A stretch of DNA of 64,000 nucleotides from Cryobacterium sp. N22 (GTDB taxonomy: Bacteria; Actinomycetota; Actinomycetes; Actinomycetales; Microbacteriaceae): contig NZ_PJJP01000037.1 of NCBI RefSeq assembly GCF_002929555.1, forward strand, positions 186,467 through 250,466. The letters run 5' to 3'. The notes below the pieces were generated by a model that saw only the letters and a list, made by a program, of their open reading frames with translations, was not told the DNA's origin and did not search any database. The translations under genes and the position numbers were made by a program. Position 1 is the stretch's first letter. Each line of letters starts with the position of its first letter. Below, piece by piece: positions 1 through 64,000 of the stretch.

Positions 1-1
1 A

Positions 2-1033
2 GCGACTCCCGCGGTCATCGACGCCTCACTCCGGGTGGCCGACGAATCCGGCGTCCAGGTCGCCATCCACTCGGACACCCTCAACGAGGCTGGTTTCGTC
101 GAGGACATGCTCCGGGCGGTGAACGGACGCACGTTTCACTCGTTTCACACCGAGGGCGCCGGTGGCGGCCATGCCCCCGACATCATACGAATCGCTGGTG
201 AACGCAATGTGCTCCCAGCCTCAACGAACCCCACCCGGCCGTTCACCGTCAATACGGTGGACGAGCACCTGGACATGGTGATGGTGGCCCATCACCTGAA
301 TCCGCTGGTCCCGAACGACCTCGCCTTCGCCGAGAGCCGGGTACGCGCGGGAACCATCGCTGCCGAGGATGTCCTGCAGGACCTCGGGGCGATTTCGATC
401 ATGTCTTCCGACGCGCAGGCCATGGGCAGAATCGGTGAAGTCGTCATGCGCACCTGGCAGACCGCGCACCAGATGAAAAAGCTTCGCGGGCCCCTGCCCG
501 GCGACGGACGAGCCGACAACCATCGAGCTCGCCGCTACGTGGCGAAGTATACGATCTGCCCGGCGATCGCCCACGGCCTGGAACGCGAGATCGGGTCGAT
601 AGAGGCAGGAAAGATGGCCGATTTTGTGCTCTGGCAGCCGGCCCTCTTCGGCGTACGGCCGACGGCGGTCTTCAAAGGCGGAGTGGCTGCCGTCGCCGCG
701 CTCGGCGACCCCAACGCCTCCATCCCCACACCTCAGCCCGTGCTCCAGCGCCCGGGATTCAGCGCCTTCAGCCCCGCTGCCGCCGCGACAAGCGTGGCAT
801 TCGTGTCACAGACCGCGATCGACGATGGATTGGCCGACAGGCTGAACATCGACCGAAAACTCGTCGCCATCGAGAACTGCCGCGGGCGGACCAAGGAAGA
901 CATGCCGGAGAATTCGGCGCTGCCCAGGATCGAGGTGGATCCTGACACCTACTCCGTCACGGTGGATGGAGAGCTCATCGAGCACGAGCCAGCAGACGTG
1001 GTGCCGATGGCGCAACGCTACTTCCTCTTCTGA
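2..1033 (+). CDS. ureC: Urease alpha (catalytic) subunit UreC, 5' end outside window
   Basis: Catalytic subunit of urease, which hydrolyses urea to ammonia and carbamate with two nickel ions. The 343 visible residues are the C-terminal 60% of a protein normally near 570 residues; the reading frame is open to the window edge. With Klebsiella aerogenes numbering (visible residue + 223) the nickel ligands His246 (in [10 protein letters not shown]), His272 (in [13 protein letters not shown]) and Asp360 (in SSDAQAMGR) and the catalytic His320 (in VAHHLNP) are present. His134, His136, carbamylated Lys217 and His219 would lie upstream of the window. The active-site flap cysteine 319 is replaced by alanine (codon 287-289). 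It ends in the usual QRYFLF and is followed 16 bases later by ureF, so it is the upstream part of a ureC-F-G-D operon. The family assignment is certain. Confidence 0.98.
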
Positions 1034-1049
1034 TGACCGGCTGCCTCAC

Positions 1050-1805
1050 ATGACCAACGTCTCGCGCAACCTACCAGCGCTCCTGCTCCTGACCGACGGG
1101 CGATTCCCCGCGGGAGGGCACGCGCACTCCGGCGGTTTCGAGGCGGCAGCCGAGAACGAGGGGACCCGGACCCTCGCCACGATGGAACAGTTCCTGCTCG
1201 GTCGTCTCCACACCGTAGGACTCGTGGCCGCCGCCTTCGCCGCGGCAGCATGCGAGGTCGCGCTCCGTTCCATGGACGGCCGGTTTGCCGCCGGCGGCGC
1301 AGAGACCGGCGCGGACACCGAGGGCGGTAACCTGCACGAGTTGCTCTCCCCACTCGACGCGGAGTTCAACGCACGAACGCCGTCTCCGGTGCTCCGCACC
1401 GTTTCTCGCCGGCTCGGACGTCAGCTCGTGCGCGCCGGGCGGAGGATCTGGCCGAACTCCTCCCTCGAGCAGCTGGCCAGCGTTCCATCGCAAGGCTTGC
1501 ACCAACCGGTGGCCTTCGGCGCGGTCGCCGCCGCCGCAGGCCAGCCGCCGGAATGTGTTGCCATTGCGGCCGCTCAGGAATCGATCGCCGGACCCGCGAC
1601 GGCGTCCGTTCGCCTCCTCGGGCTGGACCCCTTCGATGTCAACGCTGCCCTCGCCCGCCTCGCCCCGGAGGTCTCACGGGTAGCCGCAGAGGCGGCTGCG
1701 TGCGCGCGATTTCCGTTGGCGGACCTGCCGTCACGCGGGGGATACCTTCTCGATATTTCAGCCGAAGTCCATGCGACCTGGGAGGTGCGTCTCTTTGCCA
1801 GCTAA
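1050..1805 (+). CDS. ureF: Urease accessory protein UreF
   Basis: UreF is the nickel-insertion chaperone that joins UreD and UreG in the apo-urease activation complex and gates the UreG GTPase. The 251-residue product starts [14 protein letters not shown] and carries the typical [18 protein letters not shown] segment near residues 14-31. A central [16 protein letters not shown] stretch and a C-terminal alanine-rich helical region follow. The ATG at 1050 was chosen because it gives the normal family N-terminus; the open frame continues upstream into ureC, where it has no meaning. The region around residues 65-115 is longer and less conserved than in enterobacterial UreF. The stop codon lies inside a 15-bp tandem duplication shared with the start of ureG. 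Confidence 0.95.
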
Positions 1806-1823
1806 CGATTTGCCAGCTAACGA
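1794..1823 (+). repeat. Perfect 15-bp tandem duplication at the ureF/ureG junction
   Basis: The unit TTTGCCAGCTAACGA occurs twice head to tail (1794-1808 and 1809-1823). The first copy contains the ureF stop codon and the probable TTG start of ureG. The second copy encodes a repeated LPAND at the UreG N-terminus and offers a second in-frame TTG (1810-1812). The Shine-Dalgarno-like GGGAGG at 1780-1785 lies 9 bases before the first TTG and 24 before the second. Confidence 0.95.
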
Positions 1824-2607
1824 TCACAGCCACGAACACAAGCACGACGGAAGCCACGGACTCGATCACCACGGCAGCGACCACCACGGCCATGGTGCTT
1901 CGCCGGTGCGGGAAGCGAGCAGCGAGGGCGCGAACACCCTCCTGGCCACTCCCGACCACATCCACCAGGACGAACAGGCGCCGCTCGTCAGACGTGCGGA
2001 ACACGCGCTGAGGATCGGGATCGGAGGACCGGTCGGCTCCGGCAAGACCGCCCTGGTCGCGGCGTTGTGCCGCACGCTGGGAAATGAGCTGCAATTGGCG
2101 GTCGTCACCAACGACATCTACACCACGGAGGATGCCGACTTCCTGCTCCGCAACGGTGTGATCTCCACCGAGCGCGTGACGGCGGTGGAAACCGGTGCAT
2201 GCCCGCACACCGCCATCAGGGACGACATCTCCACCAACCTGGAAGCGATTGAGGAGCTGGAGGAGAAGCTCACCCCGCTCGATCTGATTCTCGTCGAGAG
2301 CGGTGGCGACAACCTGACCGCGACATTCAGTCGGGGTCTTGTGCACCGCCAGATCTTCGTGCTCGACGTCGCCGGTGGGGACAAGGTGCCGCGGAAGGGT
2401 GGACCAGGAGTGTCCACCTCCGACCTGCTCGTCATCAACAAGACCGATCTCGCCTCCTATGTTCATGCCGACCTCGCGGTGATGGATCGCGACGCGAAGG
2501 CGAAACGCAAGGATCTGCCCATCCTGTTCACCTCGCTCACCGACGATCCGACCGCAGCATCCGTCGCCGAATGGGTGCGCGAGATGCTGATTGACCACGC
2601 CCGTTGA
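1795..2607 (+). CDS. ureG: Urease accessory GTPase UreG with histidine-rich N-terminus
   Basis: SIMIBI-class GTPase that delivers nickel to apo-urease with UreD and UreF. Visible motifs are the P-loop GGPVGSGKT (about residues 77-85), [13 protein letters not shown], the metal-binding [13 protein letters not shown] with Cys-Pro-His, ESGGDNL and the guanine-specificity NKTD. Ahead of the GTPase core is a tail of about 60 residues with many histidines (HSHEHKHDG, then [11 protein letters not shown]), as in HypB and some UreG proteins that store nickel. No ureE lies between ureC and ureD, so this tail may do the nickel-binding job (inference). I prefer the TTG at 1795, 9 bases after GGGAGG; an ATG at 1771 in the same frame would overlap ureF further and has no good ribosome-binding site. 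It overlaps ureF by 11 bases. Confidence 0.96.
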
Positions 2608-3454
2608 TCTGATGCGCGCGCATGCCGGTCTGGATGTCGACCTGGAGGCAGCGGGCGGGGGAGGCGTGCGCGCGCGCATCCGCCGGCTGCGGTCGGAGGG
2701 AGCTATTGTGCTGCGCCCGACCCGGGAGACGCTGCCACGATGGGCCGACCGCTGGGATATCCCTCCTCGAGAGGCGGTCAGCGTGCGGGTGGTGGCGGGA
2801 GCGGCAGGTCCGCTGGGCGGAGACCACTGGCGTCTGGACGTGCGCGTGGGCGAAGGCGCCACCCTCTTGCTCGGTTCCGTCGCCGCGACGCTCGTGCTCC
2901 CCGGAACTCACGGAGACGAGTCCCTCAGCGAGGTCAACGTCTCCGTCGCGGCGGGCGGCACCCTGGTGTGGCGTCCCGGTGTGCAGATCGCTGCCTCGCG
3001 TTGCCGACACACGACAGTCGCCCGAATCGACCTGGCCGACGGCGCTCGGCTGTACGCGCGGGAGGAATTCATGCTGGGACGGCACGGCGAGATGCCCGGC
3101 GACTTTCGGCAGCGGCTCCGCGTGACGCACCGGGACGTGGCGATCTTCGACCAAGAACTTTCGGTAGGGCCGGATGCCCCCGGCTGGCAGAGCGCTGCCA
3201 TCACCGGGGGACGTCAGGCACTGGGCTCGGTCGTGGTCGTAGATTCCGCGCCAAATGCCATGGACCCATTCGGCCGTGCGACCCTCGTCGATTGCCCGGA
3301 CACCGCCGTGCTTCAGCTTTCGGAGCACGCCGCGCTGATCTCCAGCCTGGCGGCCGATGCCATCGACCTGCGCGTGCGTCTTGACCGGGCGTTTGCACCG
3401 TTCACGCTCGGACGAAGCGCGCGAGACGTCTACGGAGCGGGCAGGTCACCGTGA
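2591..3454 (+). CDS. ureD: Urease accessory protein UreD (UreH)
   Basis: UreD is the scaffold that binds apo-urease and recruits UreF and UreG for nickel insertion. The roughly 287-residue product shows the family [14 protein letters not shown] near residue 40, a long beta-rich core with [12 protein letters not shown], and a C-terminal [19 protein letters not shown] close. The start is uncertain: a TTG at 2591 overlaps the end of ureG by 17 bases, while an in-frame ATG at 2612 lies 4 bases after the ureG stop. Neither has a strong ribosome-binding site, so translational coupling to ureG is likely. The last 25 bases overlap the convergent TetR gene. It completes the actinobacterial order ureC-F-G-D. 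Confidence 0.92.
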
Positions 3455-4128
3455 GGCTGCGTTAGCCAGCGTTCCAGCCCGTCGAGGATGAGATCGAGGC
3501 CGAGCGGGAATTCGTTGCCGTAGTTGTAACCCGGCCTCAGGACGTGGTCGGCGGTCAGCTCGGCGAGATACGGATATTCATTGGCAGGGAGTTGGGCGAG
3601 CATGATCTGCGCCATCGCGGCCGTCTCCTCCTCCGTCGTGAAGGGCAGGCTTTTCTCCTGCATCGCAAAACCGTAGATATAGCTGTCCAGAGCGGCGAAC
3701 GCGTGGGCGGCCATGGCCACGGAGAATCCGGCGTTCCGAAAAGTGCCGATGACACGGTCGTGATGCCGCAGCGTTGCGGGCCCGGGGTTCGTCCCGGAGT
3801 CCGTCAACCCCGTAGCCCAGGGATGGCGTGACAGGGCGGCGCGGAAAGAGACCGATCGCTTGCGCATCGCAGACTTCCAACCCTCGCTGTGCGAGGGCAG
3901 CTCGATCTCGCTGAACACGGCATCGACCATGGCGTTGAGCAGGTCTTCCTTGTTGGCCACATGGTTGTACAGCGACATGGCCTCGACCCCGAGCTCGTCA
4001 CCGAGCCTGCGCATGGTCAGTGACTCGATGCCGCCGTTGTCGGCGAGCGCGATGGCCGTGCTCAGTACCTTGTCGCGGCTCAGTCGTCCCCGTGAAGACC
4101 TGTCCGCCTTGCCCGCCGGCTTCCCCAT
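3430..4128 (-). CDS. TetR/AcrR-family transcriptional repressor (TetR_C-type ligand domain)
   Basis: One-component repressor of 232 residues. The N-terminal helix-turn-helix spans about residues 15-60 ([47 protein letters not shown]), typical of TetR class proteins. The C-terminal part ([16 protein letters not shown], later [14 protein letters not shown]-like sequence) resembles the tetracycline-repressor-type ligand domain. The ATG at 4128 is preferred over an in-frame GTG at 4140. It is divergent from the DUF4386 membrane gene; the 83-bp gap carries a -35/-10 pair and palindromes, so it probably represses that gene and perhaps itself. It overlaps the end of ureD by 25 bases tail to tail, and no link to urease is implied. 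Confidence 0.88.
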
Positions 4129-4147
4129 GATGTCCCTCACTGTTCCG

Positions 4148-4203
4148 TTGACAACCTTACTCCGTAGTCGTAGGTTACTTACATCATAAACTTACGACGT
4201 AAG
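4148..4203 (+). promoter_or_regulatory. Promoter and candidate TetR operators for the DUF4386 gene
   Basis: A clear sigma-70-type promoter reads rightward: TTGACA at 4148-4153, a 17-base spacer, and TAGGTT at 4171-4176. A perfect palindrome CTTACG-A-CGTAAG lies at 4191-4203, just downstream of the expected start site, and its right arm runs into the AAGGAG ribosome-binding site (4201-4206). A second, imperfect dyad (AACCTTAC at 4153-4160 with GTAGGTT at 4170-4176) covers the spacer and the -10. Binding of the divergent TetR protein here is inferred from position. Confidence 0.65.
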
Positions 4204-4211
4204 GAGACCTC

Positions 4212-4910
4212 ATGAACGCGACAGTAATCGCCTCCACGGAGACTGTCGTTCCCCGGCACGGGTTGCGTTTCACCACCTGGTCGCCGCGCACCGCGGCACT
4301 GGTCGCCGGATCCGGCCTCGCCGTCATGGCGGTGCTCGGAGGCTTCGCCAACTTCGGAGCCATCGCCCTGATCATTCCAGGGGACGCCACTCTTACCGCC
4401 CAGAACATCTCCGCCACCCCGCTGCTGTTCTGGGCGGGTGTCGTGAGTTTCGTTATTGTGGCCCTGCTCGACGTCCTCGTGGCGGGCGCCCTGTACGTAC
4501 TGCTCAGACCCGTGAACCGTCGGGTTTCGGCGGCGGCCGGCTGGTTGAGAACCGTCTACGCGCTGCTGCTCCTGGTGGCCGTCAGCCAGCTGGTGATCGG
4601 GTTCTCGCTCCTCGAAGATCCCGTGGCTGCGCTGCCGGTGCTGGAGTCATTCAGCACTATCTGGGTTATCAGCCTGGGCCTGTTCGGCACCTCACTGCTC
4701 CTGGTCGGCTACCTTGCGTTCCGGTCCGGGTTCATGGCGAGGATTTTCGGCATCCTGCTGGTCGTCGCAGGCGTGGGCTATCTGGCGGACGCCATCGGCA
4801 TGGCCGTCATCCCGGGCTTCACCGCCGTCTTCGCCCAGTTCCTCTTTGTGGGCGAAGTGGTCATCATCTTCTGGCTGCTGATCATGGGCCGCCGCCTCCC
4901 GTCCCGCTGA
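4212..4910 (+). CDS. DUF4386-type integral membrane protein
   Basis: A 232-residue membrane protein with about six hydrophobic segments: roughly residues 29-55, 70-95, 110-130, 145-165, 175-195 and 200-225. The motif pattern (LFWAGVVSFVIVALLDVLVAG, then ALYVLLRPVNRRVSAAAGWLR) matches DUF4386, a family of unknown function often paired with TetR-like regulators. It begins 8 bases after an AAGGAG site and 83 bases from the divergent TetR gene, so it is probably that repressor's target. Substrate and role are not known. Confidence 0.8.
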   Translation: MNATVIASTETVVPRHGLRFTTWSPRTAALVAGSGLAVMAVLGGFANFGAIALIIPGDATLTAQNISATPLLFWAGVVSFVIVALLDVLVAGALYVLLRPVNRRVSAAAGWLRTVYALLLLVAVSQLVIGFSLLEDPVAALPVLESFSTIWVISLGLFGTSLLLVGYLAFRSGFMARIFGILLVVAGVGYLADAIGMAVIPGFTAVFAQFLFVGEVVIIFWLLIMGRRLPSR

Positions 4911-4967
4911 CCCTCGTAGCGGCCGGCCTTCCCGCTCGTTACCATCGACCCTACAGAGGAGAAGAAA

Positions 4968-5399
4968 ATGGCCGGATTCAAGCTGAGTGAATGGATTTCT
5001 CGTCCACCGCAAGACGTCTTTGACTTTGTCACCTCGCCCGACAACGCACCCCAGATTGTTCAGTCAGTCACCAGCATGGTCAAGATCACGGACGGCCCCA
5101 CCCGTGTCGGAACCCTGCTCCGTGAGACTCGCGTGATGAGGGGTAAGGAAGAACAGGTTGAGCTCGAGGTCGTTGCCTACGAACCGAGTCGAGAGTATGG
5201 CGTGAAGAACCTGACCGAGGGAATCGAAACCGTCTACCGATATGCGTTTCGACCGGAATCGACGGGCACGCGCGTGGAGCTGGTCTGTGAGGTCACGGCC
5301 AGTGGAGCAAAGAAGTTAATGCTCCCCATGGTCGTTGCGGTCCTGAAGAAGGAAGACGGTGACCACCTGCAGCGGGTGAAAACGGCGCTTGAGACGTGA
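4968..5399 (+). CDS. SRPBCC-superfamily (START-like) protein
   Basis: A 143-residue protein with the helix-grip fold pattern of polyketide cyclase/START-like proteins. It opens with a strand and helix (ISRPPQDVFDFVTSPDNAPQ, residues 9-28), has a GTLLRETRVMRGKEE strand pair in the middle, and ends in a long amphipathic helix ending LQRVKTALET. Proteins of this type bind small hydrophobic ligands; no specific ligand can be named. The ribosome-binding site AGAGGAG lies 7 bases before the ATG. It follows the DUF4386 gene by 57 bases and could be co-transcribed with it. Confidence 0.8.
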   Translation: MAGFKLSEWISRPPQDVFDFVTSPDNAPQIVQSVTSMVKITDGPTRVGTLLRETRVMRGKEEQVELEVVAYEPSREYGVKNLTEGIETVYRYAFRPESTGTRVELVCEVTASGAKKLMLPMVVAVLKKEDGDHLQRVKTALET

Positions 5400-5422
5400 A
5401 GTGTTTCGCCTGACGAGACGCC

Positions 5423-6316
5423 TCAGTGCGCGACGCTCTCCGGCTGGTTCCGCTTGAGCAGGCGCGACGCTCCGAGAACGATCCCGACAACGGCCATGCC
5501 CAGGATGAGACCGAACACGGCCGACATCGCCGTGTCGGTGACCCAGACGACGACCGGTCCGGCGGCGTCGACCGCGTGCGTCACGGCGTGCAGCACGTCG
5601 TGGGGGCCGTGCCAGAACGTTTCGGCCAGGTTGGTAATCACCAGGTGACCACCCACCCACAGCATGGCGACGGTTCCGATGATGCTGATCACCTTGAACA
5701 CGGCGGGCATCGATGCCACGATGCGCGCGCCGGTGCGGCGCACCTGGCGCGCTGAATTCTTCATCATGGACAGCCCGATGTCGTCGATCTTCACCAGCAG
5801 GGCAACCGCGCCGTAAACGAGCGCCGTCATGCCGAGGCCGATGACCACCAAGGCGCCGAGCGTCATCCAGACGCCAAAATCGGGATCCAGACTGGCCAGG
5901 GCGATGAGCATGATTTCGGTGCTGAGGATGAGGTCGGTGCGGATGGCGCCGAAGACGAGCTTCTTCTCATCCCGCGACTCGGTCTCGGCAACGGCGTGAT
6001 GCACGCCGAACCACTCGGTGACCTTCTCCGCACCCTCGAAGCACAGATAGGTGCCGCCGAGGATCAACAGAAACGGCAACACCACGGGCGCGAAGGCGGA
6101 CAACAGCAGCGCGAGCGGGATGATGATGATGAACTTGTTGAACAGGCTGCCCAGGGCGATCCGCCAGACCACGTGGAGTTCGCGCGCCGGCGTCAGTCCT
6201 TGAACGTATTGCGGGGTGACGGCCGCGTCGTCGATGACGACACCGGCGGTCTTAGCGCTCGCCTTGAGGGCGGCGGTAAGAATGTCATCGACCACGGCGA
6301 GCAAGCCGACCGACAT
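5423..6316 (-). CDS. DUF808 family inner-membrane protein (YedI-like)
   Basis: A 297-residue membrane protein resembling E. coli YedI (DUF808). The N-terminus MSVGLLAVVDDILTAALKAS and the KTAGVVIDDAAVTPQYVQG stretch are characteristic. Hydrophobic segments follow, with a conserved LLILGGTYLCFEGAEKV and the DEKKLVFGAIRTDLILSTEI region near residues 120-140. The ATG at 6316 was chosen because AAGGAG precedes it by 7 bases and it gives the family start; the open frame upstream is arginine-rich filler. The function of the family is unknown. Confidence 0.88.
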   Translation of the reverse strand: MSVGLLAVVDDILTAALKASAKTAGVVIDDAAVTPQYVQGLTPARELHVVWRIALGSLFNKFIIIIPLALLLSAFAPVVLPFLLILGGTYLCFEGAEKVTEWFGVHHAVAETESRDEKKLVFGAIRTDLILSTEIMLIALASLDPDFGVWMTLGALVVIGLGMTALVYGAVALLVKIDDIGLSMMKNSARQVRRTGARIVASMPAVFKVISIIGTVAMLWVGGHLVITNLAETFWHGPHDVLHAVTHAVDAAGPVVVWVTDTAMSAVFGLILGMAVVGIVLGASRLLKRNQPESVAH

Positions 6317-6389
6317 CTGGATCTCCTTGGAATCGGGGTGTCGTCCTGGTGGAGGGCGACGGCAACGGAGTCCACAGTACCGTGGGGGA

Positions 6390-7223
6390 GTGCAGACATT
6401 TCTTCCCTTTGCCGACTTTGACGAGAGCGCGCAGATCCTGGACTCCGCGCGACTGGGCAAGCAGCGGGTCGAGGCCCTGCAGGTGCTCCGTGCGATAGTG
6501 CTGCCGGCCTACGGCTGGCAGAGCCATCCCGCGATGCAGATGTGGCGCGGGTACGTACCTGAACTCACTCGCTACGCGCTGGCGATGGTGGACGAGTGGA
6601 CCAATCGGGGCAACGCCGACAGCACCCGCCCGCTCATCACGGAGTTCGCCCCGGCCGCGGCCACCGACGGTGCAACGTTTCCCGCGCCCTCCTGGCTCGG
6701 CAACGAGGCCCTGCACCTGAGCCACCGCTCCAACCTCGTGCGGAAGGCACCGGAGTTCTACGCGCCGCTGTTTCCCGGGGTGCCGGACGACCTTCCCTAC
6801 GTCTGGCCGGGCACCGACCCGGGCGTTTCCGGGCGCATCCCGGGCACTGCAAGCCGCACGGCGGGAGAGGCCCTGTCGCCGTTGTGGATCCTGCGCCCAC
6901 GCAATGCCGGCGAGTTCGAGGAGTGGATGACCGGGGGAGCCGTCTCAATGCGGGGTCTGTCCCCGCTCGGTAAGCGCACCGCGAAGTGGGAGGCCCAGCT
7001 GGATGCCTTCGCGGCGCTCGAACCCGGCACGCCGATTGCGGTCCTCACCGTTGCGGGCGACAGCCTGGTTCGCGGAACCGTGACCGGTTCAGTTGTGACC
7101 GCGGCGGATGAGGACGGTGAGCTGGTTCTGCGGCTGCCGGTCGACTTTCGGGGCGAGCTGGCGCGCCGTTCCTTTCCATATCCGGCGCTGCTGCAGGATC
7201 CGCGCACGGTGTTTTCAGTCTGA
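6390..7223 (+). CDS. MSMEG_6728 family protein, pyrimidine-dimer DNA glycosylase-like
   Basis: The N-terminus MQTFLPFADFDESAQILD followed by RLGKQRVEALQVLRAI and HPAMQMWRGY matches the Pyr_excise/MSMEG_6728 family, distantly related to T4 endonuclease V, which removes UV photoproducts. The homologous region covers about residues 1-170. The remaining 100 residues hold a separate beta-rich part (GTPIAVLTVAGDSLVRGTV). The GTG at 6390 is the only start that gives the family N-terminus. It is divergent from the DUF808 gene with 73 bases between. A role in DNA repair is inference from the family; catalytic residues were not verified. Confidence 0.75.
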   Translation: MQTFLPFADFDESAQILDSARLGKQRVEALQVLRAIVLPAYGWQSHPAMQMWRGYVPELTRYALAMVDEWTNRGNADSTRPLITEFAPAAATDGATFPAPSWLGNEALHLSHRSNLVRKAPEFYAPLFPGVPDDLPYVWPGTDPGVSGRIPGTASRTAGEALSPLWILRPRNAGEFEEWMTGGAVSMRGLSPLGKRTAKWEAQLDAFAALEPGTPIAVLTVAGDSLVRGTVTGSVVTAADEDGELVLRLPVDFRGELARRSFPYPALLQDPRTVFSV

Positions 7224-7254
7224 CCAGCGAGCGACGGCCCGGTACTGTGTGGGC

Positions 7255-7608
7255 ATGTCACTGATGTGGGAAGAAGTCGTCATCGACAGCCGCGATCCGA
7301 GGGTGCTCGGCCTGTGGTGGCGGGATGCGTTGGGCTGGGTCGTGGTCGGCGAGAGCGACGACGAGTTGGAGATTGCGCCCGCGGAGGGCGCCCATCCGAC
7401 ACTGCTGTTCGGTTCGGTGCCCGAAGAGAAGCGGGTGAAGAACCGCCTCCATCTCGACTTCGTCCCCGACGACCAGGGCGTTGAGGTCGAGCGGTTGATC
7501 GCGATGGGTGCGAGCCGTGCCGATGTCGGTCAGGTTGATGTTCCCTGGGTGGTCCTTGCGGACCCCGAGGGCAACGAGTTCTGCGTTCTCTCGGCCCGCC
7601 CCTCCTAG
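7255..7608 (+). CDS. VOC/glyoxalase-like domain protein
   Basis: A compact 117-residue protein with one pair of betaalphabetabetabeta units, as in glyoxalase-like (VOC) proteins. Landmarks are WEEVVIDSRDPRVLGLWWRD at the start, LHLDFVPDD in the middle and DPEGNEFCVLS at the end. The last Glu of DPEGNEF is a metal-ligand position in many family members. The ATG at 7255 fits the family start; the frame is open further upstream but inside the preceding gene. The substrate is unknown. It converges with the methyltransferase-like gene, with only one base between stops. Confidence 0.85.
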   Translation: MSLMWEEVVIDSRDPRVLGLWWRDALGWVVVGESDDELEIAPAEGAHPTLLFGSVPEEKRVKNRLHLDFVPDDQGVEVERLIAMGASRADVGQVDVPWVVLADPEGNEFCVLSARPS

Positions 7609-7609
7609 C

Positions 7610-8518
7610 TCACGGACTGGACGGCGCCAGCGGCACTCGCGGTAGCCAGCACCGCACCGCGTCGCGATACCGTCGGAATTCGGCGCCGAAGCGGCGTTCG
7701 AGGTCGGCCTCTTCGTGCGGTCTGATGGCGTAGTTCCAGAGCAGCGAGCCGGCTACCGCGTAGACGACGACGAGCCAGGACGAGAGGATGAGGCCGACCG
7801 CGACACCCTGCACGATGCCGGAGACGGCCATCGGGTTGCGCACCCAACGGTACGGTCCGGCGATGACCAGGCTGTTGGGCATCGCCGAGGGCAACGGTGT
7901 GCCGTTTCCCAGCGTCGACATCACGACGGCCGACCAGATGCCCAGGGCGCTGGCGGCCACGAGCACCGCAACGCCGACGGGGCCGGCGAACACCGGGAAC
8001 GGGAGCGCAACTGCCCAGCGCTGCTCGAGAACGGCGGCGATCAGCGGGATGACCACGAGGAACAGGCCCCAGAAGACGGCGATCTGTGTGAAGGTCGAGA
8101 CCACGTGGGCCGAAGCGACAGGTCGAACGGTCGCGGGGCGGAAGGCGAACGGACCCCGAATCATCCAGTCGGTGGGAATGCGCCCGAGCATCACGAGGCA
8201 CAGCGCCAACGCCGACCCGGCGGCGGCCGCGGCCATGATGACGACCCCCCAGCCCGCTTCGGCGGTGACCGTGGCATACCCCGCCAGGGCGATGGCGACG
8301 ACGCCCGTCCAGCAGGTGCTCACAACCGCGGCGCCCTTCACGCCCAGCGCCGCCAAGGCCGACGCCCCCACGAAGAGAGGGATGTCGAACGCCGCGACAA
8401 CGATCGGGTTGAGGCCGCCCAGGGTCACCTCGCGCACCAGGGGAGACGCGAATACCGCGACCCACCACGCGGCACCGGCAATCGCCTGCGCGGCGAAATA
8501 TGTTCGACCCCATCGCAT
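7610..8518 (-). CDS. Isoprenylcysteine carboxyl methyltransferase (ICMT)-like membrane protein
   Basis: A 302-residue polytopic membrane protein. The C-terminal third carries the ICMT/PEMT signature: SLVIAGPYRWVRNPMAVSG near residue 205 and RPHEEADLERRFGAEFRRY near residue 270, which form the SAM-binding site in this superfamily. The N-terminal part has several hydrophobic segments without recognisable motifs. Bacterial members methylate varied lipid-like or small substrates, and this one cannot be assigned. Confidence 0.8.
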   Translation of the reverse strand: MRWGRTYFAAQAIAGAAWWVAVFASPLVREVTLGGLNPIVVAAFDIPLFVGASALAALGVKGAAVVSTCWTGVVAIALAGYATVTAEAGWGVVIMAAAAAGSALALCLVMLGRIPTDWMIRGPFAFRPATVRPVASAHVVSTFTQIAVFWGLFLVVIPLIAAVLEQRWAVALPFPVFAGPVGVAVLVAASALGIWSAVVMSTLGNGTPLPSAMPNSLVIAGPYRWVRNPMAVSGIVQGVAVGLILSSWLVVVYAVAGSLLWNYAIRPHEEADLERRFGAEFRRYRDAVRCWLPRVPLAPSSP

Positions 8519-8566
8519 GTGCTCACCCTAACGGTGGGTAGTATCAGCCGCCGCCCGCCCGAGGAC

Positions 8567-9190
8567 TCAGTGGATGACCGCGAGCAGCACGCCGACGGCC
8601 ACGAAAAGCACGCCGAAGACGCGGTTCAACACCTGCTGCCCCCGAGCGTCGCGGGTGAATCGCTGGAATGAGCGCGCCGTCACGGCGAAGAAGAACCACA
8701 TCACCACAATGTCGATCGCGACGACGGTGGCGGCGACAATCAGATACTGGGCCGGCAACGGTCGGTCGACCCGGATGAACTGGGGCAGGAACGCGAGAAA
8801 GAACACAATCGCCTTCGGGTTCAGCATGTTCACCCACAGTCCGCGCCGGAACATCGACCAGCGCGGCTCATCGCGCAGAGCGCCGGCACGCTCGCCATCG
8901 AGCTCCGGCTTGGCCAGAAACTGCCGGATGCCCAGATACACGAGGTAGGCGGCACCCGCGTAGCGAATGACGTTGAACGCGATCGGCGAGCTAGCTACGA
9001 GCAGACCGAGTCCGAGCGCCACGATGACGATGTGGATGAGCAACGCGGCCTGCTGGCCGAGGATTCCCCAGATCGAACGTCGAAAGCCCGCGTTCAGGGC
9101 GTTGCTCATGGTGTTGATGGCCCCCGCACCAGGCGTGAAGCTGATCAAGGTGCCCGCGCCGACAAGGGCCACCCACAGGGAAAGCTGCAT
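8567..9190 (-). CDS. LysE/RhtB-family amino-acid exporter
   Basis: A 207-residue inner-membrane exporter with five to six hydrophobic segments. The family marker near the N-terminus reads FTPGAGAINTMSNALNAGFR (residues 19-38), followed by YLVYLGIRQF and WVNMLNPKAIVFFLAFLPQF near residue 120. LysE/RhtB proteins export amino acids or related small molecules by proton exchange; the substrate cannot be told from sequence. It is transcribed away from the PadR gene, from which it is separated by 131 bases. Confidence 0.9.
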   Translation of the reverse strand: MQLSLWVALVGAGTLISFTPGAGAINTMSNALNAGFRRSIWGILGQQAALLIHIVIVALGLGLLVASSPIAFNVIRYAGAAYLVYLGIRQFLAKPELDGERAGALRDEPRWSMFRRGLWVNMLNPKAIVFFLAFLPQFIRVDRPLPAQYLIVAATVVAIDIVVMWFFFAVTARSFQRFTRDARGQQVLNRVFGVLFVAVGVLLAVIH

Positions 9191-9280
9191 CCGACCATCC
9201 TAGATTCTGCGCCAGTGCGGGAGTTCGCTGAGAGTCGGGTTTCGGAGCCCTCGATCTCTTCCGGTTGGCCGCGCCGGACT

Positions 9281-9304
9281 ATATCGTTGAGTATCGTTAG
9301 CGAT
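9281..9304 (+). promoter_or_regulatory. Candidate PadR operator overlapping the padR promoter
   Basis: Two adjoining 12-mers lie 17 bases before the padR start: ATATCGTTGAGT at 9281-9292 and ATCGTTAGCGAT at 9293-9304 (a near-palindrome). TATATC at 9280-9285 could be the -10. The first 12-mer recurs exactly in front of the second PadR gene at 62854-62865, where it is one arm of a 28-bp palindrome. Autoregulation is inferred from that match. Confidence 0.6.
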
Positions 9305-9321
9305 TCACTGAGGAGGTCATC

Positions 9322-9867
9322 ATGGGCAATTCATTCCCGGCCGGCGGGTTCGGCGGCGGCAATCCCGTCGACGGCATGTGGCAGGCGATGGAGCAGCTGC
9401 GCTCCAAGTTCGAGAAACGCGTGGGCACCCGCATGGGCCGCGGCGACGTGCGTGCGGCGGTGCTCGCTCTGCTCGCGGAGCAGCCGATGCACGGCTACCA
9501 GATCATCCACGAGATCGAGGAACGCAGCGGCGGCAGCTGGAAGCCCAGCGCCGGCTCGGTCTACCCGACGCTGCAGCTGTTGGCCGACGAGGGCCTCATC
9601 AGCGCCGAAGAGTCGAACGGCCGCAAGACCTATTCACTGACCGACGCGGGCCGTGACGAGGTCGCCAAGTCCGGCGGATCGACCCCGTGGTCGCCGGACG
9701 GCTCGACGGACGACCCCGGGTTCACCGCTCTGCCCAAGGCCGGATTCGAGCTCGCGCAGGCAGCCGCCCAGGTCGGCCGCACCGGCAGCCCGGAGCAAAT
9801 CCAGCAGGCCGTGGCGGCCATCGACGAGGCACGTCGCCGGATTTACTCGATCCTCGCCCAGGACTAA
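9322..9867 (+). CDS. PadR-family transcriptional regulator
   Basis: A 181-residue regulator. Residues 45-120 form the PadR winged helix (DVRAAVLALLAEQPMHGYQI, the GGSWKPSAGSVYPTLQLLAD recognition/wing region, RKTYSLTDAGRDEV). The C-terminal 50 residues are helical (EQIQQAVAAIDEARRRIYSIL) and should mediate dimerisation. The N-terminal 25 residues are glycine-rich. AGGAGG lies 5 bases before the ATG. The ABC1 kinase gene follows after 3 bases, so the two are probably one transcript. It resembles the PadR at 62.9 kb in the winged helix and C-terminus. Confidence 0.92.
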   Translation: MGNSFPAGGFGGGNPVDGMWQAMEQLRSKFEKRVGTRMGRGDVRAAVLALLAEQPMHGYQIIHEIEERSGGSWKPSAGSVYPTLQLLADEGLISAEESNGRKTYSLTDAGRDEVAKSGGSTPWSPDGSTDDPGFTALPKAGFELAQAAAQVGRTGSPEQIQQAVAAIDEARRRIYSILAQD

Positions 9868-9870
9868 CGG

Positions 9871-11583
9871 GTGTCGCCGGGTCGCCGGAGCCGAATGCGC
9901 GTGAACCCCGCCGCTGGGGACACCCGCGCTCGGTACCGCCGCATCCTGCGATTCGCCGGTTGGAACCTCGCCGTCACGTGGTTCTACGAGCTGCTTCTAC
10001 CGCGGATCGGGCTCGCGAGGGTTGCGGAACGCACCCGGGCGAAGCGGATGCGCCGCTTCGCGCAACGCTTCCACGTGCTCGCCGTGGAGCTGGGCGGGCT
10101 GATGATCAAGGTCGGCCAGTTCCTGTCCTCCCGGCTTGACGTGCTGCCGCCCGAGATCACGTCCGAACTCGAGGGGCTGCAGGACGAGGTGCCGCCGGTT
10201 GCCTTCGCGGCGATCCGGGCGCGCGCCGAGGCCGAGCTGGGCATGCCGCTGGAGCGGGCGTTCACGTCGGTCGACGAGACGCCGGTGGCGGCGGCATCCC
10301 TCGGTCAGGCCCATCGCGCTCGGCTCGCCCCGCTCGATGCCGCCGACACCGGGCTGCACGGCGTGGTGATCAAGGTTCAACGGCCCGGCATCGACGCCAT
10401 CGTCGACGTGGACCTGGCGGCTTTGCGCAGGGTGAGCGGCTGGCTCAGCCACGTGCGGCTCGTGTCCGACCGCGTGGATGCACCGGCGCTGGTCGAGGAG
10501 TTCGCGCAGACCTGCCTGGAGGAGATCGACTACCTGCACGAGGCGGCGAGCGCCGTGCGCTTCGCGGAGGACTTCGCCGACGACGAGCGGGTGAGCGTGC
10601 CTGAAATCGTCTGGGAGCGCACCACCAGACGCGTGCTCACGCTCGAGGACGTGACGGCGATCAAGATCACCGACGCGGATGCGCTGGCCACGGCGGGCAT
10701 CGACCCGGCGCAGGTGGCCCCGGTCTTCGCCGCCGTGATGTTCGACCAGCTGTTCACCAACGGCTTCTTCCACGCCGACCCGCACCCCGGCAACATCTTC
10801 GTCACCCCCACACCGAACGATCCGAGCGGCCGCGGGTGGAGACTGACGTTCATCGACTTCGGCATGATGGGTGAGGTTCCGACAAGCACTCGCCGCGGCT
10901 TGCGCAAGATGCTGATCGCTGCCGCCTCGCGGGACGGCAAGGGGCTGGTGGAGGCGGCGCGCGACGTGGGAGTACTGCTTCCCTCCTCAGACACCACCGA
11001 GCTGGAGCGGGCGATGACCCAGCTCTTCGCCCGCTTCGGCGGCATGGGCTTCGCCGAGTTGCGCGAGGTGGATCCACGGGAGTTCCGCGACTTCGCCCTG
11101 CAGTTCGGCGATGTGGTGCGGTCGCTGCCGTTCCAGCTGCCGGAGAACTTCCTGCTGATCATCCGGGCGATGTCGCTCACCTCCGGGGTCTGCAGCTCGC
11201 TGGATCCCGCGTTCAATCTCTGGGACTCCATCGAGCCGTACGCGTCACAGCTGCTGCGCGACGAGCGCGGCAACGTGGCACAAGACCTCGGCAAGCAGGC
11301 GCTCGAGAACGCCGGCATCGCCTGGGGGTTGCCGAAGCGGTTGGACGGGCTCGTCACCCGCCTCGAGGACGGCACCGTGGCGGTGGCGAACCCCGGCCTC
11401 GAGCGGCGGGTCGCCCGGCTGGAGCGCAGCACGGCACGCGTCGTGTCGGCGGTCCTGTTCGGTGCCCTGCTCATCGCCGGCGCGGTCCTCCGCGCGGACG
11501 ATGCGGTTCTCGGCGCGGTGCTGATGATCGGGTCGGTCATTCCGCTGATCCATGCGCTGTTCGCAGGGGCCCGCGGCCGCTGA
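9871..11583 (+). CDS. ABC1/UbiB-type atypical protein kinase
   Basis: A 570-residue member of the ABC1/ADCK/UbiB family. Visible features are the KxGQ-type motif in GGLMIKVGQFLSSRLDVLP (about residues 75-92), the A-rich loop AAASLGQAHRA, the ATP-binding lysine in VVIKVQRPGI, HADPHPGNIF, and the DFGMMG metal-binding motif near residue 330. The C-terminus has two hydrophobic stretches (ARVVSAVLFGALLIAGAVL and a following one) that should anchor it in the membrane. Family members support isoprenoid-quinone metabolism or lipid homeostasis as ATPases. The GTG at 9871 is 3 bases after padR; an ATG at 9895 is the alternative start. Confidence 0.9.
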   Translation: MSPGRRSRMRVNPAAGDTRARYRRILRFAGWNLAVTWFYELLLPRIGLARVAERTRAKRMRRFAQRFHVLAVELGGLMIKVGQFLSSRLDVLPPEITSELEGLQDEVPPVAFAAIRARAEAELGMPLERAFTSVDETPVAAASLGQAHRARLAPLDAADTGLHGVVIKVQRPGIDAIVDVDLAALRRVSGWLSHVRLVSDRVDAPALVEEFAQTCLEEIDYLHEAASAVRFAEDFADDERVSVPEIVWERTTRRVLTLEDVTAIKITDADALATAGIDPAQVAPVFAAVMFDQLFTNGFFHADPHPGNIFVTPTPNDPSGRGWRLTFIDFGMMGEVPTSTRRGLRKMLIAAASRDGKGLVEAARDVGVLLPSSDTTELERAMTQLFARFGGMGFAELREVDPREFRDFALQFGDVVRSLPFQLPENFLLIIRAMSLTSGVCSSLDPAFNLWDSIEPYASQLLRDERGNVAQDLGKQALENAGIAWGLPKRLDGLVTRLEDGTVAVANPGLERRVARLERSTARVVSAVLFGALLIAGAVLRADDAVLGAVLMIGSVIPLIHALFAGARGR

Positions 11584-11587
11584 GCGC

Positions 11588-13147
11588 TCAATCCCGTCCG
11601 ATCTCGCTCGGCCGCCAGGACTTTTCGAAGAACGGCTGCAGGGGGTTATACAGGCGGAGGATGACGAAGTAGCCCTTGCCAGGGAGCGTTTGCAGCCAGT
11701 TGGTGGCGTGCCCGTCGGGTTCCGCCGGTCCGAAATAGATCTCGGTTGATCCGTCGGGGTTCTGCCGCACCGTGCCGGACTGACTGCCGAGATCGGGCTT
11801 GGGCTGATCCGTCTGCAGCATCGACCGCGTTTGCCGGTCGTAGACCATCACCGACCAGAAGCGGCTCTGGGGGATGTCGGGCGGGAGCGACAAACGGTAG
11901 TTCAGGCCGCCGTCGAGGAACGCCCCGTCGCCGTCGCGCATGGTGAAGATGTACTGGGACCCGATCCCGGTGAGGCGCATGCACATCGCCGGCGTGACAC
12001 CGGTGTACGGGTAGAACCAGGCGATCCTGGCGTTGAGCTTGAGCGCGCCATCCTGTGGGCTCTGAACGGCGCCCGCCCCGGTGATGTGCGGCGGCGGCGC
12101 AAGAAAGTCGTATCCCGCCGTGAACAGCGGGTTCATCCAGCCCGAACCTGGGTAGTAGGCCCAGCCTTCTTCCTCGCGCGGCGCGATGGACACGGTCCGT
12201 GCGGTGGCATTGCCGACCACGGCAGCCTCCTCGAGTACCTTTCGCATCCGTTGGTCGGGGGCGAACGGCTGTCCCTTGACGATGCCCACCGCCGCCAACA
12301 GGCCGAGCACTTCCGGATCGCCGGCGCCGACAGGTTCGTTCTGCACGAGCTCGTTGACGAGGTCCCAGTAGCCGAAGTCGACGGGCGGGATGGTGTTGAA
12401 CGCCACACCGGACCCCTCAACGAAATGAGTCTCCGGGGCCGCTGCTGGTCCGGCGAGGGTTGCCCGGCCGGCCAGGAAGCTGGCCACAGCCGTTCCGGGG
12501 CCACCGGGAGCATAGGGATGGATGCGCAGCTGATCGCGAATCACTTGCACCGGCACCGTCGGGTCGTTGTCGATCATGAATGCGCGCAGCAGCAGGATCA
12601 CCCGGGTTGTGCGGGAGTGCGACACGTGGAAGCCGCTGTCGGGCAGTTCGCCCTCATAGCCTGGCCCGACGAAGAGGTAGTGCCCGCCGGTGCCCCGGTC
12701 CGGGCCGGGCAGGCCGATGTCGGTCACCCAGCGGAACCACATGTCATCGGCGGTGCCCAGGATGCCCGACGGTGCCGGGAGCGCGGGCACCTCGACCACC
12801 ATGGGTCCATCGCTCAGGTCGAGGAAGCTCAGAACGTAGATGGTGTCGCAATTGGCGGTGAGGAACAGCGACGCCGAGTCCATCAGGTCGGAGAAGATCA
12901 GGACGGTGTTGTCCTCGACGCCGATCGACGTGAATCCGCGCCGGACGGCGGTGGTCGATGCGCCACGATAGGCATTGATGAATGCCTCGACTCCGTGGAG
13001 GAAGTCGAGGTGGTCGTAGAGCAGGTCGGCCGTCTCATTCGTCGGCGCTCCATCCTGAAACTGCAGCGGGCCGAGGCGACTTTCGATACGGTCCGGCGTC
13101 GAAATCGACGTCACCGACGGCACGGATACGTCTGGGTGTGGACTCAT
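11588..13147 (-). CDS. DUF1254/DUF1214 domain protein
   Basis: A 519-residue protein with an N-terminal DUF1254 region (about residues 45-180, NCDTIYVLSFLDLSDGPMVV) and a C-terminal DUF1214 region (about 380-510). The latter includes RFWSVMVYDRQTRSMLQTDQ, a DGSTEIYFGP strand and a NWLQTLPGKGYFVILRLYNP segment that is typical of the family. No signal peptide is evident, unlike many homologues. The biochemical function is not established. It ends 4 bases past the convergent ABC1 kinase gene. Confidence 0.88.
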   Translation of the reverse strand: MSPHPDVSVPSVTSISTPDRIESRLGPLQFQDGAPTNETADLLYDHLDFLHGVEAFINAYRGASTTAVRRGFTSIGVEDNTVLIFSDLMDSASLFLTANCDTIYVLSFLDLSDGPMVVEVPALPAPSGILGTADDMWFRWVTDIGLPGPDRGTGGHYLFVGPGYEGELPDSGFHVSHSRTTRVILLLRAFMIDNDPTVPVQVIRDQLRIHPYAPGGPGTAVASFLAGRATLAGPAAAPETHFVEGSGVAFNTIPPVDFGYWDLVNELVQNEPVGAGDPEVLGLLAAVGIVKGQPFAPDQRMRKVLEEAAVVGNATARTVSIAPREEEGWAYYPGSGWMNPLFTAGYDFLAPPPHITGAGAVQSPQDGALKLNARIAWFYPYTGVTPAMCMRLTGIGSQYIFTMRDGDGAFLDGGLNYRLSLPPDIPQSRFWSVMVYDRQTRSMLQTDQPKPDLGSQSGTVRQNPDGSTEIYFGPAEPDGHATNWLQTLPGKGYFVILRLYNPLQPFFEKSWRPSEIGRD

Positions 13148-13333
13148 CAGATTCCTCCTTGGTCTGGATCACGATGTGGCTGCCAGCGCGACTCTTCTCG
13201 GTTCATTGCATGCCAGGGCCGCGGGCTCCGCATCATGCAGATCGGGTGGTAACGTCCCTGTCAACAGCAGGTGCCACGGGTGCAGAGCGGCTGCAGTCGC
13301 GCCACGCCAGCAGTGTTTGGAATCGAGTTCATC

Positions 13334-14707
13334 GTGACCACCACCCCCTCTCGCACAGACACAGACCTTCCACCCCGCCCCGATCCCGGCCCGGGGCGCC
13401 GCATGGGCCTGATCGTCCTCGCCTCACTGGCCTTCGGACTCGTCGCCGCTCTGCTCCTGTCCGCGGCTCCGTTCATCCGGCCTGGGGAAAGCGAACTCAC
13501 CGGGGCCGTCCTCCTGGGTTTCGGGCTGGGCTGGGCGATGTTGGCCGTGCTCACGAGCCGATTCACCGATCAGCCGCAGCGGTGGGCTGCGGTCCCCGCG
13601 GCGGTGCTGGGACTGGGCGGTCTGCTTCTGGTGGTGTTCGGCTCCTCGGTGCAGGGGGTGCTCAACTGGGTGTGGCCGCCGGTCGTGCTGCTGTTGGCAA
13701 TCTGGATGGCCGTCCGTGTGCACGCACAGCTACGGAGCCGGAGCGGACGATGGCTGCTCTACCCGGTGATCGCGCTGCTGGCCATTGCCTCGATCGGTGG
13801 TGGCTACGAAACCGTGATGGAAGCGGTGGACACGCGCGCCTACCCGATGGCGGGCGACCTGGTCGACGTCGGCGGACATCGTCTGCACCTGAGCTGCACA
13901 GGTTCCGAAAGCCCGACTGTCGTTCTGGAACCAGGCGGAGGCGAAATGTCCGCCGTGCTCGGGTGGATCGAGCCGGCCGTGGCCGCCGACACCCGGGTCT
14001 GCGTCTACGACCGGGCCGGGCGTGGCTGGAGTGAACCCGCGGATGCGCCCCAGGACGCGACCCAGATTGCGACTGACCTGCACACGTTGCTGCAGCGCGG
14101 AGGGGTCGCCGGACCCTATGTGATGGCCGGACACTCGTTCGGCGGGCTCTATGTGCAAACCTTCGCAGCCCTGTACCCCGACGAGGTGTCCGGAATGGTG
14201 TTGATCGACTCCACCGCCCCGGTACCGACGACGCAACCGAGCGCGGCATCCTCGGCTGCGGGGGACTCGTCCCTCATGGATCGCGTGTCCGCGCTGGTTT
14301 CGGCCTCAGCCCGCCTCGGCGTTGGCCGCCTCTACGGTCAGTTCGACTACGACAGCCTCCCGCCGGCATCCCGGGCCCAGGCGCGCGCCAGCGTCGCGAA
14401 AGGCGGCCAACTGGGGAGCACGATTGAGGAGTACCTCCTGGCCAATTCCTCGATGGAGCAGGCTGCCACTCTGGAGAGCTTCGCCGACAAGCCCGTGATC
14501 GTTCTGGAAGCCGGCAGCGGAAGTGCTCCCGGCTGGCCCGCAAAACAAGCGGCCATGGCGGCCCTGTCGACGAACAGCGCACACCGTGTCGTCGACGGTG
14601 CCACCCACTCGTCCCTGATCTCGGACGAAGGCGATGCCGCCGTGACGACTCAGGCCATCCTCGACGTGGTCTGGGCGGTCCGAAACGATGCGCCGCTGGT
14701 GGGGTGA
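13334..14707 (+). CDS. Alpha/beta hydrolase with N-terminal membrane domain
   Basis: About 457 residues. The first 150 residues contain four hydrophobic segments; the remainder is an alpha/beta hydrolase. The nucleophile elbow is AGHSFGG (YVMAGHSFGGLYVQ), the oxyanion region is VVLEPGGGE, an acid candidate follows in KPVIVLEAGS, and the catalytic histidine is in DGATHSSLI near the C-terminus. The protein is therefore likely a membrane-anchored esterase/lipase whose catalytic domain side cannot be decided. The GTG at 13334 gives a sensible N-terminus (MTTTPSRTD); the frame stays open to 13271. Confidence 0.82.
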   Translation: MTTTPSRTDTDLPPRPDPGPGRRMGLIVLASLAFGLVAALLLSAAPFIRPGESELTGAVLLGFGLGWAMLAVLTSRFTDQPQRWAAVPAAVLGLGGLLLVVFGSSVQGVLNWVWPPVVLLLAIWMAVRVHAQLRSRSGRWLLYPVIALLAIASIGGGYETVMEAVDTRAYPMAGDLVDVGGHRLHLSCTGSESPTVVLEPGGGEMSAVLGWIEPAVAADTRVCVYDRAGRGWSEPADAPQDATQIATDLHTLLQRGGVAGPYVMAGHSFGGLYVQTFAALYPDEVSGMVLIDSTAPVPTTQPSAASSAAGDSSLMDRVSALVSASARLGVGRLYGQFDYDSLPPASRAQARASVAKGGQLGSTIEEYLLANSSMEQAATLESFADKPVIVLEAGSGSAPGWPAKQAAMAALSTNSAHRVVDGATHSSLISDEGDAAVTTQAILDVVWAVRNDAPLVG

Positions 14708-14732
14708 CCCCGCCCGGGGCAGCCTAGGTCGG

Positions 14733-14921
14733 TCACTTGCCGCCAGCTCGTTTCCCGATCATGTACCCCGAGTAGAAGCCGCCGAAGTTACCGCCGATGA
14801 GAATGAACATGGCCGCGAGCACATCCGTCACCGTGTCTTCATGTTGAGTGAAGAGGATGAGGAAGCCGCCGACGATCAAGACAACGGCGATAACGGGGTT
14901 CGAATGCCACCTGACTAACAT
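14733..14921 (-). CDS. Small two-pass membrane protein
   Basis: A 62-residue protein, MLVRWHSNPVIAVVLIVGG at the start, with two hydrophobic segments (about residues 9-25 and 32-55) joined by TQHEDTVTD, and a basic C-terminus KRAGGK. The ATG at 14921 is preferred; the longer open frame adds no recognisable sequence. It lies 10 bases downstream of the neighbouring membrane protein on the same strand, so they are likely co-transcribed. No function is known. Confidence 0.6.
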   Translation of the reverse strand: MLVRWHSNPVIAVVLIVGGFLILFTQHEDTVTDVLAAMFILIGGNFGGFYSGYMIGKRAGGK

Positions 14922-14931
14922 GCCCGCAAGC

Positions 14932-15591
14932 CTACCGAGCGAGCGAGCCCCGGCGGCGGTCGGCGAGGTTGAGGATGGCACCCCACACGACCAGGGCCGC
15001 GATCAGCAACCACCACGACTGCGCAGCGATCCACACGCCGACCGGAGCGGCCGTCGCGCCGGTCACGTCGAGGGCGATCCCGATGAGAAACCAGCCACCC
15101 AGGATGTACGCGAACGTCGCCCCGAGGGAACTCCAGGGGGACAGCCGGGAACGGTTCTGCTCGGTGAAGCGGCGCTGCCTCGCCGCCAGGTCCACCTCCC
15201 GGCTGCGCATCTGGGCATTCCGCTGGCCCTCGGACAATGCCCGACCGATGGTCGACAGCCCTGCGGCCCCGGGCATCCGGCGCGTGGCGTCGGCCAGACG
15301 CCGTCGTGATCTGTATGCCCCGATGACGGTGCTGAGCACCGGCACGACAAGGACCAGCCCGACCGCCCACCACGCGTCGCGGGGGGAGAACTCCCAGATC
15401 CAGTCCACCTGGTTGTGGTTGTAGGCCGCGAGCAGAACCGTGCGGATCGGATCGTCGCCCGCCCACAGGGGCAGCGTGGCGGCGATGAGCATCGCGGCCA
15501 GCGCGGACGCCACGGCGATGACGGCGATCAGTGTCGCGCGCCGGTCGGCGTGCCGCCAGGGGAGTAGGACGTCATTGTGTTCGACACTCAT
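14932..15591 (-). CDS. Hypothetical four-pass membrane protein
   Basis: A 219-residue protein with hydrophobic segments at about residues 20-45, 72-92, 150-170 and 180-205. A charged cytoplasmic-type loop (RQRRFTEQNRSRL) lies between the second and third. It is not recognised as a named family. It precedes the 62-residue membrane protein in the same direction. The frame is well supported by high-GC third positions. Confidence 0.65.
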   Translation of the reverse strand: MSVEHNDVLLPWRHADRRATLIAVIAVASALAAMLIAATLPLWAGDDPIRTVLLAAYNHNQVDWIWEFSPRDAWWAVGLVLVVPVLSTVIGAYRSRRRLADATRRMPGAAGLSTIGRALSEGQRNAQMRSREVDLAARQRRFTEQNRSRLSPWSSLGATFAYILGGWFLIGIALDVTGATAAPVGVWIAAQSWWLLIAALVVWGAILNLADRRRGSLAR

Positions 15592-15646
15592 GAGAACGAC
15601 AGTACGGGACGGTGACCGGCGCGACCGTTCGCACTAGGGCTCCGGG

Positions 15647-16339
15647 TCACTCCGGCTGCTGGCGGCTCACCATCTCCGTGATCCAAATGGGCGCGAACGG
15701 CGAGGTGCAGCCCGGGGGAGTCGGGTAGTCCTTGAGCACCTCCAGGCGCTCGCCGATGGCCAGGGCGCGAGCGCGGCACTCGGGATGGTCAATCCCGACC
15801 TGGGCCAGGCAGTGGTTCATCGCCCACTGCAAGCGCTCCGGGGCATCCTTCATCTCAGCCTCGATGATGTCCAGCAGCCCGGGGAGGTCGAGCCCGTCAG
15901 GTCTCTTCGCCACCCGATCGGTGGTCAGCGCCCAACCGGCGCTGGCGACCACAGGGTCCGGGTCGGCGAACCAAGCCACGCGCAGGTCCTCGACGTGCGG
16001 GCTCTTCTTCACGACGTAGTTCACGAGCCAGTCCTGCACCTTGGGCGTGCCCGCCTCGCGCAACATGGCATCCAACTCATCGCGCTCGAATGCCTTGGGC
16101 CGGCAGATCAGCACCGCGAGTAGACGCGCCGCGGTGTCCCCGGTCGCCCACAGCTCGCGGGCCAGCTCCTGCTGGGTCTTGAGCCGCTTGGCAACCGCCC
16201 GCAGCTTGGTGAGGTTCACGCCGTGGTCGTCACCGTGGTTGGCGTTCACCGCGCGGATCTGCGGATCCTCAAGGGCGGTCAACTCGGCCATCACCTCTGC
16301 CGCTGCCGTCACTGTCGCTGTCGCTGTCGTCTGGGCCAT
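15647..16339 (-). CDS. AlkD-like DNA alkylation repair (HEAT-repeat) protein
   Basis: A 230-residue, all-helical protein of the AlkC/AlkD superfamily, whose members are HEAT-repeat DNA glycosylases for N3- and N7-alkylpurines. Typical elements are VNLTKLRAVAKRLKTQQELA (about residues 40-59), ARELWATGDTAARLLA, and WAMNHCLAQVGIDHPECRAR near residue 165. The C-terminal 30 residues hold a cysteine-proline-rich tail. Another AlkD-like gene lies at 30.7 kb, so the genome has at least two. Enzymatic activity was not verified. Confidence 0.82.
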   Translation of the reverse strand: MAQTTATATVTAAAEVMAELTALEDPQIRAVNANHGDDHGVNLTKLRAVAKRLKTQQELARELWATGDTAARLLAVLICRPKAFERDELDAMLREAGTPKVQDWLVNYVVKKSPHVEDLRVAWFADPDPVVASAGWALTTDRVAKRPDGLDLPGLLDIIEAEMKDAPERLQWAMNHCLAQVGIDHPECRARALAIGERLEVLKDYPTPPGCTSPFAPIWITEMVSRQQPE

Positions 16340-16370
16340 CGCCGCCTCCTGTCCATCCCGTGAAATCAGC

Positions 16371-17288
16371 CTACGACGCGTGACCCTCGGGTGGGACGGC
16401 GCGCACGGCGCCGAGCTTCACCGGGTTCATGATGAAGAAGATCCGGTTGATGCCGCGGCTGCTGACCCCGATGGCGCCGACCAGGAACGGCTCGCCATCC
16501 ATCCGGAGTACGAAGGCGTCGGAACCGTTGACTGCGGCGACGTTCAGCTCGACCTGCACCTGCAGCTTCTGGACTGTACCGAGGAGGAACCGTGCCACGT
16601 TGTCGCGACCTTCGACGGGCCGGCGGGCGGCGGTCACGTTGCCGCCACCATCCGAGTACAGGACGATGTCGTCGGCGAGCAGAGCCTGTAGGCCCTCCAG
16701 GTCGCCGGCTTGAGCGGCGGCGAGAAAGGAGCGGAGCAGACGGTTCTTCTGCGCGACGGTCACGCGGTTGTCGCTGTGCTCCTTGAGGTGCAGGCGGGCA
16801 CGCCGGGCGAGTTGGCGGGCGTTGGCCTCCGTGGTCTCGACGACCGCGGCGATATCACCGAAGGTGTAGCCGAAGGCCTCGTGGAGCAGATAGACGGCAC
16901 GCTCCTGAGGTGTCAGTCGTTCCATCAGCAGCAGGAGCCCGACCTCGAGGGCCTCGGTGTTTTCCGCACCCAGTTCCGGATCGGCGGCGGTGAAGACCGG
17001 TTCCGGTAGCCACGGGCCGATGTAGGTCTCCCGGCGCAGGCGCGACGACGTCGCCACGTTGATTGTGAGGCGGGTCGTCATCGTCGTCAAAAATGCACCA
17101 TGGCTGCGGATGCCCGATCGGTCGGTCGTCTGCCACTTGACCCAGGCGTCCTGCACGACATCCTCTGCCTCCACTGCGCTGCCGAGCATGCGGTAGGCGA
17201 TACCGAAGAGCCGTGGGCGCATCGACTCGAACCCTGCCGCCAGCTCATCCAGTTCTGCTGCGGTCACCTCGCGACTGGGAACTCCCAT
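16371..17288 (-). CDS. ECF41-type sigma factor with SnoaL-like C-terminal domain (copy 1)
   Basis: About 305 residues. Sigma region 2 reads FGIAYRMLGSAVEAEDVVQD, the ECF41 linker is YIGPWLPEPV, and region 4 covers LTPQERAVYLLHEAFGY and the following helix-turn-helix. After residue 190 comes a SnoaL-like extension with YSDGGGNVTAARRPVEGRD and FFIMNPVKLG, matching the ECF41 DGGGK and NPDKL landmarks with a V for D change. In ECF41 the fused domain replaces an anti-sigma factor and controls activity. The ATG at 17288 with AGGA 5 bases upstream is chosen over ATG 17294 and TTG 17333. It is divergent from the FAD oxidoreductase gene at 17452, which has an ECF41-type promoter. Confidence 0.93.
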   Translation of the reverse strand: MGVPSREVTAAELDELAAGFESMRPRLFGIAYRMLGSAVEAEDVVQDAWVKWQTTDRSGIRSHGAFLTTMTTRLTINVATSSRLRRETYIGPWLPEPVFTAADPELGAENTEALEVGLLLLMERLTPQERAVYLLHEAFGYTFGDIAAVVETTEANARQLARRARLHLKEHSDNRVTVAQKNRLLRSFLAAAQAGDLEGLQALLADDIVLYSDGGGNVTAARRPVEGRDNVARFLLGTVQKLQVQVELNVAAVNGSDAFVLRMDGEPFLVGAIGVSSRGINRIFFIMNPVKLGAVRAVPPEGHAS

Positions 17289-17386
17289 CGGCATCCTCTG
17301 GTCGGCGTTGCTCGCTGTACGATCCGGCTTCAACTTACCGTCGCCCGGTGCGGATGGTGATTCGTGACAGGCCGCGCGCGAGGTGG

Positions 17387-17415
17387 TGTCACGTTTCGGC
17401 GGAGGCGGCGGTCAT
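17387..17415 (+). promoter_or_regulatory. ECF41-type promoter for the NDH-2-like gene
   Basis: TGTCACG at 17387-17393, a 16-base spacer, and GGTCATT from 17410. Spacing and both elements match three other sites in this module (19488, 19522 and 23518). The group ECF41 is known to read a TGTCACA/CGTC-type promoter. It drives the gene at 17452, which has AAGGAG 7 bases before its ATG. Confidence 0.75.
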
Positions 17416-17451
17416 TACTTATGAACCGCCCATTTTCGATAAGGAGACCGC

Positions 17452-18657
17452 ATGAGCACACGTTCCGAGCACAGGGTTGTCGTCATCGGGGCCGGCTATG
17501 CCGGAATCCTCGCGGCAAACCGGGTGCAAGCGTCCTTGACGGCTGACGAAAGCCGACGCGTGCGCGTCGTGATGGTGAATCCCACCTCCGATTTCATCGA
17601 GCGTGTGCGCCTGCACGAGGTGGCCGCGGGGGTGCGCACGCACGCCGCGATTCCTTTGGGCGACATGCTGCATGACCGCATCGAGATCGTCCTGGGCACG
17701 GTGCTGCGGATCGACGCTCCTGCCCGTGTGCTCTCCGTCGCGACACGCAGCGGGATCACGGAGGAGCCCTATGACACTCTCGTCTACGCCGTGGGGAGCA
17801 CGGCCGCGCTTGGAGCGCCCGGTGCGGACGAGTTCGCGCACCTGCTCAGCAACGCTGACGGGGCGGAGACCGCGCGCCGTGCGCTCGCCACCGGCCCGGA
17901 CGAGCAGCGCATCGTGGTGGTCGGGGGCGGGGCGACGGGTGTGGAGGCCGCCGCTGAGTTCGCGGAACAGCACCCGGGCGCGTCGGTCACCCTGGTGTCG
18001 AGAGGCGCCGTGCTCGCGCATCTCCCCGCGGCGTCCCGCAAGTCCGTCCTCCGTTCGCTGAAGAAGCTCGGCGTCAATGTGATGGAGGGCAGCGGCGCCG
18101 GCCGGGTCCTGGCCGATGCCGTTGAGCTCCTGGACGGCGCGCTTCTTCCCAGCGACGTCACCGTCTGGACCGCCTCTTTCGCCGTCCCCGATCTCGCCCG
18201 TCGCAGCGGGCTCGACGTCGACCCGATCGGCCGGTTGCTGGTCGACGAGGAACTCCGTGCGCTTGGCTACCCTGAAATCTTCGGTGCCGGCGACGCCGTG
18301 CATCCGCCCTCCTCCGTCGGATCGCACCTGCGGATGGGCTGTGCAATCGCCATGCCCCTCGGCGGCCACGCGGCGGATAACGTTCTGGCCGTCTTGCGCG
18401 GAGGAGGCCTGACGAAGCTCGACGTCGGTTTCAGCGCCCAGTGCATCAGCATCGGCCGCAAGAGCGGGATCATCCAGCTCCTCACAAAGGCGGACCGGCC
18501 GCTGGCGATCCGCATCACCGGTCGGCCCGGGGCGATGGTGAAGGAATTCGTCTGCACATTCCTCGCGACCGGTTCGCCCCGACGAGAGCGGATCCGGCCC
18601 GGATCGTTGATACTGGCCTCCGGCCCGAAGAGGATGCCTGTCGACCTCAGGAATTAG
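17452..18657 (+). CDS. NDH-2-like FAD-dependent NAD(P)H dehydrogenase/oxidoreductase
   Basis: A 401-residue pyridine nucleotide-disulfide oxidoreductase of the NDH-2-like type. The FAD-binding Rossmann motif VVVIGAGYAGILAANRVQ is at residues 8-25, the second (NAD) motif is VVVGGGATGVEAAAEFAEQH near residue 157, and the second FAD motif is EIFGAGDAVH near residue 280. Such enzymes move electrons from NAD(P)H to quinones or other acceptors at the membrane. Upstream lies a TGTCACG-N16-GGTCAT promoter, so it is a probable ECF41 target. It converges with the SDR at 18680. Confidence 0.9.
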   Translation: MSTRSEHRVVVIGAGYAGILAANRVQASLTADESRRVRVVMVNPTSDFIERVRLHEVAAGVRTHAAIPLGDMLHDRIEIVLGTVLRIDAPARVLSVATRSGITEEPYDTLVYAVGSTAALGAPGADEFAHLLSNADGAETARRALATGPDEQRIVVVGGGATGVEAAAEFAEQHPGASVTLVSRGAVLAHLPAASRKSVLRSLKKLGVNVMEGSGAGRVLADAVELLDGALLPSDVTVWTASFAVPDLARRSGLDVDPIGRLLVDEELRALGYPEIFGAGDAVHPPSSVGSHLRMGCAIAMPLGGHAADNVLAVLRGGGLTKLDVGFSAQCISIGRKSGIIQLLTKADRPLAIRITGRPGAMVKEFVCTFLATGSPRRERIRPGSLILASGPKRMPVDLRN

Positions 18658-18679
18658 TCCCGTGCGTTCAGACCTTCCA

Positions 18680-19441
18680 TCAGTCGGCTTCGGTCTGCTG
18701 CTGCAGCCAATCCTCGAAGCGGGTGGGAAAGCGGAACGCATCCGCGCCGGGCAGGAGTTCGTCGGCCGTCAAGGTCGTCCCGAAATAGCGTGCGAGCGGA
18801 TCGGCCACCACCTGGCGCGGGTCGTTGCGCGAGTGGAGCTCAAGCTGCACCAGGTCGGTCATCGCGAAGACCTCTGGACCCGCGAACTCCGTGGTCGACA
18901 TCGTCGGCTCACCCAACGTGGTCTGCACGACGGCGGCGGCCACGTCGTTGCCGGCGATCGGCTGCACGGAAGCCCGAGCAAGGTGGATGAGGTTGTCCCG
19001 GGCGGCGGCATCGCCGATGCTGCGCACGAATTCGAAGAACTGGGTGGCGTGCACCAGGGAATAGGGCAGGGCGGACCGGCGGATCAGGGTCTCTTGAGCG
19101 TCCTTGGCGAAGAAATATCCCCGCTCGGTCTGGGCGAGGCGATCGGTGCCGACCACGGACAGGGCGACGTGGTGGCGCACCCCGGCCGCCTTCCCGAAGG
19201 TGAGCAGATTGAGGGTGGACGCGTAGAAGAAGTCGAGGGCGCCGGCTTGGTCGGTGTACGACGAATTCGAGAGATCGACGACGGTTTCGGCGCCGTCGAG
19301 CGCCTCGTCCAAACCCTCAGCGGTGTACGAGTTGACCCCGGTGCCCCGCGCAGCGACCACCACATCGTGCCCGGCACGGCGGAGCCGGTCTACAACCTTG
19401 GTGCCGATCAGGCCGGTGCCTCCGACGACGACGATTCTCAT
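18680..19441 (-). CDS. NAD(P)-binding SDR/NmrA-like oxidoreductase (paralogue A)
   Basis: A 253-residue atypical short-chain dehydrogenase with the dinucleotide-binding MRIVVVGGTGLIGTKVVDRL at the N-terminus. It shares HHVALSVVGTDRL near residue 90, LVHATQFFEFVRSIGDAA near residue 130 and a C-terminal FPTRFEDWLQQQ with the protein at 22702-23466, so the two are clear paralogues. The catalytic YxxxK is not canonical, as in NmrA-like members. The substrate is unknown; ECF41 loci commonly contain such epimerase-like genes. Its upstream region has an ECF41-type promoter divergent from that of the second sigma gene. Confidence 0.88.
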   Translation of the reverse strand: MRIVVVGGTGLIGTKVVDRLRRAGHDVVVAARGTGVNSYTAEGLDEALDGAETVVDLSNSSYTDQAGALDFFYASTLNLLTFGKAAGVRHHVALSVVGTDRLAQTERGYFFAKDAQETLIRRSALPYSLVHATQFFEFVRSIGDAAARDNLIHLARASVQPIAGNDVAAAVVQTTLGEPTMSTTEFAGPEVFAMTDLVQLELHSRNDPRQVVADPLARYFGTTLTADELLPGADAFRFPTRFEDWLQQQTEAD

Positions 19442-19487
19442 GGTGTTCCTCTCCTGGCGCGCGGCTCGGTGAGCAGCGTCTGATCAG

Positions 19488-19518
19488 CTAGGACCGATTT
19501 CGACGCGATTTTGTGACA
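19488..19518 (-). promoter_or_regulatory. ECF41-type promoter for SDR A (leftward)
   Basis: On the minus strand: TGTCACA (19518-19512), 16 bases, GGTCCTAG (19495-19488). The -35 box is part of the 17-bp palindrome TGTGACACCGTGTCACA (19512-19528) shared with the rightward promoter. The SDR start codon is 47 bases downstream. Confidence 0.75.
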
Positions 19519-19521
19519 CCG

Positions 19522-19550
19522 TGTCACAGATCGGGGTTCTGTGCGGTCAT
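19522..19550 (+). promoter_or_regulatory. ECF41-type promoter for the tandem sigma genes (rightward)
   Basis: TGTCACA at 19522-19528, a 16-base spacer, and GGTCATAG from 19545. It is the closest match to the ECF41 consensus in the window and precedes an ECF41 gene, indicating positive autoregulation. Its -35 box is the mirror image of the leftward one. Confidence 0.78.
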
Positions 19551-19600
19551 AGTTCTCAATGGATCGTCTTTTGACTATGAACCCCGCAGGAGGATTTTTT

Positions 19601-19621
19601 ATGGTGGAGATCGATGAGTGA
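19601..19621 (+). CDS. Six-codon leader ORF overlapping the sigma start (candidate)
   Basis: AGGAGG at 19588-19593, the best ribosome-binding site here, is 7 bases before ATG 19601, which reads MVEIDE and stops with TGA at 19619-19621. The sigma gene starts inside it at ATG 19614 in another frame, using GGTGGAG within the leader as its own site. This layout suits translational coupling. Whether the peptide is made is not known. Confidence 0.45.
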   Translation: MVEIDE

Positions 19622-20492
19622 CGGCCTGGATGACGCGGTGGCCGTGTTCTCCGCCGTCAGACGGCGCCTCTTCGGCATTGCCTACCGGATGCTCGGCACC
19701 GCGTCGGAAGCCGAGGACATCGTGCAGGATGTCTGGGTGCGGTGGCAGACCTGTGACCGCAGCGCGGTGCGTGACCCGGCCGCGTTTCTCGCCACGGCGG
19801 CCACCCGCCTGTCGATCAATGTCCTCCAGTCCGCCCACTCCCGCCGCGAGACCTACATCGGTCCCTGGCTGCCCGAGCCGGTCAATACCAGCGACGACCC
19901 GGCGCTCGGTGCCGAGCGCGGTGAAGCCCTCGGGTTCGCGATGCTCCTGCTGCTTGAAAAACTGACCCCCACCGAACGCGCCGCCTACGTCCTGCGCGAG
20001 GCCTTCGACTATCCCTACGAGCAGATCGCCCAAATCGTGCAGCTCAAGGAACCCGCCACCCGTCAGCTCGTCAGCCGGGCTCGCAAGAAGCTGGCCACCG
20101 AGCGCCGGGCGCCCGTGGTGTCCGCCGAACAACGCCGTCTGCTCGCCGCGTTCCTGCAGGCCGCCCAGAGCGGCGATGTCACCGCGCTTGAAGATCTTTT
20201 CGCCTCCGATGTCGTCAGTTACTCCGACGGAAACGGCGTCAAACTGGCCGCCCGCATCCCCGTGAACGGCCGCAGCAGGGTGGCGACGTTCGTCGCCGCG
20301 TTCTCCGGCCACTTCTGGGCCGGCAAGACCATCGACTGGGTCGAGCTGAACGGTCAGCACGCCGTGACTTTGACCGAGGCCCGAACGGTGACCACCGCGC
20401 TCACGCTGACCGTCGGCGACGACGGCATCCAGCAGCTGATGTGGATGATGAATCCCGACAAGCTCGGTCGCGTGTCCGCTGGGGTGGATTGA
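19614..20492 (+). CDS. ECF41-type sigma factor with SnoaL-like C-terminal domain (copy 2)
   Basis: A 292-residue sigma factor. Region 2 is FGIAYRMLGTASEAEDIVQD, the linker is YIGPWLPEPVN, and region 4 covers LTPTERAAYVLREAFDYPYE plus the helix-turn-helix. The SnoaL-like extension carries YSDGNGVKLAARIPVNGRSR (DGGGK degenerated to DGNGV) and MWMMNPDKLG with an intact NPDKL motif. An ECF41-type promoter lies 64 bases upstream and a six-codon leader overlaps the start. The third sigma gene overlaps its 3' end by four bases, so the two proteins are made from one transcript. Confidence 0.93.
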   Translation: MSDGLDDAVAVFSAVRRRLFGIAYRMLGTASEAEDIVQDVWVRWQTCDRSAVRDPAAFLATAATRLSINVLQSAHSRRETYIGPWLPEPVNTSDDPALGAERGEALGFAMLLLLEKLTPTERAAYVLREAFDYPYEQIAQIVQLKEPATRQLVSRARKKLATERRAPVVSAEQRRLLAAFLQAAQSGDVTALEDLFASDVVSYSDGNGVKLAARIPVNGRSRVATFVAAFSGHFWAGKTIDWVELNGQHAVTLTEARTVTTALTLTVGDDGIQQLMWMMNPDKLGRVSAGVD

Positions 20493-21388
20493 CATCCGGC
20501 GAGCCGGCCTCCGACGCGCTGTCGGCCGAGCGCCCACGACTCCTGGACATCGCCCTGCGCATCCTGGGATCCATCGCGGAGGCCGACCGGGCAGTGGAGC
20601 GCACGTTCACCCTGTGGCGCGAGGCGCCGGCGGCCGAGCGGGACGCGGGCGTCTCGCTGCGGGATCAGTTGACGGAAATCCTCGCGCGCACCTGTGTCGA
20701 CGCCCTACGGCAGGCCAGGCTCGACCGCGGCCAGTACGTCGGCGACTGGCTGCCGGAACCCCTTCCCCACCTGGGTGCGCCCCGCACGCCAGGCGGCACG
20801 GATCCGGTCGACCGGATCTCCCTGGACGAGTCCCTGAACATGCTGTTGCTCGTGGTGCTGGAATCGCTCACGCCTGAGGCACGCGTGGCCTTCATCCTGC
20901 ACGACGTGTTCGGTGTGCCCTTCGGCGGGATCGCCGACGTCGTGGGGCGCTCTCCCGAGGCCACCCGGGAGCTGGCTCGCTCCGCCCGCCGGGAGATTCA
21001 CCATCGCCGGGAACACGACGCGCCCGGGGAGCGTCATCGAGCGCTCGTGCTCGATTTCCTCGCCGGCTGCGCGGCTCAGGACGAAGCCCAGGTGCGGTCG
21101 AGACTGCACCCCGACATCGCCGTGATCATCGACGGCGGGGGCAAGGTGAGCGCGGCGCCCTCCCCGACGCGGGGGGTGGAACAGGCCGCCCGGCTGCTCA
21201 TTCGCGTGATTTCGGGGGTCCCGGCCCTGGCGGTCACCGAGCAATCGGTCAACGGCCAGGCCGGGCTGGTCTTCCGCCGGGACCAGAGAGTGGTGGGCGT
21301 GATGAGTGTGAGCGTGCGGACCGGGACGATTCGGGACGTCTGGATCGTCCTCAACCCCGACAAGCTCCGGCACTGGAACGCTGACTGA
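20489..21388 (+). CDS. Divergent ECF41-like sigma factor (copy 3)
   Basis: About 299 residues from the TTG at 20489, whose TTGA overlaps the stop of the preceding sigma gene; an ATG at 20441 in the same frame would overlap by 52 bases. It keeps the ECF41 landmarks YVGDWLPEPLPH, VIIDGGGKVSAAPSPTRG and WIVLNPDKLRHW. Sigma region 2 is altered: LDIALRILGSIAEADRAVER instead of the usual FGIAYRMLG...EAEDIVQD, with loss of the conserved aromatic and acidic residues used for core and -10 recognition. Region 4 (LTPEARVAFILHDVFGVPFG) is better kept. It may be a sigma factor with altered specificity or a regulator of copy 2; I cannot decide. Confidence 0.85.
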   Translation: MTSGEPASDALSAERPRLLDIALRILGSIAEADRAVERTFTLWREAPAAERDAGVSLRDQLTEILARTCVDALRQARLDRGQYVGDWLPEPLPHLGAPRTPGGTDPVDRISLDESLNMLLLVVLESLTPEARVAFILHDVFGVPFGGIADVVGRSPEATRELARSARREIHHRREHDAPGERHRALVLDFLAGCAAQDEAQVRSRLHPDIAVIIDGGGKVSAAPSPTRGVEQAARLLIRVISGVPALAVTEQSVNGQAGLVFRRDQRVVGVMSVSVRTGTIRDVWIVLNPDKLRHWNAD

Positions 21389-21437
21389 CCCGAAAACCGG
21401 CTCGGCCCCGTCGTGCGCAGGTCAGGCGGCGGGCGGT

Positions 21438-22676
21438 CTACCCGTGGAAGGCGACGAGCTCCTCCGCGACCACGACGGCGCCGGACCGGATGAAGGCCTC
21501 GATGTCGGGCATCCGGTCCCAGCTGTTCACCGCCATTCCGGCCCGTACCCGGCCGCCGGAGGTCCAGAACGCCACGAATTCGCGCGTCTCCAGCGATCCG
21601 CTGACCACGAGGTCGTCGTAGTCGCCTGGCCCGGCGACGAACCCGGTGTACTCCATGCCGATGTCGTACTGGTCGCTGTAGAAATAGGGCAGGTGGTCGT
21701 AGGCAGCCGTCGCGCCGAGCATGCCGGCGCCGGCGTGCGGGCCGGTTCTCAGGGCGGTGTCCCAGTGTTCGACCCGGAGCGGACGGTCGTAGACGGGGGA
21801 GGGGATGCTCGCCACGTCGCCGGCCGCAAAGACGTCGGGCGCGCTGGTGGCGAGGCTGCCGTTCACGGCGATGCCACCGCCGAGTTCCCGGGCGCGCAGG
21901 GCGATTCCCGCTGATGCAGCGAGCCCGGTATTCGGTGCGGCACCCACCGCGATCAGGACCACATCGGCCGGCAGCACGCGGCCATCCTGCACGGTGACCC
22001 CGGTGACCCTGCCCGCCAGGCCGTCGATCGACGCGACCTCCACCTGTTCCAGGAGGGTGACGCCGTGCTCGCGGTGGGCCTCGGCGTAGAACGCGCCCAT
22101 CGTGTCGCCGAGAACCTTCCCGAGCGGCTGCCGGCCGTGGCCGAGCACCGTGACATCAAGCCCGAAGCTCTGCGCCGAGGCGGCGACCTCAAGGCCGATC
22201 CAGCCGTCGCCGACCACCACGAGCTGCCCTCCGCCCGCGGTCCGGGCCGCGTCGAGAGTGGCCTGCAGCAGGTCGGAACTCTCCACTGTGCGCAGGGCGA
22301 GGACCCCGAGTAAGTCCTCACCCGGGATGCCGGCGGAGCGCGGCGAGGATCCGGTCGCCAGGAGCAGCCGGGAGTAGAGCTGCTGCCGGCCGTCGGCGAG
22401 CGTGAGGCGGTGATCCGCCACGTTCAGTCCAACCGCGGTCGTCGCCGTGCGCACCTCGACGCCGTGTTCGGCGTACCAGGACGGGGCGAGGGTGAACAGG
22501 CTCGTGCGGTCGACCTCCCGACGCAGGTAGTCCTTGGACAGTGGCGGGCGCTCGTAAGGGTGGTGCGGTTCGGAGCCGAACACCACGAGGTCACCGTCGT
22601 GGCCCGCCTCCCGGATGGCCCGGACCGCGCCGGCTGTGGCGAGCCCGCCGCCGACGATGACGAGTGGTTCGGTCAT
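21438..22676 (-). CDS. Ferredoxin reductase-type FAD-dependent oxidoreductase
   Basis: A 412-residue flavoprotein of the ferredoxin/rubredoxin reductase group. It has the N-terminal FAD motif VIVGGGLATAGAVRAIREAG, the family segment PYERPPLSKDYLR near residue 43, the NAD motif VVVGDGWIGLEVAASAQSFG near residue 157, and DVFAAGDVAS near residue 280. The C-terminal reductase domain contains HLPYFYSDQYDIGMEYTGF-like sequence. It would pass electrons from NAD(P)H to a ferredoxin or monooxygenase partner, none of which is adjacent. It lies 25 bases downstream of SDR B on the same strand and should share its ECF41-type promoter. Confidence 0.9.
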   Translation of the reverse strand: MTEPLVIVGGGLATAGAVRAIREAGHDGDLVVFGSEPHHPYERPPLSKDYLRREVDRTSLFTLAPSWYAEHGVEVRTATTAVGLNVADHRLTLADGRQQLYSRLLLATGSSPRSAGIPGEDLLGVLALRTVESSDLLQATLDAARTAGGGQLVVVGDGWIGLEVAASAQSFGLDVTVLGHGRQPLGKVLGDTMGAFYAEAHREHGVTLLEQVEVASIDGLAGRVTGVTVQDGRVLPADVVLIAVGAAPNTGLAASAGIALRARELGGGIAVNGSLATSAPDVFAAGDVASIPSPVYDRPLRVEHWDTALRTGPHAGAGMLGATAAYDHLPYFYSDQYDIGMEYTGFVAGPGDYDDLVVSGSLETREFVAFWTSGGRVRAGMAVNSWDRMPDIEAFIRSGAVVVAEELVAFHG

Positions 22677-22701
22677 GGTGTCTCTTCTCTCGTTGGAGGG
22701 T

Positions 22702-23466
22702 CTACCTCGCGGGGGTGGACGCGGCGGTGGTCAGCCACTCGTCGAACCGGGTGTCGAAGATGACGGCGCCGGTGCCAGGCAACAGCATCCGCTCGCCCAG
22801 CTTCTGGCCGAAGTACGTGGATTCGGGGTCGGTCACCACCGTGCGTGGGTCGCCGGCGAAGGCCAGGCCGGTGCGGATGAGGTCGTCGAGGCCGAGCTCT
22901 TCGGGGCCCGCCACTTCGATGGTGCCGTTCAACGGTTTGCCCGCCGTTGCGCGCGCGACCGCGGTCGCCACGTCTTCCGCCGCCATCGGCTGGATCAGCG
23001 CGTGGGACAGGCGCACCTCGTCGCCGACCGTCGCGGTCGCGGCAATGCTCTTCACAAACTCGAAGAACTGAGTGGCGTGAATGATCGAGTAGGGGATACC
23101 GCTGGATTTGATCAGTTTCTCCTGGGCGACCTTGGCGCGCTGGTAGCCGCTGTCGGTCATCAGTTCGGCGCCCACCACGGAAAGGGCGACGTAGTGGCCG
23201 ACGCCGGCCTCTTTGGCGTAGCTGATGATGTTGGTGGTCGCGGTGGTGAAGAAGGTCATCACGTCGTCGTCGGCGAACGAGGGTGAGTTCGACACGTCGA
23301 GCACCGTGTCGGCGCCGGCGAGGACTTCGGCCAGGCCCTCACCGGTGAGGGTGTTCACTCCGGAGTTCGGCGAGGCCGGGATCGCTTCGTGGCCGTGGGC
23401 GGTGAGCTTGGCGACGACCTTGGAGCCGATGAGGCCGGTGCCTCCGATGACGACGATCTTGGACAT
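22702..23466 (-). CDS. NAD(P)-binding SDR/NmrA-like oxidoreductase (paralogue B)
   Basis: A 254-residue paralogue of the SDR at 18680. Shared elements are KIVVIGGTGLIGSKVVAKL at the start, GHYVALSVVGAELM, the IIHATQFFEFVKSIAA stretch and the C-terminal FDTRFDEWL. The two proteins look roughly half identical by eye. It heads a two-gene unit with the ferredoxin reductase-like gene. Its minus-strand upstream region has GGTCACA-N16-GGTCATAG, matching the other ECF41-type promoters. Confidence 0.88.
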   Translation of the reverse strand: MSKIVVIGGTGLIGSKVVAKLTAHGHEAIPASPNSGVNTLTGEGLAEVLAGADTVLDVSNSPSFADDDVMTFFTTATTNIISYAKEAGVGHYVALSVVGAELMTDSGYQRAKVAQEKLIKSSGIPYSIIHATQFFEFVKSIAATATVGDEVRLSHALIQPMAAEDVATAVARATAGKPLNGTIEVAGPEELGLDDLIRTGLAFAGDPRTVVTDPESTYFGQKLGERMLLPGTGAVIFDTRFDEWLTTAASTPAR

Positions 23467-23517
23467 GAGCGAAACCTTCCGTCGGTGCGGCGCGGGTGTT
23501 CCGCGGCCGTCACAGAG

Positions 23518-23548
23518 CTATGACCGGATAGGCCGCCCAGGTGTGACC
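23518..23548 (-). promoter_or_regulatory. ECF41-type promoter for the SDR B - FAD reductase unit
   Basis: On the minus strand: GGTCACA (23548-23542), a 16-base spacer, and GGTCATAG (23525-23518), 52 bases before the start of SDR B. The -10 is identical to that of the sigma gene promoter at 19545. The first base of the -35 differs from the consensus. Confidence 0.72.
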
Positions 23549-23736
23549 GTTTGGGCGATGTGGTCTTATCGTTCCGGGGCGCTCGGCGGCGGACGGGACC
23601 AGTCGCGGTCTGCTTGGCGCAACCTTGGACAAAGCCGCCTGAAACCCTGTGCTTCCGCTCTTACCTCACGACTCGACCGGGCCTCCCGTTAACGGTGACG
23701 GTACACGCGGTGATGTGGTTTCAACACCGGAGCGTC

Positions 23737-24114
23737 TCAGCTCTGCGTGCTGCCGCGGAACGCGCGGATGATCTGCGCGAGTGCCAGCCCCACCGCAGTG
23801 ACCACGGGAACGGCGACCACCATCAGGGCGATGCGGTTGGGCCGGAATTCCAGGCCGTCCGGCCCGCCGACATAGGCGCCGATCGGCACCGCGTAGCCAC
23901 CGCCACCGCCGCCCCGGCCCTCGCCGACGCCCATGCCCGCCGGACCCAGGCCACCGTCGGGCATCTCGCTGGAGCCCTCGCCGCCGCCGAAGCCGAAGCC
24001 GACGAGCGCGACGGGGATCAGGTCGTGCCCGCCCAACGTGCTCTTCTCGCCGTACGCCAACTTTGCGCCCCAGGAGGGCACCGATTCCGCCAATTTCTCG
24101 ATGAGGTTCGCCAT
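23737..24114 (-). CDS. GerW-family (YtfJ-like) sporulation-type protein
   Basis: A 125-residue protein resembling GerW/YtfJ. The N-terminal helix MANLIEKLAESVPSWGAKLA is followed by GEKSTLGGHDLIPVALVGFG, a glycine-rich linker (about residues 42-75), and a C-terminal hydrophobic segment near residues 95-115. In Bacillus the family takes part in spore germination, but actinobacteria of this type do not make endospores, so the role here is unknown. The region upstream (24115-24409) holds an AT-rich repeat island. Confidence 0.8.
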   Translation of the reverse strand: MANLIEKLAESVPSWGAKLAYGEKSTLGGHDLIPVALVGFGFGGGEGSSEMPDGGLGPAGMGVGEGRGGGGGGYAVPIGAYVGGPDGLEFRPNRIALMVVAVPVVTAVGLALAQIIRAFRGSTQS

Positions 24115-24226
24115 GGAGCGACCGTACGCGGGTTCATGGTTTCCGGATAGACGCCACCGGCCGAGAATCTCAGCCGCAGCCGACGGCCCCGGTCACGGCA
24201 GATCCAGCGCCGTGCCGCACGGAACT

Positions 24227-24295
24227 AAGGACAAAGTGCCCAAATAAGGACGATAAGCCAAATTCTGTCCTTTTTACCTCACTTTTTCCTTATTT
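24227..24295. repeat. AT-rich intergenic island with nested inverted repeats
   Basis: The 294-base gap between the GerW-like gene and the AbiEi/DUF559 gene holds no gene I can support. Within it, 24221-24296 is markedly AT-rich for this genome. It contains nested inverted repeats: AAGGACA (24227-24233) with TGTCCTT (24266-24272), AAGGAC (24246-24251) with the same right arm, and AAATAAGG (24242-24249) with CCTTATTT (24288-24295). Runs of five T follow the right arms (24271-24275, 24283-24287). It could be a terminator cluster or a regulator-binding region. Confidence 0.6.
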
Positions 24296-24409
24296 CGAGG
24301 TGCGGGCGTCGGCCGCGAGGCGGTGTGCACAGGGGCGCCGCGCGGGTAGTTGTGTACAGGGGAGGACTTTCCGGGCGGGCGGGGGGATGCGGGCTACAAC
24401 ACTGGGCGC

Positions 24410-25252
24410 ATGGAACTTGGCACCTGGCTCGCCCAGCACGGTGGCATCGCGCACTCCGAGCAGGCCGAGCGCGCTGGATTCACCCGCTATGCGATTCGGC
24501 ACAGTATCGCCAGAGGTGAGTGCGCCCGTGTGCGGCGGAACTGGCTGGCTCTGCCGACGGCCCCGGCCGATCTGCGCGCTGCGGCTGCGCTCGGCGGACG
24601 GGTGGCGTGCCTGAGCCTGGCCCGGCGACGTGAACTGTGGCACCTCGCCGATGGGATGAACCACGTCAGCGTGGTGAGGAATGCAGTGGTACCGGCATCG
24701 AACACCCTGCGGGTGCACTGGGGTGCCGGGCCGGTTGCGGTTGCCCGGTTCGCCCTCGTCGAACCGATTGAGAACGCCCTCGTGCATATTGCCGGGTGCC
24801 AACCCTTCGAAAACGCCCTCGTCGTCTGGGACTCCGCCCTGAACAAGAAGCTGGTGACATTCGGCTCGCTCGCCAGGCTTCCCCTGCGTAGCGCCGCGGC
24901 CCGCGCCGTGCGAGCGGTAGCGTCGGGGCTCGCCGATTCTGGCCTGGAGACGCTGCCCGTGTCCCGGCTGGCGGCCAGCGGCATCCGGGTCGACCAGCAG
25001 GTCATGCTCGACGGCCACCGAGTCGACGGGCTGATCGGGGACCGGCTGGTGCTTCAGACCGATGGATTCAGCTTCCACTCCTCGGCCGAGCAGCGGCGTG
25101 CGGACATCGCTCACGATCGGCGGCTCGCACTGCTGGGCTACACGGTTCTGCGCTACGACTACCGACAGATCCTCTTCGACTGGCCACGCGTCGAGGCCGA
25201 GATCCTCCAAGCCATGGCCCAGGGCCTGCATCTCGCCCGGCCGCAAAGGTGA
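24410..25252 (+). CDS. AbiEi-antitoxin-like / DUF559 domain protein
   Basis: About 280 residues. The N-terminal 60 residues (LAQHGGIAHSEQAERAGFTR, IARGECARVRRNWLALP) resemble the winged-helix domain of type IV AbiEi antitoxins. The C-terminal 90 residues resemble DUF559/Vsr-like PD-(D/E)XK folds: GHRVDGLIGDRLVLQTDGFS, RRADIAHDRRLALLGYTVL and YDYRQIL. In the core strand the usual acidic residue before DG is glutamine-threonine here, as I recall in many actinobacterial homologues, so nuclease activity is doubtful. No AbiEii-like toxin gene is adjacent. The ATG at 24410 is chosen over the longer open frame. Confidence 0.75.
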   Translation: MELGTWLAQHGGIAHSEQAERAGFTRYAIRHSIARGECARVRRNWLALPTAPADLRAAAALGGRVACLSLARRRELWHLADGMNHVSVVRNAVVPASNTLRVHWGAGPVAVARFALVEPIENALVHIAGCQPFENALVVWDSALNKKLVTFGSLARLPLRSAAARAVRAVASGLADSGLETLPVSRLAASGIRVDQQVMLDGHRVDGLIGDRLVLQTDGFSFHSSAEQRRADIAHDRRLALLGYTVLRYDYRQILFDWPRVEAEILQAMAQGLHLARPQR

Positions 25253-25297
25253 GGCGGCGAGCCTCGGTAGGCTGTGGGTCAACATACGGGGGAACGC

Positions 25298-25846
25298 ATG
25301 GAGTCGGAAGCAACATCAGGGGCGAGACGACAGCGCAGAACAGCTATGCGGCGTTCGCTGGTCGCCGTCGGCATGGCGCTGGGCGTGGCGACGATGTTGT
25401 CCTCGTGTTTCCTCCCCGCAAACAGGCCCCAGGCCTCCGAGCCGCCGGCGGAGCCCGGCATCAGCCGCGAAGCCGCCGGGGAGCTCCTCAACGCCGTACC
25501 GGGACTCCAGACGGGCACTGTCGGGTCGGTAATCTCCGGTCTGAGCTATGAGGTCATCGTGGAGGTTTCCGTTGACGACGCTGCGTCGATTCTGGCCCCC
25601 GGGGTGCTGGACTACGTCTTGCGGGTCGGTTGGGCTACCGAGTTGCCCAACGAGCCCACCATCCTCAGCCTGACCGTGCGGAACAACGGCACCACCCTTG
25701 ACCTGCAGTCCCAGGCACAGGAACTCACCGGGGGCGCAAACCTGGAATCGGTGAACCCGTTCAGCGCCTACCTGGATGCGCCGGCGGACTATCTCGGCGA
25801 CTGGCCGGGCGCCGTGCCCACCCCGCCCACCCTGCCCGCTGTCTAG
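25298..25846 (+). CDS. Exported lipoprotein of unknown function
   Basis: About 182 residues from ATG 25298, preceded by GGGGGA. Residues 1-20 are basic, then a hydrophobic segment ends in MLSSCFLP, a good lipobox with Cys near residue 40. The mature part has no recognised domain. It contains LLNAVPGLQTGTVGSVISG and ends in a proline-rich tail (PTPPTLPAV). It should be attached to the outer face of the membrane. The next gene starts 9 bases downstream. Confidence 0.72.
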   Translation: MESEATSGARRQRRTAMRRSLVAVGMALGVATMLSSCFLPANRPQASEPPAEPGISREAAGELLNAVPGLQTGTVGSVISGLSYEVIVEVSVDDAASILAPGVLDYVLRVGWATELPNEPTILSLTVRNNGTTLDLQSQAQELTGGANLESVNPFSAYLDAPADYLGDWPGAVPTPPTLPAV

Positions 25847-25855
25847 GCTGTAGCC

Positions 25856-26563
25856 ATGGCCACAGTTCTTCTTGTGCGGCACGGCCGCACCACCGCCAAC
25901 GCGACCGGCCTGCTGGCCGGGCGCACGCCCGGCGTTCTGCTCGACCAGACCGGCCGGGACCAGGCCGTCGTCACGGGGGAGCGGCTCGCCGCGGTACCGC
26001 TGGTCGGGGTGGTCTCCAGCCCGCTGGAGCGCTGCCGGGAAACCGCGCAGCACATCATCGACCGCCAGACCGGCACCGTGCTGACGCCGATCGAGGACGA
26101 ACTCTCCGAATGCGACTACGGCGACTGGCAGGGCCGCACGCTCGCAGAGCTGTCGAAAGAGAAACTGTGGTCGGTGGTGCAGGCGCAGCCGTCCGCCGTG
26201 ACCTTCCCGGGTGGCGAGGCGATGGCCGCGATGCAGGCCAGGTCGGTCGCCGCCATCCGCCGCCTTGACGCCGCCTTCGAAGCCGAGCACGGCCCCGCTG
26301 CCGTCTGGGTGGCGGTGAGCCACGGCGACATCATCAAGTCGATCCTGGCTGATGCTTTCGGCATGCATCTGGACCTGTTCCAGCGCATCGACGTGGGCCC
26401 GGCATCCGTCTCGATCGTGCGGTACGGCGCCAGCCGGCCCAGCGTGCACGCCACCAACACCGACGCCGGGGACCTCTCCTGGCTCGCGGCGAGCGCTCTC
26501 TCGGCGGACGCTTCGGTCGGCGGCGGCGCGGGTCATCAGGCGCCACACGCATCGCGCGCCTAA
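25856..26563 (+). CDS. MSMEG_4193-type histidine phosphatase/phosphomutase-like protein
   Basis: A 235-residue histidine-phosphatase superfamily protein. The catalytic motif LLVRHGRTTANATG is at residues 5-18, the second arginine is in SSPLERCRETA, the acid is in ECDYGDWQGRTL, and the second histidine is in AVSHGDIIKSILADAF near residue 155. It opens a conserved actinobacterial cluster with DUF3090 and an SCO1664-like protein. The physiological substrate is not known. An extra 30-residue C-terminal tail is alanine- and serine-rich. Confidence 0.9.
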   Translation: MATVLLVRHGRTTANATGLLAGRTPGVLLDQTGRDQAVVTGERLAAVPLVGVVSSPLERCRETAQHIIDRQTGTVLTPIEDELSECDYGDWQGRTLAELSKEKLWSVVQAQPSAVTFPGGEAMAAMQARSVAAIRRLDAAFEAEHGPAAVWVAVSHGDIIKSILADAFGMHLDLFQRIDVGPASVSIVRYGASRPSVHATNTDAGDLSWLAASALSADASVGGGAGHQAPHASRA

Positions 26564-26572
26564 AATACCTGC

Positions 26573-27118
26573 ATGCCTACAATCGTCCATGAGTTCGCCT
26601 GGCCGGATCGGGTCGTCGTCGGCACCGTTGGCCTGCCCGGCTCCCGCACCTTCTACCTGCAGGTGCGCACCGGCGCCCAGATCGTCAGTATCGCCCTGGA
26701 GAAGCAACAATCGGCGCTGCTCGCCGAGAAGATCGATGAGATCCTCGACCAGCTGATCGCCTACGAGGGCAACCCGTTCAGCATCCCCACCGTCACCCCC
26801 ATCGAACTGGTCGACAACGACCCGCTGGAGCCCGTCGACGAGGAGTTCCGCACCGGCTCGATGAGCCTCGGCTGGGACCCGACGACCGTGCAGATCGTGC
26901 TCGAGGCCTTCCCTCTCGTGGACGAGGACGACGACGAGCTGCTCGAGGTGGCCGTCATCGAACCGGCCGAAATGCTGCTGGTGCGGATGCCCGTCGGCAC
27001 CGCGCGGGCGTTCGCCACCCGCACCCGCGAGGTGGTGGGCGCCGGCCGGCCCATCTGCCCGCTCTGCGGTCATCCCATTGACGCAGACGGGCACACCTGC
27101 ACCCTCCCCGGCGCGTGA
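26573..27118 (+). CDS. DUF3090 family protein with C-terminal zinc-ribbon-like motif
   Basis: A 181-residue protein of the actinobacterial DUF3090 family. It starts MPTIVHEFAWPDRVVVGTVG and has a middle part FYLQVRTGAQIVSIALEKQQ. The end carries CPLCGHPIDADGHTC, in which three cysteines and histidines could bind zinc. It is always seen between the MSMEG_4193-type and SCO1664-type genes in this group, as here. Its stop overlaps the GTG start of the next gene by four bases (GTGA). Confidence 0.9.
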   Translation: MPTIVHEFAWPDRVVVGTVGLPGSRTFYLQVRTGAQIVSIALEKQQSALLAEKIDEILDQLIAYEGNPFSIPTVTPIELVDNDPLEPVDEEFRTGSMSLGWDPTTVQIVLEAFPLVDEDDDELLEVAVIEPAEMLLVRMPVGTARAFATRTREVVGAGRPICPLCGHPIDADGHTCTLPGA

Positions 27119-27888
27119 TCGTGCCGGACGCCGACCTTCTCGACGGTGACCTCGAACTCACCGGGCGGATCACGACGGCGTCCAACGCGACGTTCCTGGG
27201 CACCATCGACGGTGTCACGGTGGTCTACAAGCCGATCGCGGGGGAGAACCCGCTGTGGGACTTCCCGGACGGCAATCTGGCCAGCCGGGAGGCCGCGGCG
27301 TACCTGGTCTCTGAGGCGTTCGGCTGGAACGTCGTGCCCCGCACCTGGTTGCGAGACGGCCCGATGGGCCCCGGGATGGCGCAACTCTGGCAGGAGCGGG
27401 ACCCCGACCAAGATGCCGTCGACCTGATCCCCGCCGAGGCCATGCCCGAGCAGGGCTGGCGGCACGTGCTCGACGGCCAGGACGAGCGGGACCGGCTGGT
27501 GTCGCTCATCCACGAGGACTCCGTGGCGCTGCGCCGGATGGCCGTGTTCGACATCATCGTGAACAACGCCGACCGCAAGGGCGACCACATCCTGGCCATG
27601 CCCGACGGGCACCGGCACGGCGTCGACCACGGGCTCACCTTCCACGCCGACCACAAGCTGCGCACCGTGCTCTGGGGCTGGCTGGGCGAGGACCTCAGCA
27701 TGGACGAGCTGGCCGGGATCGACCGGGTCAGCGCCGGCCTCGCCGCCGGGCTCGGGCCCGAGCTCGCCGGCCTGCTCACTCCTGCCGAGCTCGTCGCCCT
27801 GGCTGCCCGCTGCGACCGGTTGCGCACCGTTGGCCGTTTCCCGGCCCCGGAGGGTCAGATGCCCGCGGTGCCCTGGCCGTTGTTCTGA
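27115..27888 (+). CDS. SCO1664 family protein (PI3/4-kinase-like fold)
   Basis: A 257-residue member of the SCO1664 family, distantly related to HipA/PI3-4 kinases. It shows VVYKPIAGENPLWDFPDG near residue 36 (a lysine where ATP would bind), FDIIVNNADRKGDHIL near residue 143 and HGVDHGLTFHADHKLRTVLW near residue 165. These resemble the catalytic and metal-binding loops. It is translationally coupled to DUF3090. The substrate is unknown. In relatives the cluster often continues into mycothiol-ligase genes, but here arfB follows after 65 bases. Confidence 0.88.
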   Translation: MIVPDADLLDGDLELTGRITTASNATFLGTIDGVTVVYKPIAGENPLWDFPDGNLASREAAAYLVSEAFGWNVVPRTWLRDGPMGPGMAQLWQERDPDQDAVDLIPAEAMPEQGWRHVLDGQDERDRLVSLIHEDSVALRRMAVFDIIVNNADRKGDHILAMPDGHRHGVDHGLTFHADHKLRTVLWGWLGEDLSMDELAGIDRVSAGLAAGLGPELAGLLTPAELVALAARCDRLRTVGRFPAPEGQMPAVPWPLF

Positions 27889-27953
27889 CGGTCCCGGTCA
27901 CCGATTCCCGCAGAACGGCACCGGCCGCGCCCACATCGTGGGACCCTTGAGGA

Positions 27954-28376
27954 ATGGATCTAGAGGTATCGCCCGCGCTCACGATTCCGGCGACGGAACT
28001 CGGCTGGCGGTTTTCCCGGTCGTCCGGCCCCGGCGGGCAACACGTGAACACCTCGGACAGCCGCGTGCAGGTGTCCTGGAGCGTCGTCGAGTCTGCGGTT
28101 CTCACCGACGAGCAGCGCATGCTGCTGCTCAGCCGACTCGACCGTCGCCTGACCAACGGGGTGGTCACCATGGCCGCTTCCGAACAGCGCTCCCAACTGC
28201 GTAATCGTGAGATCGCCCTGACCAAGCTCGCGGAGCTCGTGGCCGAGGGCCTCGCCCCCGACGGGCCGCGCCGCCGGGCGACCAAACCCACCAAGGGCTC
28301 CGGCCGGCGGCACCTCGCCGCCAAGCAGCAGCGCTCGGCGACGAAGGCGCAACGGCAGCGGCCATCCGCTGAGTAG
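27954..28376 (+). CDS. arfB: Alternative ribosome-rescue factor ArfB
   Basis: A 140-residue codon-independent peptidyl-tRNA hydrolase that frees ribosomes stalled at mRNA ends. The catalytic GGQ motif is in SSGPGGQHVNTSDSRVQ at residues 24-40. The basic C-terminal tail that enters the empty mRNA channel is clear (KGSGRRHLAAKQQRSATKAQ). The length equals the family norm. It is separate from the preceding cluster and converges with the hydrolase at 28383. Confidence 0.93.
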   Translation: MDLEVSPALTIPATELGWRFSRSSGPGGQHVNTSDSRVQVSWSVVESAVLTDEQRMLLLSRLDRRLTNGVVTMAASEQRSQLRNREIALTKLAELVAEGLAPDGPRRRATKPTKGSGRRHLAAKQQRSATKAQRQRPSAE

Positions 28377-28382
28377 CGCCGG

Positions 28383-29045
28383 TTACGCCACGCTGGCGCG
28401 CACGAACCCGGCGACGATCTCGGCAAGCGCACCGCCCACCTCGGCGGGCGGGCGTTTTGCTCCCCGAACCTCGAAGGAATGGTTCCCCTCGTCGATCCAG
28501 CGGAGCGTCGCCGCGCCGATTCTCTCCACCACCGGCGTGAGTTCGTGCGGGGCGGCGAACGGGTCGCGCGTCCCCTGCACGAAGAGCATCGGCAGGTCGA
28601 TCCCGTAGAGGTGCTCGTCGCGTAGCGTGTCCGGCTTGCCGGGCGGATGCAGCGGGTAGCCGAGAAAGACCAGGCCCGCTGCCGGCATGCCGGCAGCAAC
28701 GGCCATGGAGGCCATCCGCCCGCCGAAGGACTTACCGGCCGCCCAGACGGGCCGACCGGGGGAGCGGGCGGCCGCAGCGTCCATGACCGCCCGCCAGGTG
28801 GCGATCGCCCGGGGAGCCCGGTCGGGGAGCCGCCGGCCGGCCTCCCGGTACGGGAAATTGAACCGCAGGGTCGCCACCCCGGCCGCGTTCAGCGCTTCGC
28901 TGAACCCGACGAGGAACGGATGGTCGTAGCTGGACCCAGCGCCCGGCGCCACCACCAGCGTGGCGAACGCGTCTGCCGGCCGGGCGAACGCTCCCGACAC
29001 CGTGCCGTCCTCGACCACGATACGAATGCTCTCCGACGATTCCAT
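28383..29045 (-). CDS. Alpha/beta hydrolase of the KANL3/Tex30 type
   Basis: A 220-residue hydrolase. It has VVAPGAGSSYDHPFLVGFSE near residue 31 (oxyanion loop), the nucleophile in AAGKSFGGRMAS near residue 105, an acid candidate in FVQGTRDPFA and a histidine in DEGNHSFEV near residue 187. The complete triad suggests an active enzyme, but the substrate is unknown. It lies 9 bases downstream of the quinone oxidoreductase gene on the same strand, so they are probably co-transcribed. Confidence 0.85.
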   Translation of the reverse strand: MESSESIRIVVEDGTVSGAFARPADAFATLVVAPGAGSSYDHPFLVGFSEALNAAGVATLRFNFPYREAGRRLPDRAPRAIATWRAVMDAAAARSPGRPVWAAGKSFGGRMASMAVAAGMPAAGLVFLGYPLHPPGKPDTLRDEHLYGIDLPMLFVQGTRDPFAAPHELTPVVERIGAATLRWIDEGNHSFEVRGAKRPPAEVGGALAEIVAGFVRASVA

Positions 29046-29054
29046 GCGGCCTCC

Positions 29055-30005
29055 CTATCCGGTGACGACAACCTTGCCGAGCGCACGTCCCTCACCGAGG
29101 TAGGTGAGCGCCCGCGCCGCCTCGTGCAGCGGAAAGGTGCGGTCGATGTTGATGCTCAGCTCGCCCGTGGCACAACGCTCGGCGACGGGCTGGAAGTAGG
29201 CCGGGCCTTCCCTGGCGATGAGCAGTCCCAGCCGGCGCCCGGTGACCAGGCCGAGCGCAGCACCGACGGTCACGACCCTCAGGACGCTGCGCACAGTGCC
29301 GCCGACGCAGAGGTAGCGGCCGCCGCGGGCCAGCGCACGCCGGTAGGCGAATACCGACCGGTGTGCCACGAGGTCGAGGATCAGGTCGAATGGTTCGAGC
29401 CGGGTGAAGTCTGAGGTGGTGTAGTCGACGACCTCGTCGGCGCCGAGCCCGCGCATGAAGTCGAGTTTTGCCGCGTTGTCGACGCCGGTCACGTGAGCAC
29501 CGGAGCGTTTGGCCAGCTGAATCGCGAACGATCCCGACCCGCCGCCCGCGCCGTTGATCAGCACGCGCTGCCCGCGGCGAGCGCGGGCGGTGCCCTGTAG
29601 CGCGATCGCTCCAGCTTGGGGCAGCGTCGACGCCTGGGCGAAGGTCAGCTCAGCGGGCTTGTGGGCGAGAGCCGTGACGGGCGCCACGGCGAACTCGGCG
29701 AACCCGCCCAACAGGCCCATGTTGTCGCCGTACACCTCATCATTCACGCGGAACCGGGTCACGCCGGAGCCGACGGCGGCGACCCGTCCGGCGATGTCGG
29801 AGCCCAACACCCGGCGCCTCGGGGCGCGTAGCCCGCCGATCCGGGCGTACCCGGGGCTTCCGGTCAGTCCCTCCCAGTCGGAGAGGTTGAGGGAGGTCGC
29901 GGCGACCTCGATCAGCACCTGGTTGGCGCCGGGCGAGGGCTTCGGGATCTCCTCGACCCTGAGCACGTCGGGCTGCCCGTACCGGTCGTAGACGACGGCC
30001 TTCAC
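29055..30005 (-). CDS. NAD(P)-dependent quinone oxidoreductase-like MDR protein
   Basis: About 316 residues of the zinc-free medium-chain dehydrogenase family. It starts MKAVVYDRYGQPDVLRVEEI, has GSDIAGRVAAVGSGVTRFR near residue 67, the nucleotide-binding VLINGAGGGSGSFAIQLAKR near residue 145, and ends LTYLGEGRALGKVVVTG, typical of quinone reductase-like members. Cysteine ligands for zinc are absent. The GTG at 30005 is chosen over a longer open frame, which adds a basic tail without homology. Confidence 0.88.
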   Translation of the reverse strand: MKAVVYDRYGQPDVLRVEEIPKPSPGANQVLIEVAATSLNLSDWEGLTGSPGYARIGGLRAPRRRVLGSDIAGRVAAVGSGVTRFRVNDEVYGDNMGLLGGFAEFAVAPVTALAHKPAELTFAQASTLPQAGAIALQGTARARRGQRVLINGAGGGSGSFAIQLAKRSGAHVTGVDNAAKLDFMRGLGADEVVDYTTSDFTRLEPFDLILDLVAHRSVFAYRRALARGGRYLCVGGTVRSVLRVVTVGAALGLVTGRRLGLLIAREGPAYFQPVAERCATGELSINIDRTFPLHEAARALTYLGEGRALGKVVVTG

Positions 30006-30103
30006 AGTGGTCCGCGTTCGAGCGCGCGGTGCGGGTGTCGGAACATGCCGGTCAGTGTACGCGGAGCGGCCCGTCACCGTGGGGGTGAACCTAGGCTGGT
30101 GTT

Positions 30104-30706
30104 ATGACTGGCCCACGTGAACCCAGCGATACGCCGCTCAACGTCGCGCGGTACAAGATCAACCGTGAGACTCCCGCATCCGAGCGCGCGGAGGTCGAGC
30201 CGGACACCAACGAGGCCGGCCAGGCGATGATGGATGCCCGCGCGCAGAACGTGGAGATCTCCATTCAGCAGGCCATGCGTCGCGGCGACTTCGACAACCT
30301 GCCCGGCACGGGAAAGCCGATCCCGGGGCTCACCGCCCCGTACGACCCGGATTGGTGGATCCGCCAGAAGATCGAGCGCGAGCAGATCACCGGACTGGGA
30401 CCGGCTGCCCTCACCCTGCGCTCCGAGGGCGCCGGGCTCGACGCCCGCCTCGATGAGGTGGTCTCCGAGCGAGCGGTGCGCGAGATCCTCGACGATTTCA
30501 ACCGGCGGGTCATCGAGGCCCGCCGACAGCTGCGCGGCGGCCCGCCCGTCGTCACGGCGCTCCGCGATGTCGACGCGGAGGTCGCCCGTTGGAAAGAACG
30601 CCGCGACGCCGCACGGATCGAGCGGGACGCGGAAAGGGAACGCCATGCGGCGGCGCTCGCCGCCATGACCTGGCGGGAACGCCGCCGGGCCAAACGCGAG
30701 CGTTGA
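30104..30706 (+). CDS. DUF1992 (DnaJ homologue C28-like) protein
   Basis: A 200-residue protein. The DUF1992 core is at about residues 45-115: ISIQQAMRRGDFDNLPGTGK, then PGLTAPYDPDWWIRQKIERE. The rest is a long, highly charged helix (ERHAAALAAMTWRERRRAKR at the end). The family occurs with J-domain proteins in eukaryotes; its bacterial role is unknown. The next gene starts 31 bases on, and both run the same way. Confidence 0.88.
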   Translation: MTGPREPSDTPLNVARYKINRETPASERAEVEPDTNEAGQAMMDARAQNVEISIQQAMRRGDFDNLPGTGKPIPGLTAPYDPDWWIRQKIEREQITGLGPAALTLRSEGAGLDARLDEVVSERAVREILDDFNRRVIEARRQLRGGPPVVTALRDVDAEVARWKERRDAARIERDAERERHAAALAAMTWRERRRAKRER

Positions 30707-30737
30707 GGCCCGCCGAGGCCGGTGGCATCCTGACTGC

Positions 30738-31439
30738 ATGACGGACGAGAGAACCGCTGCCCACTTTCAGCGGAGCCTGGTGGCCCTGGCCACCCCGGAG
30801 CAGCGGCAGAAGTACACTCGGTACTTCCCGGGCGACGACTCGTTCATCGGCGTACGAATGGGCGACGTGTTCGCCCTGGCCGGCCGGGCGCTCGCCATGC
30901 CGTTGCGCGACATCGAGACCCTGCTGGAGAGCCCGATCCACGAGGTACGGGCCGGCGCCTGCTCGATCATGGGCAAGGCGGCGACGCAGCGCAAGACCGG
31001 CGTCGAACGGCGTGAGGAGCTCTACGAGCTGTACCTGCGCCGCCACGACCGGATCGACACCTGGGACCTCGTGGACCTGGGCGCGCACCAGGTGGTCGGC
31101 GGCTGGCTCGTCGACAAACCGCGTGACCCGCTCTACGCCCTCGCGGCATCGTCGTTCTGGCCGGAGCGCCGCACCGCCATGGTCGCGACCGCCGCGTTCC
31201 TCCGCCGGGGCGACATCACCGACACCCTGCAGCTTGCGCGGTTGCTCGGCGACGACGAGAACGACTTCGTGCAGAAGGCCACCGGCTGGATGCTGCGCTA
31301 CCTCGGCGACATCGACCGGGACGCGCTCCTCGGCTTCCTCGACGAAAACGCTGCCGGCCTACCCAAGCTGACGCTCCGTGCCGCCACCGAAAAGCTCGAC
31401 AAACCCCAAAGAGCCCACTACCTGGCCCGCGAACTGTGA
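30738..31439 (+). CDS. AlkD-like DNA alkylation repair (HEAT-repeat) protein
   Basis: A 233-residue HEAT-repeat protein of the AlkD group. It has YFPGDDSFIGVRMGDVFALA near residue 29 (a conserved family segment), ESPIHEVRAGACSIMGK near residue 63, DTWDLVDLGAHQVVGGWL with the conserved Trp-Asp pair near residue 104, and QKATGWMLRYLGD near residue 180. These fit AlkD better than the protein at 15.6 kb. AlkD removes bulky or charged alkylpurines without base flipping. Its last codons REL and stop lie inside the large terminator hairpin. Confidence 0.9.
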   Translation: MTDERTAAHFQRSLVALATPEQRQKYTRYFPGDDSFIGVRMGDVFALAGRALAMPLRDIETLLESPIHEVRAGACSIMGKAATQRKTGVERREELYELYLRRHDRIDTWDLVDLGAHQVVGGWLVDKPRDPLYALAASSFWPERRTAMVATAAFLRRGDITDTLQLARLLGDDENDFVQKATGWMLRYLGDIDRDALLGFLDENAAGLPKLTLRAATEKLDKPQRAHYLAREL

Positions 31440-31490
31440 GAAAAGCCCCAAAAACTTCGAGTTTCTGGGGCTTTTCTCACAGTTCGCGGG
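31426..31490. terminator. Bidirectional terminator: perfect 24-bp inverted repeat including both gene ends
   Basis: Left arm 31426-31449 and right arm 31467-31490 are perfect inverted repeats. The 17-base centre can pair further (AAAAACT against AGTTTCT with one mismatch) around a TCG loop, giving a stem of about 31 bp. Both arms contain CGCGAACTGTGAG, so both convergent genes end in Arg-Glu-Leu-stop (31437-31439 on plus, 31477-31479 on minus). A-rich and T-rich flanks of the stem top suit termination in either direction. Confidence 0.93.
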
Positions 31491-32913
31491 GTGGGCGCAG
31501 GGGCACGCCGACGTCGGCCCCGCCCTCCCGGGTGAGCCGCGGACCCATCCTGACCATGGTGGGGGCGGGCACGAAACCGCCGGCGAACAGGGCCTCGCCC
31601 TGCGTGAACCGCGACGCCCGGGCGAGCATGGCGGGCGGCACGAAACCGAAGATGGTGGCGAGCTCGTCGAGGTCCACCGGTGACGTCATCTTCATCAGCG
31701 CCAGGTTGTCGCACTGCGAGATGATGCTGGGGTGCACCCGGGACGGCCGTTGGGTCGACAGCAGCAGCCAGAGACCGAATTTGCGTCCTTCCGCCGCGAT
31801 CTGCACGATCCTCTCCCGTACCGCCACGTGCAACGGGCTGGTCTGATCGGGTGAGCAGAAGTTGTGCGCCTCGTCGATCACGATCAGGAGCGGACGGCGC
31901 TGCTCCCGCTTGTCCCAGAGGTCGTCGAGTACCGCCAACGCCACGACCAGCGACTCCTCCGGATCGGCGAAGCCACCGAGGTCGAGCACCGTCGCGTCGG
32001 GCCGGGTCTCCAGGATTTCGGTGACGGCCGGCAGCCCCTGCGCCCAGACACGCCAATCGGTGACCCGGAGGCTCTCGGTTCGCGCCGCCAGGTCCCGCGC
32101 CGCCGGGGTACCCCGGTCCAGCAGGCCGGGGACGATCTTTTCGGGACTGACGAGCCCCACGGTTTCTTCGATGTGCATCAGTTCGTTGTGTTCGGACCGA
32201 TCGGCGAGCGGATCAAGCCGAAGGACGGCCGCCTTGGCACGCAATGACAGGTCCAGGAATCGCACCCGGAGCGCATCCGGGCTCGACGTCGACGAGCGCA
32301 GAACCCGGATGTCCCGCTCCGCCAGCGCCCGCTGCTCCTCCGTGGCGGCAGCCGCCGGATGGGCCTGCCGTATGTGCACGAAATCCGCGTTCGGGTCGAA
32401 GATCACCATGGGCAGGGCCGTGTGGATCAGCAGCTGTTCCAGCACCACGCCCAGGGCGTAAGTCTTGCCCGATCCGCTCTGCCCGCACCAGAAGGTGTGC
32501 CGGTTGAAGCGATTCGCGATCAGCCGGGCCGGGATGTGCTGGGAGGCCAGGAAGGAGCCGATGGGCAGGGAGGCCGTGGTGTCGCCGTAGAGCAGTTCGG
32601 TCGTGCGGGCATCCGCCGGTTGCAGCGTGGCCGACCCGAACGCGACGGAGCGCCGAACATCGAGGTGCCGGCCATCCCCATTGAGCAGACCCAGGATGCG
32701 GCCGGAACCGTGCGGGGCGCCGCCGATCGTGATCGTGACCTCCTCAACCTGGCCCAGCTGGTCCGTCTCCTCTTCGCCTTCATCGGTGGACCGCAGGACC
32801 ACCAGGCTGCCGGGCTCGAACCGGGAGCCGGTGGCGCCGACGAACTGGAAATGCCGGCCGTCGATCGACACCGCGGCGGCCTTCTCGAGTGTTGCCCTGT
32901 CAACATTGCTCAT
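31477..32913 (-). CDS. HerA-like ATP-binding protein (DUF87-type helicase/translocase)
   Basis: A 478-residue FtsK/HerA-superfamily ATPase. An N-terminal beta-barrel-like region covers about residues 1-130. The Walker A motif is WCGQSGSGKTYALGVVLEQL near residue 143, Walker B is LLIVIDEAHNF near residue 345, and the sensor-type LLLSTQRPSRVHPSIISQCD follows about 50 residues later. HerA proteins form hexamers that move DNA in repair or in defence complexes, normally with NurA or another nuclease. No such partner is adjacent on this strand. The ATG at 32913 is preferred (AAGGG 7 bases upstream); one at 32928 is possible. Confidence 0.85.
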   Translation of the reverse strand: MSNVDRATLEKAAAVSIDGRHFQFVGATGSRFEPGSLVVLRSTDEGEEETDQLGQVEEVTITIGGAPHGSGRILGLLNGDGRHLDVRRSVAFGSATLQPADARTTELLYGDTTASLPIGSFLASQHIPARLIANRFNRHTFWCGQSGSGKTYALGVVLEQLLIHTALPMVIFDPNADFVHIRQAHPAAAATEEQRALAERDIRVLRSSTSSPDALRVRFLDLSLRAKAAVLRLDPLADRSEHNELMHIEETVGLVSPEKIVPGLLDRGTPAARDLAARTESLRVTDWRVWAQGLPAVTEILETRPDATVLDLGGFADPEESLVVALAVLDDLWDKREQRRPLLIVIDEAHNFCSPDQTSPLHVAVRERIVQIAAEGRKFGLWLLLSTQRPSRVHPSIISQCDNLALMKMTSPVDLDELATIFGFVPPAMLARASRFTQGEALFAGGFVPAPTMVRMGPRLTREGGADVGVPLRPPREL

Positions 32914-33085
32914 GCTGTGACCCTTCATCGGGGATTCCGGCCGGCGAACCTCGCGGCGTTCAGCGGCAGCGTAGTGCCGTTTTCGATCTCAGGGGGTTGT
33001 TGGTTTCGGGATCGGTGCAGACGAGATATTGTCGCTGCCACCGACTCGATCACCGGTCCGGTGGCGCAGCGACAGGAGACCTCGG

Positions 33086-34171
33086 ATGAGCCGGCCCGCA
33101 CCCATCAGCTGGTTGCTTCGCCACCCGGTCGCCAACGCGGAGTCGCGGGAATCAGCTGCGCTGCTGGTGGGTGCGGCCGTGTTCCCGGTGGGCGCCCTGG
33201 TGTCGGCGATCACCTTTCGGGGTCACGACGTGCCTATCGCGGGCCCCGGCTCGGTCGGGCAGTTCGTCGCTCTGGCGAGCGCCGCGGCGGCGGTCGTGAT
33301 CTTCGTGGCAACGCGTGTCGTCATGCACGCCAGCCGGGCAGCAGGCACGCTGCTGGACCCTGGGCCACCCGGCCGCAGCGGGCAGCTCCGGTGGTATGAC
33401 ATCGGTGCGATTGCGCTGGCGCACGGAGTGATCTCCCTGTTGGCGTGGCTCGCGGTTGCGAGCCTATTGAGTCGCAGTTTCATCGGCGCCGTCGTCTTCC
33501 CCGTTCCCGCGACGCTGCTGGCGGCGGTGGCCATCGCAGTCACGGCGTACAGCGTCTTCCTCTCCGCTGTCGGCCTGACCCCGATCCTGATGTCGGTCAT
33601 CCTCGCCGTGTTCGTGGTGGTGGGAACTTTTGCGAGCATGTTGAGCGCCAGCGACCCGTTGTGGTGGCAGGAGAACCTCAGCACCCTGGGCATTTCCGAC
33701 GACATTTCGGCGCTGGCCTTCAACCTCACCGTCCTGATCGCGGGGATCATCGTCACAACGCTCGCTCATTACGCGACCGCGGCCATCCCGGCCACCACGC
33801 CAGATGCAGTACGGGGCCGCGCGCTCGTGCGGGGGGCGCTGGTTCTGATCGGCGTGCTTCTGGCCTGCGTGGGAATCTTCCCGCTTGATCAAAACATGGC
33901 GGCCCACAATGTGTCCGCGACCGGAATGCTCGTGGTCTTCATAACCGTCGTCATCCGCCTCCGATCGTGGATCCCCACCATGGCGAGCGTGTTCCTGATC
34001 CTCGGCTACGTCTACGTGGGAGTCCTGGTCGTTCTGGCCGTGTGGTTCCTGACCGGCTATTACACGCTCACCGCCGTCGAACTTGTGGCATTTCTGATGA
34101 TCTTCAGCTGGCTGATCGTGTTCCTTCGACAAACCGGGGCGATGGTTCTCGCCGAGAACGCATCCGTCTGA
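33086..34171 (+). CDS. DUF998-like polytopic membrane protein
   Basis: A 361-residue membrane protein with about eight hydrophobic segments. A DUF998-like feature is VGIFPLDQNMAAHNVSATG near residue 265, where an Asp-Gln and a His sit at a membrane boundary. The ATG at 33086 with GGAGA 7 bases upstream is used; the open frame extends to 33029. It is divergent from the HerA-like gene and overlaps the 3' end of the P-type ATPase gene by 68 bases tail to tail. The function is unknown. Confidence 0.7.
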   Translation: MSRPAPISWLLRHPVANAESRESAALLVGAAVFPVGALVSAITFRGHDVPIAGPGSVGQFVALASAAAAVVIFVATRVVMHASRAAGTLLDPGPPGRSGQLRWYDIGAIALAHGVISLLAWLAVASLLSRSFIGAVVFPVPATLLAAVAIAVTAYSVFLSAVGLTPILMSVILAVFVVVGTFASMLSASDPLWWQENLSTLGISDDISALAFNLTVLIAGIIVTTLAHYATAAIPATTPDAVRGRALVRGALVLIGVLLACVGIFPLDQNMAAHNVSATGMLVVFITVVIRLRSWIPTMASVFLILGYVYVGVLVVLAVWFLTGYYTLTAVELVAFLMIFSWLIVFLRQTGAMVLAENASV

Positions 34172-36881
34172 GCACCAGCTTCACCAGCTCGCCGAGTATC
34201 AGCAGCAGCACGGCCGGCACCAGGCATATCGCCCACTGGATGCCGGTGAGCGGGACGGTGCCGAACAGGTCCTGCAGCACACCGAGCTGGGTGACCAACA
34301 TCGACCCCACCACGGCCCAGGCGAAGGCCCAGAGCAGCTTGGGGTTGGAGAACGTGGAGGGCCCGAAGGCGCTTTCGGTGGGGTAGCGCAGGTTGAGTGC
34401 CACGCTGATGTTCATCAGGCCCAGACCCACCACGGCCATGCTCTGGCCGAGCACGAGGGAGTCGTAGCCGGTCTTGCCGATCTGCACCAGGATGAGGGTC
34501 GCGGCGGCCATGTAGAGGCCGGTGATGAACAGGCGCACCATCATCGACCGCACGATGATCGGCTGGTTGAACGGGCGGGGCTTCTTGTCCATGATCCCGG
34601 GCGTGGAGAGGTCCAGGCCCATCACCGCGCCGATCGGCGCGACGATCGCCATGTGGATCCAGAGCACCTGGGCCGGGCTGAGCAGTGCGGTGCCGGCGAT
34701 GGCGAACACCGACGAGCCGATGAACGCGAGGATGAACATGTACAGGTTGGCGACCTGGATGCGAATGAACTTCTGCAGGTTGTCGTAGACCAGCCGGCCC
34801 TGCTCCACGGCGCTGACGATGGTGGCGAAGTTGTCGTCGGCGAGGATCATCTTTGCCGCGCCCTTGGCCACGTCGGTGCCGGTGATGCCCATGGCGATGC
34901 CGATGTCGGCGGCGGCGATAGCGGGCGCGTCGTTCACGCCGTCGCCGGTCATCGCCACGATGTTGCCGGTGCGTTTGAGTACCTGCACCAGCCGCACCTT
35001 GTGCTCGGGCGCCACCCGGGCGATCACGCCGATTCCGTCCACCCGGCTGTCGGCCTCTGCGTCGCTCATCGCCGCAAACTCGGCCCCGGTCACCGCCTTG
35101 CCCGGGATGCCCAGCTCGTCGGCTATCGCCGCGGCGGTGACGGCGTGGTCACCGGTGATCATCCGCACCCGGATGCCGGCGTGCTGCGCCGTCGCGATCG
35201 CGGCGACGGCCTCGGCGCGGGGCGGGTCGACCTCGCCGATCAGCGCGCACAGTTCCAGATCCCGCATCAGGGCCATCAGATCGCCCTCCGGGTCGAAGGT
35301 GGCCGGATCGAACTCCCGCTGCGCCAGGGCCAGCACCCGCCGGCCCTGACCGGCGATGCGCTCGTTCTCGGCGAGCACCGTGGCGCGGCCCTCGTCGGTG
35401 AGCGGTTCGGCGCGGCCGCCGGCCATCCGAGCGGTGGCCGACCGGCCCAGGAGCACGTCGGGTGCCCCCTTCACGTAGGCCCGGATGACGGGAACGCCGT
35501 CGGCGCCGGGCATGCGGTGGAAGGTGGCCATGAACTTGTAGTCGGAGTCGAACGGCACCGACGCCACCCGCGGGTTGTTCCGGCGAAACTCCCGAACGTC
35601 GACACCGCCCTTCTGCGCGAGCACATACAGCGCCGCCTCGGTGGGGTCGCCGATCACCTCACCGTTCTGGATGTCGGAGTCGTTGCACAGCGCGCAGGAG
35701 AACATCACGTAGTCCAGGTCGCGTTCGGCGTCGCCGGAGGTGCGGTGCACCTGGCCGTCGAAGCTGTACCCCTCGCCGGTGACGGTGTAGCGGTGCGCGA
35801 CGGTGCTGATCTCCCGCACCGTCATCTGATTGAGGGTGAGGGTGCCGGTCTTGTCGGAGTTGATCGCCGAGGTGGAACCCAGCGTCTCCACGGCGGGCAA
35901 CACCTTCATGATCGCGTTCTTCTTGGCCATGTTCACCGACCCCACCGACAGGATCGTGGTGACGACGGCGGGCAGGGCGTCGGGGATCGAGCCCACGGCG
36001 AGCGCCACACCGATGCCGAACAGCACCGTGAACGATTCGCCCTGGATCAGGCCCAGCACCACGATGACGAGGAACGCGAACAGGGCCGCGAAGATGATGA
36101 AGAGGGTGAGCCGGTCGACCTGTTTGGTGAGCGGCGTCTTCTCGATCTTCTGCTCAGACAACAGGTTCGCGATGTGGCCCACCTCCGAGCCCATCCCGGT
36201 GGTGGTCACCAGGACCTCGCCGTGGCCACGCGTGACGTTGGTGTTCATGAACACCATGTTGGCCCGGTCGCCGAGGGCGACGTCTGGCCGGTCGATGGTC
36301 TCGGTGTCCTTCTCCACCGCCACGCTCTCGCCGGTGAGGGCACCCTCCTCGATCTGCAGTGTCGCGGCCAGGATCACCCTCCCGTCCGCGGGCACCCGGT
36401 CACCGGCATCCACCACCACGATGTCGCCGGGCACGATCTCATCGGCGGAGATCTCGGCGATGTCGCCGCCACGGCGAACCTTGGCCACCGAGCGCATCAT
36501 GCTGCCCAGGGTGGCCGCGGCGGCCTCGGCCTTGCTCTCCTGGTGGTAGCCCAGCCAGGCGTTGAACAGCGTGAGCAGGAAGAGCCCGATCGCGGTGCCG
36601 GTCTCGCCGATGAGCAGGCTCACCCCGGCGGCGACCACGAGCACGATCTGCATGTAGTCGCGGTAGTGCTTGAGGAATCGTTTCCAGGTGGGCTCGGCCT
36701 TGGTGTCGTCCAGGGCGTTCGGGCCGTATTGCTGCAGCCGCTGCCCGGCCTCGGCGGTGCTGAGGCCCTCGGCCGGGCGCACGCCCAGCCGGATCGCGAC
36801 CTCCGCGACGGGCAGCGCGTACCAGGCCTCAGGCGTGGCGGGGGCGGCGGATGCGTGGGATGCGGGGGAGCTGCCGGTCAT
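34104..36881 (-). CDS. Cation-transporting P-type ATPase (P2-like)
   Basis: A 925-residue P-type ATPase. It has an N-terminal cation-ATPase domain (AEAGQRLQQYGPNALDD), actuator loop LTGESVAVEKDTE, phosphorylation site INSDKTGTLTLNQM (Asp343), nucleotide-binding KGAPDVLLGRS and hinge MTGDGVNDAPAIAAADIGIAM. Transmembrane helix 4 reads SIPDALPAVVTT, so Asp301 stands where calcium and related P2 pumps have Glu (PEGLP). Helix 6 reads AVMGLDLSTPG instead of the usual TDGLPA type. The ion is therefore uncertain: calcium, proton or another cation. ppk2 lies 28 bases upstream on the same strand. The C-terminal tail overlaps the convergent DUF998-like gene. Confidence 0.92.
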   Translation of the reverse strand: MTGSSPASHASAAPATPEAWYALPVAEVAIRLGVRPAEGLSTAEAGQRLQQYGPNALDDTKAEPTWKRFLKHYRDYMQIVLVVAAGVSLLIGETGTAIGLFLLTLFNAWLGYHQESKAEAAAATLGSMMRSVAKVRRGGDIAEISADEIVPGDIVVVDAGDRVPADGRVILAATLQIEEGALTGESVAVEKDTETIDRPDVALGDRANMVFMNTNVTRGHGEVLVTTTGMGSEVGHIANLLSEQKIEKTPLTKQVDRLTLFIIFAALFAFLVIVVLGLIQGESFTVLFGIGVALAVGSIPDALPAVVTTILSVGSVNMAKKNAIMKVLPAVETLGSTSAINSDKTGTLTLNQMTVREISTVAHRYTVTGEGYSFDGQVHRTSGDAERDLDYVMFSCALCNDSDIQNGEVIGDPTEAALYVLAQKGGVDVREFRRNNPRVASVPFDSDYKFMATFHRMPGADGVPVIRAYVKGAPDVLLGRSATARMAGGRAEPLTDEGRATVLAENERIAGQGRRVLALAQREFDPATFDPEGDLMALMRDLELCALIGEVDPPRAEAVAAIATAQHAGIRVRMITGDHAVTAAAIADELGIPGKAVTGAEFAAMSDAEADSRVDGIGVIARVAPEHKVRLVQVLKRTGNIVAMTGDGVNDAPAIAAADIGIAMGITGTDVAKGAAKMILADDNFATIVSAVEQGRLVYDNLQKFIRIQVANLYMFILAFIGSSVFAIAGTALLSPAQVLWIHMAIVAPIGAVMGLDLSTPGIMDKKPRPFNQPIIVRSMMVRLFITGLYMAAATLILVQIGKTGYDSLVLGQSMAVVGLGLMNISVALNLRYPTESAFGPSTFSNPKLLWAFAWAVVGSMLVTQLGVLQDLFGTVPLTGIQWAICLVPAVLLLILGELVKLVLRRMRSRREPSPRFVEGTRSAS

Positions 36882-36909
36882 GACGTTCTCCTCATCACGT
36901 GGTCAAGCC

Positions 36910-37740
36910 TTAGAACGGGGTGGGGATGTGCCGCAGGGTCAGCTTCGGTTCCTGGTAGTCGCCAGGCTCCTGGCGTTTGGGCAGCTTGACGTCGGGTGCG
37001 GCTTGCGGCTCGTAGGGCACCTGGCCGAGCAGGTGGCTGATGATGTTGAGGCGGCCGCGTTTTTTGTTGTCGGTGTTGGCGATGTACCAGGGCGCCCCGC
37101 CGACATCCGTGGCCTGGAACATGACATCCCTGGCCCGGGAATAGTCGTACCAGCGACCGTAGGACTCCACGTCCATGGGCGAGAGCTTCCAGGTCTTCCG
37201 CGGATCGTTGATGCGGCTCTCCAGACGCCGGGTCTGCTCCGCTTCGCTCACCTCGAGCCAGTACTTGAGCAGGATGATGCCGGAGTCGGCCATGGCCCGC
37301 TCGACGAGCGGTGCCATCCGGAGAAATTCCTCGGTCTGTTGGGGAGTGCAAAAGCCCATCACCCGTTCGACGCCGGCCCGGTTGTACCAGCTGCGGTCGA
37401 AGATGACCACCTCGCCGGCCGCGGGGAAATGCGCCAGGTAGCGCTGGATGTACATTTGGGTCTTCTCCCGCTCGGTGGGGGAGGGCAACGCCACCACCCG
37501 GAACACCCGGGGGCTGACCCGCTCGACGATGCGTTTGATCGTGCCGCCCTTGCCGGCGGTGTCGCGACCCTCGAAAACGATGCAGATTTTGGCGCCGGTG
37601 CGCTTCACCCACTCCTGCAGGGCGACCAGCTCACCCTGCAGCGTGGCGAGCTCGGCCTCGTACTCCTTGCGGCCCAGCTTGCCGTCGCCGGGCTTGTCTG
37701 CGTTCCTCTTCGTCTCTGGGTCCTTCTTTTTGTCGCCCAC
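36910..37740 (-). CDS. ppk2: Polyphosphate kinase 2
   Basis: A 276-residue single-domain PPK2. The Walker A is FEGRDTAGKGGTIKRI near residues 56-71, Walker B is FDRSWYNRAGVERVMGF near residues 118-134, and the lid region is RINDPRKTWKLSPMDVES near residue 178. PPK2 uses polyphosphate to phosphorylate nucleotides; the one-domain layout and these motifs suggest the class that makes ATP or GTP from diphosphates. The N-terminus is lysine-rich (MGDKKKDPETKRNADK). It is the first gene of a two-gene unit with the P-type ATPase. Confidence 0.95.
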   Translation of the reverse strand: MGDKKKDPETKRNADKPGDGKLGRKEYEAELATLQGELVALQEWVKRTGAKICIVFEGRDTAGKGGTIKRIVERVSPRVFRVVALPSPTEREKTQMYIQRYLAHFPAAGEVVIFDRSWYNRAGVERVMGFCTPQQTEEFLRMAPLVERAMADSGIILLKYWLEVSEAEQTRRLESRINDPRKTWKLSPMDVESYGRWYDYSRARDVMFQATDVGGAPWYIANTDNKKRGRLNIISHLLGQVPYEPQAAPDVKLPKRQEPGDYQEPKLTLRHIPTPF

Positions 37741-37942
37741 GGGGCCTCCTCGTCGAGCGCCCTTTCGGGCATGTGCTGCCCAGTGTTGCCCGGGGCCGCC
37801 GCCCGGTCAACGCGGCGGGCGAGTACCGCCGGCACAGTCCATGGCGGGGTGTCCCCGTGCGAGGTACGACCAGGGTGGCCCGGTCCGGCACTTCCGACCT
37901 AGCCATCCGCCCCGCCCGGGTCGATGATTGCATCGTGACGGG

Positions 37943-39250
37943 ATGGGGCGCGCTGATCGGACCCGGGTCGTGAACCCGGCGTCCCGGCGCGTGCAGCGCA
38001 TCTACCTGATCCTGCTGCTCGGCAACACCCTGGCGGCCTCGTTCATCTGGGGGATCAACACGCTGTTCCTGCTCGACGCCGGGCTGAGCAACTTCGAGGC
38101 GTTCGCCGCGAACGCGTTCTTCACCGCGGGCATGGTGATCTTCGAGATCCCCACCGGCGTGGTCGCCGACACCGTGGGACGCAAGGCCTCCTACCTGCTG
38201 GGCACCATCACCCTGTCCGTCACCACCGCGCTGTACTGGATGCTCTGGGTCTGGCACTCGCCGTTCGTCTGGTGGGCCGTCGTGTCGGTACTGCTGGGCC
38301 TGGGCTTCACCTTCTTCTCCGGCGCGGTGGAGGCCTGGCTGGTCGACGCGCTCACGTCGACCGGGTACACCGGCAGCCTGGAGGCCGTCTTCGGCCGCGG
38401 GCTCGTGGTGACCGGGATCGCCATGTTCGCCGGTTCGGTGCTCGGCGGTGTGATCGCCCAGGCCACCAATCTCGGCGTGCCGTTCCTCGTGCGCGCCGGG
38501 GTGCTCGTGGTCATGTTCATCTACGCGTTCGTCGTGATGAGGGACCTCGGTTTCACCCCTGACCGCTCACGGGGCCCGGTGAAGGCGACCCGGCTCGTGC
38601 TGTCGGAGTCGATCGAACACGGGCTGAAACGGCGGTCGGTGCGCTACATGATCCTCTCCGCACCGTTCGCCTCCGGCGTGGGCATCTACGCCTTCTACGC
38701 GCTGCAGCCCTACCTGCTCGAGCTGTACGGCGACCCGTCGGCGTATTCCATCGCCGGGCTGGCGGCCGCGATCCTCTCGCTGGCGCAGATTGTCGGCGGT
38801 GTCGTCGCGCCCCGCATCCGCACCCTGTTCGCCAAGCGCACCAGCACCGTGATCGGCGCCTCGCTGCTCAGCGTCATTTCGCTCGTCGTCCTCGGCCTGA
38901 ACAGCCTGTTCTGGCTCGCGGTGGTGTTCCTGATGGTCTGGGGGTTCGTGTTCGCGGTCGCCGAACCGGTGCGGCAGGCCTACCTCAACGACATGATCCC
39001 GTCCAAGCAGCGCGCCACGGTGCTCTCGTTCGACTCGCTGTTCGGCAGCCTGGGCGGCGTGTTCATCCAGCCGGCGCTGGGCCGATCCGCCGACCTCTGG
39101 GGTTACGGGGCCTCCCTGATGATCGGCGGCCTGGTGGAGCTCATCGGTGTGCCGATCATGCTCGCCAGCCGGCGCCAGAACGACCCGGCCGACACCAAGA
39201 CCGTGCAAGCGGATGCCGCGGCGCCCGAGGCTCCGCTCCCGCCGGCTTGA
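37943..39250 (+). CDS. MFS transporter
   Basis: A major-facilitator permease of about 435 residues with 12 hydrophobic segments. The loop 2-3 motif is VVADTVGRKASYLLG near residue 75. LVDALTSTGYTGSLEAVFGR and FVFAVAEPVRQAYLNDMIP are typical of a family near the tetracycline/multidrug exporters of Gram-positive bacteria. The start is uncertain: ATG 37943 is given, GTG 37970 is also good, and a TTG at 37928 is open. The cargo is unknown. Confidence 0.85.
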   Translation: MGRADRTRVVNPASRRVQRIYLILLLGNTLAASFIWGINTLFLLDAGLSNFEAFAANAFFTAGMVIFEIPTGVVADTVGRKASYLLGTITLSVTTALYWMLWVWHSPFVWWAVVSVLLGLGFTFFSGAVEAWLVDALTSTGYTGSLEAVFGRGLVVTGIAMFAGSVLGGVIAQATNLGVPFLVRAGVLVVMFIYAFVVMRDLGFTPDRSRGPVKATRLVLSESIEHGLKRRSVRYMILSAPFASGVGIYAFYALQPYLLELYGDPSAYSIAGLAAAILSLAQIVGGVVAPRIRTLFAKRTSTVIGASLLSVISLVVLGLNSLFWLAVVFLMVWGFVFAVAEPVRQAYLNDMIPSKQRATVLSFDSLFGSLGGVFIQPALGRSADLWGYGASLMIGGLVELIGVPIMLASRRQNDPADTKTVQADAAAPEAPLPPA

Positions 39251-39340
39251 CCGTCGCCGGGGCTTGCGGGTTGCCGGTCGTGCCGGACGCGCGTACCGTC
39301 GCCAGCGGCATCCATCAGCCGGTCGGGAGAGGCCGTCGAC

Positions 39341-41476
39341 ATGCACACGTTGCTCGAGCGGTACGGAGTCTTCGCGGCCAGCCATGCATGGCGGGTCATC
39401 GCGCTCTGCCTCGCGGCCATCGCCCTCGTGGCCGGGTTCGGTCTCGGCATCGGGCAATCCACCGACGACACGGTGACCCTGCCCAACAGTGAGAGCACCG
39501 CGGCGCAGGACCTGCTCCAGTCGGCGTTCCCCGACACCGCGAAGGGATCAGGCACGATCGTGCTCTCCGGCGACGCCGGGGCGTTCTCCTCACCGGACGG
39601 CACCGCGGCCGTGCAGTCCCTGGCCACCAGCATCGCCGCCGACAAGCATGTGACCCAGGCAGTGCTGCTGCCCACGGCCATCAGCTCCGACGGCAGTGTG
39701 GCCTACATCAGCGTGTCGTTCGACGTGGAAACGCGGGAGGTCACGCCGGCGATCGCCCAGCCGGTGCTGGACACCGCCACCAAGGGGGCGCCGTCCGGGG
39801 CGACGGTGCTGCCCGGCGGCCAGATCGCCAAGACCCTCGCGGCCGAGCCCACCCACGGTGCCGAAGTGGTGGGCCTGATCGCCGCCGCGATCATCCTGCT
39901 GCTGTCGCTGGGCACCGCCGTGGCGATGGCACTGCCGATCCTGTCGGCGCTCCTCGGCTTGGTGTTCGGGCTCGGTGCCATCGCCCTGCTCAGCCTGGTG
40001 GATGCCATCCCGACGGTGTCGGGAACCATCGCGGCGATGCTCAGCCTCGGCGTGGGCATCGACTACTCCCTCTTCCTGGTCACCAAGTTCCGCTCGGTGC
40101 GGGCCACGGGAGCGCCGGTTCCGGTCGCGGCCGGCCGCGCCATGGCCAGCTCCGGCTCCGCCATCGTGTTCGCCGGGGTCACGGTGATGGTCGCCCTGGC
40201 CGGCCTCGTTCTCGCTGGGGTGCCGTACCTCAATTCGCTGGCCTGGGTCGCCGCCACCGGGGTCGCCTGCGCCATGCTCACCTGCCTGTTCCTGTTGCCA
40301 GCCGTGCTGGGTCTGCTCGGCGACCGGATCGAGCGTCTGGCGCTGCCCAAACGTTCCGCACGGCGGGAGAAGCCGGGCGTCTGGCACCGGATCGGCGCGG
40401 CCACCTCGAAGCGGCCCTGGCTCTCCCTGGCCGGAAGTCTGGTGGTGCTCGCGGCGTTGGCGTTCCCGGTCACCGCCCTGCAGCTCGGCCAGACCGACGA
40501 CGGCAACGCGCCGACGAGCCAAGTGACCCGGCAGAGCTACGACGTGCTCAGCGACGCCTTCGGGGCCGGGGTCAACGGCCCGCTGCTGGTGATCGCCACC
40601 CTGCCGACGCCGGAGCCGAGCGGCCAGTCGGTACCCGCCGACCCGGCCCTGGCGAATCTCACCACGGCGTTCGGCTCCACCGACGGCGTGGCCAGCGTGG
40701 TCGGGGCGACGGTGAGCGAGGACGGCACGGCCGCGCAGTGGTCGGTGATCCCCACGACGGCCCCCAGCGACCCCAAAACCGCGAAACTGGTCGAGAAACT
40801 GCGCAACACCGTGATCCCCGGCGCCCAGGGTGACCTGGATCCGCTCGTCGGCGGCCAGACGGCGGCGAAGGCCGACTTCGCCGGCATCATCGACTCAAGC
40901 CTGCTCACGGTGATCATCGCCGTCATCGCGGCCAGCGCGGTGCTGCTGTTCTTCGCGTTCCGCTCGGTGGCCATCCCGCTCACGGCGGCGGCCATGAACG
41001 TGGTGTCGATCCTGGTGGCCTATGGGGTGCTCGTGTTCGTCTTCCAGGAGGGCAACGGCATCCAGCTCACCGGCCTTGACGCGCCCGTGCCCATCGAGGC
41101 GTACGTACCGCTGCTGCTGTTCGCCGTGCTGTTCGGGCTGTCGATGGACTACGAGGTGTTCCTGCTCAGCGCCATCCAGGAGTCCTGGCACAGCTTCGGC
41201 GACAACCGCCGCGCCGTGGTGCACGGCATCGGCAGCACTGGCCGGGTGATCACCTCGGCGGCTCTGATCATGGTCAGCGTGTTCATCTCGTTCGTGCCCA
41301 ACCCCGACCCCGTGGTGAAGATGTTCGGCGTGGGCCTGGCGGTGGCGGTGCTCGTCGACGCGACGCTGGTGCGCGGGGTGCTGGTGCCCGCCGTGATGAC
41401 GGTGCTCGGCGGGGCCAACTGGTGGCTGCCGGCCTGGCTCGAGAAGCGGATGCCGCACCTCACCATCGAGGGCTGA
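39341..41476 (+). CDS. MMPL/RND-family transporter
   Basis: A 711-residue membrane protein with two repeats. Each has one N-terminal transmembrane helix, a large extracytoplasmic domain and a bundle of five helices. The proton-relay motifs are visible in helix 4 of the first half (SLGVGIDYSLFLVTKFR, near residue 237) and of the second (VLFGLSMDYEVFLLSAIQE, near residue 600). MMPL proteins in actinobacteria export lipids or small lipophilic compounds with proton motive force. It ends close to a GACGCC-C-GGCGTC hairpin shared with the convergent HTH gene. Confidence 0.93.
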   Translation: MHTLLERYGVFAASHAWRVIALCLAAIALVAGFGLGIGQSTDDTVTLPNSESTAAQDLLQSAFPDTAKGSGTIVLSGDAGAFSSPDGTAAVQSLATSIAADKHVTQAVLLPTAISSDGSVAYISVSFDVETREVTPAIAQPVLDTATKGAPSGATVLPGGQIAKTLAAEPTHGAEVVGLIAAAIILLLSLGTAVAMALPILSALLGLVFGLGAIALLSLVDAIPTVSGTIAAMLSLGVGIDYSLFLVTKFRSVRATGAPVPVAAGRAMASSGSAIVFAGVTVMVALAGLVLAGVPYLNSLAWVAATGVACAMLTCLFLLPAVLGLLGDRIERLALPKRSARREKPGVWHRIGAATSKRPWLSLAGSLVVLAALAFPVTALQLGQTDDGNAPTSQVTRQSYDVLSDAFGAGVNGPLLVIATLPTPEPSGQSVPADPALANLTTAFGSTDGVASVVGATVSEDGTAAQWSVIPTTAPSDPKTAKLVEKLRNTVIPGAQGDLDPLVGGQTAAKADFAGIIDSSLLTVIIAVIAASAVLLFFAFRSVAIPLTAAAMNVVSILVAYGVLVFVFQEGNGIQLTGLDAPVPIEAYVPLLLFAVLFGLSMDYEVFLLSAIQESWHSFGDNRRAVVHGIGSTGRVITSAALIMVSVFISFVPNPDPVVKMFGVGLAVAVLVDATLVRGVLVPAVMTVLGGANWWLPAWLEKRMPHLTIEG

Positions 41477-41497
41477 GCCGGCGCGGGCTGCGCTGCC

Positions 41498-41510
41498 GAC
41501 GCCCGGCGTC
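41498..41510. terminator. Short GC-rich hairpin between convergent genes (candidate terminator)
   Basis: GACGCC-C-GGCGTC, a perfect 6-bp inverted repeat at 41498-41510. It extends imperfectly to GCTG/CAGC on the flanks. It lies between the end of the MMPL gene and the end of the HTH gene and touches the latter's stop. No U-tract is present, so termination is a guess from position. Confidence 0.4.
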
Positions 41511-42375
41511 AGCCGGCGGTGACGCTGGTGGCCGCCCAACTGGCCAGCAGGCGTAGCCGCTCGGCGCTGGGCGAGGCGGGTTCGGCGGTGTAAATCAACA
41601 GCACCGAGCCGGGATCGGCGGTGATGGCGAGTTCTTCGTAGGCCAGGGTGAGCTCGCCGACCACCGGATGGTTGAACCGCTTCGTGCCGGCACCGTGGGT
41701 GCGCACGTCGTGGGCGCCCCAGAGCGTGCGGAACGTGTCGCTCTTAGTGGACAGCTCGCCCACGAGGTCTTGGAGGCCCTTGTCGTCGGGGTCCCGGCCG
41801 GCCTCCGCGCGCATGATCGAGACGCACATCTCAGCGAACACTTGCCAGTCCGGATAGAAGTCGCGTGACGCGGGATCGAGGAACTGGAACCGGGCGAGGT
41901 TGGGGGTGCGCCCGCCGTCACCGAAGACGGGGGAGTAGAAGGCGCGGCCCAGCTCGTTGGTCGCCAGGAGGTCCTGGTGCTGGTCGCGCACGAACGCGAT
42001 ACCTTCGGTGATCGTGCCGAGCGCCCACTGCAGGCTCGGCCGGCTCACCGGGTTCCGCGTCGCTCGTCGACGGACGCGCCCGGACAGCGGGATGCCGTCG
42101 GCGGCCCGGGCGAGATTGAACAGGTGTGTGCGTTCGGTGTCGTCAAGCTGCAGGGCCCGGGCGATGGCCTCGAGCACCGACGAAGACGCGCCCGCGATCG
42201 CACCACGCTCGAGCTTGGCGTAGTACTCCACACTGACGCCGGCCAGCGTGGCGACCTCGGTGCGACGCAACCCGGACACCCGCCGGTTGCCGCCGGCGGG
42301 CAGGCCGGCCAGCTCGGGGGTGATCTTCGCGCGCCGCGACATCAGGAATTCGCGCACCTCGGCTTGATTGTCCAT
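41509..42375 (-). CDS. XRE-type HTH regulator with MmyB-like ligand domain
   Basis: A 288-residue regulator. The N-terminal HTH is at about residues 10-70 (VREFLMSRRAKITPELAGLP, VSGLRRTEVATLAGVSVEYY, KLERGAIAGASSSVLEAIAR). A C-terminal MmyB-like PAS-type ligand domain includes ALGTITEGIAFVRDQHQDLL and LTLAYEELAITADPGSVLLI. Family members usually sit divergently from an oxidoreductase gene they control, as here with the alcohol dehydrogenase at 42507. The ATG at 42375 (MDNQAEVREFL) is the family start. Confidence 0.9.
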   Translation of the reverse strand: MDNQAEVREFLMSRRAKITPELAGLPAGGNRRVSGLRRTEVATLAGVSVEYYAKLERGAIAGASSSVLEAIARALQLDDTERTHLFNLARAADGIPLSGRVRRRATRNPVSRPSLQWALGTITEGIAFVRDQHQDLLATNELGRAFYSPVFGDGGRTPNLARFQFLDPASRDFYPDWQVFAEMCVSIMRAEAGRDPDDKGLQDLVGELSTKSDTFRTLWGAHDVRTHGAGTKRFNHPVVGELTLAYEELAITADPGSVLLIYTAEPASPSAERLRLLASWAATSVTAG

Positions 42376-42420
42376 AGCGACGACAGTACGTCCCCCGGAG
42401 CCGGCGTGGGGTGCTCTGCT

Positions 42421-42482
42421 GGTACACCCCTTGGCAGGGACTCCCACCCGCGCTCGGTCGCCGGTTCACTGGGAGTCGTACC
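42421..42482. promoter_or_regulatory. Nested inverted repeats between the HTH and dehydrogenase genes
   Basis: GACTCCCA at 42439-42446 and TGGGAGTC at 42470-42477 form a perfect 8-bp inverted repeat 23 bases apart. Outside it, GGTAC (42421-42425) and GTACC (42478-42482) are also inverted. The array lies within the 131-bp divergent promoter region and is the best candidate operator for the MmyB-like regulator. I could not define -35/-10 boxes with confidence. Confidence 0.5.
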
Positions 42483-42506
42483 AACAGCAACCGAAGGAGC
42501 ATCCAC

Positions 42507-43520
42507 ATGCGTGGAGTCATCATGTACGCGCCCGGCGACGTCCGGGTCGAAGACCGCCAGGACCCGACCATCATCCTGCCCACCGACGCGATCATCCGCC
42601 TCACGGCCACCTGCATCTGCGGGTCGGACCTGTGGCCGTATCGGGGCGTCGAGCCCGTGGACCACACCGCGATGGGCCACGAGTACGTCGGCATCGTCGA
42701 AGAGATCGGCGACGCGGTGCGCTCTGTCAAGGTCGGCGACTTCGTCGTGGGGTCGTTCGTGATCTCCGACAACACCTGCGAGATCTGCCAGACCGGGTTC
42801 CAGTCCAAGTGCGAGCACGCCGAGTTCGCGTCGGGGATGCAGGCCGAGAAGGCGCGGATCCCGCTCGCGGACGGCACACTGGTGGCGACCCCCGGCCAGC
42901 CCGACGCCGATCTGATCCCGTCGCTGCTGGCCGCCTCCGACGTGCTCGGCACCGGCTGGTTCGCCGCCGTGGCCGCCGAGGCCGGCCCGGGTAAGACCGT
43001 CGCCGTCGTCGGAGACGGCGCCGTGGGCCTGATGGCGATCCTCGCCGCCCAACAACTCGGCGCGGAGCGCATCATCGCCATGTCCCGTCACCCCGAACGG
43101 CAGAAGCTCGCCAGGTTCTACGGCGCGACCGACATCGTCGAGGAACGCGGCGACGCGGGTGTGGCCAGAATCAAGGAACTCACCGGCGGCCTCGGCGCCC
43201 ACTCGGTGGTGGAGGCCGTCGGCACCCAGGAGTCGTTCATGCAGGCCGTCGGCGCGACCCGTGGCGGCGGACACCTGGGCTACGTCGGAGTCAACTACGA
43301 CGTGCAAATCCCCGGCATCCAGCTGTTCTTCGCCGGCATCCACACCCTCGGCGGACCCGCCCCGGTGCGCCGGTTCCTGCCCAACCTGATCCAGCTGATT
43401 TGGGACCGCACCATCGACCCCGGCAAGGTCTTCGACCTCACCCTCCCCATCGAAGAGGCCGCCGAGGGCTACAAGGCCATGGACGAACGCCGCGCCACCA
43501 AGGTCCTGCTCACCTTCTGA
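42507..43520 (+). CDS. Zinc-dependent alcohol dehydrogenase
   Basis: A 337-residue medium-chain dehydrogenase. It has the catalytic-zinc region ATCICGSDLWPYRG near residues 34-47 and GHEYVGIVEEIGD near residue 59. The structural-zinc loop is reduced: NTCEICQTGFQSKCEHAEF keeps three cysteines. The cofactor motif VAVVGDGAVGLMAILAAQQL is near residue 165. The ATG at 42507 follows GAAGGAG by 7 bases. The stop overlaps the start of the MFS gene (TGATG), so the two are one operon, probably controlled by the divergent MmyB-like regulator. Confidence 0.92.
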   Translation: MRGVIMYAPGDVRVEDRQDPTIILPTDAIIRLTATCICGSDLWPYRGVEPVDHTAMGHEYVGIVEEIGDAVRSVKVGDFVVGSFVISDNTCEICQTGFQSKCEHAEFASGMQAEKARIPLADGTLVATPGQPDADLIPSLLAASDVLGTGWFAAVAAEAGPGKTVAVVGDGAVGLMAILAAQQLGAERIIAMSRHPERQKLARFYGATDIVEERGDAGVARIKELTGGLGAHSVVEAVGTQESFMQAVGATRGGGHLGYVGVNYDVQIPGIQLFFAGIHTLGGPAPVRRFLPNLIQLIWDRTIDPGKVFDLTLPIEEAAEGYKAMDERRATKVLLTF

Positions 43521-44719
43521 TGCACATCGTCACGACAGTGCCGGCCTCGGCGGCCGCCGAGAAGACGCAGCGCCTGCCGGTCTTCACCCTGATGTTGTTG
43601 GCCGCCATCGGCTTCGTCCTGGTGGCGATGGAGACCATGCCGGCCGGCCTGTTGCCGGTGATCGCCAGCGGGCTGGGTACCAGTGAGGGCACCGTCGGCC
43701 TGTTCGTCAGCGCCTACGCGCTCGGCACGGTTCTCGTGACGATTCCCGCCATCACGCTGACCCGGGGGATGCGCCGGAAGCCGCTGCTTCTCGGCGCGAT
43801 CCTCGGCCTCATCGTGGCGAATACCGTCACTGCGGTCTCCAGTGACGTCACCCTGTCGCTCGGGTCACGCTTTGTCGCCGGGGCGTTCTCGGGGATCGTG
43901 TGGGGGATGCTCGCCGCCTACGGACGCAAAATCAGTCCGCCCCGGCAGGCCGGCCTGTCGTTGGCGATCGTGTCCGCCGGGGCCCCCGTCGGATTCGCGC
44001 TCGGCACCCCGCTCGGGTCGTGGCTGGGGTCCGCGTTCGACTGGCGCTGGGCCTTCGCCGGTCTCACCGTGGTGGCGGTGGTCGCCGGCCTGCTGATCGC
44101 ACTGGTCGCCCCGGATGCCGATGGCCAACCGGGAACCGCCAGACTGCCCCTGATGCGGGTGCTGCGGATCCCCGGCATCGCCGTGATCCTGGCCGTGATC
44201 TTCACCTGGATGATCGCCCACAACACTATCTACACCTACATCGCCCCGTACCTGCGGGCTACCGGCAGCGACCTGACGGTGGAGGTTCAGCTATTCATCT
44301 TCGGCGTGGCCTCGATCGTCGGCATCGTTCTCACCGGAGCGCTCCTCGACCGGCACCCGCGCGCCCTGCTGCACGGCAGCGTTCTGCTGTTCATCGCGGC
44401 CGCCGTGATCCTCTGGGCCGGCCACGCGTCGACGCCCGCGATCATCGCCGCGACAGTGCTGTGGGGACTCACCTTCGGCGGAGCATCCGCCCAGCTCCAG
44501 GCCGCGCTCACCACCACGGGCGGAGCCGACTCGGATGTCGCAAATGCGTTCCTGCCCGTGGCGTTCAACCTCGCGATCTTCGCCGCCGGGATCCTCGGCG
44601 CCGGGCTGCTCACCGCGTTCGACGGCCTCGTGCTTCCGGTCGTCATGATCGTCTTCGGCCTGGCCGCGCTGCTGCTGACGGTCTACGGGCGCCGGTCGGC
44701 CTTTCCCGCCCACCTGTGA
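43520..44719 (+). CDS. MFS transporter of the AraJ/PbuE drug-efflux type
   Basis: A 399-residue permease with 12 hydrophobic segments. It has the DHA1-type start FVLVAMETMPAGLLPVIASG near residue 33 and the motif C region SAGAPVGFALGTPLGSWLG near residue 155. Such transporters export sugars, nucleosides or drugs by proton antiport. Its ATG overlaps the stop of the alcohol dehydrogenase by one base. Co-regulation with that enzyme suggests export of its substrate or product, which is inference. Confidence 0.88.
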   Translation: MHIVTTVPASAAAEKTQRLPVFTLMLLAAIGFVLVAMETMPAGLLPVIASGLGTSEGTVGLFVSAYALGTVLVTIPAITLTRGMRRKPLLLGAILGLIVANTVTAVSSDVTLSLGSRFVAGAFSGIVWGMLAAYGRKISPPRQAGLSLAIVSAGAPVGFALGTPLGSWLGSAFDWRWAFAGLTVVAVVAGLLIALVAPDADGQPGTARLPLMRVLRIPGIAVILAVIFTWMIAHNTIYTYIAPYLRATGSDLTVEVQLFIFGVASIVGIVLTGALLDRHPRALLHGSVLLFIAAAVILWAGHASTPAIIAATVLWGLTFGGASAQLQAALTTTGGADSDVANAFLPVAFNLAIFAAGILGAGLLTAFDGLVLPVVMIVFGLAALLLTVYGRRSAFPAHL

Positions 44720-44789
44720 TCCGCAACCGGTATCGTGCTCGGTAGTGCGGCGCGCCGCTGTCGCTACCCTAACGAAGACGGACTCTGCC

Positions 44790-45272
44790 ATGTCGCTCAC
44801 CCCTGACCCCGCTGCCCAGGCGCTCCTCCCGCTGTTGGAGGAACAGAACTCCAGCATCGGTTTCAGCTCCTTCGACTATGACGATGCCTACAGGCTCGGC
44901 AGCGCGATCATGGCTCGTGCGGCCGCCGACGACCTGAGGATCACGGTGGCGATGTCCTTCGGCCAGCAGCGCGTGTTCCACGCGGCGCGGCCGGGCACGA
45001 CGGCTGACAACGACGACTGGCTGGCCAGGAAGTTCCGCGTGGTGGCCCGGTACAACGCGCCGTCGTTCCTGATCAGCACCAAGTACCGGGCCAGGGGCCA
45101 GGACTTCAACGAGGTCACCGGTCTGCCGATTACCGAATACGTGGCCGCCGGCGGCGCCTTCCCGCTGCGAGTGAACGGGTCTCTCATCGGGGCCGTCGGG
45201 GTGTCGGGCTTGGTCGAGAACCTCGACCACGACCTGGTGGTCTGGGCGCTCGAGGCCGCCAGGGCGCGCTGA
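44790..45272 (+). CDS. HbpS/UPF0303-like heme-degrading domain protein
   Basis: A 160-residue GlcG/HbpS-fold protein. It has SIGFSSFDYDDAYRLGSAIM near residue 23, VAMSFGQQRVFHAARPGTTA near residue 52, GAFPLRVNGSLIGAVGVSG near residue 126 and a C-terminal helix. The UPF0303 subgroup keeps these four segments. HbpS binds heme and feeds redox signals to a partner kinase in Streptomyces; no kinase is adjacent here. The ATG at 44790 is chosen because it starts the conserved part. Confidence 0.85.
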   Translation: MSLTPDPAAQALLPLLEEQNSSIGFSSFDYDDAYRLGSAIMARAAADDLRITVAMSFGQQRVFHAARPGTTADNDDWLARKFRVVARYNAPSFLISTKYRARGQDFNEVTGLPITEYVAAGGAFPLRVNGSLIGAVGVSGLVENLDHDLVVWALEAARAR

Positions 45273-45324
45273 CGGGCGGATCGAGCCGACCCCGGCCGAG
45301 GCGCTCAGCACGTACGATCGGGGG

Positions 45325-46266
45325 ATGCCCCCGCGCTCGCCCCTTCCACAACGACACGGGCTCGATGCGGCGTGGGTGTGCACCCCGGAGCGCGACCGCC
45401 CCGGCCTTCCGAAGCCGACCTGGCCGACCATGGGCGCCTGGCTCCAGGAACGGCTGGCCGAGTCCGTGAATGTGGCCGAGTTCCTGGCCGACGGGCGGTT
45501 CGTCTACGGGGACGCCGCCCCGGTTGCCGGCGCGGATCGCTACCGGCCCACCACCTTCGTCTGGTTTCACCGCGACCTGGCCGACGAACCGGTGGTTCCG
45601 GGCCCGCTGCACCTGATCTATCGGGATGAGCGGATCGTGGTGATCGACAAGCCGCCCTTTCTTTCCAGCATCCCCCGGGGAAGGCATGTGGTTCAAAGCG
45701 TCGTGGTCCGCCTGCGTGCCCAACTGGAGTTGCCCGAACTCTCCCCGTTGCACCGCCTGGACCGGGTGACCAGCGGCCTGCTGGTCCTGGCCACCGAACG
45801 CCGCTGGCGAGGGGCATACCAGACTCTCTTCCAACGCGGCGAGGTGAAAAAGGTGTACCGGGCGCTGGCGCCGCTGCGACCGCACCTCGAGCTGCCCGTC
45901 ACCGTGCGCAACCACCTCCGTACCCGGCCGGGTCTCTGGCAGGGCGAGGTTGTGCCCGGCGCCCCGGTCAACGCCGAGTCCCTGATCGAACGAGAGGGTG
46001 CACACGGCGATACGGCACAGTACCGGCTGACACCCCGCACCGGGCGCACCCACCAGTTGCGCCTGCACATGCTGGGTCTCGGCATCCCGATCATCGACGA
46101 CCCGCTCTACCCCGTGGTGCGGGATGTCTCGGTGCATGATTTCAGGCGGCCGCTCCAGCTCCTGGCCAGCGAACTGGCCTTCACCGATCCGATCGACGGT
46201 GGGGCGCACCGGTTCGAGAGTGTGCGCCGGCTCCCGCTGACGGCGGAGGATGCCGGAACGAATTGA
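45325..46266 (+). CDS. RluA-family pseudouridine synthase
   Basis: A 313-residue RNA pseudouridine synthase. The catalytic aspartate is in LSPLHRLDRVTSGLLVLATE near residue 151. LIYRDERIVVIDKPPFLSS precedes it, and the family TGRTHQLRLHMLGLGIPIID follows near residue 240. No S4 domain is visible; the first 90 residues are a different N-terminal extension. Members modify uridines in 23S rRNA or tRNA, and the target position cannot be assigned. Confidence 0.92.
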   Translation: MPPRSPLPQRHGLDAAWVCTPERDRPGLPKPTWPTMGAWLQERLAESVNVAEFLADGRFVYGDAAPVAGADRYRPTTFVWFHRDLADEPVVPGPLHLIYRDERIVVIDKPPFLSSIPRGRHVVQSVVVRLRAQLELPELSPLHRLDRVTSGLLVLATERRWRGAYQTLFQRGEVKKVYRALAPLRPHLELPVTVRNHLRTRPGLWQGEVVPGAPVNAESLIEREGAHGDTAQYRLTPRTGRTHQLRLHMLGLGIPIIDDPLYPVVRDVSVHDFRRPLQLLASELAFTDPIDGGAHRFESVRRLPLTAEDAGTN

Positions 46267-46284
46267 CCCTGGTCTGGCGCGGGC

Positions 46285-46788
46285 CTAGGTGAGGCCGGCC
46301 CGGGTGGCACGGCCGCTGGTCACGAGAACCGCCGTCGAGGCGTCGAGCTCCGCCCAGGTGCCGGGCACGCCCAGCACGGCCAGGGCCGAGGTCGGCAGAG
46401 TGACGCTCTCGCCGGTGAGCACGGAGACGAGGTCTTCGAGTCCGGGATTGTGAGCCACGAGGATCACGTTTTGGAGTTCGTCGGGCAGTTCCCGCACAAT
46501 CTGGAGCAGATCGTTCACGGATGCGGCATACGCACGGTCATCGATGCGTGCCTCGGGGCTCTCGTTGAGTTCTGCCGAGGCCAGCGCCCAGGTGGCGCGG
46601 GCGCGAGTCGCGGGGGAGACAACGGCTAAGTCGATGGCGGGGACATGCTCGGCCAGCCAGCTGCCGGCCTCCGGTGCCTGCCTCTGTCCACGGGGGTTGA
46701 GAGTGCGGTCGATGTCGGCCTCGCCGCCCGACCAGTCGGACTTGGCGTGCCGGAGCACGATGAGGGTTCTCTCACTGCGTGGGGTCAT
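46285..46788 (-). CDS. SixA-type phosphohistidine phosphatase
   Basis: A 167-residue histidine phosphatase with LIVLRHAKSDWSGGEADIDR at residues 9-28 (the SixA-type RHAKS motif), LNPRGQRQAPEAGSWLAEH, SPATRARATW, and the second histidine in ILVAHNPGLEDLVSVL near residue 113. SixA in E. coli dephosphorylates histidines of phosphotransfer proteins; the target here is unknown. It is translationally coupled to the upstream DUF805 gene (ATGA overlap at 46785-46788). Confidence 0.9.
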   Translation of the reverse strand: MTPRSERTLIVLRHAKSDWSGGEADIDRTLNPRGQRQAPEAGSWLAEHVPAIDLAVVSPATRARATWALASAELNESPEARIDDRAYAASVNDLLQIVRELPDELQNVILVAHNPGLEDLVSVLTGESVTLPTSALAVLGVPGTWAELDASTAVLVTSGRATRAGLT

Positions 46789-47180
46789 TTCAGGTCCGTT
46801 CGTCCGTCAGGCCAGGTCGGCTCGCACCAGCGCATAACGAGAACGATGATCCCGGCTATCGGCAGCAGGATCCAGAACAGTTCCGGCCAGCGTCGCCCGG
46901 CGTCGCGGAGGCGGCGCACAGCGACAGCGAGCGTGGGGATGAAGGTCGCGATCGACCACACCGAGGCCAGGCTCGTGCCGACGGTGATCTGGCCCGACGG
47001 TGTGACCACGTTGAACGCGCCCAGAGCACTGCTGACCAGCACGGTGAAGAGAATAAACCACCAGAATTCCGCCCGGGTGGCCCGGCCGTCAAACTCCGCG
47101 TACTTCCGGAAGCCAGTGCTGATCGCGGTGCCGAACGGCATCGGGGGCATGACCGGGGCTGCTACAGGTGGTTGTTTCAT
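46785..47180 (-). CDS. DUF805 membrane protein
   Basis: A 131-residue protein of the DUF805 family. FDGRATRAEFWWFILFTVLV near residues 30-49 is diagnostic (the G-R-x-x-R-x-E-F/Y-W motif). Further hydrophobic segments follow, with TLAVAVRRLRDAGRRWPELF near residue 82. It has about four membrane segments and no known function. It is the first gene of a pair with the SixA-type phosphatase. Confidence 0.9.
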   Translation of the reverse strand: MKQPPVAAPVMPPMPFGTAISTGFRKYAEFDGRATRAEFWWFILFTVLVSSALGAFNVVTPSGQITVGTSLASVWSIATFIPTLAVAVRRLRDAGRRWPELFWILLPIAGIIVLVMRWCEPTWPDGRTDLK

Positions 47181-47314
47181 GCCGCCAGCCTAGCCATGCG
47201 ACGAATTCAGTCTTGACCCCGCCGCCTCACTCCCGCCACCCGGTAATGTCGGTGATTCGCCACGGTGTTTCGCTGCGGTGCGTGTGACGACCCATCTCCA
47301 CCAGTGAGGACCCC

Positions 47315-47728
47315 ATGACCGAGTACACCCGTCAGAACATCTCGTCCGGCTCCGTCTGGGAGCCCGTCGTCGGCTACTCCCGGGCCGTGCGCGCTGGCGC
47401 CTTCGTCTTCGTCGCCGGTACCACCGCCAGCTCGCCCGACGGGGCCGTCGGCGGGGCGGATGCCGCGGCGCAGGCCCGCGAGATCTTCGTGCGCATCGGC
47501 GCTGCCCTGGAACAGGCCGGCGCGAGCTTCGGCGAGGTCGTGCGCAGCCGCGTCTACCTGAAGGACATCGCCGACTTCGACACCGTCGGGGCGGTGCACG
47601 GTGAGATCTTCGGCGCCATCCGCCCGGCTCTGGTTGCGGTGGCGGTGGGTGCCCTGGCCGCCCCCGACCTCCTCGTGGAGATCGAGCTGGACGCGATCAT
47701 CGGGGCGGCGCTCCCCGAGGCGCAGTAG
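47315..47728 (+). CDS. RidA/YjgF-family enamine/imine deaminase
   Basis: A 137-residue protein. It has WEPVVGYSRAVRAGAFVFVA near residue 13, AREIFVRIGAALEQAGASF and the arginine in VRSRVYLKDIADF near residue 73, which in RidA binds the substrate carboxylate. The C-terminus is LVEIELDAIIGA. RidA proteins hydrolyse reactive enamines such as 2-aminoacrylate. It stands alone, converging with the arylsulfatase gene. Confidence 0.92.
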   Translation: MTEYTRQNISSGSVWEPVVGYSRAVRAGAFVFVAGTTASSPDGAVGGADAAAQAREIFVRIGAALEQAGASFGEVVRSRVYLKDIADFDTVGAVHGEIFGAIRPALVAVAVGALAAPDLLVEIELDAIIGAALPEAQ

Positions 47729-47755
47729 CCGCGCGGTCGGCAGTCGGTTCACGGC

Positions 47756-50122
47756 TCACTGCCGGGCCATGATGATGCGGAAGCGCTCCTCAGGGTCGAT
47801 GAAGTGGTCGTTGTTGTCGTCGCCCAGGTCGATCTGCACCCAATTGATCCGGCCGCTGAACCGGCTGTCCTTCGTGGTGTAGTCGGCCGCGACGGGGGTA
47901 CCGGATTCGTAGCCCACGTCGGTGGTCTCGTCGGCCGAGAAGATCATGGCCTGGGTGGCGCCCACCCGGCCGGTTCCCACGAGCTTGCCGTCGTAGTAGA
48001 GCGTCACGTCGCCGCCTTTGCCCAGCCCGCCGCCGTCGTAGGCGAACTCCATCCGCACCTGGCATTGACCCTGCGGGATCGGTTGCTCCGCCTCGGTGGC
48101 GAACTCGTGAATGCCGAGCACGTTGTAGACGAATTTCGCCTTGCCGGCCTTGGCGTAGAGGCTCCAGCCGCCGAACCGTCCGCCCTGAGCGATGATCACG
48201 CCATCCGCTCCGCCCTCGGGGATGACCAGCTCGGCCGTGACCGAGAACGACTTGTTCTTGATACTGACCACGCTGTTTTCGGACAGGCGGCCCATACCGG
48301 CGTACATAACCTGGGTGTTCCCCTGGATCAGTGTCGGCCGGCCGGCGGTTTCGGGGGTGGCCCGTTCCAGAACACGGTCATCGATCGGGAGCACGTTGTA
48401 TTTCGTGGCTTCAATCAGCCACAGTCGTTGAAGTTTCGCGAGCAGGTCCGGATTCGTCGCGGCCAGGTCCTGCGCCTGGCTGTAGTCGGTGTGGCCGTCG
48501 TAGAGCTCCCAGACATCGTCGTCGAAGGCCGCAATGGTGCCGCCGACCATGACCCAGGGCGTGCGGTGCTTGGTGACGGCGCTCCACCCCTTGTAGTACA
48601 GCCCGCGGTTGCCGAACATCTCGAAATACTGCAGGTCGTGACGCTCCGCGGCCGCGGGGTCGTCGAAGGTATACAGCATGCTCACGCCCTCCATGGGCGA
48701 CTGCTGCACGCCGTTGACCATCGTCGGCTCGGGCAGGCCGGCGGCCTCGAGGATGGTCGGTGCGATGTCGATGCAGTGGATGAACTGCTCCCGCAGCCCG
48801 CCCTTCTCGGCGATCCCGGTGGGCCAGTGCACGATGGTGCCGTTGCGGGTGCCGCCCCAGTGCGAGGCCACCTGCTTGGTCCACTGGAACGGAGTGTCCA
48901 TCGCCCACGCCCACCCCACCGCGTAGTGGTTGTACGAGGTGGGGCTGCCGAATTCGTCCATCTTCGACTCCAGGAACTCCGGGGTCTCGATCGCGGCCAT
49001 CCCGTTGAAGTTCGCCATTTCGTTGAAGGCCCCGTTGAGGGTGCCTTCAGCGGACGCCCCGTTGTCGCCGATGATGTAGTAGATGATCGTGTCGTCGAGG
49101 ATGCCGAGGTCGGCGATGGTGTCGATCACCCGGCCCACGTGATGATCGGTGTGCTCCATGAACCCGGCGTAGACCTCCATCTCTCGTTCCAGCACCGGCT
49201 TGAGCGCGGCGGGCATGTCGTCCCAGGCGGGAATATCCGCGTGCCGCGGGGTGAGGAGCGCATCGGCGGGGATCACCCCGAGTTCCTTCTGCTTCGCAAA
49301 GGTGCGTTCGCGCTGCACGTCCCAGCCGTCGGCGAACTTTCCGGCGTACTTGTCCGCCCACTCCTTGGGAACGTGGTGGGGCGCGTGCGTGGCGCCGGGC
49401 GCGAAGTACACGAAGAACGGTTTGTCGGGCATCAGGGCCTTCTGTGAGCGGATCCAGTTGCTCGCGTGATCGGCCAGGTCTTCGGTGAGGTGGTAGCCCT
49501 CCTCAGGTGTCGCGGGCGGTTCCACCGGCGTTGTGCCGTTGTAGAGCGCGGGATCCCACTGGTTGTTCTCCCCGCCGATGAAACCGTAGAAGGTCTCGAA
49601 GCCGCCACCGGCCGACGGCCAGGCGTCGAACGGGCCCATCGGTGATGACTGCCAGACGGGCACCTCGTGGCACTTGCCGAACTGGGCGGTGGAGTATCCG
49701 TTCAGTTTGAGGGTCATCGCCAGCGGCGCCTTGGTGTTCGGCCGCAACGAGTTGTTGCCCGGCGCCGATGTGGCTGTCTCGGTGATACTGCCCATCCCCA
49801 CCGAGTGATGGTTGCGGCCGGTGAGCAGCGCCTGCCGGGTGGGTGCGCACAGCGCCGTGGTGTGGAAACGGTTGTAGCTGAGCCCGTTGGCGGCGAGTTT
49901 CTCGGCGTTGGGAGTGGCGCACGGGCCGCCGAAGGCGCTCGACGCACCGAAGCCGGCATCGTCGATCAGGATGACCAGCACGTTCGGTGCGCCCGCCGGC
50001 GGTCGCAGTTGCTCAATCGGCGGGTAGTGCGTATCGGGGTCCTTCGCGTCGTAGGTGGTGAGACCGGGTGCAGGGCGGTCGGGGATCGGCAGCATGGAGC
50101 GGGCGTGGCGGTCGGGATTCAT
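47756..50122 (-). CDS. Type I arylsulfatase
   Basis: A 788-residue sulfatase. NVLVILIDDAGFGASSAFGG near residue 46 gives the metal-binding Asp pair. The sulfatase signature CAPTRQALLTGRNHH near residue 91 has Cys-Ala-Pro-Thr-Arg, in which the cysteine must become formylglycine. Other sites include GKCHEVP, APGATHAPHHVP and IIGDNGASAEGT. The last 200 residues are a beta-rich domain, as in large Pseudomonas-type arylsulfatases. No signal peptide is visible, so it is probably cytoplasmic. AGGAGG lies 7 bases before ATG 50122; an upstream GTG frame is possible. No formylglycine-generating enzyme or sulfate transporter is adjacent. Confidence 0.94.
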   Translation of the reverse strand: MNPDRHARSMLPIPDRPAPGLTTYDAKDPDTHYPPIEQLRPPAGAPNVLVILIDDAGFGASSAFGGPCATPNAEKLAANGLSYNRFHTTALCAPTRQALLTGRNHHSVGMGSITETATSAPGNNSLRPNTKAPLAMTLKLNGYSTAQFGKCHEVPVWQSSPMGPFDAWPSAGGGFETFYGFIGGENNQWDPALYNGTTPVEPPATPEEGYHLTEDLADHASNWIRSQKALMPDKPFFVYFAPGATHAPHHVPKEWADKYAGKFADGWDVQRERTFAKQKELGVIPADALLTPRHADIPAWDDMPAALKPVLEREMEVYAGFMEHTDHHVGRVIDTIADLGILDDTIIYYIIGDNGASAEGTLNGAFNEMANFNGMAAIETPEFLESKMDEFGSPTSYNHYAVGWAWAMDTPFQWTKQVASHWGGTRNGTIVHWPTGIAEKGGLREQFIHCIDIAPTILEAAGLPEPTMVNGVQQSPMEGVSMLYTFDDPAAAERHDLQYFEMFGNRGLYYKGWSAVTKHRTPWVMVGGTIAAFDDDVWELYDGHTDYSQAQDLAATNPDLLAKLQRLWLIEATKYNVLPIDDRVLERATPETAGRPTLIQGNTQVMYAGMGRLSENSVVSIKNKSFSVTAELVIPEGGADGVIIAQGGRFGGWSLYAKAGKAKFVYNVLGIHEFATEAEQPIPQGQCQVRMEFAYDGGGLGKGGDVTLYYDGKLVGTGRVGATQAMIFSADETTDVGYESGTPVAADYTTKDSRFSGRINWVQIDLGDDNNDHFIDPEERFRIIMARQ

Positions 50123-50279
50123 CACGGGGCCTCCTGGTCTTTCGGGTGAAGGTAGCCCGCCGGGGTTCAGGGCGACATCACCCTGTAGGGATGAGGTCGG
50201 GTCGGGCACCGGTCAGCTCGTGCCCGGGGGAGGGCCGGGGCGCGCCCCCACTTCACCTGGTGTCGGTATCATCCGCCAT

Positions 50280-51029
50280 ATGGGGAACCAGCAATGGCGA
50301 GCGATCGGTTTTGGCGTGGGGGTCCACGCGGCACGCTTCGGCGTCATCATGGTCACGCTCGCCGTGGCGCCGCTGGTGGGAATCTCCGGTTGGTACCTGG
50401 GGCTCGCTGCAAACGCGGCGTGCGTGATCTTCGCTGTCGCGCTGGTCACGGGAAAAAAGCTGTGGCGGGCATCGGGGATCCTCGTCGTATGGCGTGGTCC
50501 GCGCGCACTGCTGCTGCTGGTGCCGCTTGTCGTTGAGGTGCTGCTGTGGGCAGTGCCGGCCGGGCTGGTGGAGCAACCTCCGGGTTACGGGCTCTGGGCG
50601 CTCACCCTCCTGATGGTGGGGCTGAACGAAGAGCTCACCAGTCGGGTTGTCGTGCTTGAGAGGATGCGGATGGCGTTCGGACCATGGGCCGCCGTCTCAG
50701 TCACCGCTGCGCTGTTCGGTCTACAGCACCTGTCCGCCCTGGCGACCACCGGCCGTGGTCTCGACGACGTGTTACTGAACGTGCTGGTCTCGGCGTGTTA
50801 CGGCTTCGCTCTGGCCGGCTTCCAGTACCGGTTTCGCTGGCTCGGGCCGCTTGTGCTTCTGCATGCCGCGGCGGACTACACCACGATCCTGTCGTCGCGC
50901 CCGCTGCCTGACCCCGTGATTGCCGTCACGCTGGTCGTGTTCATTGCCGTGGGCTGGACCGCCCTGCGACTACCGCCCATCCTCAGCCGAGTCCGCTCGT
51001 TGCCTCGTCCCGCCGACGCTCGGCCTTGA
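50280..51029 (+). CDS. CPBP-family intramembrane metalloprotease
   Basis: A 249-residue membrane protein with seven to eight hydrophobic segments. The three CPBP motifs are present: MVGLNEELTSRVVVLERM near residue 113 (Glu-Glu and Arg), LFGLQHLSALA near residue 142 (His) and LHAAADYT near residue 197 (His and Asp). Homologues cleave CAAX proteins in eukaryotes and take part in bacteriocin immunity or processing in bacteria. The ATG at 50280 is used. Its last 47 bases overlap the convergent GH15 gene. Confidence 0.88.
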   Translation: MGNQQWRAIGFGVGVHAARFGVIMVTLAVAPLVGISGWYLGLAANAACVIFAVALVTGKKLWRASGILVVWRGPRALLLLVPLVVEVLLWAVPAGLVEQPPGYGLWALTLLMVGLNEELTSRVVVLERMRMAFGPWAAVSVTAALFGLQHLSALATTGRGLDDVLLNVLVSACYGFALAGFQYRFRWLGPLVLLHAAADYTTILSSRPLPDPVIAVTLVVFIAVGWTALRLPPILSRVRSLPRPADARP

Positions 51030-52845
51030 TCAGCCGGGTGGCGGCATCGATCAGGGACAGGTGGGTGAACGCCTGCGGGAAGTTGCCCAGATGCTGCCCG
51101 GTACTGGCGTCGATTTCCTCGGCGTAGAGCAGCATCGGCCCGGCAAACGAGAGCAGTTTCTCGAACAGGGCCGCCGCGGCGGCGTGTTCGCCGATCATCA
51201 CCAGCGCCGACACCAGCCAGAACGAGCAGATGCTGAAGGTGCCCTCCGCACCGCTGAGACCGTCGTCGGTGCTGGCGACCCGGTAGCGCAGCACCAAGCC
51301 GTTCTCGGTGAGTTCGTCGGCGATCGCGAGCACTGTCGCGCGCACGCGTTCATCATCCGGTGGCAGGAACCCCATGATCGGCAGCAATAGCAGCGACGCA
51401 TCCAGTTCGGTGCTGTCGTAGTGCTGCGTGAACACCCCGCGCTCGCTCACCCCGCGTTCGCAGATCTCGGCCTTCATTCTCTTGGCGGCCAGGCGCCACT
51501 TCTCGACGCGAACGGTATCCCCGCGACTCTCGGCGATGCGCGCGCCACGGTCGGCGGCGACCCAGCACATCACCTTCGAGGCCACGAAATGCTGCGGTGC
51601 GCCGCGCATCTCCCAAATGCCCTGGTCGGGTTCGGCGCTTCGCTTGATGGCGATGTCGACCAGGTCGGCCAACCGTTCCCAGACGAGGGGGGCGATCTGG
51701 CCGCCGCCGCGCAGATGCTCCTCGACCGAGTCGAGCAGCATGCCCCAGACATCGTGCTGGTGCTGGTTGAAGGCGCCATTGCCGATGCGCACCGGCCGGG
51801 ACTCGCGGTAGCCGGAGAGGTGGTCGAGGGTCTGTTCGGTGAGGTCCAGTTCGCCGCCGATGCCGTACATGATCTGCAGGTCCCACGGGCCTTTCGGCTT
51901 GCCGGCCACGACAGCATCCATGATGAACGCGAAGTAGTCGTAGGCCTCGCCGTTGAAGCCGAGGCCGTGCAGCGCCCGCAACATGAAGGCGGTGTCCCGG
52001 ATCCAGCTGTACCGGTAGTCCCAATTGCGTTCACCGCCCGGTGTTTCGGGCAGCGACGTGGTGGCGGCGGCCATGATCGCCCCGGTCGGCGCGTAGCTGA
52101 GGCCTTTGAGGGCCAGGGCGCTGCGCTCGATGTACGGGCGGAACCTGTGATCGGGGAACGTGGCCATGCTCATCCAGTTGCGCCAGTATTTCTCGGTCTG
52201 CTCGAGCTGGCCGTTCGCCTCCGCGAGATCCTGCGGAACCGTGTCGTCCCAGCTCAGGGCCACGAAGGCGGATTCACCGGTCTCCAAAGTGGTGCGTCCG
52301 GTGCACCGTCCACCGACGACCCCGAGGGGCACACTGCCGCTGAGGATGAGCGAGAGGTCCCCGTTGACGACCTTCGCCCTGGTGTAGCCGGGGCCGTCGA
52401 AATTCCAGACGCCCTGCTGCCTGGCGTAGTCGAACAGGGGAAAGCAGTTGACCTGGAGTTCCACGCGGCCGTCGAAACAGGTCGCAATGCGCAAGAGGGT
52501 GCGCTGCGATATGGAGTCTCCGGGGGAGCGCCGGAAACCCTCGCGGCGGTGCTCGGCCAGCGGACCCATCACCAGCACGTCTTTGATCGTCGTCCAGCCG
52601 GTCGGCGTGTGCCAGGTGGTCTCCAGCACCATGGTGCCGGGGAGGTAGCGCCTTTGCTCGGGCACCGCAGTGTTAGTCGGGGAAAAGTTGAACAGGCCGG
52701 CGGTGCGGTCGAGTAGCGCGGCGAAGACACTCGGGCTGTCTGGGCGAGGCAGGCACAACCACTCCACGGCGCCATTCGGCGCTATCAGGGTGCTCACTTC
52801 GCAGTCGGAGAGGAACGCGTAGTCGGCGATCGGCGGGAATTCCAT
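50983..52845 (-). CDS. GH15 glucoamylase/trehalase-like hydrolase
   Basis: A 620-residue GH15-family enzyme. The N-terminal beta-sandwich domain starts IADYAFLSDCEVSTLIAPNG and has VEWLCLPRPDSPSVFAALLD. The C-terminal (alpha/alpha)6 barrel begins near residue 240 and shows ERNWDYRYSWIRDTAFMLRA, WEMRGAPQHFVASKVMCWVA and the family ending GNFPQAFTHLSLIDAATRLI. Actinobacterial relatives include trehalases acting on trehalose, which is the most likely substrate. The ATG at 52845 follows GGAGG; the open frame upstream has no homology. Confidence 0.92.
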   Translation of the reverse strand: MEFPPIADYAFLSDCEVSTLIAPNGAVEWLCLPRPDSPSVFAALLDRTAGLFNFSPTNTAVPEQRRYLPGTMVLETTWHTPTGWTTIKDVLVMGPLAEHRREGFRRSPGDSISQRTLLRIATCFDGRVELQVNCFPLFDYARQQGVWNFDGPGYTRAKVVNGDLSLILSGSVPLGVVGGRCTGRTTLETGESAFVALSWDDTVPQDLAEANGQLEQTEKYWRNWMSMATFPDHRFRPYIERSALALKGLSYAPTGAIMAAATTSLPETPGGERNWDYRYSWIRDTAFMLRALHGLGFNGEAYDYFAFIMDAVVAGKPKGPWDLQIMYGIGGELDLTEQTLDHLSGYRESRPVRIGNGAFNQHQHDVWGMLLDSVEEHLRGGGQIAPLVWERLADLVDIAIKRSAEPDQGIWEMRGAPQHFVASKVMCWVAADRGARIAESRGDTVRVEKWRLAAKRMKAEICERGVSERGVFTQHYDSTELDASLLLLPIMGFLPPDDERVRATVLAIADELTENGLVLRYRVASTDDGLSGAEGTFSICSFWLVSALVMIGEHAAAAALFEKLLSFAGPMLLYAEEIDASTGQHLGNFPQAFTHLSLIDAATRLIKAERRRDEATSGLG

Positions 52846-52959
52846 GAGAGGGGACCTCCGGTTCTGGGCGACGGTGCCGGGCTGCGGGCGTGGCTCTGCA
52901 CCACAGTTGCCCCCGATGGCAGCACTGTCAACGTCGACCGGGCTGCGTATGGTGGAAGC

Positions 52960-53646
52960 ATGCTCGTTGTCTCGAACGACCCGCGCGCCGAGCTCACGGC
53001 ACTCTGCGAGCGTGGGCTGGACTGGGGGACCGGCCGAAGCCGTGACCTCCCCGATATGCGCAGCGCTCGCCGGGCCGCGGTTCTCGTGCTGTTCGGTGTG
53101 CTCGACGCGGTGCCGGCCGAGGCGCCGGCCGGGCCGGTCCGGGTTCCGCGGGACCTCGACGTTCTGCTGCTGCGCCGTGCCTCCACCCTGGGCAGTCACC
53201 CGGGTCAGATCGCCTTTCCGGGCGGCCGGCTCGAAGCATCCGATGCGGGCCCGATCGCGGCGGCGCTACGGGAGGCCGTCGAAGAAACCGGGTTGGATGT
53301 CGCCGGCCTCGAACCGCTCGGCACACTGCCCGCGATGCCGGTGCCGGTGAGCAACCATCTCGTCACCCCGGTGCCGGCCTGGTGGACCCGACCCTCCCAG
53401 GTGGCCGCGATGGACCACGCCGAAACCGTGGACGTCTTCAGGGTGCCCGTGGCGGATCTGCTCGACCCGGCCAACCGGGCCAACACCGAGCACACCGTCG
53501 GCGGCACCGTCTACCGGGCGCCGGCGTTCACCGTGGGCGGGCGGCTCGTCTGGGGCTTCACCGCGATTGTGCTCTCACGCATGTTCGACGAACTCGGCTG
53601 GGCCGAGCCGTGGGACCACGATCGCCTCGTGCAGCCCGGCCGATAG
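52960..53646 (+). CDS. Nudix hydrolase, CoA pyrophosphatase-like
   Basis: A 228-residue Nudix protein. The Nudix box GGRLEASDAGPIAAALREAV followed by EETG is near residues 87-110. It is preceded by the CoA-pyrophosphatase-type LLLRRASTLGSHPGQIAFPG at residues 68-87. Members cleave coenzyme A to 4'-phosphopantetheine and ADP. It is divergent from the GH15 gene with 114 bases between. Confidence 0.9.
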   Translation: MLVVSNDPRAELTALCERGLDWGTGRSRDLPDMRSARRAAVLVLFGVLDAVPAEAPAGPVRVPRDLDVLLLRRASTLGSHPGQIAFPGGRLEASDAGPIAAALREAVEETGLDVAGLEPLGTLPAMPVPVSNHLVTPVPAWWTRPSQVAAMDHAETVDVFRVPVADLLDPANRANTEHTVGGTVYRAPAFTVGGRLVWGFTAIVLSRMFDELGWAEPWDHDRLVQPGR

Positions 53647-53720
53647 CGGGCGCTTGTGCCGTGGTGCTCGGCGGTGCTCTCGGGGGCTTAGGGGTGCTCG
53701 GCGCACCTCGTGTGGCCCAC

Positions 53721-53742
53721 CGCGCCCGCTATAGCGGGCGCG
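53721..53742. repeat. Perfect 22-bp palindrome after the Nudix gene, with a third half-site
   Basis: CGCGCCCGCTA followed directly by TAGCGGGCGCG is a 22-bp perfect palindrome at 53721-53742. A further copy of TAGCGGGCGC lies at 53644-53653 over the Nudix stop codon, so 53644-53653 can also pair with 53722-53731. Between them, GGTGCTCGGCG is repeated (from 53661 and from 53691). The 199-base gap 53647-53846 holds no gene. It is probably a terminator region. Confidence 0.8.
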
Positions 53743-53846
53743 CTCGGCCACAGGGGGTGTAGTGACGGCCTGCGGGCGGGGAAGGGCGAGGTCGGAACGT
53801 TATCCGGCCGGATGGAACCAATCGCGGGCTGTGGACATTATTAGGT

Positions 53847-54437
53847 ATGACGGCCGCCCGGGGGACCAACGAGTACGAGGTGTGGGGGCGCGCCGTCGAG
53901 GGGGATGCGGGGGCGTTCGGGGAGCTCTTCGACGAGCATCGTGACCGGGTCTTCGGTCACGCCCTGCGCGCGCTCGCCTCGCGGCATGACGCCGAAGACG
54001 CCACGGCGATCGTGTTCCTCGAGCTCTGGCGCCACCGGCGCCGGGTGCGGGTCGTGAACGGTTCGGTGATCGGCTGGCTGCTCGTGACCACCAACAACGT
54101 CTGCCGCAACCAGGCTCGCTCGGCCCGGCGCTACCGCCTGGCCCTGTCGAAGCTCTCGCCCGAACGCTCGCATCCGGACCCGTCGGATGAGCTGGGTGCC
54201 GAGCTGGACCGCGACCGCAAGGCCCCGGGCGTGCGGGAGATCTTCGCGCAGCTGAGCGCCCGCGACCAGGACATCCTCACACTCTGCGTTCTGGAGGAGC
54301 TGACCACGGCCGAGGCGGCCCTGGCGCTGCGGATCCCGGTCGGCACGGTGAAGTCCCGGCTGTACCGGGCCAAGAACCGGATGGCCGAGCTGATGCTGCA
54401 GAGCGCACCGGACGTGCGAGAAGGATGGAGCCTGTGA
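53847..54437 (+). CDS. ECF-type RNA polymerase sigma factor
   Basis: A 196-residue sigma factor with region 2 (GAFGELFDEHRDRVFGHALR, SRHDAEDATAIVFLELWRHR) and region 4 (LSARDQDILTLCVLEELTTA, RIPVGTVKSRLYRAKNRM). No extra C-terminal domain is present, unlike the ECF41 proteins in this window. The ATG is preceded by ATTATTAGGT, with no real ribosome-binding site but with CATTAT at 53836-53841, so a leaderless transcript is possible. The next gene starts on the last base of its stop (TGATG) and may be its membrane regulator. Confidence 0.9.
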   Translation: MTAARGTNEYEVWGRAVEGDAGAFGELFDEHRDRVFGHALRALASRHDAEDATAIVFLELWRHRRRVRVVNGSVIGWLLVTTNNVCRNQARSARRYRLALSKLSPERSHPDPSDELGAELDRDRKAPGVREIFAQLSARDQDILTLCVLEELTTAEAALALRIPVGTVKSRLYRAKNRMAELMLQSAPDVREGWSL

Positions 54438-54994
54438 TGACCCCCGACCTGCCGCCGGAACGCACTGACCACCCCGAGATGGACCCGGGTCGCAGCGCCG
54501 AGATCCGGGCCCTGCTCCTCCGAACGGTATCTGCAACCCCGCGGCCCCGCGCCGCACGGCTCTCCCGCACGGCTTTCGCGCTGGCCGCGACCGCGGCACT
54601 CCTGTTCGCCGGCGGTGTCGGAGCCGGCTCGGTGGTCGCCTACGACCGGTGGTCAGACACTGTCGTCGCCCAGGATTCCAGTGGGCCCGAGCTCGCGGAG
54701 GGCCCGATCGGTGAGCTGCCCGGTCAGAGCGCCGCGAGCCCGGGCTTCGCCGCATCGGCGGACACAGATCCCGGCGGCACCGAGCCCGATGCTGACGAGC
54801 TTACGGCGGTGCTCGAGCTCAACGGCGAGACCGGGTACGCCTACCGCAGCGATCTCCAGGCGGCGAAGCTCGCTCTCCTCGGCGCCACCGCCGATGCCGC
54901 CGAATCAGCGGGCGGCGACAGTCGAGTGCCGATCTATCTCGCCGACGGCGCTACCGTGCTCGGATACCTCGACCCGGCCGGGTTGACCCCGTGA
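54437..54994 (+). CDS. Single-pass membrane protein coupled to the sigma gene (possible anti-sigma)
   Basis: A 185-residue protein with a cytoplasmic N-terminus of about 40 residues (DPGRSAEIRALLLRTV), one hydrophobic segment near residues 44-68 (AFALAATAALLFAGGVGAG) and a Ser/Ala/Glu-rich extracytoplasmic part. No zinc-binding anti-sigma motif (HxxxCxxC) is seen. Gene order and overlap with the sigma gene suggest a regulator or an ECF-dependent envelope protein. The sequence itself shows no known domain. Confidence 0.7.
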   Translation: MTPDLPPERTDHPEMDPGRSAEIRALLLRTVSATPRPRAARLSRTAFALAATAALLFAGGVGAGSVVAYDRWSDTVVAQDSSGPELAEGPIGELPGQSAASPGFAASADTDPGGTEPDADELTAVLELNGETGYAYRSDLQAAKLALLGATADAAESAGGDSRVPIYLADGATVLGYLDPAGLTP

Positions 54995-55363
54995 GGCGCT
55001 CCCGGGCCGGGGCAGCGACGCTGCCGACTTGAGCGGGCCGTCGTCACCGCGATACCGCCCGCCGAGTCGGATTGCACCGAGGCCGCCATGGCGGCGGGCA
55101 CGCCCGACGACTGCTACTTTCCGGGCCCGAACGAGCTCACGCTGGTGATCTTCGGGTCTGGCTGTGCCTCGAGGCCGACGCAGTACCGGCACGATGCGCC
55201 GACCGGCAGCCTGGAGATCGTCAGCGAGGTCATCATTCCCGCGGGCCATGCCGGTTGCAACGAACCCAGCATCCCGTGGACGACGGTGATCGAGGTTCCC
55301 CAGGCGTACAGCGACTACCACAGCGTGAGCGTGGACAACCTCGAGGCGATCCTGCTCGGCTAG
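54991..55363 (+). pseudogene. Decayed exported-protein gene (frameshifted or internally deleted)
   Basis: A GTG at 54991 overlaps the previous stop (GTGA) and begins VRRSRAGAATLPT like a signal peptide, but hits TGA at 55030-55032. In another frame a good coding sequence runs to 55363: RAVVTAIPPAESDCTEAA, then ATG 55088 and CYFPGPNELTLVIFGSGC, with four cysteines spaced as in a secreted protein. Neither part is a complete gene: the front lacks the hydrophobic core and the rear lacks a start with a ribosome-binding site. A 91-residue protein from ATG 55088 is the alternative. The stop overlaps that of the convergent terC (CTAG). Confidence 0.55.
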
Positions 55364-56382
55364 TTCGAGTCCCCGGCCTTGGTGGTGGGCTCGCCGTCGA
55401 CCTGGGCGCGGTCGGCCTTGGCGGCGTCCCCGCGGGTCTTGGCCAGGCTCGCAATGGTTGCCACGGTGACCGTGGCCGCGATGAACACCAGCGAGAACCA
55501 GATCGGGATCTCGGGCACCCACAGCACCGGTTCGCCGCCGTTGATGAACGGCACCTCATTGACGTGCAGGGCGTGGAAGACGAGCTTGACGCCGATGAAG
55601 GCGAGGATCACGGCGAGGCCCTGGGACAGGTAGACCAGGCGCTCGAGCAGTCCGCCGATGAGGAAGAACAGCTGGCGCAGGCCCATCAAAGCGAAGGCGT
55701 TGGCGGTGAAGACGATGTACGCCTCCGACGTGAGTCCGTAGATCGCGGGGATCGAGTCGATCGCGAAGACCAGGTCGATGAAGCCGATCGCGATGATGGT
55801 GAGCAGCATCGGGGTGACGTAGCGCTTGCCGTTGATCTTGGTGGTGAGCTTGTCGCGGTCGTACTCCTCGGTGACGGGCAACACCCGGCGGGCCAGGCGC
55901 ACGAAGAGGTTGTCGGCGGGGTTGCTCTCATGGCCGCGCACCTGCATGTACGCCAGCACGAACAGCAGCGCGCCGAAGAGATAGAACACCCAGGAGAAGT
56001 TCTCGATCAGGGCCGCACCCACGGCGATGAACGCGCCGCGCATGATCAGGGCGATGATGATGCCGAACATCAGCACCTTCTGCTGGTACGCCTTGGGCAC
56101 CGAGAACGCGGCCATCACGATGAGGAACACAAAGAGGTTGTCGATCGACAGCGCCTTCTCGGTGAGGTAGCCGGCGAAGTACTCGCCGCCGTACCGCCAG
56201 CCCGATACCAGGCCGATGCCGACGCCGAACAGCAGTGCGAGGCTGATGTAGAACACCGACCAGCGGGCGGATTCGGCCACCGTGGGCTCGTGCGGCTTGC
56301 GCACGTGCGCGAAGAACTCGTAGGCAAAGAATGCGATCGTCACGCCGATGGTGATGATCCAGGTCAGGGGAGTGATGTTCAA
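55360..56382 (-). CDS. TerC/Alx-family membrane protein
   Basis: A 340-residue TerC-family protein with about nine hydrophobic segments. Diagnostic sequences are YLTEKALSIDNLFVFLIVMA near residue 73 and GFIDLVFAIDSIPAIYGLTS near residue 200, with acidic residues inside the membrane as expected for metal handling. RGHESNPADNLFVRLARRVL lies between the two halves. Family members act in tellurite resistance or manganese efflux and metalation of exported proteins. The start is TTG at 56382 with GGAG 6 bases before it; no in-frame ATG gives the family N-terminus. A possible promoter reads TTAGCG-N16-TTTAGT at 56460-56433. Confidence 0.93.
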   Translation of the reverse strand: MNITPLTWIITIGVTIAFFAYEFFAHVRKPHEPTVAESARWSVFYISLALLFGVGIGLVSGWRYGGEYFAGYLTEKALSIDNLFVFLIVMAAFSVPKAYQQKVLMFGIIIALIMRGAFIAVGAALIENFSWVFYLFGALLFVLAYMQVRGHESNPADNLFVRLARRVLPVTEEYDRDKLTTKINGKRYVTPMLLTIIAIGFIDLVFAIDSIPAIYGLTSEAYIVFTANAFALMGLRQLFFLIGGLLERLVYLSQGLAVILAFIGVKLVFHALHVNEVPFINGGEPVLWVPEIPIWFSLVFIAATVTVATIASLAKTRGDAAKADRAQVDGEPTTKAGDSN

Positions 56383-56486
56383 GGAGGGCTCCAGGACCGG
56401 GGATCGCTCGGTGCTCCCCGTGCACGTCCCAGACTAAAGCATTGCTCACGAACACGCTAAGGGCCGACTCGGGGAACAGCCCCATC

Positions 56487-56536
56487 CGCTGGTCGAGCTT
56501 GTCGAGACCGTGAGGTTTCGACAAGCTCAACCAGCG
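56487..56536. terminator. 23-bp hairpin of a dispersed-repeat type after the DEAD-box helicase gene
   Basis: Arms 56487-56509 and 56514-56536 pair over 23 positions with only two G-T type mismatches around a GTGA loop. The right arm read on the minus strand contains GGTTGAGCTTGTCGAAACC. I recall this sequence as a frequently repeated element in Microbacteriaceae genomes. It lies just after the helicase stop codon on the minus strand and before terC, so termination is its likely role. Confidence 0.8.
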
Positions 56537-56547
56537 AGGCTAGACCG

Positions 56548-58404
56548 CTAGTAGCGGCGCGGCGGGCGCTCCGAACGGTCGCCCTGCTGCGGACGGTCGT
56601 TGCGGCCGGCCGAGGCGCCGTTGTCGGCGTGGATCTCGATGAGCTTGCCGCTGATCCGGGTCGCCGAGAGACGGCCCAGCACGTCGCCGGTCAGGTCGGC
56701 GGGCAGGTCCACCAGGGAGTAGTCGGGCAGGATCTGGATCGCGCCGAAGTCTTCCCGGCTCAGGCCACCCTCGTTGGCGAGGGCGCCGACGATCTGGCGC
56801 GGTTCCACCTTGTGGCGCTTGCCGACCTCGATGCGGTACGAGGCCATGGCCCGGCTGCTGTCGCGCGAGCGGCGTTCGGGCCGTTCGCTGCGCAGCGGAC
56901 GGTCGTCGCGGCTGCCCCGGTCATCGCGGCTACCGCGGTCGTCGCGGCTGCCGCGGTCGTCCCGACGGTCGTTGCGCGCGGGCCGGTCACGGTCGCGGTG
57001 CTCGGTGCGCTCACGGTCGAACCGAGCTGCGGCGCGCACGTCGTCGGCGTTGAGCAGCAGCGGGGTCTCACCCTGGGCGACCACGGCGAGGGCGGCGGCC
57101 ACGTCGGCCTCCGGCACATCGTGGTGCTCAACGTAGTGGCCCACGATGTCGCGGAACGCGGCGATGCGCGCGGTCTCCTCCAGCGCGGCGGTGATCGCGT
57201 CGTCGAACCGGGCGAGCCGGGTCACGTTGACGTCTTCGACGCTCGGCAGCTGCATCTGGGTCAACGGCTGGCGGGTGGCGCGCTCGATGGCGTTGAGCAG
57301 GTGACGCTCACGCGGGGTGACGAAGCTGATCGCGGCGCCGCTGCGGCCCGCGCGGCCGGTGCGGCCGATGCGGTGCACGTAGGACTCGGTGTCGATCGGG
57401 ATGTCGTAGTTGATGACGTGGCTGATGCGCTCCACGTCGAGGCCGCGCGCGGCGACATCCGTGGCGACGAGAATGTCCAGCTTGCCGCTCTTGAGCTGCT
57501 CCACGGTGCGCTCACGCTGCACCTGGGGCACGTCGCCGTTGATGGCGGTGGCGGAGTAGCCGCGGGCACGCAGCTTCTCGGCGAGCGTCTCGGTCTCGTT
57601 CTTGGTGCGGGTGAAGACGATCATGCCCTCGAAGTTCTCCACCTCGAGGATGCGGGTGAGCGCATCGACCTTCTGCGGGTACGAGACCAGCAGGTAGCGC
57701 TGGGTGGTGTTCACCGAGGTCGTGGTCTTGTTCTTGACCGTGATCTCTTCGGGGTCGTTGAGGTACTGCTTGGAGATGCGACGGATCGCAGCGGGCATGG
57801 TGGCGGAGAACAGGGCCACCTGCTTGTCGTCCGGGGTGTCGGCGAGGATCGTCTCGACGTCTTCGGCGAAGCCCATCTTGAGCATCTCGTCGGCCTCGTC
57901 GAGCACCAGGTACTTGAGCTGGGTGAGGTCGAGGGTGCCCTTTTCGAGGTGGTCCATGATGCGGCCGGGAGTACCGACGACAACGTGCACGCCACGGCGC
58001 AGCGCAGACAGCTGGATGCCGTAGCCCTGCCCGCCGTAGACGGGCAGCACGTGCACACCCTTCATGTGGGAGGCGTACTTCTCAAAGGCCTCACAGACCT
58101 GCAGGGCGAGTTCGCGGGTGGGGGCGAGCACCAGGGCCTGGGGGCTCTTCTGGGACATGTCGAGGCGGGAGAGGATCGGCAGCGCGAACGCTGCCGTCTT
58201 GCCGGTGCCGGTCTGGGCGAGTCCGACGACGTCGCGGCCGTCGAGGAGCGGGGGAATGGTGGCAGCCTGGATGGCCGACGGGGTCTCGTAGCCGACATCT
58301 TTGAGGGCCTTGAGAACGGAGTCACTGAGCCCAAGCTCGGAGAACGTGATGGTCGGAGGGGCAGTGGCTGCCTCGGTCGGTGCAGTTGAATCAGGAGGCG
58401 TCAT
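56548..58404 (-). CDS. DEAD-box RNA helicase (DeaD/CsdA-like)
   Basis: A 618-residue RNA helicase. Motifs are the Q-motif (FSELGLSDSVLKALKDVGYE), AQTGTGKTAAFALP, PTRELALQV, TPGRIMDHL, VLDEADEMLKMG, SAT and HRIGRTGRAGRSG. After residue 440 there is a basic repeat tract in which RDDRGS occurs about three times (from 18-bp DNA repeats near 56905-56975). A C-terminal DbpA-like RNA-binding domain (YRIEVGKRHKVEPRQIVGAL) and an arginine-rich tail follow. Such helicases unwind structured RNA in ribosome assembly and cold adaptation. The ATG at 58404 has AGGAGG-like sequence only downstream, so the start is probable rather than certain. Confidence 0.94.
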   Translation of the reverse strand: MTPPDSTAPTEAATAPPTITFSELGLSDSVLKALKDVGYETPSAIQAATIPPLLDGRDVVGLAQTGTGKTAAFALPILSRLDMSQKSPQALVLAPTRELALQVCEAFEKYASHMKGVHVLPVYGGQGYGIQLSALRRGVHVVVGTPGRIMDHLEKGTLDLTQLKYLVLDEADEMLKMGFAEDVETILADTPDDKQVALFSATMPAAIRRISKQYLNDPEEITVKNKTTTSVNTTQRYLLVSYPQKVDALTRILEVENFEGMIVFTRTKNETETLAEKLRARGYSATAINGDVPQVQRERTVEQLKSGKLDILVATDVAARGLDVERISHVINYDIPIDTESYVHRIGRTGRAGRSGAAISFVTPRERHLLNAIERATRQPLTQMQLPSVEDVNVTRLARFDDAITAALEETARIAAFRDIVGHYVEHHDVPEADVAAALAVVAQGETPLLLNADDVRAAARFDRERTEHRDRDRPARNDRRDDRGSRDDRGSRDDRGSRDDRPLRSERPERRSRDSSRAMASYRIEVGKRHKVEPRQIVGALANEGGLSREDFGAIQILPDYSLVDLPADLTGDVLGRLSATRISGKLIEIHADNGASAGRNDRPQQGDRSERPPRRY

Positions 58405-58566
58405 AGTACTACGGTAGCCGGTCGAAGTGCTCACCCAGTTCGGGAGCACCAAATCGGCCGGATACGGGCCGGCTGCCGGCACTGGTGGAAGGGTCCGGAC
58501 AGGCGCAAAATGACCCTAGACGGTGGATGTGACTGAGGTATCCCCGTTCTGTGGAAGGTGCTCCTG

Positions 58567-59367
58567 ATGGTGGCGTTCTGGGTGCTGCTGGCACTCGCGG
58601 TGATCCTGCTGATCGTGCTGGCGGCGTTGTCGATCCGAGTGGTGACGCAATACGAGCAGGGCGTGTTGCTGCGCTTCGGCCGGCTGGTCGGCACGTTGAA
58701 GCCGGGCCTGCATCTCATCATCCCGTTCATCGACGTCATGCACCGGGTCTCCCTGCGCATCGTGACCCTGCCCATCGAATCGCAGGGCATCATCACCCGG
58801 GACAACGTCAGTGTCGGGGTCTCGGCGGTGGCCTACTACCGGGTGATCGATTCGGTGAAGTCGGTCGTGGAGATCGAGAACGTGCGGAGCGCGATTGAAC
58901 AGATCGCCCAGACCACTCTTCGCAAGGTGGTCGGTCAGCACGCCCTCGACGAGACCCTGACCAATACCCAGGTGCTCAATGTGAGCGTGCGGGAGATCCT
59001 GGATGCCCAAACCCTCGGCTGGGGGGTGGAGGTGACCCTTGTCGAGCTCAAGGACATCATGTTGCCGGACACCATGAAGCGGTCGATGGCCAAGCAGGCC
59101 GAGGCCGAGCGGGAGAAGCGGGCCAAGATCATCAACGCCGAGGGTGAGCAGTTGGCCGCCGCGACACTCGGCCAGGCGGCGGACATCATGTTGGCGCATC
59201 CGATCGCTCTGCAACTGCGCAACCTGCAGACACTCGTGGAGATCGGCGTCGACAGGAACACCATCGTCGTGTTCCCCGCCCCGCTGATGAGCACCATCAG
59301 CGAACTCGGCGCCTTCCTGGCCCGGGAGTCCCGGAACGCGGCCGCATCCGCCGCCGACACGGACTGA
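58567..59367 (+). CDS. SPFH/Band 7 slipin-type membrane protein
   Basis: About 266 residues. An N-terminal hydrophobic helix (residues 2-25) is followed by the SPFH domain: VVTQYEQGVLLRFGRLVGTL, GLHLIIPFIDVMHRVSLRIV, and VSVGVSAVAYYRVIDSVKSV near residue 80. A coiled-coil region near residues 170-200 (KRSMAKQAEAEREKRAKII) and a C-terminal helix follow. Slipins form membrane-bound oligomers and often pair with NfeD, which is not adjacent here. ATG 58567 with GGAAGG 8 bases upstream is used; GTG 58558 is an alternative. Confidence 0.9.
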   Translation: MVAFWVLLALAVILLIVLAALSIRVVTQYEQGVLLRFGRLVGTLKPGLHLIIPFIDVMHRVSLRIVTLPIESQGIITRDNVSVGVSAVAYYRVIDSVKSVVEIENVRSAIEQIAQTTLRKVVGQHALDETLTNTQVLNVSVREILDAQTLGWGVEVTLVELKDIMLPDTMKRSMAKQAEAEREKRAKIINAEGEQLAAATLGQAADIMLAHPIALQLRNLQTLVEIGVDRNTIVVFPAPLMSTISELGAFLARESRNAAASAADTD

Positions 59368-59377
59368 GCCCGGACCG

Positions 59378-60199
59378 TCAGTCGTCGACCGCGCTGGCCG
59401 CGGTGCCCGATGCCGGTGCGCCCGAGTGCAGGCTCCGGTGCAGGGCGGCGGCGAGAACGGCGATGTCCACATCGTGGGACTGGCCGGGCAGCTCGACGTG
59501 TCTTCCGTTCGGCAGTGCGGTGGCCAGGGCCCGGGCTGACTCACGGATGGACTCCGGTGCGAATTCGCCGCTCAGCACCACCGCGGGAACCTGGATGGCT
59601 TCAATCCGGTCGTAGGGGAGCAACCCGTCGCCGAGAACCGCATCGTCGTACGCGAGGGTGGGCGCGATCGCCTCGAATCCGGCCCACATCGGCGTCTGCC
59701 GCATCCCCGAGATCTGCTCGGCCGGCATGCCCACCCGGGCCAGGAAGAGGGCCATGGCGTCACCGCGGTGTCCTGAGGCCAGCGCCGCGGCCAGATTCCG
59801 GGAGTATGCGGTGACGACGGGATCCAGGTCAATGCTCACCGGCACCTCGTAGACGGCCAGCTCGCTGACCGACCCGTCGAGCTGGGCCGCGGCAGCGATG
59901 ACCAGGGCTCCGCCACTTGACATGCCGAAGAGGGCCGCGGTGCCGCCGGCCAGCTGGATCAACGCTGCGATGTCGTCGATCTCCCGGTCTACCGCGAACG
60001 GCATGGTGTCGCTGCTGGCGCCGCGGCCGCGGCGATCGTAGACGTACACGGTGAAGCTGTCGGCCATCAGCGCGGCCAGGGGGCGCATCGGCCCGGCGTC
60101 GCGGTAACAGGTGGCGCCGTCGACCAGGATCAGGGCTGGGCCGGTGCCGAGACTGTCGAAGGCGATGGTGGTGCCATCGCGCGACCTGACTGTGGGCAT
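59378..60199 (-). CDS. Alpha/beta hydrolase
   Basis: A 273-residue hydrolase of the MhpC-like group. It opens VRSRDGTTIAFDSLGTGPAL, has VYDRRGRGASSD near residue 53, the nucleophile in LFGMSSGGALVIAAA near residue 93, an acid in VVLSGEFAPES and a histidine in LPGQSHDVDIAVL near residue 245. The ATG at 60199 follows AAGGAG. The substrate is unknown. It is divergent from the acyl-CoA synthetase gene with 191 bases between, in which no other gene is seen. Confidence 0.88.
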   Translation of the reverse strand: MPTVRSRDGTTIAFDSLGTGPALILVDGATCYRDAGPMRPLAALMADSFTVYVYDRRGRGASSDTMPFAVDREIDDIAALIQLAGGTAALFGMSSGGALVIAAAAQLDGSVSELAVYEVPVSIDLDPVVTAYSRNLAAALASGHRGDAMALFLARVGMPAEQISGMRQTPMWAGFEAIAPTLAYDDAVLGDGLLPYDRIEAIQVPAVVLSGEFAPESIRESARALATALPNGRHVELPGQSHDVDIAVLAAALHRSLHSGAPASGTAASAVDD

Positions 60200-60390
60200 G
60201 GTGTCTCCTTCGAAATCTCGGCGGGGTCGGAATGGCCTGCGACGGCGCAGCTGCTCGCTCACACCGTGCCACCGGGTGAGGGGAGCGGTCAACCGCTTGC
60301 GCCGGATGATCTGCGGGGTCTGCACAGACGTGCTCCACCCGGTGCCGTGTTGTGCCCCCGCACGGGAGCTGTTCGCGGGAGTATGGCTGC

Positions 60391-62079
60391 ATGGCCATTA
60401 CTGAGCAACAGCCCTGGGTTAAGCACTACCAGCCGGGGGTGCCCGCAGAAATTGACTACCCCACCACCTCACTCGTCGAGATGCTCGAGCACGCGGTCGC
60501 GGAGGCCGGTGACGCGCCGGCGCTGGAGTTCTTCGGGCGCCGCACCAGCTACGCCGAGCTCGGCGCCCAGATCGACAAGGCGGCCGAGGGGCTGCGCCTG
60601 CTCGGGGTGCGCGCCGGCGACAGGGTCGCGTTGATCCTGCCGAACTGCCCGCAACACGTCGTGGCGTTCTACGCCGTTCTGCGCCTGGGCGGCGTGGTCG
60701 TTGAGCACAACCCGCTTTACACCTCACCGGAGCTGCGGCACCAGTTCGAAGACCACCAGGCCCGCATCGTGATCGCCTGGGACAAGGTCGCCCCGACGGT
60801 ACGCGCGTTCCCGGCCGACATCGAGATCGACCACATCGTCTCGGTCAACCTGCTGCAGGCGTTCCCGACCGTCAAGCGGTTGGCCCTGTACCTTCCCGTG
60901 AAGAGCCTGCGCGAGTCCCGCGCGGCGCTGACCGGCTCGGCGGCCGGCACGACCCCGTGGAAGGACCTGTTCAGCCATGGACGGGTAGACCCGACCCACC
61001 CGCGTCCGGCAATGCACGACCTCGCGGCCATCCAGTACACCTCCGGCACCACCGGCCGGCCCAAGGGTGCCATGCTCACCCATTACAACCTGCACTGCAA
61101 TGCGCTGCAGGGCGAGGCCTGGATGCATGGCGCCGAGTACCGCAAGGAGGTCTTCTACGCGATCCTGCCGATGTTCCACTCCTTCGGCCTCACGCTGTAC
61201 CTGACCTACGGCATCCACAAGCAGGCCCTGATCGTGCTGTTCCCCAAGTTCGATCCGAAAACCGTGCTGGACACGATGAAGAAGACCCCGGCCACGGTGT
61301 ACTGCGCAGTGCCGCCGATCTACGAGCGCACCGCGCTCGCCGCGAAGGAACGCGGCATCTCGTTGCGCTCCTGCAAGTTCTGCATCTCGGGGGCGATGAA
61401 CCTGCCCGACCACGTGGTGGAGCTGTGGGAATCGGTGTCCGGCGGACTGCTCGTGGAGGGCTTCGGCATGACCGAGGCGTCCCCGGTGGCGATGGGTAAT
61501 CCGTTCTACCCGACCCGCCGCCCCGGCACCGTCGGCATCCCGTTCTCGTCGACCCTGATGAAGGTCACCGACCCCGATGACCCGACAACCGAGGTGGAGA
61601 AGGGACAGCCGGGAGAGCTGCTGCTCAAGGGCCCGCAGGTGTTCCAGGGCTACTGGAACAACCCTGAGGAGACCGCCAAGACCCTCACTCCCGACGGCTG
61701 GCTGCGCACCGGTGACATCGTCACCGTGGACGAGGACGGCTTCTCCACCATCGTCGACCGGGCCAAGGACCTGATCATCACCGGTGGCTTCAACGTGGCG
61801 CCCACCGAGGTGGAGACCGTGCTGCGACTGCACGCCTCGGTGACGGATGCCGCCGTGTTCGGCAAGCCGCTGGAGCGAGGCGGCGAAATGGTCGTCGCCG
61901 CGGTCGAGCTCGAACCCGGCGCGACGCTGGACGAGAAGGCCCTGCAGGACCACTGCCGGGAGCACCTGGCCGCCTACAAGATTCCCCGCCGGATCGTGCA
62001 GATCACCGACACCCCCCGCACGATGCTCGGCAAGGTCCTCCGCCGCAAGGTACGCGAGCGGGTGCTGCCGACCCTCTGA
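60391..62079 (+). CDS. fadD: Long-chain fatty-acid-CoA ligase
   Basis: A 562-residue adenylate-forming enzyme that activates fatty acids to acyl-CoA with ATP. The AMP-binding motif IQYTSGTTGRPKGAMLTH is near residues 215-232, GFGMTEASPVAMG near residue 362, the WLRTGDIVTVDEDGF loop near residue 442, and the catalytic-lysine region GKVLRRKVRERVL at the C-terminus. The ATG at 60391 gives the usual N-terminus (ending PWVKHYQPGVP). Which FadD subtype it is cannot be told. Confidence 0.93.
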   Translation: MAITEQQPWVKHYQPGVPAEIDYPTTSLVEMLEHAVAEAGDAPALEFFGRRTSYAELGAQIDKAAEGLRLLGVRAGDRVALILPNCPQHVVAFYAVLRLGGVVVEHNPLYTSPELRHQFEDHQARIVIAWDKVAPTVRAFPADIEIDHIVSVNLLQAFPTVKRLALYLPVKSLRESRAALTGSAAGTTPWKDLFSHGRVDPTHPRPAMHDLAAIQYTSGTTGRPKGAMLTHYNLHCNALQGEAWMHGAEYRKEVFYAILPMFHSFGLTLYLTYGIHKQALIVLFPKFDPKTVLDTMKKTPATVYCAVPPIYERTALAAKERGISLRSCKFCISGAMNLPDHVVELWESVSGGLLVEGFGMTEASPVAMGNPFYPTRRPGTVGIPFSSTLMKVTDPDDPTTEVEKGQPGELLLKGPQVFQGYWNNPEETAKTLTPDGWLRTGDIVTVDEDGFSTIVDRAKDLIITGGFNVAPTEVETVLRLHASVTDAAVFGKPLERGGEMVVAAVELEPGATLDEKALQDHCREHLAAYKIPRRIVQITDTPRTMLGKVLRRKVRERVLPTL

Positions 62080-62207
62080 ACCACCTTCACCCGTCGCGGG
62101 TGACGCGAGCGCTGCCGGAGGGCTGGACACTGAGACCTCCGGCAGCCGGAGACGACGGCGCACCTGCGTGCCCATCGTTCGCATCATCGAGCGAAGTGGA
62201 GTGCAAT

Positions 62208-62654
62208 ATGACTGAGAGCATCGACGAACTCGGGCCGGTCGATTGGATCGTCGTGGAGTTTCCGGGCAGCACCTTCAACGGCTCGATCGCCCCGGAGCTC
62301 ACGAAGCTCGTTGACCGGGGCCTGGTGAAGATCCTGGACCTGCTGATCCTCAAGAAAGACGCCGACGGCGTCCTGGAAATCGCCGAACTCTCGGATCTCG
62401 AAGACGGCGAACTCGGGGAGCTGCGGGCCTTCGAGACCGAACTGGCCACCCTCCTCAGCGAGGACGACGTGATCTCCGCGGCCGAGGCCATCGAGCCCGG
62501 AAGCACCGCAGCGCTCCTGGTCTGGGAGAACCTCTGGGCCGCTCCGTTCGGCGCGTCGGTGCGGCACGCCGGCGGTCAGCTGGTGGCCAGCGGCCGTATC
62601 CCGGTGCAGGCTCTGTTCGCCGCAATTGAAGCCGATGACACTGAAGGAGCCTGA
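62208..62654 (+). CDS. DUF6325 family protein
   Basis: A 148-residue acidic protein. It starts DELGPVDWIVVEFPGSTFNG and has LVDRGLVKILDLLILKKDAD and LVWENLWAAPFGASVRHAGG near residue 105, matching DUF6325 as I know it from actinobacteria. Function is unknown. A small basic protein gene follows after one base and the PadR gene after that, a neighbourhood that suggests PadR control of both. Confidence 0.8.
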   Translation: MTESIDELGPVDWIVVEFPGSTFNGSIAPELTKLVDRGLVKILDLLILKKDADGVLEIAELSDLEDGELGELRAFETELATLLSEDDVISAAEAIEPGSTAALLVWENLWAAPFGASVRHAGGQLVASGRIPVQALFAAIEADDTEGA

Positions 62655-62655
62655 G

Positions 62656-62817
62656 ATGCCTCTCGCACGCAGACGGGTCGGTCGACCCGGAGTGATCGGG
62701 GCCCCCGTGGCCCGCACCGCCGCCACAGTGGGCACGGCGGCCGTCGTCGCCCACGGAGTTCGCCGCCGCGGAGACCGGCGGGACGACCGGCGCGACGACA
62801 GGGACGACCGCCGTTGA
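62656..62817 (+). CDS. Small basic protein paired with DUF6325
   Basis: A 53-residue protein. MPLARRRVGRPGVIGAPVAR starts it, a weakly hydrophobic segment (about residues 20-33, TAATVGTAAVVAHG) follows, and it ends in an Arg/Asp repeat (RRDDRRDDRDDRR). AAGGAG lies 6 bases before ATG 62656 within the end of the DUF6325 gene. Proteins of this type usually follow DUF6325; some carry a SHOCT motif, which this one lacks. Confidence 0.65.
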   Translation: MPLARRRVGRPGVIGAPVARTAATVGTAAVVAHGVRRRGDRRDDRRDDRDDRR

Positions 62818-62840
62818 TCCGCTGAGTTCCTTGACTCCAT

Positions 62841-62868
62841 GACACTCAGCGATATATCGTTGAGTGTC
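62841..62868 (+). promoter_or_regulatory. 28-bp palindromic operator overlapping the promoter of the second PadR gene
   Basis: A 28-bp inverted repeat centred on CGATATATCG (62850-62859 core), with outer arms GACACTCA (62841-62848) and TGAGTGTC (62861-62868). Only one base pair in 14 is mismatched. TTGACT at 62831-62836 and TATATC at 62853-62858, 16 bases apart, form a promoter whose -10 is in the centre of the palindrome. The right arm matches the half-site upstream of the PadR gene at 9322 exactly. Confidence 0.85.
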
Positions 62869-62936
62869 GTGGAAGTTCCGCGACGCGTGCTCGCAAGACC
62901 AGCGACGCACGACCTCGTGAAAGGACGAATGCGATC

Positions 62937-63587
62937 ATGAAGCGCTTTCACCACACACACCATCCAGAGTCCGGCGCCCCTGAATTCGGCGCCCCTGATT
63001 GCGGCCCGGGGATGAGCCGTGCCCACCACGACTCGCCCCAGGGTCACGGTCGTGGTTTCGGCCGGGGATTCGGTCCCGGCGGTCCCATTGGGCCCGGCTT
63101 CGGCGGTTTCGGCCCGGGATTCGGCCCCGGCGGTCCCCGCGGCTCACGTCGCGCCAACAAGGGCGACGTTCGTTCCGCGATCCTCTCGCTGCTGGCCGAC
63201 GGCCCCTCCAACGGCTACGGACTCATCCGGGCCATCGAGGAGAAGACCGGCGGCGCCTGGCGTCCCAGTCCCGGCTCCATCTACCCGACCCTGCAGCAGC
63301 TCGTCGACGAGGAGCTCATTTCGCCGACCGGCACCGAACGCCGAACGGACTACGAACTCACCGAATCCGGCCGGGCCTACCTGGCCGAGCACGCCGACGA
63401 CCTCAAGAAGGCGTGGGAAGCCACTCCAGGGCAGTCCGACGCCGACACCGCCTTCCACGAGAGTGTCGGCAAGCTTTTCGGCGTTGTGCACCAGTTCCGC
63501 TCCTCGGCGACCGACGCCCAGCGTGCCGCCGCCACCGAGAAACTCGACGAGGTACGCCGCGCGCTGTACCTGATCCTCGCCGACTGA
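62937..63587 (+). CDS. PadR-family regulator with glycine-rich N-terminal extension
   Basis: A 216-residue regulator. Residues 1-70 are low complexity (His, Gly, Phe, Pro; GRGFGRGFGPGGPIGPGF is typical), and no family core lies there. Residues 75-150 form the PadR winged helix (DVRSAILSLLADGPSNGYGL, RPSPGSIYPTLQQLVDEELI, DYELTESGRAYLAEH). The C-terminus is a helix like that of the other PadR (KLDEVRRALYLIL). The promoter upstream is covered by a 28-bp palindrome, so it should repress itself. It may also act on the DUF6325 pair. Confidence 0.92.
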   Translation: MKRFHHTHHPESGAPEFGAPDCGPGMSRAHHDSPQGHGRGFGRGFGPGGPIGPGFGGFGPGFGPGGPRGSRRANKGDVRSAILSLLADGPSNGYGLIRAIEEKTGGAWRPSPGSIYPTLQQLVDEELISPTGTERRTDYELTESGRAYLAEHADDLKKAWEATPGQSDADTAFHESVGKLFGVVHQFRSSATDAQRAAATEKLDEVRRALYLILAD

Positions 63588-63644
63588 ACCGTTCGGGCGC
63601 GGACATTCCCTGCGCCCGGTCGGCGACCGGGCCAGAATGGCGGC

Positions 63645-63686
63645 ATGTCCACGAGCCCAGCAGACAGCGCCACCCCGCAGCCATGA
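63645..63686 (+). CDS. 13-codon ORF overlapping the start of the phosphatase gene (candidate)
   Basis: ATG at 63645 reads MSTSPADSATPQP and stops with TGA at 63684-63686, overlapping the ATG of the phosphatase gene (ATGA). No ribosome-binding site is clear. It may be a leader peptide, or a chance frame; the ATGA overlap is the only support. Confidence 0.25.
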   Translation: MSTSPADSATPQP

Positions 63687-64000
63687 CCGCCTCGGCGCTG
63701 ATCCTCGGTCCGATGCTGCGGTACGTCGATACCGACTCCGCCAGTGTCTGGGTCGAGACCGCGCGGGCCGCGCGGGTCACGGTGCGGGCCGGCGCCAGAA
63801 CCTGGTCGGCGCACACCTTCGCCGTGCACGCGCATCACTACGCGCTGGTGCAGGTCGACGGGCTGGCACCGGGCACGACCACCCCCTACGCGGTCGACGT
63901 CGACGGTCTACAGGCCTGGCCGCCGGCGCCGTCGCGATTTCCGGCATCCGTCATCAGCACGCTCACGCCCGGAGCAGCCTTGCAACTGGCGTTCGGCTCG
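63683..64000 (+). CDS. PhoD-type alkaline phosphatase family protein, 3' end outside window
   Basis: The 106 visible residues (MTASALILGPMLRYVDTDSA, SVWVETARAARVTVRAGART, YALVQVDGLAPGTTTPYAVD) are the fibronectin-like N-terminal domain of actinobacterial PhoD-like phosphoesterases. The metal-binding core is outside the window. No signal peptide is present, which fits the cytoplasmic subgroup. The frame is open to the last base. Confidence 0.75.
   Translation, partial: MTASALILGPMLRYVDTDSASVWVETARAARVTVRAGARTWSAHTFAVHAHHYALVQVDGLAPGTTTPYAVDVDGLQAWPPAPSRFPASVISTLTPGAALQLAFGS

Follow-up and report, generated by a model that had tools for sequence, protein, structure and literature searches.

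Two ECF41 sigma factor modules sharing one promoter type, with a degenerate sigma-like protein as putative partner, in Cryobacterium sp. N22

The window analysed here, a stretch of 64,000 nucleotides (64 kb) from Cryobacterium sp. N22, carries a cluster of sigma factor-like and redox enzyme genes. The minus-strand gene sigA (16371..17333; start TTG 17333 or ATG 17294) lies next to a plus-strand gene for an NDH-2/NirB-like FAD oxidoreductase (17452..18657; Pyr_redox_2, Pfam PF07992, E 2.7e-33). SDR A, an NAD(P)H-binding NmrA/epimerase-like protein (18680..19441, minus strand; PF13460, E 9.2e-8; PF01370, E 5.4e-6), is encoded beside the plus-strand genes sigB (19614..20492) and sigC (20489..21388). 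The far end of the cluster is formed on the minus strand by SDR B, a second NAD(P)H-binding NmrA/epimerase-like protein (22702..23466; PF13460, E 4.2e-9; PF05368, E 2.9e-7), and, beginning 25 bases after it, FdR, a ferredoxin-NAD reductase-like flavoenzyme with Pyr_redox_2 and Reductase_C domains (21438..22676; PF07992, E 1.1e-55; PF14759, E 1.8e-9).

The assignment of sigA and sigB to the ECF41 group, made by the first-pass annotation, was confirmed by their TIGR02957 scores of 331 and 337 bits, both over the cut-off. According to Pfam and NCBIfam, both proteins combine sigma2 and sigma4 with a C-terminal SnoaL-like extension, the order in SigA being sigma2, YIGPWLPEP linker, sigma4 and SnoaL_2, while the SnoaL_2 match of SigB stays under Pfam's own cut-off (20.8 vs 27). 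The YIGPWLPEPV linker is found in both, together with DGGGN and NPVKL in the extension of SigA and DGNGVK and NPDKL in that of SigB. SigA retains 24 of 26 conserved sigma2 columns, and SigB retains all of them (26/26) as well as the complete linker (20/20) and sigma4 (20/20). The expected neighbours, with Pyr_redox_2 and NmrA/Epimerase matches, adjoin both genes. The proposed trio is confirmed as ECF41-like: its members lie within 5 kb of each other and take the top three TIGR02957 places in the genome, at 337, 331 and 215 bits (next match 87). However, the 215 bits of sigC fall below the cut-off of 323, and the protein has no Pfam sigma-70 region 2.

Four exact matches, with zero mismatches, to the pattern [TG]GTCAC[AG]-N16-GGTC[AC]T were located at 17387-17415 (plus strand, TGTCACG-N16-GGTCAT), 19490-19518 (minus, TGTCACA-N16-GGTCCT), 19522-19550 (plus, TGTCACA-N16-GGTCAT) and 23520-23548 (minus, GGTCACA-N16-GGTCAT), two on each strand exactly as initially reported. 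Their 5' ends lie 65-92 bases upstream of same-strand start codons, those of the NDH-2-like gene (17452), SDR A (19441), sigB (19614) and SDR B (23466), which bears out the proposed pairing with the oxidoreductase, SDR A, the sigB-sigC tandem and SDR B-FdR. The -35 elements of SDR A and sigB stand back to back with 3 bases between them, forming a perfect inverted repeat (TGTGACA-CCG-TGTCACA, 19512..19528). The window holds no further exact match, compared with a mean of 0.023 and a maximum of 1 in 300 simulations under a first-order Markov model of the window, and other spacers from 10 to 22 with the same half-sites gave 0 matches in the 64 kb. With two mismatches allowed, the motif was not enriched in the window (14 observed vs 12.8 expected), so only its exact form carries information. 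The suggested genome scan (4.06 Mb) found 6 exact matches vs 0 for the reversed control pattern; the two outside the cluster both lie within open reading frames, and the exact form is thus nearly confined to the cluster. A relaxed pattern, TGTCACR-N16-KGTCM, gave 4 matches genome-wide (control 1). Three of them belong to the cluster; the fourth, at C17:268870 (L151), precedes an unrelated open frame, abuts a AACCGGTT palindrome and was not counted as a regulon member. Likewise, we did not accept an autoregulatory site for sigA, since the minus-strand TGTCACG at 17369 is followed at the correct distance by GGGC, not GGTC; this half-site (17364-17369) is retained in only one of five genus relatives.

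Similar sites are found in relatives. We examined the best 80 of 459 loci found with sigB, a sample skewed to Microbacteriaceae, in which a similar pattern occurred 82 times vs 9 times for the reversed control. Upstream of sigma, SDR or NDH-like genes, these best 80 of 459 loci yielded 48 site-gene pairs; the spacer is 16 in every one, although the search, whose pattern included the second element itself, permitted 15-17. The -10 element was GGTC in 34 and TGTC in 14 of the pairs, and CGTC in none. Of the 88 sigma gene starts in the same best 80 of 459 loci, only 12 have an upstream site under this pattern. Within the genus, the NDH site (TGTCACG-N16-GGTCA) stands at the same place in all five loci that have the sigA/NDH pair. 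Counterparts of the sigB site are CGTCACA-N16-GGTC in L020 and TGTCACG-N16-TGTC in L021. On this sequence evidence, we predict that the four sites are ECF41 promoters of the published kind; they far exceed chance expectation and can in part be followed into relatives.

The notion of one self-contained regulon was not supported, because the two parts of the cluster differ in distribution. At least five same-genus genomes also have sigA with an NDH homologue next to it, and the SDR A-sigB-sigC-FdR-SDR B stretch is absent at the corresponding spot in two relatives with comparable flanks. Judged by this distribution, the cluster is composed of two modules, sigA/NDH vs SDR A-sigB-sigC-FdR-SDR B. 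Eight stretches were fetched to view gene neighbourhoods; L158, L159 and L160 lack the W ending described below and were left out of the set of five, and neither L158 nor L160 contains a second ECF41 gene in its 10 kb.

Much of this layout is known in kind. In the available text of Wecke et al. 2012 (PMC3426412), the ECF41 group is described with its COE targets and with Ecf41Bli and Ecf41Rsp as examples; the genes lie beside Pyr_redox and NmrA/Epimerase genes and are preceded by TGTCACA-n16-CGTC, and the neighbour classes include carboxymuconolactone decarboxylase, oxidoreductase and epimerase-type genes. Our cluster shares with that account the order of sigma2, WLPEP, sigma4 and C-terminal extension, the lack of an adjoining classical anti-sigma gene, the oxidoreductase and NmrA/epimerase neighbours, and the divergent ECF/COE pairs in which often both members have the motif (PMC3426412). 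Its promoters agree in the -35 element and the spacer; the first base of the -10 element is G instead of C, so that the element reads GGTC here, and in relatives either GGTC or TGTC, unlike the published CGTC. The cluster also departs from the ECF41 systems in that text by combining two sigma factors with four sites and by having a degenerate sigma-like gene after sigB. Hence, the initial reading of the promoter type, the targets and the neighbours is correct and already known in kind, and its suggestion that no such architecture had been described survives for the detail only (PMC3426412).

The detail concerns sigC, a degenerate ECF41-derived pseudo-sigma with an NPDKLxxW-type SnoaL domain. 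Its scores are below both curated cut-offs (TIGR02957 215.2 vs 323.25; PRK09636 231.8 vs 271), and Pfam Sigma70_r2 has no match in it. SigC keeps 11 of 26 conserved sigma2 columns, compared with 15-19 in ten intact sigma factors with the same type of SnoaL domain (W-type). The residues D35 and Q38, invariant in a 28-row ECF41 alignment (A3), are changed to R and E in SigC. Its full-length neighbours L020 and L021 have also lost both residues; each of the 10 intact W-type sigma factors retains them. The linker and extension motifs WLPEP, DGGGK and NPDKL are present, WLPEP being missing in L020, and the listed Pfam and NCBIfam matches of SigC include no anti-sigma family. TTG 20489, which overlaps the sigB stop by 4 bases, is the more likely start over GTG 20441 because relatives share this register. 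Across three close relatives, SigC is best conserved in sigma4 (67-75% identity vs 44-48% for SnoaL), which may for that reason have a DNA- or polymerase-related role. The ratio of SigC to SigB differences in the same three genomes is about 2.0 for sigma2, 4.4 for the linker, 2.6 for sigma4 and 1.6 for SnoaL; relative to SigB, SnoaL has thus changed least, but it is the linker, not sigma2, that has changed most. In the comparisons with L020 and L021, synonymous sites approach saturation (pS 0.55-0.85), so they show SigC's own constraint only weakly. Low AlphaFold confidence in the SigC linker was discarded as a sign of lost contacts, since the SigB control is equally low there.

The SnoaL domain of SigC places it in a separate lineage, which we define by the ending NPxKLxxW and by a position inside the W clade of the SnoaL-domain tree. 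SigC ends in NPDKLRHW and lies inside this clade (SH-aLRT 99), grouping with L020 and L021 (92). The clade, in a tree that sampled every fifth ordinary ECF41 domain of the 80 loci, contains 46 of 46 solo SnoaL proteins, 11 of 11 pseudo-sigmas and 9 of 10 intact W-type sigma factors; L146 carries the W ending yet falls outside. The lineage spans intact sigma factors, pseudo-sigmas and solo SnoaL proteins. Thirty W-type domains have D44, N84, G88, W114, P119, K121, L122 and W125 in common, the invariance of NPxKLxxW being partly by choice because the motif served to recognise them. No TGTCAC-N16-type site occurs within the 1.5 kb flanks of ten loci with intact W-type sigma factors; SigC therefore need not share the promoters of SigB. 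The part of the ECF literature available to us contained no description of an NPxKLxxW partner family.

Of the best 80 of 459 loci, 42 have a W-type gene directly behind their sigB-type gene, 39 by domain position plus L020, L021 and L051, where "directly" means that the start of the domain falls between 60 bases upstream of the sigB stop and 340 bases downstream of it. The score against the W-type SnoaL profile divides most of these domains from ordinary ones but is no clean divider, since 5 of 39 adjacent solos score under the best ordinary ECF41 domain (88.6); the low-scoring L044, L047, L064, L073 and L087 were accepted by position and short frame. Alignment A1 matched at least 100 of 396 genomes, ordinary ECF41 SnoaL domains included, and is not a partner count. 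In 24 of 39 loci, in addition to the window, L020 and L021, a start codon falls in the register of the 4-base overlap, which is easily reached by chance because a TGA stop after A, G or T forms a start codon. Most of these cases come from one genus, Microbacterium. The position scan found no start codon at the adjacent solo in L064, L073 and L095, although L095 has a GTG 13 bases upstream of the end of the stop. In the other 38 of the best 80 of 459 loci, no W-type gene directly follows, and the partner is therefore dispensable. The NPDKL asparagine of SigB is lost in 25 of 43 rows with a partner (including the second ECF41 of L036) vs 6 of 38 without; we dropped the idea that a partner compensates for this loss, since it is a clade trait that about 0 of 3 independent pairs support.

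We propose, with a probability of about 0.58, that the cluster holds two ECF41 modules with one promoter type, in which SigB drives the redox genes and SigC modulates SigB in trans. The first module would consist of sigA and the divergent NDH-2-like gene, and the second of sigB-sigC together with the divergently oriented SDR A and the SDR B-FdR operon. In SigB, and probably in SigA, the protein's own SnoaL domain would keep it off until a signal releases it; the texts available to us describe the ECF41 inducing signal as unknown and the action of the regulatory domain as open (PMC3426412; PMC7730460). Released SigB, and probably SigA, would bind the TGTCACA and GGTC elements and turn on the redox enzymes, SigB also activating its own sigB-sigC operon. 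SigC, probably made from the same mRNA by coupled translation, has lost sigma2 residues needed in working sigma factors and has kept the sigma4 fold and the SnoaL domain with NPDKL, DGGG and NG. Through this domain it would most likely act on SigB as a partner, brake or co-sensor, closing a feedback loop.

Alternatively, SigC and the solo SnoaL proteins could be co-regulated enzymes or ligand binders of the NTF2/ketosteroid-isomerase fold that handle the same substrate as the SDRs and do not regulate. NTF2-like folds are often enzymes, the structural matches are to ketosteroid isomerases, and in L156 the pseudo-sigma gene stands directly behind an SDR gene. However, the conserved positions are the NPxKL, DGG and NG of the ECF41 regulatory extension, and the recurrent place of W-type genes after a sigma gene (42 of the best 80 of 459 loci) argues against this possibility, which we consider unlikely. 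Another alternative, in line with the three fused sigma factors of the first-pass annotation, is that SigC is a third working one with its own promoter specificity. Its different lineage, the absence of Pfam sigma2, the scores below both SigJ-type cut-offs and the D35 and Q38 substitutions speak against it, as do relatives that lose the linker motif (L020), most of sigma2 (L051), sigma4 (the plus-strand copy of L067) or, in the solos, all sigma parts. A working SigC is accordingly improbable, and it is probably not a sigma factor in function. Those breakdown stages, the degenerate sigma2 and the patchy presence could also mark a functionless, decaying duplicate. This reading is about as improbable, considering that the sigC frame is intact, that the solos are under purifying selection (dN/dS 0.08-0.37, 7 pairs) and that the residues common to thirty members extend across several actinobacterial genera. 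Finally, the inverted repeat at 19512-19528 and the second GTGACA half-site at 17364-17369 might suggest that a dimeric repressor or activator uses the sites as operators instead of promoters. This is very improbable because the second element stands at a fixed 16 bases in all four sites, in the NDH sites of the five genus relatives and in the 48 pairs with that element in their search pattern, and the half-site is missing from four of five genus relatives.

The proposed trans-acting SigC differs from comparable systems. PhyR, which has a receiver domain and works in alphaproteobacteria, uses a sigma-like domain to titrate the anti-sigma factor NepR, whereas SigC carries a SnoaL domain instead. 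SigJ of Mycobacterium tuberculosis (structure 5xe7) is a single protein with both sigma domains, whereas SigC has a degenerate sigma2 and is encoded behind another ECF41 gene. In the available text of PMC7730460, SigG1-RsfG of Streptomyces tsukubaensis belongs to ECF56 and RsfG has no conserved Pfam domain; that description sets it apart from SigC and the solos, SnoaL-domain proteins of ECF41 descent.

More tentatively, and at somewhat less than even odds, a large actinobacterial branch of ECF41 may be two-component, with a second member that descends from an ECF41 sigma factor, lost the sigma domains stepwise, has its translation coupled to that of the sigma factor and presents its NPDKL/SnoaL regulatory surface in trans; SigC would be an intermediate. 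ECF41 is a widespread sigma group with a built-in regulatory domain. If our reading is true, ECF41 systems are not always one-protein systems, and a separately encoded SnoaL partner would let the action of this domain be tested directly by adding or removing the partner in trans. SigC would then illustrate how a sigma factor can become a regulator of its relative, as an intermediate that shows the path.

Judged from its sequence, sigC (20489..21388, +) does not appear to be an ordinary sigma factor, so that the first-pass annotation, which counted it as the third ECF41 sigma factor of the cluster, is not supported on this point. Curated scores and motifs identified sigA (16371..17333, -) and sigB (19614..20492, +) as full ECF41 members. 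For sigC, Pfam returned no sigma2 match and the score fell under both SigJ-type cut-offs. Two positions that are invariant in a 28-row ECF41 alignment, D35 and Q38, are replaced by R/E in sigC, and by R/D and L/A in the stretches L020 and L021, the two closest relatives with a full-length sigC. Both residues belong to the surface of region 2.2 that contacts the polymerase.

As a conservation yardstick, we took the 86 conserved columns of a reference set of 111 ECF41 proteins, many of them sigB-like. sigA keeps 24/26 columns in sigma2, 19/20 in the linker, 17/20 in sigma4 and 20/20 in the SnoaL domain, and sigB keeps 26/26, 20/20, 20/20 and 19/20, respectively. The corresponding counts for sigC are 11/26, 13/20, 11/20 and 14/20. 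Because of the sigB-rich reference, a fairer yardstick for sigC is provided by ten intact sigma factors of W-type, i.e., with a SnoaL domain ending in NPxKLxxW, which keep 15-19, 14-15, 12-14 and 14-18 of these columns and all retain D35 and Q38. By this yardstick, the special loss in sigC lies within sigma2. The ratios of sigC to sigB differences over the same three genomes (about 2.0 for sigma2, 4.4 for the linker, 2.6 for sigma4 and 1.6 for SnoaL) are less one-sided than the column counts.

A sigC-type SnoaL gene lies directly behind the sigB-type gene in 42 of 80 loci around sigB relatives, the best 80 of 459; 39 were recognized by domain position, to which the full-length L020, L021 and L051 were added. 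Ten more loci carry such a gene elsewhere in the stretch (L056, L058, L062, L063, L066, L082, L089, L093, L096 and L099). Most partner products are solo domains of about 115-155 residues, lacking sigma parts, and some are partial pseudo-sigmas, with little or no sigma2 in L051 and L059 and without sigma4 in L067 (+). In 24 of the 39 loci, and likewise in L020, L021 and the window, the partner frame has a start codon in four-base overlap with the sigma stop; in the window, this is the TTG at 20489. Thirty W-type domains share D44, N84, G88, W114, P119, K121, L122 and W125, the NPxKLxxW part being the recognition criterion itself. Seven close pairs of solos gave dN/dS values of 0.08-0.37, as compared with 0.02-0.11 for the sigB core and 0.09-0.64 for the sigB SnoaL domain; the solos are under weaker constraint than the sigB core, overlapping that on sigB's own SnoaL domain.

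A quick tree was built from 114 SnoaL domains, the alignment being short for that number of rows. One clade (SH-aLRT 99) united 46 solos, 11 pseudo-sigmas and nine of the ten intact W-type sigmas, with L146 outside; within the same tree, the branch of solos and pseudo-sigmas (SH-aLRT 93, not starred) left out two of the 11 pseudo-sigmas, L051 and L059, and sigC grouped with L020 and L021 (SH-aLRT 92, not starred).

Queries with sigC or the SnoaL alignment also retrieved five W-type stretches (L155, L156, L157, L161 and L162), in all of which an ECF41-type gene is found no further than about 3 kb away; in L155, this neighbour is a sigma core that has no SnoaL domain. The W ending was absent from three other stretches examined alongside (L158, L159 and L160). 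In L155 (4725-7276), a W-type pseudo-sigma directly precedes the core, whose region 2.2 is altered; a TGTCACA-N16-GGTC site lies between them and an SDR gene follows. This arrangement has the appearance of a split system. In the phylum sample, ECF41-like frames that are split or truncated occur at L159:4893-5879 and L160:4705-5178. No TGTCAC-N16-type site was found within the 1.5 kb flanks of the ten intact sigC-related sigmas (L125-L130, L132, L134, L135 and L146), and their promoter specificity probably differs. Among plasmid sequences, the top matches to sigC frequently carry a SigJ annotation.

The motif [TG]GTCAC[AG]-N16-GGTC[AC]T occurs exactly four times in the window, where the first-pass annotation had placed it: at 17387-17415 (+), 19490-19518 (-), 19522-19550 (+) and 23520-23548 (-), before NDH (NDH-2-like, 17452..18657, +), SDR A (18680..19441, -), sigB and SDR B (22702..23466, -). 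These exact matches far exceed the first-order Markov expectation for 64 kb, 0.023 copies (with a maximum of one over 300 simulations), and other spacers of 10-22 bases between the same half-sites gave no match in the window. The proposed genome-wide scan, covering 4.06 Mb on 39 contigs, returned six copies, four in the cluster and two within open reading frames, against none for the reversed pattern. Each cluster site begins 65-92 bases upstream of a same-strand start codon (4/4). The divergent -35 elements of SDR A and sigB, three bases apart, form a perfect 17-base inverted repeat (19512-19528). The two promoters could hardly be occupied simultaneously, which suggests that they compete. Upstream of sigB, a six-codon frame, ATGGTGGAGATCGATGAGTGA (19601-19621), which has a strong AGGAGG site, terminates across the start codon of sigB; owing to this overlap, the translation of sigB could be coupled with that of a leader peptide.

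The relaxed pattern [TG]GTCAC[AG]-N15..17-[CGT]GTC[AC] matched 82 times in the 80 loci versus nine in the reversed control. Within 260 bases upstream of gene starts, it gave 48 site-gene pairs (12/88 sigma, 32/87 SDR, 4/9 NDH-like and 0/1 FdR starts), all with a spacer of 16 although 15-17 was permitted. In the window's own genome, one more match to a relaxed promoter pattern (C17:268870, at L151:1501-1528) stands ahead of an unrelated open frame and abuts the palindrome AACCGGTT. The sigB promoter has counterparts in L020 and L021, and the NDH promoter is kept in place in all five same-genus genomes examined with the sigA/NDH pair, the surroundings having drifted in four. Wecke et al. (PMC3426412) describe the ECF41 promoter, TGTCACA-n16-CGTC, as lying ahead of ECF41 genes and of genes for a carboxymuconolactone decarboxylase, an oxidoreductase or an epimerase; the window sites are of this type, as had been proposed. 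However, the -10 element begins with G (34) or T (14) in the 48 pairs, never with the C of the published motif. Pfam assigned Pyr_redox_2 to NDH and FdR (21438..22676, -) and NAD(P)-binding/NmrA/epimerase-type domains to both SDRs; the Pyr_redox_2 and NmrA/epimerase classes are among those defining ECF41 neighbours in PMC3426412.

The cluster falls into two modules, sigA/NDH and SDR A-SDR B. In two same-genus genomes, G056 and G044, the sigA/NDH pair lies within the window's own flanks (a DNA-alkylation-like gene and the 23737 gene), and the stretches between them gave no match to SDR A, sigB, sigC, FdR or SDR B (E limit 1e-15). In G044, the gap is occupied by different frames, which by eye look like a regulator and an SDR, and a third genome, G005, has sigA and NDH alone within the stretch compared. 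The site next to sigA/NDH is variable, the segment 18680-23466 (SDR A through SDR B) being absent there from two same-genus genomes. Among 57 genus genomes, 16 matched sigC at E 1e-15 or better; matches outside the window genome are ECF41-type at lower identity (30-42%), including a solo in G052 (42%) and a full-length gene in G031 (36%; L101:1486-3659), which has sigC as its top window match, lacks the W ending and lies beside an NDH homologue. The absence from G056 and G044 together with this search indicates that the SDR A-SDR B module either arrived recently at this site or was lost or moved elsewhere.

No description of the sigC lineage was found in the literature searched, which included parts of PMC3426412, PMC7730460, PMC8999054, PMC8103513, PMC7406223, PMC11256431 and PMC9205884; the paper that reclassified the ECF groups and that of 2019 on ECF41/ECF42 lie outside it, and priority is thus not established. 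The sites and the type of regulon had been recognized correctly and are ordinary for ECF41; it is the sigC lineage that is new.
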